A stretch of DNA of 36,123 bases from a virus: positions 1-36,123 of the IMG/VR virus record IMGVR_UViG_3300030099_001310; one strand, written 5' to 3'. The position numbers and the translations under genes are program-made. Every line of letters starts with the position of its first letter. Position 1 is the stretch's first letter. The notes beneath the pieces were generated by a model that was not told the origin of the DNA, did not search any database, and saw nothing but the letters and a program-made list of their open reading frames with translations. Below, in pieces: positions 1 to 36,123 of the stretch.

Positions 1-99
1 AAGCAGTTAAAAGATGGTACTATAAACACTAAACAATATGGTGCTGCAATTGCAAAGATTAACACAGGGTTAAAAGCTCATAGAAGGGAGTTACTAGTC
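1..99. repeat. 99-bp terminal direct repeat, left copy
   Basis: Bases 1-99 are identical to 36025-36123. The repeat lies inside the open frame of the tape-measure gene and the reading frame continues across the join. This is what a circular or circularly permuted genome gives when an assembler leaves its overlap at both ends. A true packaged terminal repeat cannot be excluded, but one inside a coding frame and of this short length is less likely. The unique length is then about 36,024 bp. Confidence 0.95.
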
Positions 100-2598
100 A
101 CTAGACAGGAGATGTTAGGTATTGATGGTTTTACTACTAGATTAGGAAAATCATTTAGAAAAATGGGTTCTAGTATTGTTGCAGGTTTTGCAGGTCTATT
201 TGCTATTCAACAATTAGTTAGACTTGTTAAAGGTGCTTTTGATACTATAAAAGAATTTGAGCAACAGATGGCAAGAGTTGAGGCTATCACAGGAGCAACA
301 GATGAACAAATTAAAGCCTTATCAGATTCTGCTAAAACATTAGGAAGTACTACAAGAAAAACAGCCACAGAAGTAGGTCAGTTACAAGAGGAGTTAGCAA
401 AATTAGGATTCACTACTGATGAGATACTAGCATCAACAGAGGCTATTATACAACTATCAGAGGCAACAGGCTCAGACCTAGCTCAATCTTCTAGTGTAGC
501 AGCTGGAGTTCTTAACGCTTTTGGTTTAGAGGCTCAAGATACTCAGGAATTAGTTGATGTAATGGCTAAAAGTTTTACTAGTTCTGCATTAGATTTAAAT
601 AAGTTTGAGGTTGCGATGGCTAACATTGGGCCAGTAACGGCAGAGGCAGGTTTATCTGTTCAGGAAACAACAGGATTACTAGGAATATTAGTAGATAGGA
701 ACATACAAGCATCAAAAGCAGGTACAGGATTACGAAACGTATTTTTAACACTTGCAAAAAAAGGTAAAACATTAGAGGGTGCTATGGCTGAAATTAATTC
801 AGCAACTAAAAAAACTGCAAAAGCTACTGAGATATTTGGTAAAGAAAATGCAATCGTAGCAACTACACTAGCATCTACAAAAGATGAGGTAAGAGCCTTA
901 ACAACATCTTTAAATGATGCTAATGGTTCTGCATCAGAAATGGCACAAATAACAGGAGATACATTAAGCGGTGATTTAGATAGGGTTACTAGTGCATGGG
1001 AAGGGTTTATATTATCATTAGAAGATGGTGACAATAGTATTAGTAGAAGTATAAGGAGTTTACTAGATTTTACTGCAACTACATTAAATACACTATCTAA
1101 TTTAGGTAAAAGTACAGCAGAACTTACTCAACAAGCATTTGAAAGTAAACTACCTGAAAGAATAAAGCAAATCAGAAAAGATGAGATTAAGTTTCAAAAT
1201 GAAATGCTTGAAAGAATAAAAAATAGAAAGGATTTACAAAATGCTACTGATAAAGAATTATTAGATGCTCAGGTAGCCTCTTTAGAATTAAGTAGAGATT
1301 TAACTAAGAGTGGAATTGAATTTATTGAAAAAAAGATTGAAGAAGGTAATTTATCAGAATCTCAATTACAATTTGAAAAAAATAAATTAACCACCCAACA
1401 GGCTCAATTAGATATACAAAATGAGCTTTTAACAGAATTTAAAATAGAGCAGGGTTTACAAAAAGATTTAGCAGAAATTGAAAGATTAAAAAGAGTTGAA
1501 AAGAATAAAACTTTAAGACTAGAAAAAGAATCTAATGAAAGAAGAAAAAAGGATGATTCGGTAAACAAGAAAAATCAAGAAACTATTGATAGAGATACAC
1601 AAAAATCAATATCTAATAAAGAGAAGTTAGAACAAGAGGCTTTAGATATTAAAAAGATTTCTACTCTACAAACTGAAAGAGAGATAGAGGATGAAAAGTT
1701 GAATATTGCAAGAGAGGCAGCTAAAAAGCAAGTAGACTTAAGTAAGGCAACGGAAGAAGCTAAAAGAAATGAAAAGATAGCAATTGATGCTAAATTTGAT
1801 GCAGAAGAAGACGCTTTAAAATTACAAAGAAAAGAAGAGGATAAAGTTAAAGATGATGAAGAAAGACTATCAATAAGGCAACAGCAACTAGATTTTGCTC
1901 AAGAAACTGCTAACCTATTATCAGAGGTTTCACAAGCTAGGGTTAATAGAGAAAAAGATTTAGAGTTAGCTAGTTTAGATGCTAAATTAGAGCAGGGGAT
2001 TATATCACAAGAGCAATTTGATAAACAAAGAGAGGCAATTGAAAAAAAGGCTTTCCAACGTCAAAAAAGAATAGATATTGCTACAACTATTGCAAATGGT
2101 GCAGTAGCAATAGGTAAAACAATAGCTAGTTTAGGAGGTGTAGGAGCAATTACTCCTCCTGGTATTGCTGCTTTAGCTTTAGTTGCTGCTAAAACTGCAT
2201 CACAAGTAGGTATAATAGCATCTCAATCATTTGCTGAAGGTGGTTATACTGGTGATGGTTATGGTTCTCCTGATAGCAGTGGATTTAAGAGAGCAGGAAT
2301 AGTTCATGAGGGTGAGTATGTAGTACCAAAGAACGTTTTAGAATCTCAAAGAGGTAGTAGTTTAGTAGGTGCTTTAGAGGCTATGAGAACAAATAGACCT
2401 CAACCTTTTAGTAATTTTGGTTTTGCTAATGGTGGTTTAGCAGGTTCTACTAGTTTAGATATAGGTAATTTAAGAAGTGAAATCTCTCAAGCTGTTGCTG
2501 ATTCAGTAGGTGCTATTCAAGTTGTGAATAATGCAACAGATACAATTAGCCAAGCTGCAAGAGTTAACAATATTCAATCAGAGGCTACATTTGGATAA
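1..2598 (+). CDS. Tape-measure protein, C-terminal 865 residues (continues from 35905)
   Basis: This is the main part of the tail tape-measure protein, which sets tail length and is ejected into the host envelope. The frame is open from base 1, so the gene does not start at the internal ATG at 112. Joined to the fragment starting at 35905 it encodes about 905 aa. The N-terminal part after the join resembles the TP901-1-type tape-measure core, with alternating helices and a GTGLRNVF motif near codon 240. A long charged coiled-coil stretch spans roughly codons 375-670. A hydrophobic Gly/Ala-rich segment (about 695-745) follows, then the AEGGYTGDG and AGIVHEGEYVVPK motifs typical of the C-terminal end of such proteins. 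At the usual 0.15 nm per residue the tail would be about 135 nm (inference). It lies directly after the tail hub gene, as expected for a tail operon. Confidence 0.92.
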   Translation, partial: KQLKDGTINTKQYGAAIAKINTGLKAHRRELLVTRQEMLGIDGFTTRLGKSFRKMGSSIVAGFAGLFAIQQLVRLVKGAFDTIKEFEQQMARVEAITGATDEQIKALSDSAKTLGSTTRKTATEVGQLQEELAKLGFTTDEILASTEAIIQLSEATGSDLAQSSSVAAGVLNAFGLEAQDTQELVDVMAKSFTSSALDLNKFEVAMANIGPVTAEAGLSVQETTGLLGILVDRNIQASKAGTGLRNVFLTLAKKGKTLEGAMAEINSATKKTAKATEIFGKENAIVATTLASTKDEVRALTTSLNDANGSASEMAQITGDTLSGDLDRVTSAWEGFILSLEDGDNSISRSIRSLLDFTATTLNTLSNLGKSTAELTQQAFESKLPERIKQIRKDEIKFQNEMLERIKNRKDLQNATDKELLDAQVASLELSRDLTKSGIEFIEKKIEEGNLSESQLQFEKNKLTTQQAQLDIQNELLTEFKIEQGLQKDLAEIERLKRVEKNKTLRLEKESNERRKKDDSVNKKNQETIDRDTQKSISNKEKLEQEALDIKKISTLQTEREIEDEKLNIAREAAKKQVDLSKATEEAKRNEKIAIDAKFDAEEDALKLQRKEEDKVKDDEERLSIRQQQLDFAQETANLLSEVSQARVNREKDLELASLDAKLEQGIISQEQFDKQREAIEKKAFQRQKRIDIATTIANGAVAIGKTIASLGGVGAITPPGIAALALVAAKTASQVGIIASQSFAEGGYTGDGYGSPDSSGFKRAGIVHEGEYVVPKNVLESQRGSSLVGALEAMRTNRPQPFSNFGFANGGLAGSTSLDIGNLRSEISQAVADSVGAIQVVNNATDTISQAARVNNIQSEATFG

Positions 2599-2604
2599 AA
2601 TTAT

Positions 2605-2612
2605 TATATTTA
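2605..2612 (+). promoter_or_regulatory. TATATTTA element 4 nt before an ATG
   Basis: The short gap after the tape-measure gene contains TTATTATATTTAG. Its TATATTTA core resembles the Bacteroidota -7 element TAnnTTTG, with a mismatch in the last base. It ends four bases before the ATG at 2617. Near-identical elements sit at the same spacing before the ATGs at 6250, 22288 and 26368. No convincing TTG -33 box is seen. It may be a promoter for a leaderless transcript or a start-proximal translation element. Confidence 0.4.
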
Positions 2613-2616
2613 GAAT

Positions 2617-2847
2617 ATGTGGTTTACTAATTTATTTGGATGGGCAAAGAATATAAGTAGTGAATTAGCGAGTTATCAAAAGAAATTAAACAGATTAGAA
2701 ATCTGTAACGGATGTACAAATAAAAGAGATAACTTTAGATTTCTATTTATTAAAAAACAAGGTGTATCACAGTGTAATATCTGTAAATGTGCATTAATAG
2801 ATAAAACAATATGGGAAGATGAGAAATGCCCTAAAGGAAAATGGTAG
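2617..2847 (+). CDS. Small cysteine-rich (zinc-ribbon-like) phage protein
   Basis: A 76-aa protein with two CxxC knuckles, CNGC near residue 30 and CNIC near residue 54, followed by two more cysteines, one of them in the terminal CPKGKW motif. This spacing suggests a small zinc-binding fold. Small proteins ending in CP-x-GKW occur in many marine and Bacteroidota phages next to tail genes, but I know of no assigned function. It begins 18 nt after the tape-measure stop and overlaps the next gene by 7 nt, so all three small genes here are probably translated as one unit. It could be a tail accessory or assembly factor. That role is inferred from position only. Confidence 0.65.
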   Translation: MWFTNLFGWAKNISSELASYQKKLNRLEICNGCTNKRDNFRFLFIKKQGVSQCNICKCALIDKTIWEDEKCPKGKW

Positions 2848-3080
2848 ATTTTGACATAAATAAAAACTTAGAAAAATTAGATCACTTGCAAAGGTTAGAC
2901 ATAAAAGAGGCTATAATCAAAACTCATGGTAAAATGTTTCCATGTTCTAAAAGCCTTGAATTTTTATCAGAATTATTTAAAGAGAATGTTGAACCAAACT
3001 TTAAGATTTCATGTGGCAGGTGCAAAAGGAGAATAATAAACTTTTGGAAACAGAGGTTAGAGAGTTGGAAAATGTATTAA
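2841..3080 (+). CDS. Small protein with CGRC zinc-knuckle motif, tail-adjacent
   Basis: A 79-aa protein. The C-terminal third carries CGRCKRR followed by a basic aromatic stretch (NFWKQRLE), and another cysteine lies near residue 35. A CGxCR-type motif followed by an aromatic-basic helix is a pattern I associate with small Bacteroidota phage proteins of unknown role. Its ATG overlaps the end of the preceding gene by 7 nt, and its last 70 nt overlap the start of the next gene in another frame, which is a long overlap for this genome. Function unknown. A role in tail assembly is only suggested by the neighbours. Confidence 0.6.
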   Translation: MVDFDINKNLEKLDHLQRLDIKEAIIKTHGKMFPCSKSLEFLSELFKENVEPNFKISCGRCKRRIINFWKQRLESWKMY

Positions 3081-3313
3081 ATCAAACTTTATTTAGTATT
3101 GTTAACAAAGCAAATGATATTAAACAAGCAACAGAACTACTACTAAGCACAGGATTAATTAATCAGAAAGCAGTTAGAAATTTAGCAGTAGTTAATGACT
3201 ATCATATTATGAGAAAGAATCCTTTAATGATGATGAAGGATATTTATTATAACCTATCTGTAAAGTATGATATTTCTGTTAATCTGGTTATAAAAATAGT
3301 ATTACAAAAATAA
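3011..3313 (+). CDS. Hypothetical helical protein after the tape-measure gene
   Basis: A 100-aa predicted helical protein of unknown function. The N-terminal 35 residues have a coiled-coil pattern (KENNKLLETEVRELENVL). The C-terminal part has a YHIMRKNP...SVKYDISVNLV stretch that could form a small helix-turn-helix-like bundle. The only ATG that keeps this pattern is at 3011, 70 nt inside the preceding gene. Overlap by 70 nt in the -1 frame raised the idea of a frameshift fusion, but no canonical slippery heptamer is visible. It is the last gene before a terminator-like hairpin. Confidence 0.6.
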   Translation: MWQVQKENNKLLETEVRELENVLNQTLFSIVNKANDIKQATELLLSTGLINQKAVRNLAVVNDYHIMRKNPLMMMKDIYYNLSVKYDISVNLVIKIVLQK

Positions 3314-3318
3314 ATTAT

Positions 3319-3326
3319 TATATTAG
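3319..3326 (+). promoter_or_regulatory. TATATTAG element before a terminator-like hairpin
   Basis: AAATTATTATATTAGTA at 3312-3328 matches the element found at 6230-6247, 22267-22283 and 27737-27753. Here it is not followed by a nearby start codon but by a hairpin and T-run about 40 nt downstream. If it is a promoter, it makes either a very short RNA or an attenuated leader for the protease gene. No TTG -33 box is seen. Confidence 0.3.
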
Positions 3327-3365
3327 TATCTACTTTTGCAAGTGTTAATTTTTAGGGTTATTTAT

Positions 3366-3394
3366 AGAGGGCTTTTATAGTCCTCTTTTTTTTT
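3366..3394 (+). terminator. Intrinsic terminator between tail and head blocks
   Basis: AGAGG (3366-3370) pairs with CCTCT (3382-3386) and is followed by a run of nine or more T. The stem is short but the T-run is strong. It separates the tape-measure group from the head protease gene. Confidence 0.65.
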
Positions 3395-3444
3395 ATATAA
3401 TTTTTTTATACACGATTCATAAAACATTTTAATAATGTTGTTAT

Positions 3445-4488
3445 ATGAATTGGTATAATATAAGTAATTCAATTAATAATAAATTATCTATTTCAATAGA
3501 TGAGGAAATTGGTTCTTTTGGGATTGATGCAAAAAGCTTTATTGATGAGGTTAAAGTATCAGGTTCTAAAGATATAGAACTTACTATAAATAGTGGAGGT
3601 GGTTCTGTTTTTGATGCTCTTGCTATTTATGATTTTCTTAAAAACTCTTCTTATAATGTTTCTGTAAAAATTGAGGGTCTTGCTGCTAGTGCTGCTACTA
3701 TCATAGCCTTATCAGGTAGTGAATTACCTGTAATGTCAGAGAATAGTTTTTTTATGATCCACAATGCATGGATGCCAGTAGTTTCTATGGAGGGTATGAA
3801 TAGTGATGAGATTAGAGATTACAAAGAGGAGTTAGAAAAGCAGGCTCAGTTAATGGATAAAATTAACTTGAAACTTGCTAAAATCTACGCTAATTCAACA
3901 GGTCTAGAATTATCTACTATTCAAGACATGATGAAAGCGGAAACATGGTTAACTGCTGAAGAGGCTAAAGAGTATAATTTCATTGGTAGTATAGAGGGTG
4001 CTCTTGCTATTGCTGCTTATGCTAGTCCTAAAGAGTTAGCCAAGAAAGGGTACAAAGTACCTTCCAATTATGTAAATCAATTAAATAACGTGAATATGTC
4101 TGAGAAAGAAGGTCTATTAGACCAACTAAAGGCTTATGTTTCTGAATTATTAGCTCCTAAAGCTGAAGCAGTAGAAGAAGAAGCAGTTGAAGAAACTGTT
4201 GAAGAATCTGTTGAAGAGGTTGAAGAAGTTGAAGAAGAAGTAACTGAAGAGCCACAGGATGCAGTTGATGTTGAGTCTATCAAAGCTGAGCTTATGGATT
4301 CAATTAAGGCTGAGTTAACAGCTAAAGATAGCGAGTTAGCAGAATTAAAGAAAGAATTGGATAAAGCGAAAGCATCTAGAAAGCCTTTAGAGGCTAAAGA
4401 GGATGTTGTTAATCCTGAAGCTAAAACTGAAGTAGTGGATGAATTAGGTGCTGCAATCCTTAATATTTTAAAATCGTCTTATAAATAA
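3445..4488 (+). CDS. ClpP-type prohead protease with scaffold-like C-terminal extension
   Basis: A 347-aa capsid maturation protease of the S14 (ClpP/SppA-like) fold. It would cleave scaffold and other head proteins inside the procapsid. The oxyanion loop INSGGGSVFDAL spans residues 48-59, the nucleophile is Ser82 in GLAASAAT, and the base is His106 in FFMIHNAW. The protease domain ends near residue 200. The rest is an acidic Glu/Val-rich stretch (about 225-265) and a Lys/Glu coiled coil (about 280-320), as expected of an internal scaffold. An in-frame ATG at codon 218 (4096), followed by SEKEGLLDQ, could start a separate scaffold product, as lambda Nu3 starts inside the protease gene. No separate scaffold gene is present and the capsid gene follows 11 nt later, supporting a fused protease-scaffold. 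Confidence 0.9.
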   Translation: MNWYNISNSINNKLSISIDEEIGSFGIDAKSFIDEVKVSGSKDIELTINSGGGSVFDALAIYDFLKNSSYNVSVKIEGLAASAATIIALSGSELPVMSENSFFMIHNAWMPVVSMEGMNSDEIRDYKEELEKQAQLMDKINLKLAKIYANSTGLELSTIQDMMKAETWLTAEEAKEYNFIGSIEGALAIAAYASPKELAKKGYKVPSNYVNQLNNVNMSEKEGLLDQLKAYVSELLAPKAEAVEEEAVEETVEESVEEVEEVEEEVTEEPQDAVDVESIKAELMDSIKAELTAKDSELAELKKELDKAKASRKPLEAKEDVVNPEAKTEVVDELGAAILNILKSSYK

Positions 4489-4499
4489 ATTTTTAAAAA

Positions 4500-5513
4500 A
4501 TGGCAAATTTTATTACACAATCAATTTCTAGTACTTATTCAGGACAGGAATTTACAGAAATCTTATTCGCTCCACAGGAGGGGAGTTCAGATTTAGCAGG
4601 AATTAGAATTATTCCTAACATTAAAGTTAAGGCTAATATGTACCTTAACTCATCTCTTACAAAAATTGTAAGAAAATATACTACTTGCGGATTTTCGGCA
4701 ACTGGTGGAGTAACTAACGTATCAGACAGAACTCTAGAAGTATCTAAATTAAAGGTAAATTTAGAGGAATGTGGAGATGCTTTTTACGGTACTATCTTTG
4801 AAGAGTTTTACGGTTCAGGAACTGCGATAGATGATTTAACTGATACAGTTGTTGGTGAGGTTGCTCGTAAAAGAGTTGCTGAAGCAATCGCTGATGACAA
4901 TGGTCGTATGGCATGGTTTGCTGCTACTACTGCTGCATCTTCTGATTATAACCAATTTGATGGTTTTGTACAGTTGTTTGTAGATAACTCTGCATCTTTA
5001 GGTAAGTATGTTGAGATGACTGCAATAGCTAACATTGAAGATACTAACGGTGATTTAGTTGCTGATGGTGCTTACACTTTGTTAAAATCTGCTTACGAAA
5101 ATCAAACTAAAGTACTTAGACAAATGCCAAATGCATCTAAGAGTTTTAGAGTTACTGCTACTATTGTAGATAACTTAATGACTACTTATGAGCAATTAGG
5201 TACAGGGAATGCTCTAGGTCTTCAGTTGTTACAGGATGGGCAATCTCTATCTTTTAGAGGTATTCCAGTTATAGAAATTACAGGATGGGATACACAGTTA
5301 GCTGATGCTACTAATCCTAACGGTAACATAGGAAAGAATATGCTAGTTTACACAGTAGATGATAACTTAGTTATCGGTACTGATGTTGCTGATGCTGGTT
5401 CTCAATTAAAATTTAGAAGTAATGACGATGACGATGAGTTGTTGAAAATTATTGCTAAGTATAAAATGGGTGCTCAGTTTGTATTTGGTGAGTTGATTTC
5501 TTTCTACTACTAA
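4500..5513 (+). CDS. Major capsid protein
   Basis: A 337-aa protein, probably the HK97-fold shell protein. The call rests on position directly after the protease-scaffold gene, on length, and on an isolated expression unit ending in a strong terminator. The sequence has the composition of such proteins, with few lysines in the centre, a long acidic helix region (about 110-145, with VARKRVAEAIADDNGRMAW) and a C-terminal axial-domain-like part ending in GELISFYY. No cleavable N-terminal delta domain is obvious, which fits a scaffold carried on the protease instead. It starts 11 nt after the protease stop in an A/T-rich gap without a Shine-Dalgarno sequence. Confidence 0.85.
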   Translation: MANFITQSISSTYSGQEFTEILFAPQEGSSDLAGIRIIPNIKVKANMYLNSSLTKIVRKYTTCGFSATGGVTNVSDRTLEVSKLKVNLEECGDAFYGTIFEEFYGSGTAIDDLTDTVVGEVARKRVAEAIADDNGRMAWFAATTAASSDYNQFDGFVQLFVDNSASLGKYVEMTAIANIEDTNGDLVADGAYTLLKSAYENQTKVLRQMPNASKSFRVTATIVDNLMTTYEQLGTGNALGLQLLQDGQSLSFRGIPVIEITGWDTQLADATNPNGNIGKNMLVYTVDDNLVIGTDVADAGSQLKFRSNDDDDELLKIIAKYKMGAQFVFGELISFYY

Positions 5514-5521
5514 GAATTAAA

Positions 5522-5548
5522 GCCCCTCTTTATGGGGGGCATTTTTTT
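5522..5548 (+). terminator. Strong intrinsic terminator after capsid gene
   Basis: GCCCCTC (5522-5528) pairs with GGGGGGC (5534-5540), seven pairs including one G-T, with a 5-nt loop and seven T after it. It is one of the most GC-rich spots of the genome and isolates the capsid message from the next gene. Confidence 0.9.
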
Positions 5549-5568
5549 AACTAATAAATTTTATAAAG

Positions 5569-6138
5569 ATGTCAGAAATTTCAACAGATATTTTAATAAG
5601 TTGTAACGATGAGAATCGCAGAGGCGGTATCAAAAGAGTATTCGTTATTAACAAAGATGATGTAACAAGTTTCACAGCCTCTACTGATAATCATAGCTAT
5701 ACAGCAGTAACTTTAAGTACTACTGATGATAAATTCTATGAAATAGAAGGAGAGTTAGAAACTAAACTATATTCATCTGAGGGAAGTAGAGAGAATGGTT
5801 CTATTTCTTACGAAACTTCATTAGAAGTATTCGCTCCAAAAATGGAAAAGGTAAAAGCTAAAGCAATAAATTCTTATGTTGAATCATGTGGATTGATTGT
5901 TATTTTTGAAACTTACAACAAAGAAACTAACGATAATAAGGCTTTTGTACTAGGTTTTGATGAAATCATGGGTAAAGATGCATCTGTTGATGCTATTGCT
6001 AATGAAGTTCTAGAGGCTGAATTACAAGGTCAAAATGGTTATACAGTTACTTTTGCTGGTAAGCAAGCTCAATTAGTTAGAGAGTTTGTAGGTACTATTA
6101 CCACTAATAGCTCTGGTTCTGTTAGCTTAGGTTCATAA
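5569..6138 (+). CDS. Putative major tail (tube) protein
   Basis: A 189-aa protein rich in beta strands with an acidic N-terminal half. It follows the capsid gene and, like it, is a single-gene unit closed by its own terminator, as expected for a very abundant virion protein. The order of short strands, the central helix-like segment (EVFAPKMEKVKAKAINSYVE, about 88-107) and a C-terminal strand pair (YTVTFAGKQ) would fit a siphovirus tail-tube fold. I cannot show this by a motif. No other gene in the window is a better tail-tube candidate. Alternatives are a head decoration protein or a head completion protein. Confidence 0.55.
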   Translation: MSEISTDILISCNDENRRGGIKRVFVINKDDVTSFTASTDNHSYTAVTLSTTDDKFYEIEGELETKLYSSEGSRENGSISYETSLEVFAPKMEKVKAKAINSYVESCGLIVIFETYNKETNDNKAFVLGFDEIMGKDASVDAIANEVLEAELQGQNGYTVTFAGKQAQLVREFVGTITTNSSGSVSLGS

Positions 6139-6181
6139 TCTTGTTTATGGTGGATAGTTGCTAGTTTTGCTTTGCAACATT

Positions 6182-6210
6182 GGGAGAGTTTAACGGCTCT
6201 CCCTTTTTTA
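6182..6210 (+). terminator. Intrinsic terminator after putative tail-tube gene
   Basis: GGGAGAG (6182-6188) pairs perfectly with CTCTCCC (6197-6203), with an 8-nt loop and seven T immediately after. It ends the single-gene unit of the putative tail-tube protein. Confidence 0.9.
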
Positions 6211-6237
6211 TATAATCTTAAATATCAATAATTTTAT

Positions 6238-6245
6238 TATATTAG
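6238..6245 (+). promoter_or_regulatory. TATATTAG element 4 nt before an ATG
   Basis: TTATTATATTAGTA at 6234-6247 lies just after the 6182-6210 terminator, where a new promoter is needed for the portal operon. The TATATTAG core ends four bases before the ATG at 6250. If it acts as a -7 element the transcript would start at or next to that ATG and be leaderless. No clear TTG -33 box is visible. Confidence 0.45.
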
Positions 6246-6249
6246 TATT

Positions 6250-6426
6250 ATGAGCAAATTTATTATAAAACCTGAGTTTTTAGGTAAAAAAATAATGGGT
6301 TCAGTAGGTGTTATTAGCCTAACTGAAAAAACAAGCCAAAAAGATTTAAAGAAACTTTATAATGCAGGGTTTAAAGATGTTGTATTATTAGAAAAGGTCA
6401 AAGATGAGCCAAAAGAAGATAAGTAA
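6250..6426 (+). CDS. Small 58-aa protein overlapping the portal gene
   Basis: A 58-codon open frame beginning MSKFIIKPEFLGKKIMGSVG and ending in a charged tail (KVKDEPKEDK). The middle reads TSQKDLKKLYNAGFKDVVLL, which looks like a compact alpha/beta unit. It starts right behind a promoter-like element and its last 23 nt overlap the portal start at 6404, so it is probably the first gene of the portal operon and may couple translation into it. Short proteins of this style with a YNAGF motif before the portal are something I associate with Bacteroidota phages, but no function is known to me. Confidence 0.6.
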   Translation: MSKFIIKPEFLGKKIMGSVGVISLTEKTSQKDLKKLYNAGFKDVVLLEKVKDEPKEDK

Positions 6427-8053
6427 TATAAAGGCATCTACGGTTAAGACTGATCCAATAACTACTCCAATAGTTAGAAAGGAGAAAAGACCTAATGAGG
6501 ATATTGAGCAAAAATGGATTCCGTTCTTTCAAGATTCTCAAAATATCTATGTTAATGATTTAGCAAAAAGGGCAAGAAGGTCTAGTACACATGGGAGCAT
6601 TATAAACCAAAAGATAACATTTATTAAAGGTAAACAGTTCACTTTTAAATTAGATGGTGAACATGTTAGTTACTCAGATTTACCTATTGATTTTCAAGAA
6701 TGGTGCAAAGAGGTTAACCCAGAAGGAGAAAGCCTTTACGATGTATTTTGCGACCTTGTACAGAGTTATGTCATAACAGGCAATGCTTACCCTCATGTAG
6801 TAAAAAGTGGTGATTATACGGCTTTATATTGCTATGATGCTACAACGGTTAGAAAAGGTAAAAACGGAAATATAGCATATTTATCAAACTTTTGGAGGGA
6901 TATAGAATTATCAAACACACCATCAGCACAATATCCTGTAACTGAATTAGATTTTTTTGACGGTACAAATCAAAAGGAGTTTTTAATTCACATCATGAGA
7001 AAATATCCTGAGTTTAACTTTTATGGTTTACCAGATTATGTAGGTGCTTTAGATTGGATTGACATAGAATATAGAATGTCAAAATATAATATTGATAAGT
7101 TTGATAATGGTTTTTTTCCTAGTGTTTTAATACAAATGTTTGGTGAAGTTCCTGATGGAATGAACGCTCAACAGTATGTTGAAAAGATAAAAGAGAAATT
7201 CACAGGAGAGGCTAATAATGATAAGTTTTTAGTTGAGTTGTTAGATAGTCCTGAACAAGCTGCAAGTATAAAAGAATTTGATCGTGAGAGAGATGGCGAA
7301 TTTATGGAGTTATCTCAACTATGCACAAAAGCAATTATATCAGCTCATAGAATTACTCCTAGTTTAGCAGGTTTAGAAACTGCTGGTAAGTTAGGAAGTA
7401 GCCAACAGATAAAAGATGAATATGATAAATTCATGAATAGTGTTGTTATTCCTGATTTTCAAGAGCCATTATTAAAGGTATTAAACAAGATTATCAAAAG
7501 AGATACTAAATATGGTAATATTGAAGTAGGTATTTTGAATGTTAGTCCTGTTGGCGATAGTGCTAAAGTTGATTTAAATGCAGTTATTACCATAAATGAA
7601 GCTCGTAAGATGCTAGGTTTAGAGATGTTGGAAGATGGTAGAGGTGAGCAGTTTGTTAATGAGAATGCGGTGCAGAATATTGAAGAAGATTCAATAGATG
7701 AAGAAGTAGAGAATGAAATAAATAACACTTACCAAAATAGTATTTATTCTAAAACCTATGCAGATTATCCTGATAGTGCTGTTAACAATGCTAAAAGAGG
7801 CATTAAGTTAAATGATGAGGTTAACAATAGATGTGCTACTAATGTAGGTAAGCAAAGAGCACAGGACATAGCCAATAGAAGAGGTTTATCTTTTAGCACT
7901 ATAAAAAGAACTTTTAGCTATTTATCAAGAGCAGAAGAGTATTATGATCCTTCAGATACTAAAGCATGTGGTACTATCTCATATTTATTATGGGGAGGTA
8001 AGTCTATGAAGAGTTGGGCAGAGAGTAAAATTAAAGAAATTGAAAACAGTTAA
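6404..8053 (+). CDS. Portal protein with extra C-terminal domain
   Basis: A 549-aa portal protein, forming the dodecameric ring at the head vertex through which DNA passes. Residues 1-430 fit an HK97/SPP1-like portal: IDWIDIEYRMSKYNIDKFDNG in the middle, the ITPSLAGLETAGKLGSSQQIKDEY segment around 305-330, and NEARKMLGLEML near 400, a common end of portal cores. After an acidic linker (about 425-445), residues about 450-549 form a separate domain: YADYPDSAVNNAKRGIKLN, CATNVGKQRAQDIANR, SRAEEYYDPSD and CGTISYLLWGGKSMKSWA. Domains with these motifs occur fused to or near head proteins in many phages, with unknown role. It precedes the connector gene by 2 nt. Confidence 0.85.
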   Translation: MSQKKISNIKASTVKTDPITTPIVRKEKRPNEDIEQKWIPFFQDSQNIYVNDLAKRARRSSTHGSIINQKITFIKGKQFTFKLDGEHVSYSDLPIDFQEWCKEVNPEGESLYDVFCDLVQSYVITGNAYPHVVKSGDYTALYCYDATTVRKGKNGNIAYLSNFWRDIELSNTPSAQYPVTELDFFDGTNQKEFLIHIMRKYPEFNFYGLPDYVGALDWIDIEYRMSKYNIDKFDNGFFPSVLIQMFGEVPDGMNAQQYVEKIKEKFTGEANNDKFLVELLDSPEQAASIKEFDRERDGEFMELSQLCTKAIISAHRITPSLAGLETAGKLGSSQQIKDEYDKFMNSVVIPDFQEPLLKVLNKIIKRDTKYGNIEVGILNVSPVGDSAKVDLNAVITINEARKMLGLEMLEDGRGEQFVNENAVQNIEEDSIDEEVENEINNTYQNSIYSKTYADYPDSAVNNAKRGIKLNDEVNNRCATNVGKQRAQDIANRRGLSFSTIKRTFSYLSRAEEYYDPSDTKACGTISYLLWGGKSMKSWAESKIKEIENS

Positions 8054-8055
8054 AT

Positions 8056-8559
8056 ATGGCGTATAATCAAATAATGATGACCTCAACAGAGGTAAGTACT
8101 CAAGCTATAAATGATAATTATTTTGATACTGCTTACTTTGACAAATATATTTTAACATCACAAAGAAAGTATGTTAAACCTGTTTTAGGCAAAGATTACT
8201 ATAATGAATTGTTAACACAGATTGCAGGAGGTAGTTTAACAACAGATAACACTATTATAGTAGATAACTTTATAAAACCTATGTTAGCTCATTACATAGT
8301 CTATGAAGTGTATTCTAAGGTGCATACACAGTTAACTAATCAGGGTGCTATGGAGAATAACACAGAGCAATCTAATCAGGCTAATAATTTTGAATATTCA
8401 CAATCTAGAGATTTCTATATTAATAAGGCTGATTTTTGGAAAAAGGATATGATAGAATATATTAAAGAGGCTAAAGATGATGATTCAACTAAATTTCCTT
8501 TATTTGATGATTGTGATACACCTCCACAAGTAAATAAAAAAGGTATAATATTTTATTAA
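8056..8559 (+). CDS. Putative head-tail connector (DUF6712-like)
   Basis: A 167-aa protein likely to form the adaptor ring below the portal. The N-terminal half is helical, with a VLGKDYYNELLTQIAGG motif near residue 45 and NFIKPMLAHYIVYEVYSKVH near 75. This pattern, with a C-terminal tail of polar residues, resembles the DUF6712 family seen directly after portal genes in Bacteroidota phages. The gene starts 2 nt after the portal stop and ends 3 nt before the fibre gene, so it is in the same operon. Function rests on position and this resemblance. Confidence 0.65.
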   Translation: MAYNQIMMTSTEVSTQAINDNYFDTAYFDKYILTSQRKYVKPVLGKDYYNELLTQIAGGSLTTDNTIIVDNFIKPMLAHYIVYEVYSKVHTQLTNQGAMENNTEQSNQANNFEYSQSRDFYINKADFWKKDMIEYIKEAKDDDSTKFPLFDDCDTPPQVNKKGIIFY

Positions 8560-8562
8560 GAT

Positions 8563-9852
8563 ATGGCGATATTACATAGAAATATTACAAATAGTTCTGA
8601 CATTCATAATCCTAAATGGTTCCCAGATAGCAATAATGGAGATTACGCTTTTAAGAATGAAAAAGGAGAGTTAGAAAGTACTGATGAATTGTTATTACCT
8701 GCTGCTTTAAATTTTGTTGATGGTAGTGTAGCTCCTCCAACTACGGCAACAGGAGACATTTATATTTTGTCTAGTGGTGCTAGTGTTAATGCTGGATGGG
8801 GTTCTGTAAGCTTACAAGATTGGGTAAGGTATGACGGTACTGCATGGAATAGCTTAACTCCTCAAAAAAGTACTTTATGTTATGATAAAACTGCTGATTC
8901 ATTAATGAGCTTTGACGGTTCTGCATGGAATGCTATTGGTGGAGGTGGAGGTGCTAGTACTATTTATACATCTGATGATTCTTTGACAGGTAATAGAACA
9001 GTTGATTTAGATGGTAATAATTTACTATTTAATAATCAAGCAGGTGATAATATTTTAAAAATCCAAGATAATGAAATATTTACACTTGGTAAGGGTGCAA
9101 GTTCATCTTATAGTACGGCAGTAGCTGTTGGAAGGCAATCAAATGCATCAGGAGATTCATCGGTTGCAATTGGTAATAATTCGGCAAGTTCAGGAACAGC
9201 TAGCATTGCAATAGGAAATAGTAGTAATATTACATCGATTCAATCAGTAGCAATTGGATCTGTTGCAACATCAACAGGAACTAATGGAATTGCTATCGGT
9301 CAAAATTCTTCTGTTGTCGCTAAAAGTGTCGGCATTGGTGCTAACACCGAAACAAATGCAAATAGTCAAGCTTTGGGACATACAGCAAAGTCACTAGGTG
9401 CTTATAGTGTTGCTATTGGTTATGTCGCAAAAGCCTCATCAACTAATAGCATAACAATCGGAGGAAGGTCTTGTATAACTAGTGGCTCTAGGTCAATAAC
9501 AATGTCAACTAGTAACGCATCAATTAATAATACTGTTGGAGAATCATTTTTAGTAAATTTAAATAATGCTACTAACGCTTTATTTATAGGTCAAACGACG
9601 GATAGTTATTATGGTGGTAGTGGTAATTTTGGTATAGGAACTACAACACCATCAGGAAAATTAACTGTTGAAGGAGCAGATACTTTATCAACATCATCAG
9701 CATTACAAGTTTATGATGGTGATAGTACTCCTAATTTATTAATGACTGTAAAAAATAATGGTACTATAAATTTTTCTAGCTTGCCAACTAGCTCCGCAGG
9801 TTTATCAAGTGGAGATGTTTACAATGATTCAGGAACTTTAAAAATAGTTTAA
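8563..9852 (+). CDS. Fibre protein with YadA-like head repeats
   Basis: A 429-aa protein, likely a trimeric virion fibre or receptor-binding appendage. The N-terminal part (about 55-130) has GDIYILSSGAS...WVRYDGTAWNSL and a second DGSAWNAI copy, as in phage fibre shafts. A GGGGG hinge lies near residue 126. Residues about 180-300 carry repeats of the trimeric-autotransporter head type, around the cores AVAVGRQS, SVAIGNNS, SIAIGNSS, SVAIGSVA, GIAIGQNS and SVAIGYVA. These form left-handed beta rolls in YadA. The C-terminal 90 residues include FGIGTTTPSGKLTVEGA, which is common at the end of Bacteroidota surface and phage fibre proteins. No chaperone domain is visible. Placement between connector and lysis genes suggests a head- or neck-attached fibre, but tail attachment is possible. 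Confidence 0.75.
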   Translation: MAILHRNITNSSDIHNPKWFPDSNNGDYAFKNEKGELESTDELLLPAALNFVDGSVAPPTTATGDIYILSSGASVNAGWGSVSLQDWVRYDGTAWNSLTPQKSTLCYDKTADSLMSFDGSAWNAIGGGGGASTIYTSDDSLTGNRTVDLDGNNLLFNNQAGDNILKIQDNEIFTLGKGASSSYSTAVAVGRQSNASGDSSVAIGNNSASSGTASIAIGNSSNITSIQSVAIGSVATSTGTNGIAIGQNSSVVAKSVGIGANTETNANSQALGHTAKSLGAYSVAIGYVAKASSTNSITIGGRSCITSGSRSITMSTSNASINNTVGESFLVNLNNATNALFIGQTTDSYYGGSGNFGIGTTTPSGKLTVEGADTLSTSSALQVYDGDSTPNLLMTVKNNGTINFSSLPTSSAGLSSGDVYNDSGTLKIV

Positions 9853-9862
9853 TAAAATTAAG

Positions 9863-10207
9863 ATGATTAAAAATAAAGAATATTATAAAATAACAGGAGA
9901 TATTACTGCTGATTTTGGGGTTACGGTAACTAATCCAATTGTAAAAATATTTGTTACTGCTAAAGATGTAGAAGTTTCAGGGCTTTTAAATTGTGAGTAT
10001 AATATCTATTATTCAGAGGATAATTATTTAAATGGTGCTTATTTTTTCAAAGCATCAAAAGATGATAAAAGAATGATTAATTTTACTTATCCTATTGCTA
10101 ATGTTCCTGATTGGGGATATTTAAATTATAAGGAGAATCAAAGAAAGATCATAGCAGATACTTTTGGTTTAGATTTACAAAATGTTGAACTAGTACAAGA
10201 GGATTAA
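9863..10207 (+). CDS. Hypothetical protein downstream of fibre
   Basis: A 114-aa protein that I do not recognise. It looks beta-rich, with alternating hydrophobic strands (IVKIFVTAKDVEVSGLL) and aromatic residues (YNIYYSEDNYLNGAYFFKAS). The end is helical and acidic. It follows the fibre gene by 10 nt and its stop overlaps the next start in TAATG. A fibre-associated chaperone or cap is possible from its position but not shown. Confidence 0.5.
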   Translation: MIKNKEYYKITGDITADFGVTVTNPIVKIFVTAKDVEVSGLLNCEYNIYYSEDNYLNGAYFFKASKDDKRMINFTYPIANVPDWGYLNYKENQRKIIADTFGLDLQNVELVQED

Positions 10208-10356
10208 TGAATAAACAACAAGCATTAAACATATTAGCAGAATTAGCTTTTAAGGCTGATTTACCTAAAGGGTTAACAGGAAATGATGCTAAAATATACG
10301 TAGAGCAAATAACAACAGCCATAAACATTTTAAAAGCAATTATAAAAGAAGAATAA
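10207..10356 (+). CDS. Small 49-aa helical protein
   Basis: A 49-codon frame beginning MNKQQALNILAELAFKADLP and ending AINILKAIIKEE. Its ATG overlaps the previous stop by one base (TAATG), which suggests translational coupling. The product would be two amphipathic helices joined by KGLTGNDAK. Short proteins of this shape lie next to lysis genes in Bacteroidota phages, but the function is unknown to me. The clean spacing on both sides supports a real gene. Confidence 0.55.
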   Translation: MNKQQALNILAELAFKADLPKGLTGNDAKIYVEQITTAINILKAIIKEE

Positions 10357-10365
10357 AATAATATA

Positions 10366-10638
10366 ATGAAGTTTTTAACGGTTGAGTTTTTATTACAATT
10401 TATAGCATTATTTATAGGTATATTATCTGCTTTTATAAGGTTTAATAACAAAACTGAAAAAAATACTTTATTGATTGTGCAGTTAGAGAAAGATGTTGAG
10501 GCTATAAAAGCTGAAGAAAAAGAGAACTATGCAAAGCTTGAAAATAAGATAGGCAGAGTAGAGAGTGACATAAGATGCATAGCTGCTGATATTGGTGAAA
10601 TAAAAGGAATATTAAGCAAAATGGATGATAACAAATGA
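10366..10638 (+). CDS. Membrane-anchored coiled-coil protein, possible holin or lysis accessory
   Basis: A 90-aa protein with one N-terminal membrane segment (about residues 4-24, FLTVEFLLQFIALFIGILSA) and a long coiled coil (about 35-85) with heptad leucine/isoleucine positions. It overlaps the endolysin start by 4 nt in ATGA. A one-helix membrane anchor with a cytoplasmic or periplasmic coiled coil next to an endolysin fits a holin or lysis regulator. It is not a classical multi-helix holin, and the 68-aa protein after the endolysin is another candidate. Confidence 0.6.
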   Translation: MKFLTVEFLLQFIALFIGILSAFIRFNNKTEKNTLLIVQLEKDVEAIKAEEKENYAKLENKIGRVESDIRCIAADIGEIKGILSKMDDNK

Positions 10639-11117
10639 AGTTAAGTAATAGCTTTACCTTATCAGAAATGTTAAGAAGTAATACAGCCTCTAGGCTAGGA
10701 ATTGATGAACAATTTAACCCATCAAAAGAGGTTATTGATAATTTAACTAGATTATGTAGAAAGGTATTACAACCTATTAGAGATAGTTTAGAGATGCCTG
10801 TAAGGGTTACTAGTGGTTATAGATGTGAAGAGTTAAATAAATCGATTGGAGGTAGTTCTAAAAGCCAACATGTAAAAGGTGAGGCTGTTGATATTGAATT
10901 ATGGATAAGGGGAAAAGAAAAGAATGCTATTTTATTAGATGAAATAATTAATTTATCATTTAGGGGTGAGATAGAATTCGACCAATTAATAATAGAGTAC
11001 CCTGTTAATGATGTTCCAAAGTGGATACATATTTCATACAGTGATAAAAATAGAAATCAGGTATTAATAGCAGAAAAAGTAAAAGGTAAAACAGTTTATA
11101 AAAAAGCGAATCAATGA
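10635..11117 (+). CDS. Endolysin, M15 D-Ala-D-Ala peptidase family
   Basis: A 160-aa zinc peptidase that would cut peptide crosslinks of host peptidoglycan. The family motif S-x-H-x(2)-G-x-A-x-D is present as SQHVKGEAVD with zinc ligands His79 and Asp86. The third ligand is His132 in WIHIS, and RVTSGYRCEELN near residue 57 is the usual stretch before the active site (Peptidase_M15_3 type). There is no signal peptide, so export must rely on a holin. It overlaps the genes on both sides by 4 nt, giving a compact membrane protein-endolysin-membrane protein cassette. Confidence 0.9.
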   Translation: MKLSNSFTLSEMLRSNTASRLGIDEQFNPSKEVIDNLTRLCRKVLQPIRDSLEMPVRVTSGYRCEELNKSIGGSSKSQHVKGEAVDIELWIRGKEKNAILLDEIINLSFRGEIEFDQLIIEYPVNDVPKWIHISYSDKNRNQVLIAEKVKGKTVYKKANQ

Positions 11118-11320
11118 AAAAGTTTATAAATATTGCAAAGGGATTTTTAAAGAAAGGAGAGATTGTTAAAAATACTGTTGAGGGTATTGAAAAGATTGGA
11201 AAAGTAAAGGTAAGTAAGAAGAAGATTGTACTAGGTATAATAATTGTTTTAGCTATCTTAGTACTTGCTGGGGTGATTAGTGAAGAAACTTTTATTGAGT
11301 TGTTTAAAGAGATAAGTTAG
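11114..11320 (+). CDS. Small membrane protein, candidate holin
   Basis: A 68-aa protein with a basic N-terminal half (many Lys, about residues 1-37), one strongly hydrophobic segment (about 38-56, KIVLGIIIVLAILVLAGVI) and a short acidic tail. It overlaps the endolysin stop by 4 nt in ATGA and is the last gene before two tandem terminators. The size, single membrane helix and position suggest a class III-like holin or pinholin. No sequence family is recognised, so the role is inference. Confidence 0.6.
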   Translation: MKKFINIAKGFLKKGEIVKNTVEGIEKIGKVKVSKKKIVLGIIIVLAILVLAGVISEETFIELFKEIS

Positions 11321-11328
11321 GATTTTCC

Positions 11329-11356
11329 AGCCTCTTCTGAGGCTTTTGTTTGTTTT
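11329..11356 (+). terminator. First of two tandem terminators after lysis genes
   Basis: AGCCTC (11329-11334) pairs with GAGGCT (11339-11344) around a TTCT loop and is followed by a T/G-rich stretch. It is the weaker of the pair because its T-run is broken by G. Confidence 0.6.
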
Positions 11357-11361
11357 GTTTA

Positions 11362-11388
11362 GGAGGGTTTGTTACCCTCCTTTTTTTT
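11362..11388 (+). terminator. Second tandem terminator, end of late region
   Basis: GGAGGGT (11362-11368) pairs perfectly with ACCCTCC (11374-11380) around a 5-nt loop, followed by eight T. Two terminators in a row mark the border between late structural/lysis genes and the early region. Confidence 0.92.
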
Positions 11389-11427
11389 GCCATAAAAATA
11401 AATATTAAAAAAATATTATATCTACTA

Positions 11428-11458
11428 TTGTGGTATTAAAAAATTAATATTATCTTTG
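11428..11458 (+). promoter_or_regulatory. Bacteroidota-type promoter of the early operon
   Basis: TATCTTTG at 11451-11458 matches the -7 consensus TAnnTTTG exactly. A TTG lies at 11428-11430 with a 20-bp spacer. A GTATTAAAAAATTA stretch in the spacer is shared with the promoter at 15859-15886. The leader to the ATG at 11499 is about 40 nt and A/C-rich (repeated CAAA/ACAA), with no Shine-Dalgarno sequence. Standing right after tandem terminators, it is the best candidate for the first early promoter. Confidence 0.75.
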
Positions 11459-11498
11459 ATTATATCAAACAACAAAACAATTTAAAACAACAAACATT

Positions 11499-11762
11499 AT
11501 GGAAAAGTTCAGACAAACATTATCACAGATTCAAAAAGCAAATAACACTATTTTTTCAGTAGAGTTTTACAAAAAAGATGGTTCAGTTAGAACTATGACT
11601 GCTAGATTACACGTTAAAAAAGGTGTTAAAGGTACCGGTATGGCTTACAATCCAATAGAAAAAGGTTTACTTCCTGTTTGGGACATGCAAAAAAACGGTT
11701 TTAGAATGATTAACTTAAAAACTGTTACTAAATTACAAATAAAAGGAGAGGAGCTTATTTAA
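11499..11762 (+). CDS. SH3-barrel-like phage protein (DUF2693/WYL_2-like)
   Basis: An 87-aa protein likely to fold as a small beta barrel. FSVEFYKKDGSVRTMTARLHVKKG near residue 19 and LLPVWDMQKNGFRMINLKTV near residue 57 match the pattern of the DUF2693 (WYL_2, Sm-like SH3 beta-barrel) family, common in Bacteroidota and T4-like phages. The biochemical role is not established, and nucleic-acid binding is the usual guess. It is the first gene behind the strong early promoter, and a leaky hairpin covers its stop codon, so it may be made in excess over the genes that follow. Confidence 0.75.
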   Translation: MEKFRQTLSQIQKANNTIFSVEFYKKDGSVRTMTARLHVKKGVKGTGMAYNPIEKGLLPVWDMQKNGFRMINLKTVTKLQIKGEELI

Positions 11763-11774
11763 GCTCTTCTTTTT
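11751..11774 (+). terminator. Hairpin overlapping the stop codon, possible leaky terminator
   Basis: GAGCTT (11751-11756) pairs with AAGCTC (11761-11766) around ATTT, followed by TTCTTTTT. The TAA stop lies within the hairpin, so ribosomes finishing the first early gene would open it. It may attenuate transcription of the rest of the operon. Confidence 0.55.
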
Positions 11775-11804
11775 AACTAAATATTAATATTAAAAATAAA
11801 CAAG

Positions 11805-12041
11805 ATGAGCAGATTACAAGAGAAATACCAAAAAGAACATGCAGAAAATTTAGCATATGATAAGGCTCAATTATATCATGAGCATTTATTAGAGATAGAG
11901 AAGCAAGAAGAAATAGATGAATGTGAGGGTATGCTAATAACATACATGGGCTTAGAAGAGTTTAAAAAGCTATCTAAGGATAATTTAAACATGATAATAC
12001 TAGCAATGCAAGAATACGCTGAAAATAAAGTAAATGAATAG
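11805..12041 (+). CDS. Hypothetical charged early protein
   Basis: A 78-aa, largely helical acidic protein (MSRLQEKYQKEHAENLAYDK at the start). The second half has MGLEEFKKLSKDNLNMIILAMQEYAENK. Family not recognised. It is a separate small unit between two hairpins, with an A-rich leader and no Shine-Dalgarno sequence, in a region of short early genes that often act on the host. No function can be given. Confidence 0.55.
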   Translation: MSRLQEKYQKEHAENLAYDKAQLYHEHLLEIEKQEEIDECEGMLITYMGLEEFKKLSKDNLNMIILAMQEYAENKVNE

Positions 12042-12062
12042 ATATTATATTCATTAATTATT

Positions 12063-12088
12063 AGGAGGTTTATAGCCTCCTTTTTTTT
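12063..12088 (+). terminator. Intrinsic terminator in early region
   Basis: AGGAGG (12063-12068) pairs with CCTCCT (12076-12081) around a 7-nt loop and is followed by a run of T to 12088. Confidence 0.8.
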
Positions 12089-12108
12089 ATTAATTTTAAA
12101 ATAAAAAG

Positions 12109-12303
12109 ATGAACAAAAAAACAATTATTATAGTATGTATATTAGTATTCTGGGGATTAATTTTAGGCTCATATTTTACAGATTCTGAAATTTACACAGA
12201 AGTAGTATTATGGCTCTTTGTGATACCTGCAATACTAGCAGTCATTTATATTTTAATTATGCTTTATGTGTGGATTAAAAACATATTTAATAAAAAAAGG
12301 TAA
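12109..12303 (+). CDS. Small two-helix membrane protein
   Basis: A 64-aa protein with two predicted membrane helices (about residues 4-22 and 30-54) joined by a short acidic loop (TDSEIYTE), and a basic C-terminal end (KNIFNKKR). This gives a hairpin with both ends in the cytoplasm by the positive-inside rule. Family not recognised. It may modify the host membrane early in infection, such as superinfection exclusion, but this is only inferred from type and location. Its last 38 nt overlap the start of the next gene. Confidence 0.5.
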   Translation: MNKKTIIIVCILVFWGLILGSYFTDSEIYTEVVLWLFVIPAILAVIYILIMLYVWIKNIFNKKR

Positions 12304-12700
12304 ACACTATTCAGGGTTTAGATTTATACCATTTTTCAGGTGTAGAGAAATAACAATAATTTTTAAGTTTACAGATTCATGTAGATATGAATATAATAAT
12401 CCACAACTAACAGAACAGATTAATAAATTATTCGGCTTTGGTGCTTTGTGGCATCATAGAAGTAGTGTTAGAATAGGTTGGAGGTACTCACCTAAAAAAG
12501 ATAATATTAAGCTTTATACCTACAAATATATTCAAGGAGTACGGTTTGAAAAGCATTTTGATACTGTTAAAATAGGTCAGTATAACAAACTAAGAATTAA
12601 GGCTCATAGATCATATTGGTTAGGTAAATTTCTTTTCCCTTATTTTGGAGGTAAAGAACCAGCTCCTCATGATATTAAAATTTTATTAGATTTCATGTAG
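12266..12700 (+). CDS. Conserved Bacteroidota phage protein of unknown function
   Basis: A 144-aa protein. Motifs include FKFTDSCRYEYNNPQLTEQINKLFGF, then ALWHHRSSVRIGWRYSPKKDNIKLYTYKYIQGVRF, and FPYFGGKEPAPHDIKILLDF at the end. Proteins with the H-H-x-S-x-R-x-G-W-R and FGG-x-x-x-APHDI pattern are common in Bacteroidota genomes and their phages, with no proven function that I know. Beta-rich. The ATG at 12266 overlaps the preceding gene by 38 nt. The conserved core begins near residue 28, so the exact start is uncertain. Confidence 0.6.
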   Translation: MCGLKTYLIKKGKHYSGFRFIPFFRCREITIIFKFTDSCRYEYNNPQLTEQINKLFGFGALWHHRSSVRIGWRYSPKKDNIKLYTYKYIQGVRFEKHFDTVKIGQYNKLRIKAHRSYWLGKFLFPYFGGKEPAPHDIKILLDFM

Positions 12701-12721
12701 TCCTATGTAATAATTATTTAT

Positions 12722-12729
12722 TATATTTG
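12722..12729 (+). promoter_or_regulatory. Promoter -7 element TATATTTG
   Basis: TATATTTG matches TAnnTTTG exactly and sits within TTATTATATTTG. A TTG at the right distance upstream is not present, so the -33 part is weak. The leader to the ATG at 12758 is A-rich with AACAAAACAA, like the leaders at 11459-11498 and 15887-15917. Confidence 0.5.
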
Positions 12730-12757
12730 TGTATAGTTAATAACAAAACAATCAGAC

Positions 12758-13003
12758 ATGAGAACAACAGAACAAGTAAGCGTATATTTAGGAGAAACAT
12801 CAGAAAGAGAGTTTAAAGTTAATGTAACCTGTGATTATTGCTCTGGAGATTATTTTACTCCACCTAGTACAGAATTTTATGTAGATAGTGATGTTTACGA
12901 TGATAAAGATGGTGTAGTTAATGAACTAATAGAGAGATATGAGAGCATGTTTAATGTTGATTTTAACAACTTAGCAATAGAAGAATTCAAGAATTTACAC
13001 TAA
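12758..13003 (+). CDS. Hypothetical acidic early protein with CDYC motif
   Basis: An 81-aa acidic protein. The N-terminal half looks beta-stranded and contains one CDYC pair near residue 25. The C-terminal half is helical (VVNELIERYESMF). Family not recognised. It opens a run of closely spaced genes leading to the recombination group and has its own TATATTTG promoter element upstream. It may be an early host-takeover or DNA-binding factor, with no direct evidence. Confidence 0.5.
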   Translation: MRTTEQVSVYLGETSEREFKVNVTCDYCSGDYFTPPSTEFYVDSDVYDDKDGVVNELIERYESMFNVDFNNLAIEEFKNLH

Positions 13004-13015
13004 ATCACAATTAAA

Positions 13016-13255
13016 ATGGAAAATTTAAACTTAGGGGAGTTTCTTCATAGGAACTCCAACAAATCAAACAAAGATTTGGCAGATAGTATTAGGCAGGTTA
13101 AAAGGCTTTCTAACAAACATGATAACGTAGTAGTACATCAGGAAAAGAAAAGCCTTATAAGTACTGCTAAAAAGCTATCACAATGCATTAAGAGTTTTAA
13201 CAATGAAGCACAATTAATAATAACTATAAAGGATAAACAATGGCAACAGGACTAG
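13016..13255 (+). CDS. Hypothetical basic helical protein
   Basis: A 79-aa, Lys/Ser/Asn-rich, helical protein of unknown function. NLGEFLHRNSNKSNKDLADSI could form a small helix-turn-helix-like unit. It begins 12 nt after the previous gene and its end overlaps the annealing-protein gene by 16 nt, so it belongs to the same operon. A link to recombination or replication is suggested by position only. Confidence 0.5.
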   Translation: MENLNLGEFLHRNSNKSNKDLADSIRQVKRLSNKHDNVVVHQEKKSLISTAKKLSQCIKSFNNEAQLIITIKDKQWQQD

Positions 13256-13659
13256 AAAGAGCATTAAAAACGGTAGATATAAAAGGTAAGGCTTACGTAA
13301 CCGTTAATGAACGTATAAAGTACTTTAGAGAGCATTTTACAGGGTATAGGCTAATAAGTGATATAGTATATCAAAAAGATGCTGAGTACCTTACATGGGA
13401 TGACAAAGGAGAAACTAAAGGAGCATGGAGGAGTGCAGAGATATGTTTCAAAGCATCTATATTAAATGAAAAAGGGGATGTAGTTGCTACTGGTTATGCT
13501 ATGGAAAAGGCTGATAGTAGTTACATTAACAAAACTAGTTTTATTGAAAATTGCGAAACTAGTGCATGGGGTAGAGCATTGGCTAATTTTGCAATCGGTG
13601 TTGATGCCTCAGTAGCTAGTGCTGATGAGGTTGCTAATGCTATCAAAAATCAGAAGTAA
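13240..13659 (+). CDS. Erf/Rad52-like single-strand annealing protein
   Basis: A 139-aa protein with the signature seen in many phage annealing proteins: KGKAYVTVNERIKYFREHF near the start, a central beta region with an acidic turn, then INKTSFIENCETSAWGRALANFAIGV and SADEVANAI. The ENCETSA-x-GRAL segment is the most conserved part of Erf-like and related Rad52-superfamily proteins. It would anneal complementary single strands during recombination-dependent replication. It is shorter than P22 Erf (about 200 aa) and lacks a C-terminal domain. An SSB-like gene and RusA follow within 2.2 kb, which supports the role. Confidence 0.65.
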   Translation: MATGLERALKTVDIKGKAYVTVNERIKYFREHFTGYRLISDIVYQKDAEYLTWDDKGETKGAWRSAEICFKASILNEKGDVVATGYAMEKADSSYINKTSFIENCETSAWGRALANFAIGVDASVASADEVANAIKNQK

Positions 13660-13883
13660 TGGGATTTGATAACACTACTGAGAATGCTAGTCATTGGCAA
13701 ATTACAATGATAGAGAGTTTAATTGATTTATCTTACATACCTCAACAAGAGAAAGAAGAAGTTGAAAAATTAATATTTGATACTGAATTAAAATATGATG
13801 AAGCTGAATCAATAATAACCTATTTAAAGGCTAATAGCTTTCCAACATTAGAAGAGCAATTTAACAGAAAAATTAAAGAATAA
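13659..13883 (+). CDS. Small helical protein next to annealing protein
   Basis: A 74-aa helical protein starting with an ATG that shares one base with the previous stop (TAATG). The pattern HWQITMIESLIDLSYIPQQEK...EAESIITYLKAN resembles short phage proteins in which a helical unit follows a recombination protein, sometimes fused to it. It could be the missing C-terminal partner of the short annealing protein. That is inference from coupling and order. Confidence 0.5.
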   Translation: MGFDNTTENASHWQITMIESLIDLSYIPQQEKEEVEKLIFDTELKYDEAESIITYLKANSFPTLEEQFNRKIKE

Positions 13884-13898
13884 TTAAATTTTATAACT

Positions 13899-14174
13899 AT
13901 GGATAATAACTTAGAATTTGCAGACGGATTAATTTTTAAACTACCTAGAGAAGGTGCACCTGATTTTATAAAGGGTAGTATTTCAATTAAAAGAGTTGAA
14001 TTAATTAAATGGTTAACTAATAAAAATGATGAATGGATTAACCTTGATTTAAAAGTTGGTCAATCAGGTAAATCTTATGCAAGTGTTAATAATTGGAAGC
14101 CTGATAACAAATCAACTATTCCAACAGTTAATGTAAATGCTAAAGCTGATCCTGCTGATGATTTACCATTTTAA
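13899..14174 (+). CDS. Putative ssDNA-binding protein with SSB-like acidic tip
   Basis: A 91-aa protein. Residues 1-70 look like a short beta-barrel: FADGLIFKLPREGAPDFIKG, then VELIKWLTNKNDEWINLDLK and GKSYASVNNWKP. The last residues, ADDLPF, match the acidic-aromatic C-terminal tip of bacterial SSB proteins, which docks SSB partner proteins and in Bacteroidota often reads DDLPF. A flexible linker (about 72-84) precedes it. The gene lies between the annealing protein and RusA. Together these suggest a minimal phage SSB. The barrel is short, so it could instead be a protein that imitates the host SSB tail. Confidence 0.6.
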   Translation: MDNNLEFADGLIFKLPREGAPDFIKGSISIKRVELIKWLTNKNDEWINLDLKVGQSGKSYASVNNWKPDNKSTIPTVNVNAKADPADDLPF

Positions 14175-14176
14175 TT

Positions 14177-14605
14177 ATGGAAAGTAAAGAAATAGATGAG
14201 TTAATAGGAGGAGTACAGAAGGTCATAGATTGGTACTCCTCTTCTGATTTTGGACATGGTGACATTGATTATTTAATTAAAGCAAAAAGAAAACTAGTAG
14301 GCTATTCTTTTAGATTTAGTGAGGTTGTAGGTTATGCTTTAGATGAATATAATAAAGGCTATAATTTTAGAAAAAGAAATCTAGCAGAAAGTAAATTAAA
14401 GTATATTGATTCAGGTGATACTGCTGGGAAATCTGAACTAAAAGCAGAGTTAAAAGCTTATAAATTTAGAGTTGATGAAGGGGAAAGTGAGGCTCTTTAT
14501 AGAAAAGTTAAAAGTTATTTTGATACTATGAGAGATGCGATAACTAGTATAACGCAAGATATTAGTATATTGCGTAAAGAGTATGAAGATGCAAAACATG
14601 AATAA
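14177..14605 (+). CDS. Hypothetical helical protein in recombination operon
   Basis: A 142-aa charged, mostly helical protein with a long coil from about residue 60 to 140 (KRNLAESKLKYIDSG, KAELKAYKFRVDEGESEALYRKVKSYFDTM, ITQDISILRKEYE). Proteins of this look occur in Bacteroidota phage recombination regions; I recognise the pattern but know no function. It starts 2 nt after the SSB-like gene and overlaps the next gene. A DNA-end-protecting or annealing accessory role would fit the surroundings, unproven. Confidence 0.5.
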   Translation: MESKEIDELIGGVQKVIDWYSSSDFGHGDIDYLIKAKRKLVGYSFRFSEVVGYALDEYNKGYNFRKRNLAESKLKYIDSGDTAGKSELKAELKAYKFRVDEGESEALYRKVKSYFDTMRDAITSITQDISILRKEYEDAKHE

Positions 14606-15434
14606 AAAATTATTAGTTTGTACTTTTTCAGGAGGTAGAACCTCGGCTTTTATGGGACAGTTTATAAATAACTATTCTAAATATGATGAATTTGATAAGG
14701 TTTTTATTTTTGCTAATACTGGTAAAGAAAAGCAAGAAACATTAGATTTTATTAATAAATGTGATATAGAGTGGAATTTAAATGTAGTATGGTTAGAGGC
14801 TGATATTATACATCAAAAAGGAGTTGGAACTAATTATAAAATAGTTGATTATAATACTGCATCAAGGAAAGGAGAGCCTTTTGAGGACATGTTAAAAAAG
14901 TATCCTATACCTACTAATTTTGCTAGTAATTGTACTAGAGAATTAAAGTTAGCTCCTATTAACAAATATGTTAAATCTTTAGGTTATTATGAGGTTTATA
15001 CAGCAATGGGTATAAGATATGATGAGAGGCATAGAATTAGTAATGAGGCTAAAAAAAATAATATTATTTATCCATTAATAAATGATGTTCAAATAGATAG
15101 TAAATTTATTCGCTCATGGTGGGATAAACAGCCTTTTGATTTGCAACTAAAAGATTATGAAGGTAATTGTGATTTATGTTTTAAAAAGTCAACTAAAAAG
15201 CGTCTTACTATTATTAAATATAATCCAGAAGTTGCTAATTGGTGGTTAAGAATGGAGAACAAATATGGTACAGATGATTTACCTAGATTTGATTTAAGAA
15301 CTAACATAAGTGTAAAGCAATTAGTAGAAATGTCTAAAAAACCATTTAGAAAAGCGGAGGATTTACATGAGCTAGATAAAAAGCAGTGTAGTCTATTTGA
15401 TATAAGTACTGATTGTTTATGTAAGGCTACTTAA
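14598..15434 (+). CDS. PAPS-reductase-like (PP-loop) protein
   Basis: A phosphoadenosine phosphosulfate reductase/DndC-like family protein of about 278 aa. I chose the ATG at 14598 because it directly precedes NKKLLVCTFSGGRTSA; an upstream in-frame ATG exists at 14583. The PP-loop SGGRTSA (about residues 11-17) binds and activates a nucleotide. NCTRELKLAP near 113 and the CDLCFKKSTKKR pair near 190 are typical cysteine motifs, and more cysteines lie at the C-terminus (KQCSLF, DCLCK). In phages such proteins may serve sulfur assimilation, nucleotide or DNA modification; the substrate is unknown here. No dnd gene partners are visible. It overlaps the preceding gene by 8 nt and RusA starts 1 nt after it. 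Confidence 0.75.
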   Translation: MNKKLLVCTFSGGRTSAFMGQFINNYSKYDEFDKVFIFANTGKEKQETLDFINKCDIEWNLNVVWLEADIIHQKGVGTNYKIVDYNTASRKGEPFEDMLKKYPIPTNFASNCTRELKLAPINKYVKSLGYYEVYTAMGIRYDERHRISNEAKKNNIIYPLINDVQIDSKFIRSWWDKQPFDLQLKDYEGNCDLCFKKSTKKRLTIIKYNPEVANWWLRMENKYGTDDLPRFDLRTNISVKQLVEMSKKPFRKAEDLHELDKKQCSLFDISTDCLCKAT

Positions 15435-15435
15435 T

Positions 15436-15789
15436 ATGACATTTACAATTTATGGTAACTGTCCATCTAAAAGTAACTGCTATAAAGTTATTAGATTAGG
15501 TAATAGATGTGGACTAGGTAAACAAAAGAAACTTGAACAATATGAGCAATCATTTAAAACTCAGATGTTAAATTATAAATATGATCTAGTTGATACTGAA
15601 TTTAAATTTATTATTGATGTCTATTATGATAGTCGTAGACCTGATTTAGATAATAGTTTAAAGGTTGTTCTGGACTGTTTGCAAAAAGTAGGAGCTATTA
15701 AAAATGATAATAAATGTATTGAGATAGTTGCAAAAAAACACTTAGACAAAGAGAATCCTAGAGTAAAATTTAGTATATTACCTAAATAA
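15436..15789 (+). CDS. RusA-type Holliday junction resolvase
   Basis: A 117-aa endonuclease that resolves four-way junctions in recombining or branched phage DNA before packaging. The RusA motif is complete: RRPDLDNSLKVVLD with Asp70, Asp72 and Lys76, then IKNDNKCI with Asp91 and a Lys near 101. These positions equal the catalytic numbering known from E. coli RusA (D70, D72, K76, D91). The length is typical of the family (about 120 aa). It closes the recombination operon and a terminator follows about 30 nt later. Confidence 0.9.
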   Translation: MTFTIYGNCPSKSNCYKVIRLGNRCGLGKQKKLEQYEQSFKTQMLNYKYDLVDTEFKFIIDVYYDSRRPDLDNSLKVVLDCLQKVGAIKNDNKCIEIVAKKHLDKENPRVKFSILPK

Positions 15790-15817
15790 AATATAAGGAG
15801 ATAATCTAGTCATTAGG

Positions 15818-15847
15818 AGGTAAAATTAATTTTTTACCTTTTTTTTT
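15818..15847 (+). terminator. Intrinsic terminator after RusA
   Basis: AGGTAAAA (15818-15825) pairs with TTTTACCT (15832-15839) around a 6-nt loop and runs into nine T. The stem is AT-rich, so efficiency is uncertain. Confidence 0.65.
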
Positions 15848-15858
15848 GTCGAATAGTT

Positions 15859-15886
15859 TTGTATTAAAAAATTATTACTATATTTG
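15859..15886 (+). promoter_or_regulatory. Bacteroidota-type promoter of the replication operon
   Basis: TTG (15859-15861, within GTTTTG) and TATATTTG (15879-15886) are separated by 17 bp, matching TTG-N17-23-TAnnTTTG. The promoter at 24314-24341 has the same TTTTGTATTA start, spacer length and TATATTTGATTTA end. The leader to the ATG at 15918 is A/C-rich (AACGAAACAA, AAACAACAA) and lacks a Shine-Dalgarno sequence. Confidence 0.8.
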
Positions 15887-15917
15887 ATTTAACGAAACAA
15901 TTTAAAAAACAACAATC

Positions 15918-16109
15918 ATGGAAGATTTACAATTAAAAACTTACATTAAAGCAAAGCATAAAAATTATGTTGATATGTGTAAAGAGTCATTAGACAGTTA
16001 TAAAATGACTCCAGAAGATGAAAGTGTTATGAGAAACTTTTATCAAAAAAAAGCATCAGAATATATTACTAAAGCTGAAGCTTTATGGGAGGTAATAGAA
16101 AAATTTTAA
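15918..16109 (+). CDS. Small helical protein, first gene of replication operon
   Basis: A 63-aa charged helical protein with no recognised family. TYIKAKHKNYVDMCKESLDS and MRNFYQKKASEYITKAEALW suggest two amphipathic helices. It is directly behind the strong promoter at 15859-15886 with a 31-nt A-rich leader, so it should be well expressed early. Function unknown. Confidence 0.5.
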   Translation: MEDLQLKTYIKAKHKNYVDMCKESLDSYKMTPEDESVMRNFYQKKASEYITKAEALWEVIEKF

Positions 16110-16123
16110 ACAATTAAAACAAA

Positions 16124-16351
16124 ATGAACTTAAAAACATCTAAAGATTTACAAGAGGTTAATGATACTCTAAGAGATATTAATCTAAGAAAGCAAATGAT
16201 TTTAACTAGAACGCTGGTTAGTGCCATAAATGAGGTAGATGATAATCTATCACATAAAGAGTTAGCTGATAGCATTGCTTTTATTCTCTATGAATATTAC
16301 GGAAAAGAGAATTATAATGATTTTATTGAGCTTTTAAAAAATAAGCTTTAA
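16124..16351 (+). CDS. Hypothetical small helical protein
   Basis: A 75-aa protein of unknown function. It reads as helices throughout (DLQEVNDTLRDINLRKQMIL, HKELADSIAFILYEYYGKEN). It begins 14 nt after the previous gene and its stop shares one base with the next ATG (TAATG). The coupling suggests a small regulatory or scaffold set ahead of the initiator genes. Confidence 0.5.
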   Translation: MNLKTSKDLQEVNDTLRDINLRKQMILTRTLVSAINEVDDNLSHKELADSIAFILYEYYGKENYNDFIELLKNKL

Positions 16352-16521
16352 TGAATCAGGAGAAAAAAAAGCAATTTGATATTGCTTATATTAAAGAGCA
16401 AATTAGATTTTGTAAAATGGGAATAGATGAAGGTAATTGGGATGGATATAAACAAAATTTAGAGTACCGAAAAGAAAGATTAAACAGATTAAACAAACAA
16501 TTAAAAAACTTATTAACATGA
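16351..16521 (+). CDS. Small 56-aa coiled-coil protein
   Basis: A 56-codon frame beginning MNQEKKKQFDIAYIKEQI. It is coupled to both neighbours: TAATG with the previous gene and ATGA with the next. The second half is a basic coiled coil (EYRKERLNRLNKQLKNLL). No family is recognised. The perfect stop/start overlaps on both sides are the main evidence that it is a real gene. Confidence 0.55.
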   Translation: MNQEKKKQFDIAYIKEQIRFCKMGIDEGNWDGYKQNLEYRKERLNRLNKQLKNLLT

Positions 16522-16718
16522 AAGAGTTAAATGATTTAGAAAATAAATTTTTCATTTTTATTAGTTCCTTAACTAATTTTGAAAGCCAGTTAAAAGAATC
16601 AGAATATAAAGAGCCTGATGTTCAACTTTTAGCTTTTCAAACAATAAACAAACTAAAAGATTTAAATATTAACATTACTAACGAAATAAAAAGAGCATAC
16701 CTTTTAAAAAACCTTTAA
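16518..16718 (+). CDS. Hypothetical small helical protein
   Basis: A 66-aa protein with an acidic first half (MKELNDLENKFFIFISSLTN) and a basic end (IKRAYLLKNL). Unknown family. It starts in an ATGA overlap and the DnaA-like gene follows 3 nt later. Its place directly before the initiator genes suggests a link to replication, but no motif supports a specific role. Confidence 0.45.
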   Translation: MKELNDLENKFFIFISSLTNFESQLKESEYKEPDVQLLAFQTINKLKDLNINITNEIKRAYLLKNL

Positions 16719-16721
16719 CTA

Positions 16722-17183
16722 ATGATTTACTCCGATAACGACCTTTATAAAGCCTTTACTCTATTTGAGCAAGGCTTTTCTTATTTTGATGTTACAAACT
16801 ACTTTAAAAAAAATAATTTAAGCCTTTTTGATAAACAAAAAATAGAATTAATAATTGACGCTATTTTATCTCATTATCAAATAACAGAAAAAGAATTTAT
16901 ATCCAGAAGCAGACGTAGGCATTTAGTAACTGCTAGAGGTATATTTTACTATTTAAGCAGAAATCTAACTAAAAACAGTACAGTATTAATTGGTAGAAGG
17001 GTTAATCGTGACCATGCAACCGTATTAAATGGTTATAAGGTCATAGAGGGTTATCTTCAGTTTAATATCGATGGTATGAAGAAAGATATTGAAAATGTAA
17101 CTAAGATTTTTAATGCTTATATTGATGCTAAGAATAAACAGAAAAATCAGTTAATTAAACAGGTATGCACAGAGAAGAGTTAG
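16722..17183 (+). CDS. DnaA domain IV-like DNA-binding protein
   Basis: A 153-aa protein that resembles only the DNA-binding domain IV of the bacterial initiator DnaA. Residues 40-110 contain ITEKEFISRSRRRHLVTARGIFYYLSR, corresponding to the basic helix and AR-x-I-x-x-YL of DnaA, and then RRVNRDHATVLNGYKVI with Asn95-Arg96-Asp97-His98-Ala-Thr-Val at 95-101, the counterpart of the GGRDHTTV signature that contacts the DnaA box. There is no ATPase domain, so it cannot hydrolyse ATP like DnaA. It probably binds the phage origin or host DnaA boxes. A degenerate paralogue follows with a 19-nt overlap and then the initiator gene carrying iterons. Confidence 0.75.
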   Translation: MIYSDNDLYKAFTLFEQGFSYFDVTNYFKKNNLSLFDKQKIELIIDAILSHYQITEKEFISRSRRRHLVTARGIFYYLSRNLTKNSTVLIGRRVNRDHATVLNGYKVIEGYLQFNIDGMKKDIENVTKIFNAYIDAKNKQKNQLIKQVCTEKS

Positions 17184-17467
17184 ATTTTTTAAAACTCGTA
17201 ATTATGAGTTATTTTGATTTAGATTCAAAAGATTTTTTTTTTAAATCAAGATTAAATAATATTGTATACGCTAGAAGAATATTTTTTTATCTTGCTGAGG
17301 TTCATCTAGAAAAAAAACAAATTACAATTTCTAAATATTTAAAATGTAAAGCTAGTTCTGTTAGCTTTGGTAAGAATCATATTCAAAAATTATTAAACTC
17401 AGAGGATAAAGAATTAATAAATGATTTAAGGGAAATAAAAAAACTATTAAGTAATAATGTCAAATAA
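17165..17467 (+). CDS. Second, divergent DnaA domain IV-like protein
   Basis: A 100-aa protein that repeats the layout of its upstream neighbour: FDLDSKDFFFKSRLNNIVYARRIFFYLAE corresponds to the ITEKEFISRSRRRHLVTARGIFYYLSR segment, followed by an ISKYLKCKASSVSFGKNHIQKLL stretch in place of the RDHATV helix. The signature Asp-His is lost, so it probably recognises a different sequence or has become a partner subunit. It overlaps the genes before and after by 19 and 11 nt. The pair looks like a local duplication. Confidence 0.6.
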   Translation: MHREELDFLKLVIMSYFDLDSKDFFFKSRLNNIVYARRIFFYLAEVHLEKKQITISKYLKCKASSVSFGKNHIQKLLNSEDKELINDLREIKKLLSNNVK

Positions 17468-18215
17468 AAAGGATAGCTACTGGTTCAGACATGATAGTTC
17501 TGCTGGTAGAGGATTAAAACTAAGAAAAATACAATATTTATACGGTCATTGGGGAAAAGGGATATATTGGGATGTAGTTGAGATATTAAGGGATTCAGCA
17601 AGTTATAGCCATAGTGCTGATGAGTTTGATTTGAAAATGTTAGCAGATTTAATTGGTTGTAAAGATTCTGATAAGTTTTTAGAATGGTATCAGGATTGTG
17701 TAAAATTCAACTTACTTGCTGAGGATAAAAAAAGATTTTTTTCACCTGCTTTGAGCAGAGTTATGGGAGTCTGGGATAGTAAAAAAGAAAATGGTAAAAA
17801 AGGAGGCAGACCTAAGAAAGAAAAAACCGAAACAAAACCTAAATTAAACCTAAACGAAACCGAAATAAAACCTAAATTAAACCGAAATAAAACCGAATCA
17901 AAAGCTAATCGAAACCATAAGATAATAGAACATAACAGAATAGAATATAATAATATAGATAATAAGATAGAAAAGATATTAAAAAGGTTTTCTGAAACTG
18001 ATTACAAACAGAATGAAAGAATTTATAAAACAAATAAAGATGAATTAATTAAACATCTAGAAAGATTTTTAGAAATTAAAAAAGATTCTGAAGAATTTAG
18101 AAACAAACAATACGGGAATATTATATCTTGGTTTTGGAATTGGTGTAATTCAACATCCAAACCAAAAGAAACAAACAACAACACAGCAGCTCCATGGATA
18201 GAAGGGAGCAAATAA
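17457..18215 (+). CDS. Replication initiator, DUF4373-type, with origin repeats in the gene
   Basis: A 252-aa protein. Residues 5-100 match the DUF4373 (Lin1244/Lin1753-type) N-terminal domain: YWFRHDSSAGRGLKLRKIQYLYGHWGKGIYWDVVEILRDS. Such proteins are phage replication initiators or helicase-loader organisers with a winged-helix DNA-binding domain. A KKGGRPKKEK AT-hook-like basic patch lies near 118. Residues about 123-155 are low complexity (KPKLNLNETEI, KPKLNRNKTES), encoded by the 11-bp DNA repeats. The C-terminal domain (about 175-252) includes YGNIISWFWNWC. The arrangement resembles lambda O, where the initiator gene contains the origin it binds. The helicase gene starts at the next base. 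Confidence 0.75.
   Translation: MSNKKDSYWFRHDSSAGRGLKLRKIQYLYGHWGKGIYWDVVEILRDSASYSHSADEFDLKMLADLIGCKDSDKFLEWYQDCVKFNLLAEDKKRFFSPALSRVMGVWDSKKENGKKGGRPKKEKTETKPKLNLNETEIKPKLNRNKTESKANRNHKIIEHNRIEYNNIDNKIEKILKRFSETDYKQNERIYKTNKDELIKHLERFLEIKKDSEEFRNKQYGNIISWFWNWCNSTSKPKETNNNTAAPWIEGSK
17824..17922 (+). repeat. Nine tandem 11-bp iterons, probable replication origin
   Basis: Nine head-to-tail 11-bp units start at 17824, 17835, 17846, 17857, 17868, 17879, 17890, 17901 and 17912. The first seven begin AAACC; the consensus is AAACC(G/T)AAA(T/C)N. The last two are degenerate (AAAGCTAATCG, AAACCATAAGA). A 27-bp block at 17824-17850 recurs at 17857-17883 with one mismatch. The period is about one helical turn, so binding sites would lie on one face of the DNA. 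Because 11 is not a multiple of 3, the codons repeat only every 33 bp, so protein repeats alone do not force an 11-bp period. Confidence 0.8.
17917..17990. other. AT-rich segment next to iterons, candidate DNA-unwinding element
   Basis: Directly after the iterons come about 70 bases almost without C and with few G, rich in ATAA, ATAG and TATAATAATATAG words. An AT-rich region flanking an iteron array is the normal layout of iteron origins. The gene is coding here, so the composition also reflects the low-complexity linker of the initiator protein. Confidence 0.55.
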
Positions 18216-19196
18216 ATGGAAAATTATTATTCAAAACCTTTTCACGAGCTAGAAGGCTTAGATGAAATTAGATTAGGCAAAGTTGATACAGGCTTAGGCA
18301 TAGGTGTAGATGCTTTTGATAATCATATCAAATGGAAGCAAGGACAGTTTAACATGGTAAATGGGCATGATAATGTTGGTAAAACAGATGTGCTACTGTG
18401 GTACTTTGTATGCATGAGCAAATTGCATGGCAAAAAACATCTTATCTACTCTTCTGAGAATACTGTTAGATCACAAGTATTTAAAATATTTAACTTTTGG
18501 ACTGGTAAAAGATTAGACAAAGATTATCTAGTAGATGATAAAGGTTTCCAACATACCCTAAATGAGATTAGTGATTACTTTGAGTTTATACCAAACAATA
18601 AACGTTATACGGCTTATGATATTTTAGATTTAGCAAGTAAAAAACATCATGATGGGCTTTTAGTTGATCCTTTTAACTCGTTAATGGTAGAAACATCTAA
18701 CAAACATCAAGAAGATTATGATATTTGTGCTAATCTTAGAATCTTTGGAGAGCAAAACAATACAAGTGTTTTTGTAAATGCTCATTTAGTTACTCAAGCA
18801 GCTAGAAACAGATACCCAAAAGACCACATCTACGAGGGGCATTTATCAGCACCTGAAAAAGCCGATACAGAAGGAGGTCAAAAATTTGCAAATAGAGCCG
18901 ATGATTTTTGGACTATTCACAGAATGACGCAACATAGTGAAAGATGGAACATAGGAGAGTTACATGTTAGGAAAGTTAAAGAAACTATTACAGGAGGTTG
19001 CGTTACTCCTAGAGATAAACCAATTGAATTAAGATGGGTAAATCATTGTGCTTATTTAATCGATAATCAAAACCCACTAGAAAAAACTTATGATAAAAAG
19101 CCTGAGCAGTTAGATATGCTTGAAAAAACAAACCAACATAAAAACATGTCTAGAATGAGCTTTGGAGTTGAAGAAGGAGATGATTTACCATTTTAA
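18216..19196 (+). CDS. DnaB-type replicative helicase (RecA-fold, SF4) with SSB-like tail
   Basis: A 326-aa ATPase corresponding to the C-terminal motor domain of DnaB/gp4 helicases, without a primase or DnaB N-terminal domain. Walker A is GHDNVGKT (50-57), the catalytic Glu is in YSSEN (Glu81), Walker B is LLVDPFN (Asp151), and FVNAHLVTQ (186-194) matches motif H3. It would unwind the phage origin. The last residues, EGDDLPF, match a bacterial SSB tip and the tail of the small SSB-like protein ending at 14174. This is not a normal helicase ending. It lies one base after the initiator gene, so loading is likely by that protein. Confidence 0.8.
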   Translation: MENYYSKPFHELEGLDEIRLGKVDTGLGIGVDAFDNHIKWKQGQFNMVNGHDNVGKTDVLLWYFVCMSKLHGKKHLIYSSENTVRSQVFKIFNFWTGKRLDKDYLVDDKGFQHTLNEISDYFEFIPNNKRYTAYDILDLASKKHHDGLLVDPFNSLMVETSNKHQEDYDICANLRIFGEQNNTSVFVNAHLVTQAARNRYPKDHIYEGHLSAPEKADTEGGQKFANRADDFWTIHRMTQHSERWNIGELHVRKVKETITGGCVTPRDKPIELRWVNHCAYLIDNQNPLEKTYDKKPEQLDMLEKTNQHKNMSRMSFGVEEGDDLPF

Positions 19197-19207
19197 AACT
19201 ATAAACT

Positions 19208-19564
19208 ATGTTAAGTAACAAACCAGAAATCCATTTATTACCTATTTACGTGATGTTTAAGGACACCAAAAACATTTTTAATGGTAGAGTATACCTTGAG
19301 GTAAAACAATCGCTAGAAACGGCTGATATTGCGTTAAGAAGATTATTTGCAAATTTTGAAGAAAAAAATATGTGCGATAATCCACTAGCAACATTAACAG
19401 AATCGGCTATTTATTCAGTTGCAGAACTTGAATTTTATAATGATGCTGTTTATGATGAGGGCATTACACTAAAGGAAGAAATAAAAAGATTAAAAGAAGA
19501 AAATAGAAACCTTAGAGAAGTAAATTATAAATTAACTTTAGAGAATCAATCTTTAAAGTTTTAA
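19208..19564 (+). CDS. Hypothetical protein with C-terminal leucine zipper
   Basis: A 118-aa protein. The first 80 residues look globular (IHLLPIYVMFKDTKNIFNGR, TADIALRRLFANFEEK), and the last 35 residues form a clear leucine zipper (LKEEIKRLKEENRNLREVNY). It probably dimerises. Family not recognised. It lies just downstream of the helicase in the same operon and before a short A-rich gap with a candidate promoter. Confidence 0.5.
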   Translation: MLSNKPEIHLLPIYVMFKDTKNIFNGRVYLEVKQSLETADIALRRLFANFEEKNMCDNPLATLTESAIYSVAELEFYNDAVYDEGITLKEEIKRLKEENRNLREVNYKLTLENQSLKF

Positions 19565-19581
19565 TATTAAGTTTTTATTAT

Positions 19582-19589
19582 TATTATTG
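19582..19589 (+). promoter_or_regulatory. Candidate promoter element TATTATTG
   Basis: TATTATTG differs from TAnnTTTG at one position. The following leader (ACTAAACAAACAATT) has the same A/C-rich character as those at 15887-15917 and 24342-24365, with the ATG at 19613. No TTG -33 box is clear, so this is a weak call. Confidence 0.35.
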
Positions 19590-19612
19590 CATTAACTAAA
19601 CAAACAATTATT

Positions 19613-19816
19613 ATGAATCAAAAGAAAAGACTGCTTAATTATCTGGAGCAAGGTAAAAAAATCAATCCTTTAAAAGCATGGCAAGAGCTAGGAATTTATA
19701 GACTAGCATCAAGAGTTTGCGACCTAAGAAAAGAGGGTACAGAAATTAAAGATGAATGGTTAGATGTACCTAACAGATATGGTGAATTTGTAAAAGTTAA
19801 ACAATATTATTTATAA
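19613..19816 (+). CDS. Small helix-turn-helix protein
   Basis: A 67-aa protein with the pattern of short winged-helix phage proteins: KRLLNYLEQGKKINPLKAWQELGIYRLASRVCDLRKEGTEI, where the second helix pair forms the recognition unit, ending in a short beta hairpin (FVKVKQYYL). Proteins of this type are frequent in phage early regions and are annotated as helix-turn-helix domain proteins. It may control early or replication genes. It has its own leader and lies 3 nt before the large helicase-methyltransferase. Confidence 0.65.
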   Translation: MNQKKRLLNYLEQGKKINPLKAWQELGIYRLASRVCDLRKEGTEIKDEWLDVPNRYGEFVKVKQYYL

Positions 19817-19819
19817 GCT

Positions 19820-21985
19820 ATGGATTATCAAGAGTTCTTAAAAACAAAAGAAAAAAGCCATATATCAAGCGGATTTGATATAGACGAAAAACAACTAAAT
19901 AAAAACCTATTTGACTTTCAAAAATATACTGTAAAAATAGCACTTAAAAAAGGTAGATTTGCTGTATTTGCTGATTGCGGTTTAGGTAAAACATTAATGC
20001 AATTAAGTTGGGCTGAAGAAGTATTTAATTACACAAATAAAAAAGTTTTATTACTAGCTCCATTAGCAGTAGTTGAACAAACTAAAAGAGAAGCTAAAAA
20101 GTTTAATATTAACTTAGATAGCTTTGATATTACAAACTATGAACAGCTTAAAAATACTGATACATCTATTTATTCAGGTGTAGTATTAGATGAATCTAGT
20201 ATCTTAAAAGGGAGAGATGGTAAGCTATCAAGGTTTATTATTGATACCTTTAAAATGACTCCTTATAAGTTAGCTTGTACTGCTACACCTTCACCTAATG
20301 ACCACATGGAACTAGGGCAGCATGTAGAGTTTTTAGGATTTGATACGTATGACAATATGAAATCTATGTTTTTTGTTCAAGACCAAAAAATTAAAAGTAA
20401 TGATAAGTGGAGATTAAGAAAACATGCAAAAGATGACTTCTGGAAATATACTTGTACTTGGAGTATTTCAATAGATAATCCTAAAACATTAGGCTTTAAT
20501 CATGATGGTTATGATTTACCTGAGATAGAATATATCGAACATTTAATACCAGTAGAAAATAATACAAATAATCTTTTTGGTGATATTGCTGTTTCGGCAA
20601 CTGATTTACACAAAGATCTAAAAAGAAGTTTAAATAAAAGAATAGCTAAAACTAGTGATATTGTTAATGAAAATCCTAATGAACAGTTTATAATTTGGAC
20701 ATTAAAAAATGATGAAGCTAAAGAATTAAATAAGTTATTAGTTGATAGTATTAATGTTCAAGGATCTGATAAGCCAGAAGTAAAAGCTAATAATTTAAAT
20801 GGATTTGCTAGAAAAGAATTTAAAAGATTAATAACTAAAACATCAATAGCATCATTTGGTATGAATTACCAACAATGCCATAACATGATATTTACAAGTT
20901 ATGATTTTAAGTTTGAGCAATTTTATCAAGCTGTTAGGAGATGTTATAGATTTGGACAAAAGCAAAAAGTAAAAGTTCATTTATTAGTACCTGAATCACA
21001 AAAGAATGTGAGAAAGTCAATATTAGAAAAAGAAAAAAAACATAAAGAAAAACAAAAAGAAATGGCAAAATACTCAAGCAATTCAAATTACAAATCTGAA
21101 GTAGAAATAATAACCGTTAAAGAAAAAGAGGTTAAAGAGAAAAACTATTGGCTTATAAATGGTGATTGTAATGAAGAAATAAAAAAAATTAAAAGTAATA
21201 GTGTAGATTATTCATTTTTTTCACCTCCATTTAAAGACTTATACACTTACTCTGATGACCCTAGAGATTTATCAAATGTAACTAGTGACAATGAGTTTTA
21301 TAATCATTTTAGATATTTAGTTCCTGAGTTGTTTAGAGTTTTAAAAAATGGAAGGTTATTATCTATGCATATTCAACAGGGAACTACATCAATTGGTAAA
21401 GATGGTTTTTTATCAATAGTAGATTTTAGAGGAGAGTTAATTAGATTATTTCAAGAAAGTGGTTTTATATTTCATGCTGAAAAAATGATAAGAAAGAATC
21501 CACAACTAGCAGCAGTTAGAACTAAAAATGTACAATTAATGCATGGACAAACTAAAAGAGATAGTTCAATTAATAGACCTGGACTAGCTGATTATGTTAT
21601 AACATTTAGAAAGCCTGGAGATAATGAAGTTAAAATAAAAAATGATATTGATTTTGATTTATGGTGTAAACTAGCAGAGCCAGTATGGATGGATATTAAT
21701 GAGTCTGATGTTATTTCTAATTTTAGAAAAGCAAAAGCTAATAAAGATGAAAAACACATGACTCCTACTCAGTTAAGTGTTATTAGAAACTGTTATTTGT
21801 TATGGTCTAATGTGGGCGATGTTTGTTTTAGTCCTTTTGGTGGGGTTGGTTCTGAAGGATGCCAAGCTTTAAAAATGGATAGAAAAAGCATAAATATAGA
21901 ATTGAAAAACAGTTATTTTAATATGAATGTACATAATCATAAAGCTTTTGATTTAGAAAAAAACTCAGTTTTAACGTTATTCTAA
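19820..21985 (+). CDS. Fused SF2 (SNF2-like) helicase and DNA methyltransferase
   Basis: A 721-aa two-part protein. Residues 30-400 are an SF2 ATPase: Walker A ADCGLGKT (51-58), DESS box (Asp124-Glu125) in place of DEAH, TAT (154-156), and motif VI RRCYRFGQKQKVKVH near 372. A charged linker (about 400-440) follows. Residues about 440-721 are an amino-methyltransferase with a SPPF catalytic motif near 466 and the cofactor loop FSPFGGVGSEG near 670. Motif IV before motif I means beta-class order. SPPF is closer to N4-cytosine than to N6-adenine enzymes, but the base is not certain. No nuclease motif is visible, so this is not a full restriction enzyme. It may self-methylate phage DNA while translocating. 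Confidence 0.8.
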   Translation: MDYQEFLKTKEKSHISSGFDIDEKQLNKNLFDFQKYTVKIALKKGRFAVFADCGLGKTLMQLSWAEEVFNYTNKKVLLLAPLAVVEQTKREAKKFNINLDSFDITNYEQLKNTDTSIYSGVVLDESSILKGRDGKLSRFIIDTFKMTPYKLACTATPSPNDHMELGQHVEFLGFDTYDNMKSMFFVQDQKIKSNDKWRLRKHAKDDFWKYTCTWSISIDNPKTLGFNHDGYDLPEIEYIEHLIPVENNTNNLFGDIAVSATDLHKDLKRSLNKRIAKTSDIVNENPNEQFIIWTLKNDEAKELNKLLVDSINVQGSDKPEVKANNLNGFARKEFKRLITKTSIASFGMNYQQCHNMIFTSYDFKFEQFYQAVRRCYRFGQKQKVKVHLLVPESQKNVRKSILEKEKKHKEKQKEMAKYSSNSNYKSEVEIITVKEKEVKEKNYWLINGDCNEEIKKIKSNSVDYSFFSPPFKDLYTYSDDPRDLSNVTSDNEFYNHFRYLVPELFRVLKNGRLLSMHIQQGTTSIGKDGFLSIVDFRGELIRLFQESGFIFHAEKMIRKNPQLAAVRTKNVQLMHGQTKRDSSINRPGLADYVITFRKPGDNEVKIKNDIDFDLWCKLAEPVWMDINESDVISNFRKAKANKDEKHMTPTQLSVIRNCYLLWSNVGDVCFSPFGGVGSEGCQALKMDRKSINIELKNSYFNMNVHNHKAFDLEKNSVLTLF

Positions 21986-22263
21986 TGAAAAAGTTAATAA
22001 ATGATAATTACCAGAGCATAGTAGATAGGGGTTTTATTACTCCTACTACTACGCTTTTTGAATTCTTAGATAAACTTGAAGAAGAAGTAGAAGAGTTAAA
22101 TAAAGAGGCTCTAAGACCTAAACAATTTAGCAACCTACCTAAAGAGTTGGCTGATGTTATAATGGTATGTTTAAATATGGCAAAGCATTATGATATTGAT
22201 ATTGAAAAAGAAATAAAAAACAAAATTAAGATTAATGAACAAAGAGCAATAAAAGGTAAATAA
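21985..22263 (+). CDS. MazG-like nucleotide pyrophosphohydrolase
   Basis: A 92-aa all-alpha NTP-PPase-like protein. KLEEEVEELNKEA (about 30-42) provides the metal-binding Glu pairs, and LPKELADVIMVCLNMAKHY (51-69) supplies the ExxD motif (Glu54, Asp57). MazG-like enzymes hydrolyse nucleoside triphosphates to monophosphates and are common in phages, where they may adjust nucleotide pools or host alarmone levels. The length equals a single-domain MazG-like unit. It starts on the last base of the methyltransferase stop (TAATG), so translation is coupled. Confidence 0.8.
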   Translation: MKKLINDNYQSIVDRGFITPTTTLFEFLDKLEEEVEELNKEALRPKQFSNLPKELADVIMVCLNMAKHYDIDIEKEIKNKIKINEQRAIKGK

Positions 22264-22274
22264 TTAAAATTTAT

Positions 22275-22282
22275 TATATTAG
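22275..22282 (+). promoter_or_regulatory. TATATTAG element 5 nt before an ATG
   Basis: TTATTATATTAGT at 22271-22283 is identical over 13 bases to the copies at 6234 and 3315. It ends five bases before the ATG at 22288. It may drive a leaderless transcript into the terminase genes. A TTG at -33 is not seen. Confidence 0.4.
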
Positions 22283-22287
22283 TTAAA

Positions 22288-22509
22288 ATGGTTGAAGCAG
22301 GTACATTAAAAATAGATGACATTTTTATTTATAAAGGTTTTAAGTACAAAGTGATTGATAAAAACAATATTTTTGTAGTTGCTTTTAGACAGCCCTATGA
22401 CGGTATTACTAGATATTATCTTCATGCAATAGAAGTAGAAAAGAAGCCTAAAACAACTTTTATAAATAATAATCCTAATCACGATATAACAGATAGATAT
22501 AGAAGATAA
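22288..22509 (+). CDS. Small beta-rich protein before terminase
   Basis: A 73-aa protein beginning with a small beta-barrel-like region (LKIDDIFIYKGFKYKVIDKNNIFVVAF), as in SH3-like folds, then an Asn-rich tail. Family not recognised. It follows the promoter-like element at 22275 and ends 38 nt before the terminase small subunit candidate. It may be the first gene of the late region. No function can be given. Confidence 0.5.
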   Translation: MVEAGTLKIDDIFIYKGFKYKVIDKNNIFVVAFRQPYDGITRYYLHAIEVEKKPKTTFINNNPNHDITDRYRR

Positions 22510-22547
22510 AAAAAATGGTTTTATTGATAAACTAACATAAAGAAACA

Positions 22548-22898
22548 ATGGATAAACATTTTAAAGCAAATAAAGATGCTGCAAGTAAAGCAGGTAAAAA
22601 AAGCTCTAGAAAAGGTACTCCTAATAAGACTACAAAAGAGCTTAGAGATTCTTTTCAGTTGTTTGTTGAAAATAATGTTAGTCAGTTTCAAGATTGGATT
22701 GAGCAAGTAGCGGAAAGCAATCCAGCAAAAGCTATTGAGTTAGTTACTAGTTTAGGTGAGTATATTTTACCTAAATTATCAAGAACGGAAATAGATGCAG
22801 ATGTAAAAACAGAAAACAAAACAGAAATAGATTACAGTAAATTAGATGAGTCAACACTTAAAGACATTATTAAACAGCTTAGACCTGATAAAAGCTGA
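22548..22898 (+). CDS. Putative terminase small subunit
   Basis: A 116-aa basic protein. The N-terminal part contains KAGKKSSRKGTPNKTTKELRDSF, a pattern typical of small phage proteins encoded just before terminase large subunits. The central helices (about 40-70) and the ILPKLSRTEIDADV stretch fit the same group. Terminase small subunits bind the packaging start site and control the large subunit. Its last 53 nt overlap the large subunit gene. No classical TerS domain is strongly visible, so the role rests on pattern and position. Confidence 0.65.
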   Translation: MDKHFKANKDAASKAGKKSSRKGTPNKTTKELRDSFQLFVENNVSQFQDWIEQVAESNPAKAIELVTSLGEYILPKLSRTEIDADVKTENKTEIDYSKLDESTLKDIIKQLRPDKS

Positions 22899-24303
22899 AT
22901 CTGAATTATATCGTATTTCTTTCTATGAATTTACTTTAGAGGCTTTTAAAACTATCCATAACGGTCAAGAACTTACTCCTAACTGGCATATTAAATACCT
23001 TTGTGAAAGACTACAAGAAGAAGCCATAAGAATAGTAGAAGGAAAGCCTAGAAATAAACATCTTTTAATTAATGTACCTCCTAGAACTTTAAAAAGTGAA
23101 TTAGTAAATGTTTTTTTTAGTGTCTATTGTTGGATTCTTAAAGATTCTATTCAGTTTATTAGCTCATCTTATTCAGCAAGCCTATCAATAACATTATCAA
23201 CTCAATCAAGAAGATTAATAGAATCTGATTGGTTTATTAGTCACTTTCCTAATGTTAAGTTATCCAAAGATGAGAATACTAAAAGTAGATACACAACTAC
23301 TAATAGCGGTTTAAGATACAGTACTAGTACAGGTGGAACAGTAACAGGAATGGGAGCTGATATTATTGTGATTGATGATCCACAAAACCCTCAACTAGCA
23401 CGCTCAGATGTTGAAAGAGATAACGCTAATAGATTCTTTAATGAAACACTTAGAAGCCGTTTAAACAATCCTGATATAGGTGTTTTTATTGTTATAATGC
23501 AAAGACTACACGAAAATGATTTAACAGGAATGTTATTAGAGAAAGAGCCTCATAATTGGGAGTATATTTGTTTACCTGCTGAACTATCTGATATTGTAAG
23601 ACCAAAAGAATTAAAAAAGAATTATGTAGATGGTTTACTGTTTCCACAAAGGTTATCTAAAGCAACATTAGAGAGTTTTAAACTAGGTTTAGGGAGTTAT
23701 GGTTATTCAGGTCAATATTCACAAGTACCATCTCCTAGTGAAGGAGGTATTTTTAAAGGTCATTGGTTTAACATCATAAAAGAGTTACCTCATAATCTAA
23801 GAGCCTCTGATTTAAAATGGGATTTCTATTTAGATACTGCTTATACTAATAAACAAGAGAATGATGCAACTGCTATGCTATGTGCTGCTTTCCATAATAA
23901 TGATTTATACATTAGAGAGGTTAGAGCAGTTAGATTAGAGTTCCCAGAACTAATAAAAGAAATAGAAAGCTTTGCAATGATAAACGGTTATACAAATAGA
24001 AGTAGAATCTATGTAGAGCCTAAAGCAAGTGGAAAAAGTATAGTACAGATGCTTAAAAGGTCAACAGGCTTAAATGTAATGGAAGACAAGCCACCAGTTC
24101 AGGATAAAGTAAGCAGGGCATCTAGTGTATCAGCATTTGTTGAAAGTGGTAGAGTTAGCCTGTTAGATGGCAGATACATAGATAGTTTCTTAAATGAGCT
24201 AAAAGCTTTTCCTAATGGCAATCATGATGACCAAGTTGATGTATTAGTTATGGCAATTGACAAGAATACAAACAGGAGAAAGAAAGTTAGAGCAATAGCA
24301 TAA
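22846..24303 (+). CDS. Terminase large subunit
   Basis: A 485-aa packaging motor and nuclease. The N-terminal ATPase has a Walker A-like NVPPRTLKSE (77-85) and Walker B IIVIDDP (173-179) with Asp177-Asp178. The coupling region VFIVIMQRLHENDLTGMLL follows. The RNase H-like nuclease shows YLDTAYT (near 328), an EPKASG stretch, and NHDDQVDVLVMAI near 460 with the metal-binding Asp residues. The ATG at 22846 overlaps the previous gene by 53 nt; there is no other in-frame ATG before the conserved part. The packaging type (cos or pac) cannot be told from sequence. A promoter follows the gene. Confidence 0.92.
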   Translation: MSQHLKTLLNSLDLIKAESELYRISFYEFTLEAFKTIHNGQELTPNWHIKYLCERLQEEAIRIVEGKPRNKHLLINVPPRTLKSELVNVFFSVYCWILKDSIQFISSSYSASLSITLSTQSRRLIESDWFISHFPNVKLSKDENTKSRYTTTNSGLRYSTSTGGTVTGMGADIIVIDDPQNPQLARSDVERDNANRFFNETLRSRLNNPDIGVFIVIMQRLHENDLTGMLLEKEPHNWEYICLPAELSDIVRPKELKKNYVDGLLFPQRLSKATLESFKLGLGSYGYSGQYSQVPSPSEGGIFKGHWFNIIKELPHNLRASDLKWDFYLDTAYTNKQENDATAMLCAAFHNNDLYIREVRAVRLEFPELIKEIESFAMINGYTNRSRIYVEPKASGKSIVQMLKRSTGLNVMEDKPPVQDKVSRASSVSAFVESGRVSLLDGRYIDSFLNELKAFPNGNHDDQVDVLVMAIDKNTNRRKKVRAIA

Positions 24304-24313
24304 ACTTTTTATT

Positions 24314-24341
24314 TTGTATTACAATTTTATTATTATATTTG
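24314..24341 (+). promoter_or_regulatory. Bacteroidota-type promoter after terminase
   Basis: TTG (24314-24316, within TTTTG) and TATATTTG (24334-24341) with 17 bp between them. It is nearly the same as the promoter at 15859-15886, including TTTTGTATTA at the start and TATATTTGATTTA at the end. The leader is A/C-rich and the first ATG is at 24366. Confidence 0.8.
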
Positions 24342-24365
24342 ATTTACAAAACAAACTAATCAATC

Positions 24366-24506
24366 ATGAAAAAAGACAAAAGATTTAAAATTAAGAACGA
24401 AAACAGTTTTATGTTTTTACTAGTATTATTATCAATATTTACAAGCTGTTTATTCTATTGTGAAAAGGCTTATTTATTTATTAAAAATCTATTTAAAAGC
24501 AAATAA
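24366..24506 (+). CDS. Small membrane or lipoprotein-like 46-aa peptide
   Basis: A 46-codon frame beginning MKKDKRFKIKNENSFMFLLV and ending NLFKSK. It has a basic N-terminus, a hydrophobic segment (about 15-30) and the sequence LLSIFTSC, which resembles a lipobox with Cys28. It could be a very small lipoprotein or a one-helix membrane peptide. It is the first gene behind the strong promoter at 24314-24341. An early membrane action such as superinfection exclusion is possible. Confidence 0.5.
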   Translation: MKKDKRFKIKNENSFMFLLVLLSIFTSCLFYCEKAYLFIKNLFKSK

Positions 24507-24507
24507 T

Positions 24508-24738
24508 ATGGAATATTTAACTAAAGATTATTTATTAAGTACGCTAATATATTTAGATATTGCTAATTATAGAAGGCTAGGAAAGTTAACTCATGGTAGA
24601 TACATACATGAGCCTACTGGATATTATAATGACCTATTAGAAATCTATGGAGAGTTAAGCAAAGAGAATATTATTAAACTCCTGAAACTAAAGCCAAAGA
24701 GTGAAAACTTTTTAAAAGGTAATGCTCATATTTTTTAA
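24508..24738 (+). CDS. Hypothetical small protein
   Basis: A 76-aa protein with the start chosen at 24508 because this ATG comes one base after the stop of the upstream peptide; a longer frame from 24460 would overlap that gene. It contains YLDIANYRRLGKLTHGRYIHEPTGYYNDLLEIYGELS, with several aromatic residues, and a basic end. I do not recognise the family. It is part of the small accessory group behind the 24314-24341 promoter. Confidence 0.5.
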   Translation: MEYLTKDYLLSTLIYLDIANYRRLGKLTHGRYIHEPTGYYNDLLEIYGELSKENIIKLLKLKPKSENFLKGNAHIF

Positions 24739-24791
24739 TTTGATATTGTTAATTAAAAAGCTATTTGAATAACGCTAAAAATAAAAAACGT

Positions 24792-25001
24792 ATGGAAAAT
24801 AGAAAACGAATTATTGAATTACTAACGGCAGTTAGATACACGACAAACGACATTGAAAAAGTAGCAGATGAAATATTGGATTTATTTAGTGTTAGCCAAC
24901 AACGTGAACTTTTAAAGGGTTTTGCTAATCGGTTTAATGAAAGTTCAGAAACATACATACTGGAAGGCGAAATAAATAAATTTTTAAAAACCTTTAATTA
25001 A
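24792..25001 (+). CDS. Small hypothetical protein of unusual base use
   Basis: A 69-aa frame from ATG 24792 (a TTG-initiated version would begin at 24765). The middle reads VADEILDLFSVSQQRELLKGF, reminiscent of short proteins seen in Bacteroidota genomes. The codons use CGT, CGA, CGG, GGC and AAC more than the neighbours, which mostly use AGA and GGT, suggesting that this gene was acquired more recently. No function is known. Confidence 0.45.
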   Translation: MENRKRIIELLTAVRYTTNDIEKVADEILDLFSVSQQRELLKGFANRFNESSETYILEGEINKFLKTFN

Positions 25002-25130
25002 GGTTAACATCTTTATAAACGAGCTTTAGAGACTGCCGTAGGTTGCGTTTATAATATTGTTAACAGTTGTTAATAACTCACTTAGTGCTTTTATTTATTA
25101 GATTATTTTAATTTTTATACAGATTATTTT
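25002..25130. other. Non-coding gap of unusual composition
   Basis: The stretch after 25001 has no credible gene. It contains GAGACTGCCGTAGGTTGCG and AACAGTTGTTAATAACT, words that stand out from the rest of the genome in their G/C content, then AT-rich DNA. With the gene before it, this may be a short piece of acquired DNA. No inverted-repeat ends of an insertion sequence are seen. Confidence 0.4.
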
Positions 25131-25171
25131 AAGAGGTTTTATCAGCCTCTTTTTTTTTGTTCTGATAAAAC
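25131..25171 (+). promoter_or_regulatory. Terminator with competing inverted repeat
   Basis: AAGAGG (25131-25136) pairs with CCTCTT (25146-25151) and runs into T residues to 25158, a terminator. GTTTTATCAG (25136-25145) is also a perfect 10-bp inverted repeat of CTGATAAAAC (25162-25171), enclosing the T-run. The two structures share bases 25136-25145 and cannot both form fully. This could be a switchable terminator for the metallophosphoesterase gene, or simply a bidirectional terminator region. Confidence 0.55.
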
Positions 25172-25198
25172 AGTATATTATAACCCAAACATTACTAA

Positions 25199-26350
25199 AT
25201 GAGTAAGTTAAGTAAGCTAGAACCTTACAAAGAGATTATATTTAGCCTAAAGCAAAAAGGTAAATCTTGCAGAATCATCTCAGAGCATTTAAAAAATGAA
25301 TTTGATTTTGAAATACACCCCAGAACTATATTTGATTTTTTAAAAAAACATTATACACATAGTGTTTTTGAATCTAAACTAGAAGAGTCAAACTTTAGTC
25401 CTAAATCTAATTGGAGTCATGGATGGCTAAAAACTAAAGAGGCTTCTATCTTCATTAAAAATAAAGAGGGTATTATCTCATTTGATGAGATGAGGGCAAA
25501 GTTCATTACAGAAATGAGTAATTACTCTCCTACTTATAAAAAGGTAAAGAGAAAGCCAATTACAGATAAACATCTTTTAGTAATTGATATAGCAGATTTG
25601 CACATAGGCAAGTTAGCAGACAAATCAGAAACAGGAGATAGTTACAATACAGATATAGGAGTAAAAAGAGCCTTAGAAGGTGTTAACGGTATATTAAGCA
25701 AGGCTAAAGGATTCCCTATTGATAAGATACTTTTTATCATTGGTAATGATGTTCTTCATATTGATAACGCAAATAAGAGTACTAGTGCAGGTACTACTCA
25801 GGACGTAGATGGAATGTGGTATAAAAATTATGAGATAGCAAGAGATTTATACATTAAGATCATAGAAATGTTAGTTAATGTTGCTGATGTTCACATAGTT
25901 CATAATCCTAGTAATCATGATTATATTAGTGGCTTTATGTTGGCTGATTCTGTTTACTGTTGGTTCAGGAAACATAAGAATATAACTTTTGATGTTAGTA
26001 ATTCTCATAGAAAGTATTTCACCTATGGTAAAAACTTAATAGGCTCTTCTCATGGTGACGGTGCTAAAATGCAGGATATGCCTCTTTTAATGGCTAATGA
26101 AGCTCCTTTACAATGGGCAAATACTTTTTATAGATATATCTATTTACATCATATTCATCATAAAGATGTTACTAAATTTAAAAGTGGTAAAGATTATCAA
26201 GGCGTAACAGTTGAGTATCTTAGAAGTCCATCAGGAACAGACTCATGGCATCATAGAAATGGTTATCAACATGCACCAAAAGCAATAGAGGCTTTTATAC
26301 ATAGTAAAAACTTTGGGCAAGTGGCAAGGCTTACCCATCTTTTTAAATAA
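25199..26350 (+). CDS. Calcineurin-like metallophosphoesterase with N-terminal helix-turn-helix
   Basis: A 383-aa protein. Residues 1-60 look like a DNA-binding unit (YKEIIFSLKQKGKSCRIISEHLKNEF...HPRTIFDFLKKH), as in resolvase- or transposase-like HTH domains. Residues about 125-380 are a calcineurin-type phosphoesterase: DIADLHIG, IGNDVLHID, NPSNHDY, GSSHGDG and HHIHHKD supply the expected two-metal ligands in order. Such phage proteins have been compared with SbcD/Mre11 nucleases and with phosphodiesterases, but the substrate is not known. It lies between terminase and tail genes, behind the terminator/inverted-repeat element. No SbcC-like partner is present. Confidence 0.75.
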   Translation: MSKLSKLEPYKEIIFSLKQKGKSCRIISEHLKNEFDFEIHPRTIFDFLKKHYTHSVFESKLEESNFSPKSNWSHGWLKTKEASIFIKNKEGIISFDEMRAKFITEMSNYSPTYKKVKRKPITDKHLLVIDIADLHIGKLADKSETGDSYNTDIGVKRALEGVNGILSKAKGFPIDKILFIIGNDVLHIDNANKSTSAGTTQDVDGMWYKNYEIARDLYIKIIEMLVNVADVHIVHNPSNHDYISGFMLADSVYCWFRKHKNITFDVSNSHRKYFTYGKNLIGSSHGDGAKMQDMPLLMANEAPLQWANTFYRYIYLHHIHHKDVTKFKSGKDYQGVTVEYLRSPSGTDSWHHRNGYQHAPKAIEAFIHSKNFGQVARLTHLFK

Positions 26351-26355
26351 ATAAT

Positions 26356-26363
26356 TATATTTA
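26356..26363 (+). promoter_or_regulatory. TATATTTA element 4 nt before an ATG
   Basis: ATAATTATATTTAC immediately after the metallophosphoesterase stop contains TATATTTA at the same 4-nt distance from an ATG (26368) as the copy before 2617. Confidence 0.35.
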
Positions 26364-26367
26364 CAAC

Positions 26368-26586
26368 ATGGAAAAGAAAATAGTAAAGGCTAAAAAGCCA
26401 GTAGTTAAAAAAGAGGCTAAGAAGCCTGTAAAAGAGGATTTAAATAATAAACTAACTGAGATAGCAGAGTTTATTGATAAGACCATTAGAGAAGAAAGAA
26501 ACAAGCAATTAAGTACTGTTGCATGTGCTAGATTAGGAAAAGTAAAACAAGATTTAATATTTATTGCTAGAAACATCATTAACTAA
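26368..26586 (+). CDS. Small Lys-rich helical protein
   Basis: A 72-aa protein. Residues 1-22 are a basic Lys/Pro/Ala tail (KKIVKAKKPVVKKEAKKPVK); the rest is a two-helix unit (NKLTEIAEFIDKTIREERNKQLSTVACARLGKVKQDLIFIARNI). The helix-turn-helix size and the R-x(3)-LS-x(5)-RL spacing loosely recall the small nucleotide-binding Acb2/Tad1-like proteins, but the match is weak and I do not claim it. Its stop shares a base with the next ATG (TAATG), coupling it to the tail-chaperone-like gene. Confidence 0.5.
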   Translation: MEKKIVKAKKPVVKKEAKKPVKEDLNNKLTEIAEFIDKTIREERNKQLSTVACARLGKVKQDLIFIARNIIN

Positions 26587-27383
26587 TGTTAAAAGTAACT
26601 ATCCTAGATAAACCATATTACATCAGAAACGAATGGCAAGATAATACCATTAAACATATGACTAGGGCACAGGATTATATTAATTGTATGCCTAAATGGT
26701 TATCTAATTACATTTACTCTGACAAACCTGAACCAGTTAGCGATTTAAAACTACTTGATTTTTATATTGATTGGATAGAGTTATTTAGCGACATACCAAG
26801 AGAGTTTTTAGAATCTGAGATAAGTGTTAACAAAGCTGATGAGATTAGCCTAATAGAAATATTTAATATTACGGCTAAGTTTTTAGGAGAGCCATCTCAG
26901 GATGACATAGGTACATCTGACACTATCAAATTACTTGATAAAGAATATAAATTAATTAATTCTGTTAAAACTGCTGGAGGTATCGAAAAGATGTTAGGAG
27001 GTGCAACTTATAAACACTTTGCAGAATCTCAGGCTTTATCTACTTTGTTTCAGAGTAAGCAGTATAGAAAGTGGAGTTATCTCAGTAAAATTACTGCAAT
27101 ACTTTTTAGAGAATCAGAAGATGAGCAATACAATGAAGATGTAATAGATATGAGAGCAAGTACTTTTGAGAATTTAACAGTATCAGAGGCTTACAAAGGA
27201 TATTTTTTTTTGCGAGATCATATCAACAAGTTACAAGAATCTATGCTAACATCTTTGACGGAAAAAAAGGTAAAAGCACAGGAACAAAAAGTGAAACCAT
27301 TGTTAGGAATCTTTACTGGCAAAATAAAGCCTATAAAATTGCTGAAAAAGGTATTTTTAACAAAGAAAAATTTACTCCTTTAG
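26586..27383 (+). CDS. Tail assembly chaperone-like protein, unshifted form
   Basis: A 265-aa protein, the upstream frame of a probable gpG/gpGT-type pair that helps assemble the tail around the tape measure. It is mostly helical with several Trp/Tyr positions (WLSNYIYSDKP, YIDWIELFSD) and an EAYKGYFFLRDHINKLQESM motif before the slip site. Past the slip site the zero frame codes only a basic tail ending KKVFLTKKNLLL, unlike a normal domain. The gene is coupled to its upstream neighbour by TAATG. No domain family is clearly recognised, so the tail-chaperone call rests on the frameshift and the position ahead of tail genes. Confidence 0.65.
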   Translation: MLKVTILDKPYYIRNEWQDNTIKHMTRAQDYINCMPKWLSNYIYSDKPEPVSDLKLLDFYIDWIELFSDIPREFLESEISVNKADEISLIEIFNITAKFLGEPSQDDIGTSDTIKLLDKEYKLINSVKTAGGIEKMLGGATYKHFAESQALSTLFQSKQYRKWSYLSKITAILFRESEDEQYNEDVIDMRASTFENLTVSEAYKGYFFLRDHINKLQESMLTSLTEKKVKAQEQKVKPLLGIFTGKIKPIKLLKKVFLTKKNLLL

Positions 27384-27514
27384 ATAGTGTTTATAGTACC
27401 AATATGTGGAAGGTGTTAGAGTTTATAAGTATAGAAACTGCTGAAGAAACTTACAAAGCAGAATTAACTCAACAGGCTCACGATGATGCTATGAAGAAAC
27501 AGCGTAAAAGATGA
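26586..27514 (+). CDS. Tail assembly chaperone-like protein, -1 frameshift form
   Basis: Slippage at A-AAA-AAG (27263-27269) moves ribosomes into the -1 frame, giving about 228 residues from the zero frame plus 81 from the new one, 309 aa in all. The extension begins GKSTGTKSETIVRNLYWQNK and includes KFTPLDSVYSTNMWKVLEF, a normal-looking globular sequence, and ends KKQRKR at the TGA at 27512-27514. That stop overlaps the next ATG (ATGA, 27511-27514), as with other gene junctions here, which supports real translation of this frame. It has no good start of its own. The arrangement equals the G-GT frameshift of lambda-like tails, though here it is about 8 kb before the tape measure. Confidence 0.65.
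27263..27269 (+). promoter_or_regulatory. Programmed -1 frameshift slippery site A-AAA-AAG
   Basis: The heptamer AAAAAAG lies in the right phase (A-AAA-AAG, zero-frame codons AAA and AAG). It is one of the most efficient bacterial -1 slippery sequences, known from dnaX. No Shine-Dalgarno-like stimulator or strong downstream hairpin is obvious to me. Confidence 0.7.
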
Positions 27515-27726
27515 ATAGGGATGATTTGCTAGATGATATTCTTGCTGCATGTGCTTTTTATCATTGGGAAATATCAGGAGCTTATAAGCATTATCAGATA
27601 GTAGCGGTTACTAGTAGTTTTGTACAGATTTCTATTATACATTTTGACAGTAAAGAACAATGGGCAGAAGTTGTAGATTTTGACAATGATGAGGGGTTAA
27701 TAGATAAAATGTTAGATAAACTATAA
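27511..27726 (+). CDS. Small hypothetical protein after chaperone-like gene
   Basis: A 71-aa acidic protein (start MNRDDLLDDILAACAFYHWE) with beta-like strands in the middle (YQIVAVTSSFVQISIIHFDS) and an acidic helix at the end. Family unknown. Its ATG overlaps the stop of the -1 frame product by ATGA, so its translation probably depends on frameshifted or reinitiating ribosomes. It is the last gene before a promoter-like element at 27744. Confidence 0.55.
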   Translation: MNRDDLLDDILAACAFYHWEISGAYKHYQIVAVTSSFVQISIIHFDSKEQWAEVVDFDNDEGLIDKMLDKL

Positions 27727-27743
27727 ATGTTTTAAAAAATTAT

Positions 27744-27751
27744 TATATTAG
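27744..27751 (+). promoter_or_regulatory. TATATTAG element with A-rich leader
   Basis: TTATTATATTAGTG at 27740-27753 matches the copies at 3315 and 6234. Here it is followed by a 24-nt A-rich leader containing AAAAACAAAACAAG before the ATG at 27776. No TTG -33 box is clear. Confidence 0.45.
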
Positions 27752-27775
27752 TGTAAATTTTAAAAACAAAACAAG

Positions 27776-27853
27776 ATGACTAACAGAGATTTTATTTCAG
27801 TATTAATAATTATGTTTTCAGTATTCGCAATGTTTATTTTAAACCTAATATGA
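27776..27853 (+). CDS. Tiny 25-aa membrane peptide
   Basis: A 25-codon frame beginning MTNRDFISVLIIMFSVFAMF. It is one hydrophobic helix with a short polar start. Its stop overlaps the glycosyltransferase ATG in ATGA (27850-27853), and a promoter-like element and A-rich leader precede it. It could be a leader peptide that couples translation, or a functional one-helix membrane peptide. Two similar peptides follow at 28557 and 29275. Confidence 0.45.
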   Translation: MTNRDFISVLIIMFSVFAMFILNLI

Positions 27854-28560
27854 ACTACCCTAAAATATTAATAGGCTTTCCTACATCATCAGCAAAAGAT
27901 TATTGCTTAGATGATTTTGTAAAACAAATAACATCATTTACTTATCCATTGTACGATATTTTTGTAGTAGATAATAGTAAGGATAAGAATCACATCAAAG
28001 AGTTTCACAAAAGGGGTATTAAGGCTATACATGAGCCGTTAAAAGGTGATTTTAGAGAAGAGTTAGCCAGACATCAAAACATCATTAGAGAATACTTTTT
28101 AAATGGTGATTATGACTATTTAATGATGATTGAATCTGATGTATTTACAGGTGAATGTATCTTAGAAAAGCTTGTAAGCTATGCTGAATGTTCTGGTGCT
28201 GGAGCAGTTACCTGTACCTATGAAATCATGAGAGGGGAGCCTACATTGTGCTTAACATCTACTAGTGATTATAGAGCAGTTAGAAGTGAAAAGCTTTTAG
28301 AAAGGTCGCATGGTTATGAAATAATGGGGCAAGGTGTTTTACCTCTTAATCAATTATTAGTAGACCCTGATGCAAAGATAACAGCAACAGGGATAGGATG
28401 TACTTTATTTAGAAGAGAAGCCTTAGAACTTGTATATTTTAGAGTTGATTTAGATTTAAATAAAAATGCTTTTAGTGATACTTTTATATTTACTGATATG
28501 CAAAAGTTAGGTTTTAAAATATTAATAGATAGTAACATTATTTGTGAGCATAGAAAATGA
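27850..28560 (+). CDS. GT-A-fold glycosyltransferase-like protein
   Basis: A 236-aa protein resembling family-2-type glycosyltransferases: KILIGFPTSSAKDYCLDDFV at the start, IFVVDNSKDK (Asp41) as the nucleotide-binding edge, and MMIESDV (about 93-98) in place of the DxD metal site. GIGCTLFRREALELV near 190 is like the acceptor-side region. There is no membrane segment. Phage glycosyltransferases modify phage DNA, virion proteins or host surface sugars; which of these applies cannot be told. Its position among tail-region genes makes virion or surface glycosylation a reasonable guess. No modified-base biosynthesis genes are seen. Confidence 0.7.
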   Translation: MNYPKILIGFPTSSAKDYCLDDFVKQITSFTYPLYDIFVVDNSKDKNHIKEFHKRGIKAIHEPLKGDFREELARHQNIIREYFLNGDYDYLMMIESDVFTGECILEKLVSYAECSGAGAVTCTYEIMRGEPTLCLTSTSDYRAVRSEKLLERSHGYEIMGQGVLPLNQLLVDPDAKITATGIGCTLFRREALELVYFRVDLDLNKNAFSDTFIFTDMQKLGFKILIDSNIICEHRK

Positions 28561-28634
28561 TTTATAAACTAGCATTAATCGGAGTAACAATTTTAATAAT
28601 TATAAAAACATTTATTACATGGATGAAGATATAG
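28557..28634 (+). CDS. Tiny 25-aa membrane peptide
   Basis: A 25-codon frame beginning MIYKLALIGVTILIIIKTFI, starting in an ATGA overlap with the glycosyltransferase stop. It is one hydrophobic helix with a short basic end (TWMKI). Its end overlaps the next small gene by 16 nt. The coupling on both sides is the main evidence; function unknown. Confidence 0.4.
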   Translation: MIYKLALIGVTILIIIKTFITWMKI

Positions 28635-28771
28635 ACTATTTTTTTTTAGTCCATAAAGAAACAGATAACGAAGAAGAACTGATAGACATAGGAGAGGATT
28701 TAATGGGGTGGCAAATAGCCATTGGTAGCATACCAGAGGCTGCAAAGTATGAACTTATAAAAAAAAACTAA
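28619..28771 (+). CDS. Small acidic 50-aa protein
   Basis: A 50-codon frame beginning MDEDIDYFFLVHKETDNEEE and ending KYELIKKN. It is very acidic in the first 27 residues and has an IPEAAKYELI helix at the end. It overlaps the preceding membrane peptide by 16 nt and ends 3 nt before the coiled-coil gene. No family is recognised. Confidence 0.5.
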   Translation: MDEDIDYFFLVHKETDNEEELIDIGEDLMGWQIAIGSIPEAAKYELIKKN

Positions 28772-28774
28772 ACA

Positions 28775-29278
28775 ATGTTAGCAACTATCCAAAAACTAGA
28801 AGAAGAGTTAGAGAACTATAAAAAGAGGGTTAACTTTTTAAAACAATACATCGAACATTTAACAAAACATACCGTAAATAGCAAAGGGGATTTAATTTAT
28901 AATAGCTTAGATGATGTTGATAAGGCTTATAGACTCCAGAATGAATTAGATTTTAAAAAGAGTTTAATTAGTCAAAGAGAGGCTCAGATTAAGCAAGTAA
29001 ATGAGCAAGAGCAGTTAAAAAATAAAGCAATTGCAGAAATCCCTGAGCTTATAGAGAAATCTAAAGAGGTACATGATACTATGTTAGATGATCTAAATAA
29101 GTTAAAAGCATCTAAAAAGACTAAAGAGATTAGAGAGGCTATTAAAATGATAGAGATTCAGATTGATGAGATTAGTGATTTAATAGATGGTGTTGTAGAA
29201 AGATTTGAGGCTAAAAACTTTAATCAGGTGCTTAATGATTTTAGACAAATTAATAATATTTTAAAGTTAAAAGATTGA
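28775..29278 (+). CDS. Coiled-coil protein in tail region
   Basis: A 167-aa, almost fully helical protein with long heptad stretches (IQKLEEELENYKKRVNFLKQYIEHL at 5-29; QREAQIKQVNEQEQL; KTKEIREAIKMIEIQIDEISDLID). It probably forms an oligomeric rod. No family is known to me. It could be a scaffold or a tail-assembly factor. It starts 3 nt after the small acidic gene and its stop overlaps a TTG-initiated peptide. Confidence 0.55.
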   Translation: MLATIQKLEEELENYKKRVNFLKQYIEHLTKHTVNSKGDLIYNSLDDVDKAYRLQNELDFKKSLISQREAQIKQVNEQEQLKNKAIAEIPELIEKSKEVHDTMLDDLNKLKASKKTKEIREAIKMIEIQIDEISDLIDGVVERFEAKNFNQVLNDFRQINNILKLKD

Positions 29279-29346
29279 CACCAATATTGTTTTTATTAAT
29301 ATTTGTACTGATAAATATAGCATGGAGATTGATAAATAAAAGGTAG
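29275..29346 (+). CDS. Tiny 23-aa membrane peptide with TTG start
   Basis: A 23-codon frame from TTG 29275 (TTGA overlap with the previous stop). It is one hydrophobic helix with a WRLINKR basic end. The start codon and size make it uncertain, but it has the same design as the peptides at 27776 and 28557 and the same coupling. A terminator follows about 20 nt later. Confidence 0.35.
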   Translation: MTPILFLLIFVLINIAWRLINKR

Positions 29347-29366
29347 TTCTTTAACAAAAAAAATTG

Positions 29367-29395
29367 AGAGTCAAAAATATTGACTCTTTTTTTTT
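29367..29395 (+). terminator. Intrinsic terminator before tail-fibre genes
   Basis: AGAGTCAA (29367-29374) pairs perfectly with TTGACTCT (29380-29387) around a 5-nt loop, followed by a run of T to 29395. Confidence 0.85.
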
Positions 29396-29402
29396 ATATT
29401 TA
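29395..29402 (+). promoter_or_regulatory. Candidate promoter element TATATTTA for the tail operon
   Basis: TATATTTA starts on the last T of the terminator and lies 34 nt before the ATG at 29437, with a leader containing ACAAAGAAAAAG. It is a plausible -7 element for the long tail operon. No TTG -33 box is resolved because the upstream region is the terminator hairpin. Confidence 0.35.
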
Positions 29403-29436
29403 CTTTATCCAACATAAGCTATACAAAGAAAAAGAT

Positions 29437-29676
29437 ATGGCTACAATAACTAATAGAACAGATGGCATCGAGGTAGTTGATGCTGGAGGTGATACCTACT
29501 TTATTAAGTATGGTAATGTAAAATTAATCAAGAGTTCATTAACTCTTTCTATCTACGATAATTCAGAGAACAGAAGAGGTGCAGATGCTTTGAAGGTAAA
29601 ACATGCAGATGTTACAAGCCCTGTTACAACAGATTTAAATGATTTATACACAACAATTAGAGGATTTATAGACTAA
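29437..29676 (+). CDS. Small virion-type protein, paralogue of next gene's N-terminus
   Basis: A 79-aa protein with start chosen at 29437, not the longer frame from 29380, because MATITN is repeated at the start of the next gene. GDTYFIKYGNVKLIKSSLTLSIYDNSENRRG and HADVTSPVTTDLNDLYTTIRGFID align along their whole length with residues 1-81 of the following protein (about half of the positions). It is beta-rich and likely structural. The stop overlaps the next ATG (TAATGG). It may be a truncated duplicate that acts as a cap or attachment domain. Confidence 0.6.
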   Translation: MATITNRTDGIEVVDAGGDTYFIKYGNVKLIKSSLTLSIYDNSENRRGADALKVKHADVTSPVTTDLNDLYTTIRGFID

Positions 29677-30554
29677 TGGCAACAATAACTAATTTAACAA
29701 GCGGAATTGAAATAGATTTTGCAGGAGCAGTAACTTACATTAAGCATAACAATGTTAAGCTACTTAAAAGAGGTAATAATATTAATATCTATGATGATTC
29801 AGATGATGATGGTAACCAAAGAGGGCAGGTTTACATAAGTATTCCTTTTGCTGATGTTACTAGCCCTAGTACAGGTGATATAGATGCTTTGTATTCTACT
29901 GTAAGAGGTTATATTGATGTTTCTTCAGGTGCTGGTACTGATGCAAATGCAGTTCATGTAAATACAGGAGGGGAGATAAACGGCATAACTGCAAAAGCTA
30001 CTCCAACATCTAGTGATATTCTTTTAATAGAAGATGCTGCTGATAGTAACAATAAAAAGAAAATTACAATAGGAGATTTACCTGCTACAAGTGATGCAAA
30101 TGCAGTACATGTAAACGCTGCTAATGAGATCACAGCAATAACTGAAAAGACAACAGTAGCAAATGCTGATGAGTTTATTATTGAGGATAGTGCAGATTCA
30201 GGAAACAAAAAGAGCATTAAAAGAAAAACAGTTATTAATCCTATAAGTACATCAACGGCATCAACGGCAACTTTAACAGTAGATGCTGATAGTACCGATT
30301 TTGCAGTAATAACGGCGCAGGCTGAAGGGTTAACAATAGAAGCTCCAACAGGTACGCCAGTACAGGGGCAAAAGTTAATAATTAGAATTAAAGATGATGG
30401 TTCTGCTAGGTCAATTAGTTTTAATGCAATATTTACTGCAATAGGTGTTACCTTACCAACTACTACAACAGTTAGCAAAAAGTTATACATAGGTTGTATT
30501 TACAATGATACTGATACTAAATGGGATGTTATAGCAATTAAAGAAGAGGCTTAA
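29676..30554 (+). CDS. Tail-fibre-like protein with tandem repeats
   Basis: A 292-aa protein. Residues 1-81 are the domain shared with the preceding gene. Two tandem repeats follow, about 89-137 and 140-186, each starting (S/T)DANAVHVN and containing an LIED/IIED-x(6)-KK motif, as seen in phage fibre shafts (DILLIEDAADSNNKKKITIGDL). The C-terminal part (about 190-292) is beta-rich (STATLTVDADSTDFAVITAQ, GQKLIIRIKDDGSARSISF), a likely distal or trimerisation domain. It probably forms a fibre or appendage on the tail. A reverse-strand open frame of 178 aa lies over this gene and is a composition shadow. Confidence 0.65.
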   Translation: MATITNLTSGIEIDFAGAVTYIKHNNVKLLKRGNNINIYDDSDDDGNQRGQVYISIPFADVTSPSTGDIDALYSTVRGYIDVSSGAGTDANAVHVNTGGEINGITAKATPTSSDILLIEDAADSNNKKKITIGDLPATSDANAVHVNAANEITAITEKTTVANADEFIIEDSADSGNKKSIKRKTVINPISTSTASTATLTVDADSTDFAVITAQAEGLTIEAPTGTPVQGQKLIIRIKDDGSARSISFNAIFTAIGVTLPTTTTVSKKLYIGCIYNDTDTKWDVIAIKEEA

Positions 30555-30555
30555 A

Positions 30556-30837
30556 ATGATAACAATTATTTCAAAAATAGAATTAGAGGGTACTGATAAT
30601 CTAAAATACACAGATGTAGGTTATACTCAAGATGAAGCTATTATTAATCAGATAAATGAAGATTATGATAGTACATTAGGAAAGTTCATAGGGGAAAATA
30701 GGACTAAGTTAAGTTTAGGATTAGTTTCAATAAGTACATTTTTTGCAACTACTGAATATGTAAACGAGGCAGCTACTCAAACAGATAGTATTGAGGGTTT
30801 AAGTTTAACTGAAATTACTAACATAAATCAGTTATAA
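30556..30837 (+). CDS. Hypothetical small protein in fibre group
   Basis: A 93-aa protein of unknown family. It begins MITIISKIELEGTDNLKYTD, followed by a helical middle (DEAIINQINEDYDS) and a Thr-rich end. It lies 1 nt after the fibre-like gene and its stop overlaps the next ATG by one base (TAATGG). It may be a virion component or fibre assembly partner; inference from position only. Confidence 0.5.
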   Translation: MITIISKIELEGTDNLKYTDVGYTQDEAIINQINEDYDSTLGKFIGENRTKLSLGLVSISTFFATTEYVNEAATQTDSIEGLSLTEITNINQL

Positions 30838-31502
30838 TGGCAGCTCCAACTAAAGGAAATACAACTAACTCAAGTGCTACTCCTGGAGGTAGCTTTAAGA
30901 ACTATACTCATACTCAGAATACAGGTAGTGATGGATTGATAATAGTTCAACTTTCTATGACTAATAACCGTAGTTTTACAGGAGCTACGTATGGAGGTCA
31001 ATCTATGACTCAATTATATCAAATCAATAGAGGTGGTTTAGGTCAAAGAATGGCTTTTTATTATTTAGAGAATCCTCCAACAGGAAGCAATACACTAAGA
31101 GTTAATTTTAATAATAGTGTTTGGAATGGTGTTAGTGTTCATATTAGAAGCTTTACAGATTCAGGAGGTGTAGGAGCATCAAATAGAACAGGAGGTCAAC
31201 CAAGCCCTCATAGTGGAGATATAACAGTTGAAGAAGATTCATTAATTATGACTACTTCATGTTGTGTAAATGTTATTTTGACTCAACAAATACCAACAGG
31301 AACTAATAGAACTTTTACTACTCATAATGTTAATAGGCAAGTAGCAACAGGTGCTATTAGTGCTAATGCTGGGCATAGTGCAGGTACTATTAACGTAAGA
31401 GCAACTAGTGCTAGTGGTAACTTAACATTAGACAGAACAGAGATAAAAGGCTTATCAAGTTCAGTAGATACTAGTGGAGGTGATTTCTTTGCAATTTTAT
31501 AA
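30837..31502 (+). CDS. Beta-sandwich virion protein (possible adhesin)
   Basis: A 221-aa, Gly/Ser/Thr/Asn-rich, beta-strand protein. ATYGGQSMTQLYQ and YYLENPPTGSNTLRVNF match the G-G-x-x-(M/L)T...PP-x-G-x-x-x-(L/V)-x-V pattern of an Ig-like module found in many phage and bacterial surface proteins. The rest (SSSVDTSGGDFFAIL at the end) is consistent with one or two such domains. There is no enzyme motif. It is likely a receptor-interacting or decoration protein of the tail tip, in the fibre group before the neck genes. Confidence 0.6.
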   Translation: MAAPTKGNTTNSSATPGGSFKNYTHTQNTGSDGLIIVQLSMTNNRSFTGATYGGQSMTQLYQINRGGLGQRMAFYYLENPPTGSNTLRVNFNNSVWNGVSVHIRSFTDSGGVGASNRTGGQPSPHSGDITVEEDSLIMTTSCCVNVILTQQIPTGTNRTFTTHNVNRQVATGAISANAGHSAGTINVRATSASGNLTLDRTEIKGLSSSVDTSGGDFFAIL

Positions 31503-31504
31503 TT

Positions 31505-31987
31505 ATGGCATTATTTAAAAATATAATAGACGAGTTTAAAACGGTTGCAGATGCTTTTAGCTCTGTAAATTACTTTGTTTATGATAGGGTAAGCAGAATA
31601 AACGGAGCTTTACAAAATAAAGCCTATCCAATGATATTAATTAATTCTACTCCTAACTTTGAAAGAGGTGCTAATAATAATGATTTTCTTCCACGAAATA
31701 AGCAATTTACATTTAACATATTTTGTTATGGGGATTATAACACAGCAGAAAGAAAGGTTAAAAGCTTACAACAAAAGCAAGGGGAGATAGATAATATTCT
31801 AGATCAATACATAGCAGAAGTTATTAGAAGAAATATAGACGGCTCTAATGGTTTTAGTATTGTTAATAATACTGCTTTAAGTGGTTTCTTAGCTCATGAT
31901 GTTCACAATGATAAGCTAGTACAATCAACATACACTATTACAGTAGAATTAGATAGTAATTGTACATTAGGCTCATTTAGTTACTAA
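31505..31987 (+). CDS. Putative tail terminator / tail completion protein
   Basis: A 160-aa protein. FKNIIDEFKTVADAFSSVNYFVYDRVSRI at the N-terminus, a central beta part with YPMILINSTPNF, FTFNIFCYGD and a helical KSLQQKQGEIDNILDQYIAEV, and a STYTITVELDS strand at the end resemble tail terminator proteins (gpU-like) in layout. It is placed right before an HK97 gp10-like protein, as in many siphoviruses. The sequence similarity is low, so the call is mainly from order and layout. Confidence 0.55.
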   Translation: MALFKNIIDEFKTVADAFSSVNYFVYDRVSRINGALQNKAYPMILINSTPNFERGANNNDFLPRNKQFTFNIFCYGDYNTAERKVKSLQQKQGEIDNILDQYIAEVIRRNIDGSNGFSIVNNTALSGFLAHDVHNDKLVQSTYTITVELDSNCTLGSFSY

Positions 31988-32478
31988 TGGTAGATTTTAA
32001 AAAAGTTGGTAAATTAATTATAGCCTCTTTACAAAAAGAGTTAATAGGTCAAGGGCATAAAGCTACTGGTAATTTAATCAACAGTTTTGAACAAAGAGTA
32101 ATTGAGTTACCTAATAGCATAGTGATTGAGATACTAATGGATGAGTATGGTATCTATGTTAATGAAGGTAGAAAAACAGGAGGCAAGAAAGTACCTATTA
32201 ATGTTTTAGTAGAATGGATAGAAAGAAAGGCTATTGCGAGTGGAGATAAAGAAGTTAAAAGCATGGCTTTTGCTATTCAAAATACTATACATAAGGAGGG
32301 AATACCAACTAAAGGAAGTTTTAAATTTAGTAATAATGGGAGGCGTAAAGGGTTTATAGATTTTGTTATTGATAATGAATTAAATGACGTTTATAACGAG
32401 TTAGAAGAGCAAGTATTTGAAGGCTATGATGATGCAATAGCTACAATAGTAAAAGATTTTAATAAAAATAATAAGTAA
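31987..32478 (+). CDS. HK97 gp10-like neck / head-tail joining protein
   Basis: A 163-aa protein. KATGNLINSFEQRVIEL, MDEYGIYVNEGRKTGGKKVPINVLVEWIERKAI and AFAIQNTIHKEGIPTKGSF follow the pattern of HK97 gp10-like head-tail joining proteins (ATG-x-L-x-x-S, Y-x-x-Y-V-x-x-GRK, WI-x-x-K-x-I, AF-x-I-x-x-x-I-x-x-x-G). It would sit between portal-connector ring and tail tube. It starts on the last base of the previous stop and its own stop overlaps the next ATG, so it is tightly coupled. Confidence 0.7.
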   Translation: MVDFKKVGKLIIASLQKELIGQGHKATGNLINSFEQRVIELPNSIVIEILMDEYGIYVNEGRKTGGKKVPINVLVEWIERKAIASGDKEVKSMAFAIQNTIHKEGIPTKGSFKFSNNGRRKGFIDFVIDNELNDVYNELEEQVFEGYDDAIATIVKDFNKNNK

Positions 32479-33686
32479 TGGCAATAAGTATAATATCAAC
32501 ACCTAGCGGAGTAAATTCAGCGTATAGACCAATTGTCTATAAATGGAGTAGTAGTGCTACTAATTTAAAATATTGTATAGTTGAAGTTATTATAAATAGT
32601 GTTAGAGTTTCTGCAATAAGCGTACAATTAGATACAGGGAGTTCTGTTAACTTTACTTTAGATGTTTCTGAGATTTGTAAAACAAATTTAGATTTTTATT
32701 TAACAACTCTTAATTCTTCAGGTGTAATAGGTGCTTTTGATAGTCAAAAATCAGTACAATTAAAAATTTATGAAGTAACTGAGTCTTCTAGTAATGTTTT
32801 AGTAACTACTTACAATCCTGATGATGCAAATAATTCTAGTTATGATTTATTAACTCCTACGCCTATATTAATTATAAATTTAATTACATCTCATTTAGAT
32901 TATGCTACTTTTACTCAATCTGATTACACTTTAACAGGTGTAACAAAAAAGTTTTTAACAGATTCACCATCAACAAAAAGTATTGAATTAGATAGAGATG
33001 AGTTTATAGGTATCTTACAACATCAAGGCACAGCAGGAAAAAACTTTAAATTAGAGATTTTAACTTATGATAGTTCAGATGCTCTATTAAATACAGATAA
33101 TATTAATATACCTGATTGGGATAGTGCCTATGTAACAGTACCCAATAACACTTACTTAACTTTAGCAGTAGGAACTAAAAACTTAATTAATTCAGGAGTT
33201 AGTTTAACTAATGTTGCTTATTATACTATTAAGATAATTAATGATGATGGTGATATGAGTGAAACAAAGAGATTTAATATAGTTGATTCATGTAGTGAGG
33301 ATGTTCGCATACATTGGGTAAATAATTACGGTAAACAAGACAGTTATACTTTTAAGGGTAATGTTCAGGAAAGTATTAAGCATAAAGCAAGTACTTATAA
33401 CCAGCCTTTAGGTTTAACTTATTCTAGTGATGCTAGAGGGTTAACAGTTTTAGAAAATGTTTCTAAGAGTAGTTTTAAGGCTTTTAGTAGGTCTATTAGT
33501 AGAGATGATTATCATTGGTTAAGTAGTATGTTAGTTAATAAAAAGGCATTTGTAGAAATAAATGGTTATTATTTTCCTATTATAATAGATGATGGAACTA
33601 TTTTAAAAACTGATGAGAAAGATATGCCGATACAGTTTGTTTTAAGTTATAGCTTTGCTAATGCTACAAAAGGAATTAGAGGATGA
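32478..33686 (+). CDS. Tail structural protein, beta-rich
   Basis: A 402-aa, mainly beta-strand protein. The N-terminal 130 residues look like an Ig-like module (VYKWSSSATNLKYCIVEVIINS). The C-terminal 140 residues contain RIHWVNNYGKQDSYTFKGNVQES, a motif seen in Bacteroidota phage tail proteins, and a compact end (PIIIDDGTILKTDEKDMPIQFVLSYSF). I cannot name a family. By order, between neck proteins and the tail hub, it could be the distal tail protein. It overlaps the hub gene by 4 nt (ATGA). Confidence 0.6.
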   Translation: MAISIISTPSGVNSAYRPIVYKWSSSATNLKYCIVEVIINSVRVSAISVQLDTGSSVNFTLDVSEICKTNLDFYLTTLNSSGVIGAFDSQKSVQLKIYEVTESSSNVLVTTYNPDDANNSSYDLLTPTPILIINLITSHLDYATFTQSDYTLTGVTKKFLTDSPSTKSIELDRDEFIGILQHQGTAGKNFKLEILTYDSSDALLNTDNINIPDWDSAYVTVPNNTYLTLAVGTKNLINSGVSLTNVAYYTIKIINDDGDMSETKRFNIVDSCSEDVRIHWVNNYGKQDSYTFKGNVQESIKHKASTYNQPLGLTYSSDARGLTVLENVSKSSFKAFSRSISRDDYHWLSSMLVNKKAFVEINGYYFPIIIDDGTILKTDEKDMPIQFVLSYSFANATKGIRG

Positions 33687-35899
33687 ATGAGGTAATTATT
33701 AGAATAACAGATACTGATAACAATGTATTAGGTGATTTAGATTTAACTAATTTTAATGATTTTCCTTTAGCCATAAATAAAGGGATAGTCAATTTAGATA
33801 ACCTACAAGCAAGAACAGGAACGTTTACTAAAAGTTTTAAAGTACCTAATACAAAAAATAACTCTAATCTTTTATCTAGTGTAGATAATATTAATTCAAG
33901 GAAAGATTTTAGAGATTCGCTAAATAAAAAACCATGTGTAATACTTGTGAATAATAATCCTATTGAGCAGGGTTTTGTTCAAGTTAGTAAGGTTTATAAT
34001 GGTTTTGAATTAGATAGCTTTGAATTAGTATTTTATGGTAATAATATTGATTGGGTTAAAGGTGCTGCTGAAAAGAAGATACAAGATTTAACTTTTAGAA
34101 ATAGTCCAGAAGTTTATAATGAGGCTAATATTAAATTAGCAAATGAAAATACTTATACTACTTATGACCATGCTTACCCATTTATTGATAGAAGTGGAGA
34201 TACTAGTTATAAGCCTGTTTACTACCTCAGAAACATAATAATAACAGGTTTAAATAGTTTAGGATTTAATGTAGAAAGTAGTTTTTTAGATGATTCTAAA
34301 ATTAATAAGTTAGTATGTGATTTTGATATAGATTTTAGAGTAACTGATGCTGATTTCGAAGACACTAAAACAACTGTAAAAAGGTCTACTAATCAATTAA
34401 TCCCTATAAATAGCGATAGAAGGATAATTTTTGATAGTGTAGAAACTGATAGTAATAGCAATTTTAATACAACAACAGGAGTTTATACAGTACCTCAAAC
34501 AGGTAGATATAAAATAGAAGTAATATGTAATTTAGATGTACTTGGGGGAAGGGTTAAAATAGTAAAAAACGGTACTTCTTTAACATCTATTGGAGGTGGT
34601 ACAGTATTAGAAGATGATAATGCTTTTAGTAAGCGTACTGGAGGTGGTAGTATAATAGCTATTCCTTTAGAAGAAAGTTTACAGGCAGGTGATGAAATAA
34701 GTGTTTACATTAATTCTAGTCTATTTAGTGATGGTTTAGCATCTACTTACAATGTTGAGCCTAATTCAGGAGATGAAAGAACTAATTTTAATATTTATAG
34801 AAAACAAGAAATCGAAGAGGGAGACACGTACAACATAGCAGAGGTTATACCTAAAGAGATTACTCTTTTAAATGTTATAAATGATTTTAGTAGAATGTTT
34901 AACATCTATTTTTGGACTGATATTAAAAGTAAAACTGTTTATTTAGAGCCTCGTGATACCTTTTTTAAAGCAGAATCTGAATCTTTAGATTGGAGCAATA
35001 AGTTAGACATTTCTAATGATTATGAAGTTGATTATGTAAGTTCTTATAAAAGGAGTATTGAATTTAAGTACAAAGAACTAAAGAATGATGAATGGTTAAA
35101 AGGTTGGCAAGATGCAAATAAAAGAGAATACGCTACTTATAAGCATACTTTGCCTAATAGATTTGTAGAAGGTACAGATACTATTGGTTTAAGTTTATTT
35201 TCTGCATCATATAGTAATATTGCTTATGGTTATGACAATCGCCCTATTATTCCAGAGCAACAGCCGATAACTATAAGGTTATGGAGTGCATTTGGTGGTG
35301 AAACTAAACCAACAGAGAAAATTAAAAGATATAACGCTAAAATATATTCTTTTAAATATGGTACACAATTAAGTTCATCATTAAGTTTTAAAAGACTTAC
35401 TTATTTTGGTTCTACAACTGAAACTATACCTTATGGTATTTTTCAGGAATATAATTCAATCCCAACAGATATTAATTTAAGCTTTTCAGGTTCTGATGGT
35501 TTATTTGCTACTTATTATTCTAATATGTTTAAAAACATAGAAGAAGGAGGTAGATTAATTGCTATGTTTAATTTAAATAGTAGTGATATACAAAATTTAG
35601 ATTTTAGGAAATTAATTTATATTAATCAACCATCAACTGTTAAAGGTTATTATTTGATTGAAAAGATTATTGATTATAACCCTTTAAATAATAATTTAAC
35701 AAAGGTTAGTTTATTTAAATTTGAAAATTTAGGAAGTGTTACAGTTGATCCTACACAAATAAGTAATAATAGTGTAGATGTTGATAGTGGCAATAATCCT
35801 GATTTATTAAAACCAATTTATGTTGAAGATGGTTCTACACTTATAGAAGTATTAATAGAAGACCCAATAACTGGACTATTAGAACCAGTTTTTAAATAA
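33683..35899 (+). CDS. Tail hub / tail-tip protein with inserted C1q-like jelly roll
   Basis: A 738-aa protein, the largest tail gene after the tape measure, and directly upstream of it. The N-terminal 130 residues (FPLAINKGIVNLDNLQARTGTFTKSFKVPNTKNN) and the C-terminal two thirds (TLLNVINDFSRMFNIYFWTDIKSKTVYLEPRD...LDWSNKLDISNDYEVDY) resemble the hub proteins of Bacteroidota siphophages. Residues about 243-352 form a separate domain: RRIIFDSVETDSNSNFNTTTGVYTVPQTGRYKIEV, GGGTV and SLQAGDEISVYINSS, the strand pattern of C1q/TNF-like jelly rolls. Such an insertion could add receptor binding or a seal at the tail tip. No peptidoglycan hydrolase motif is visible. Confidence 0.7.
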   Translation: MNEVIIRITDTDNNVLGDLDLTNFNDFPLAINKGIVNLDNLQARTGTFTKSFKVPNTKNNSNLLSSVDNINSRKDFRDSLNKKPCVILVNNNPIEQGFVQVSKVYNGFELDSFELVFYGNNIDWVKGAAEKKIQDLTFRNSPEVYNEANIKLANENTYTTYDHAYPFIDRSGDTSYKPVYYLRNIIITGLNSLGFNVESSFLDDSKINKLVCDFDIDFRVTDADFEDTKTTVKRSTNQLIPINSDRRIIFDSVETDSNSNFNTTTGVYTVPQTGRYKIEVICNLDVLGGRVKIVKNGTSLTSIGGGTVLEDDNAFSKRTGGGSIIAIPLEESLQAGDEISVYINSSLFSDGLASTYNVEPNSGDERTNFNIYRKQEIEEGDTYNIAEVIPKEITLLNVINDFSRMFNIYFWTDIKSKTVYLEPRDTFFKAESESLDWSNKLDISNDYEVDYVSSYKRSIEFKYKELKNDEWLKGWQDANKREYATYKHTLPNRFVEGTDTIGLSLFSASYSNIAYGYDNRPIIPEQQPITIRLWSAFGGETKPTEKIKRYNAKIYSFKYGTQLSSSLSFKRLTYFGSTTETIPYGIFQEYNSIPTDINLSFSGSDGLFATYYSNMFKNIEEGGRLIAMFNLNSSDIQNLDFRKLIYINQPSTVKGYYLIEKIIDYNPLNNNLTKVSLFKFENLGSVTVDPTQISNNSVDVDSGNNPDLLKPIYVEDGSTLIEVLIEDPITGLLEPVFK

Positions 35900-35904
35900 G
35901 AGAT

Positions 35905-36123
35905 ATGGCAGATAAAACAATAGCTTTTAAAGTTGAATTAAAAGGTACTGAAGTACAAAAAAAGAAGTTAGCAGGTTTAGAGACTGAGGTTAAAAAGTTA
36001 ACAATCCAAAGAACTAAACTTAATAAGCAGTTAAAAGATGGTACTATAAACACTAAACAATATGGTGCTGCAATTGCAAAGATTAACACAGGGTTAAAAG
36101 CTCATAGAAGGGAGTTACTAGTC
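35905..36123 (+). CDS. Tape-measure protein, N-terminal part (continues at base 1)
   Basis: The true start of the tape-measure gene. ATG 35905 opens MADKTIAFKVELKGTEVQKK, a basic, heptad-rich segment, and the frame runs off the end of the window. Since 36025-36123 equal 1-99 and the frame is the same, the 40 codons 35905-36024 join to the 865 codons ending at 2598, giving about 905 aa. The gene begins 5 nt after the tail-hub stop. Confidence 0.9.
   Translation, partial: MADKTIAFKVELKGTEVQKKKLAGLETEVKKLTIQRTKLNKQLKDGTINTKQYGAAIAKINTGLKAHRRELLV
36025..36123. repeat. 99-bp terminal direct repeat, right copy
   Basis: An exact copy of bases 1-99. See the left copy for interpretation. Confidence 0.95.

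Follow-up and report, generated by a model that had tools for sequence, protein, structure and literature searches.

Does a tandem array of 11-bp units inside the coding sequence of a phage initiator gene mark the place where replication starts, or do the repeats follow from the protein that the gene encodes? We have addressed this question for a virus contig of 36,123 bp, all of which was analysed and is referred to here as the window. The contig carries a 99-bp repeat at its ends and therefore probably corresponds to a complete circular map; its + strand carries every main gene. From the analyses described below, we consider it probable (roughly 0.85, in our estimate) that the locus is an in-gene theta origin, at which the initiator would bind the repeats, an adjoining AT-rich array would melt, and a helicase would be recruited through the C-terminal domain of the initiator.

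The initiator gene (17457..18215, + strand) encodes a protein of 252 aa, and was assigned through matches to the Lin1244_N and PHROG 2562 profiles. The N-terminal part of the protein matched Lin1244_N (PF14297, DUF4373) at 23.6 bits, just below the curated Pfam cut-off of 25, and the relative L094 scored above that cut-off, at 26.9 bits; the whole 252-aa sequence matched PHROG 2562 (replication initiation protein) with an E of 3e-7. The protein is laid out as an N-terminal winged-helix domain, a KGGRPKK tail, a linker encoded by the repeats, and a C-terminal domain. Structure prediction modelled the N-terminal domain as a winged helix (pLDDT 82); the full-length model was poor (pLDDT 51) and was left unused. 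Matches of the N-terminal model to solved structures were generic winged-helix matches only: 4pql_A (Z 6.9) and 4pt7_B (Z 6.6, title 'Structure of initiator') were among many tied entries of this fold, and the titles of two tied entries name an initiator and the N-terminal domain of a DNA-binding protein. Directly 3' of the initiator gene is a gene for a primase/helicase-like ATPase (18216..19196, + strand; PHROG 18375, E 6e-35), which keeps its place next to the initiator gene in relatives. Upstream are two conserved neighbours on the + strand, a small gene with a DnaA domain-IV-like DNA-binding domain (16722..17183; PF08299, E 2e-19) and a second, more degenerate gene of this type (17165..17467; PF08299, E 1e-7). 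These two genes adjoin, and each has only the DnaA domain-IV-like domain, without the ATPase part. Elsewhere in the window, a single gene of 721 aa (19820-21985) encodes an SNF2-type helicase fused with an N6/N4 DNA methylase domain.

The initial annotation had described nine head-to-tail 11-bp units from position 17824 onwards, followed by about 70 AT-rich bases, all within the initiator gene, and our examination confirmed this description. The nine iterons (17824..~17922, + strand; consensus AAACCKAAAYN) start at 17824, 17835, 17846, 17857, 17868, 17879, 17890, 17901 and 17912, the array being situated about 370 bp into the gene. Units 1-6 match the consensus exactly, where 0.63 matches were expected from dinucleotide shuffles of the whole window; the seventh unit, AAACCGAATCA, is near the consensus, and the eighth and ninth, AAAGCTAATCG and AAACCATAAGA, are degenerate. 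With a Tandem Repeats Finder score of 130, this was the top tandem array of the window (runner-up, 73). The AT-rich tract (17917..17990, + strand) consists of 5-bp repeats of the AKAAN type and, from its GC content and its period of 5, is a probable DNA unwinding element; the 69-bp AT-rich stretch (17922-17990) is 16% GC, which places it among the lowest 1.7% of 69-bp windows in the genome.

Nine 11-bp copies amount to an 11-aa repeat that is present three times, and a 33-bp period alone could therefore be driven by the protein. We therefore compared the array with synonymous versions of itself, in which the same protein was recoded 5000 times with the codon usage of the phage. Identity of the array at a lag of 11 was 0.74 (67 of 91 positions), compared with a mean of 51.2 positions (sd 3.9, maximum 63) for the recoded sequences, and the observed 11-bp and 22-bp identities were reached by none of the 5000. 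With a stricter null, in which codons were shuffled within the region, p was 0.014 for lag 11 and 0.004 for lag 22. The protein repeat accounts for the 33-bp period, but not for the 11-bp and 22-bp periods; since the 11-bp identity exceeds that of every synonymous recoding, it does not arise as a side effect of the protein repeat, in agreement with the initial annotation. The variable base of the unit points the same way. A T at base 6, if placed in codon position 1, would create a TAA stop, and this combination occurred in 0 of 110 units across all homologues. Because T at base 6 avoids codon position 1, the G/T wobble is best read as a coding frame that accommodates a fixed DNA site.

To learn how far the layout extends, we gathered homologues solely by N-terminal protein sequence, in three families: the Lin1244_N type of the window, the MAKELPYFQFEPAEY type (FEPAEY below) and DUF6291. 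The seeds for two of the families had been chosen for holding the pattern; the homologues collected with them were not so chosen. After removal of near-duplicates (80% of linker), 9 Lin1244_N-type, 20 FEPAEY-type and 29 DUF6291-type sequences remained. Identity at lag 11 exceeded that of synonymous recodings at p<0.01 in 78% (n=9), 65% (n=20) and 69% (n=29) of these, respectively, percentages that are not independent trials, since this level of duplicate removal leaves shared ancestry inside each family. The excess identity was concentrated at 11, at 22, and at the short periods of the AT-rich arrays and their neighbours, and control coding regions on either side of the linker in the same genes gave 0% at lag 11. 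Exact chains of at least three A[AG]CC cores at period 11 were observed in 118 of 180 homologues; among the other periods, one homologue had such a chain at 12, and there were 0 at 8-10 and 13-15. In the close relatives L006-L013, about six or more of the 11-bp units are kept while the amino acids have changed. Conservation of the period despite amino acid change, which had been suggested as a check on the origin assignment, was thus observed in three initiator families, with the period in the position that it has in the window gene.

In the homologues, the 11-bp array is followed by a second, AT-rich one with a period of either 5 or 6, and this shorter period tracks the N-terminal domain rather than the C-terminal domain; the FEPAEY AT-rich region is poorly delimited by automatic means, so that its 5-bp period rests mainly on the comparison of lags with recodings. 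When profiles of the three N-terminal families were compared, only the tail region aligned, the profiles being shallow. The layout is also present in the cultured phages Cellulophaga phi19:1, Riemerella GRNRAP2 and Nitratiruptor NrS-3, and a primase/helicase gene lies just 3' of the initiator gene in morran9-1 and also in phi19:1, where a single small gene separates the initiator (gp031, record 10713-11456) from the helicase (gp033).

A raw scan of viral sequences for the spaced pattern, with spacings of 12 and 10 as controls, yielded 49 loci with a spacing of 11, none with 10 and 61 with 12; the figure of 49 overstates independent support, as about 26 of these loci are occurrences, within one phage lineage, of the same non-coding (AAACCAAAACC)n array. 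The loci at spacing 12 are nearly all in low-complexity proteins, mostly of the K-P-K type, with one obvious initiator (L084). At spacing 11, the arrays in a long same-strand coding frame are all within initiator-like genes, and nearly always directly follow a GGRPK-like motif (exception, L121). These data also bear on the suggestion that selection acted on the length and charge of a disordered, low-complexity linker and that the 11-bp period is only its by-product. In favour of such a reading, the linker has an 11-aa repeat and abounds in K, N, E, T and P, but the period that low-complexity proteins produce is 12 and not 11, 11 is not divisible by three, and the adjoining coding regions are without signal. 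Together with the failure of synonymous recoding to give the 11-bp period, these observations already contradict the by-product reading, to which we attach almost no credence.

Several variants were encountered in these searches. The (AAACCAAAACC)n array does not fall within an initiator-like gene; it is found, on the minus strand, where a primase/helicase gene has its 3' end (for example L123:9268-9305, with about 25 similar loci among L085-L128), and is possibly another origin with a similar repeat. L087:9760-10338 is a DUF6291-type initiator gene with an 11-bp array whose reading frame stays open only when TGA is taken to encode glycine, and for that reason the host of this phage is probably of the Gracilibacteria/SR1 type. 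The distant FEPAEY-type initiators of L313, L314 and L317, which lack GGRPKK, have different repeats, of the GCGACCGCATT or TCTAGCAATGCTA types, at roughly the same place and with short-period AT-rich arrays adjoining. Among DUF6291-type linkers, those of L236, L241, L270, L294 and L310 have inverted sites (AACCATAGGTT and AACCATTGGTT types) that replace or accompany the direct 11-bp repeats. A link between the KGGRPKK tail and the AACC core was considered: some tail-less arrays have AAGC cores, but the link is not strict, since L155 has the tail with AAGC cores. A collection of species genomes yielded no relatives with the window-type domain and three, distant, of the FEPAEY type; when 345 genomes of the phylum to which L314 belongs were examined, none had the four-unit pattern.

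The strongest evidence for reading the locus as an in-gene origin is, we believe, a natural exchange. L015-L019 have an initiator C-terminal domain and DnaA-like neighbours of the window type, and a downstream helicase with 85-92% protein identity to that of the window, but their N-terminal domain is of the DUF6291 type. We aligned these phages with counterparts of matching background (L013/L017, L012/L016, L010/L015 and L009/L018), and observed that identity is high up to the start codon of the initiator gene, drops over the next 475 bp or so to a level typical of unrelated DNA, and is regained just past the AT-rich repeats; for L013/L017, flanking identity is 90-100% upstream and 80-98% downstream. 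The exchanged block of about 475 bp takes in the iterons and the AT-rich array as well as the N-terminal domain. On the upstream side the DnaA-like genes stay put across the exchange, as does the helicase gene on the downstream side. In the exchanged form the AT-rich period is 6, as in other DUF6291 initiators, rather than 5, and the AACCC sites follow another arrangement, which lacks the 11-bp period. Because the block is exchanged as a whole, the repeats belong with the N-terminal domain.

The same exchange bears on a reading in which the two small DnaA-like proteins, or host DnaA, would be the main proteins to recognize the array, in a complex like that at oriC. Action of the DnaA-like proteins on the repeats had been proposed in the initial annotation, and the two conserved DnaA domain-IV-like genes directly upstream speak for it. 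Yet the array is replaced in phages whose DnaA-like genes are unchanged, which makes these proteins unlikely readers of it; DnaA boxes are at chance level in the window (5 in 36 kb, with 5.9 expected, and no cluster); and tblastn found no DnaA-like genes beside L014, L023 or the cultured phages with the layout. The proposal is thus unsupported, and we judge a DnaA-based reading very unlikely. GC skew, for which a minimum near 17.9 kb had been anticipated, was positive over the whole genome, and the major genes are all on one strand; once detrended, the cumulative skew peaked weakly near 15.7 kb and did not reach a minimum near 17.9 kb. With the skew positive throughout and this minimum missing, GC skew neither supports nor excludes an origin at the array.

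As an in-gene origin, the locus would most likely work as follows. Several copies of the initiator would bind the 11-bp AAACC sites through their N-terminal winged-helix domains; since the period is about one helical turn, the bound proteins would all lie on one face of the helix, along which binding would be cooperative. The iteron-bound initiator would then strain the adjoining tract of AT-rich 5-bp repeats and cause it to melt, and the C-terminal domain would assemble at the melted tract with the helicase encoded directly downstream. The encoded linker would be a hydrophilic spacer, with a sequence mostly dictated by the DNA sites. What the data show is that the repeats exist, that they are constrained as DNA, that relatives conserve them and that they are inherited together with the N-terminal domain; binding, melting, helicase loading and use as the origin are steps that we infer.

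Iterons often serve a control role besides their role at origins, and an array of this kind could serve solely as an operator or incompatibility site; the repeats would then act as an operator or handcuffing site for initiator expression or copy number, with replication starting elsewhere. We consider this unlikely, as the array is well within the gene and not at a promoter, and as an AT-rich short-period array, for which an operator has no need, always follows the iterons and was exchanged together with them. A packaging (pac/cos) site was also considered; nothing favoured it, and the array is about 4.6 kb from the terminase-like gene (22548-24303), whose identity was judged by eye from its sequence.

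If the origin reading is taken more widely, one layout, in which 11-bp iterons of the AACC type precede an AT-rich array with a repeat of 5 or 6 bp, may be common to three N-terminal families that showed no mutual similarity in profile comparison outside their tails. It occurs in phages that infect Bacteroidota and Campylobacterota as well as in the phage that reads TGA as glycine, and the AT period would go with the class of DNA-binding domain. We incline slightly toward this generalization. Were it true, three domain families would recognize one type of site, by common descent or convergence, and for very many uncultured phages the initiator gene would reveal the origin through its linker. 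Initiators of this sort are annotated at best as hypothetical proteins or domains of unknown function. Linkers as odd as KPKLNLNETE, REDKIREDKI and NVNVNDNVN would be translated 11-, 5- and 6-bp DNA repeats; the presence of the 11-bp layout in many phages would offer a simple predictor of the replication start site, and, with repeat type linked to domain class, initiators and origins would form testable pairs. In the literature searched, we found no paper that links these initiator families to an origin, and a single iteron layout across several of them, with an AT period tied to domain class, seems to be unreported there.

An origin within an initiator gene is of a kind already known from pSK41, SPP1 and lambda; it is the breadth of the layout that is notable. 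Three features of an in-gene theta origin are present here: repeats in the coding sequence of the initiator, an adjacent AT-rich region, and an N-terminal domain that is exchanged together with the repeats. In lambda, likewise, iterons and an adjacent AT-rich region are found midway in the O initiator gene, and the N-terminal domain and iterons are specific to each phage; the lambda iterons are four in number and longer than the 11-bp units here, from which the SPP1 repeat unit also differs.

The origin of pSK41 is located centrally within rep, where Rep binds four boxes in its own gene through a winged-helix N-terminal domain, and the Rep linker encoded by the origin is dispensable (PMC5703833). 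In pPR9, a natural exchange of about 500 bp has brought in a phage-type N-terminal domain together with the origin, the C-terminal domain being kept (PMC5703833). The likeness to our phages thus extends from the in-gene origin to the natural swapping, as one block, of N-terminal domain and origin sites. The systems differ in that pSK41 has four Rep boxes, whereas here there are up to nine contiguous 11-bp units and a separate 5-bp AT-rich array, and in that pSK41 is a staphylococcal plasmid of the RepA_N type, whereas our phage carries a helicase gene of its own and has no detected sequence kinship to RepA_N (for which the window protein had no Pfam match, and nothing relevant was found among the sequences of solved structures). 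In SPP1, oriL consists of direct repeats and an AT-rich unwinding element inside gene 38, the gene for the origin-binding protein (PMC6316719). Direct repeats and an AT-rich element within an initiator-type gene are shared with our locus; SPP1 differs in having a second origin (oriR), a separate helicase loader and another initiator family. The resemblance to known iteron origins claimed at the outset is borne out by pSK41 rep and SPP1 gene 38, and the pSK41 in-gene origin, the pPR9 exchange and SPP1 oriL are experimental precedents for the layout here. With the conservation of the period and the cassette of N-terminal domain and repeats, they support the view that the initiator gene of the window contains a probable origin of replication.
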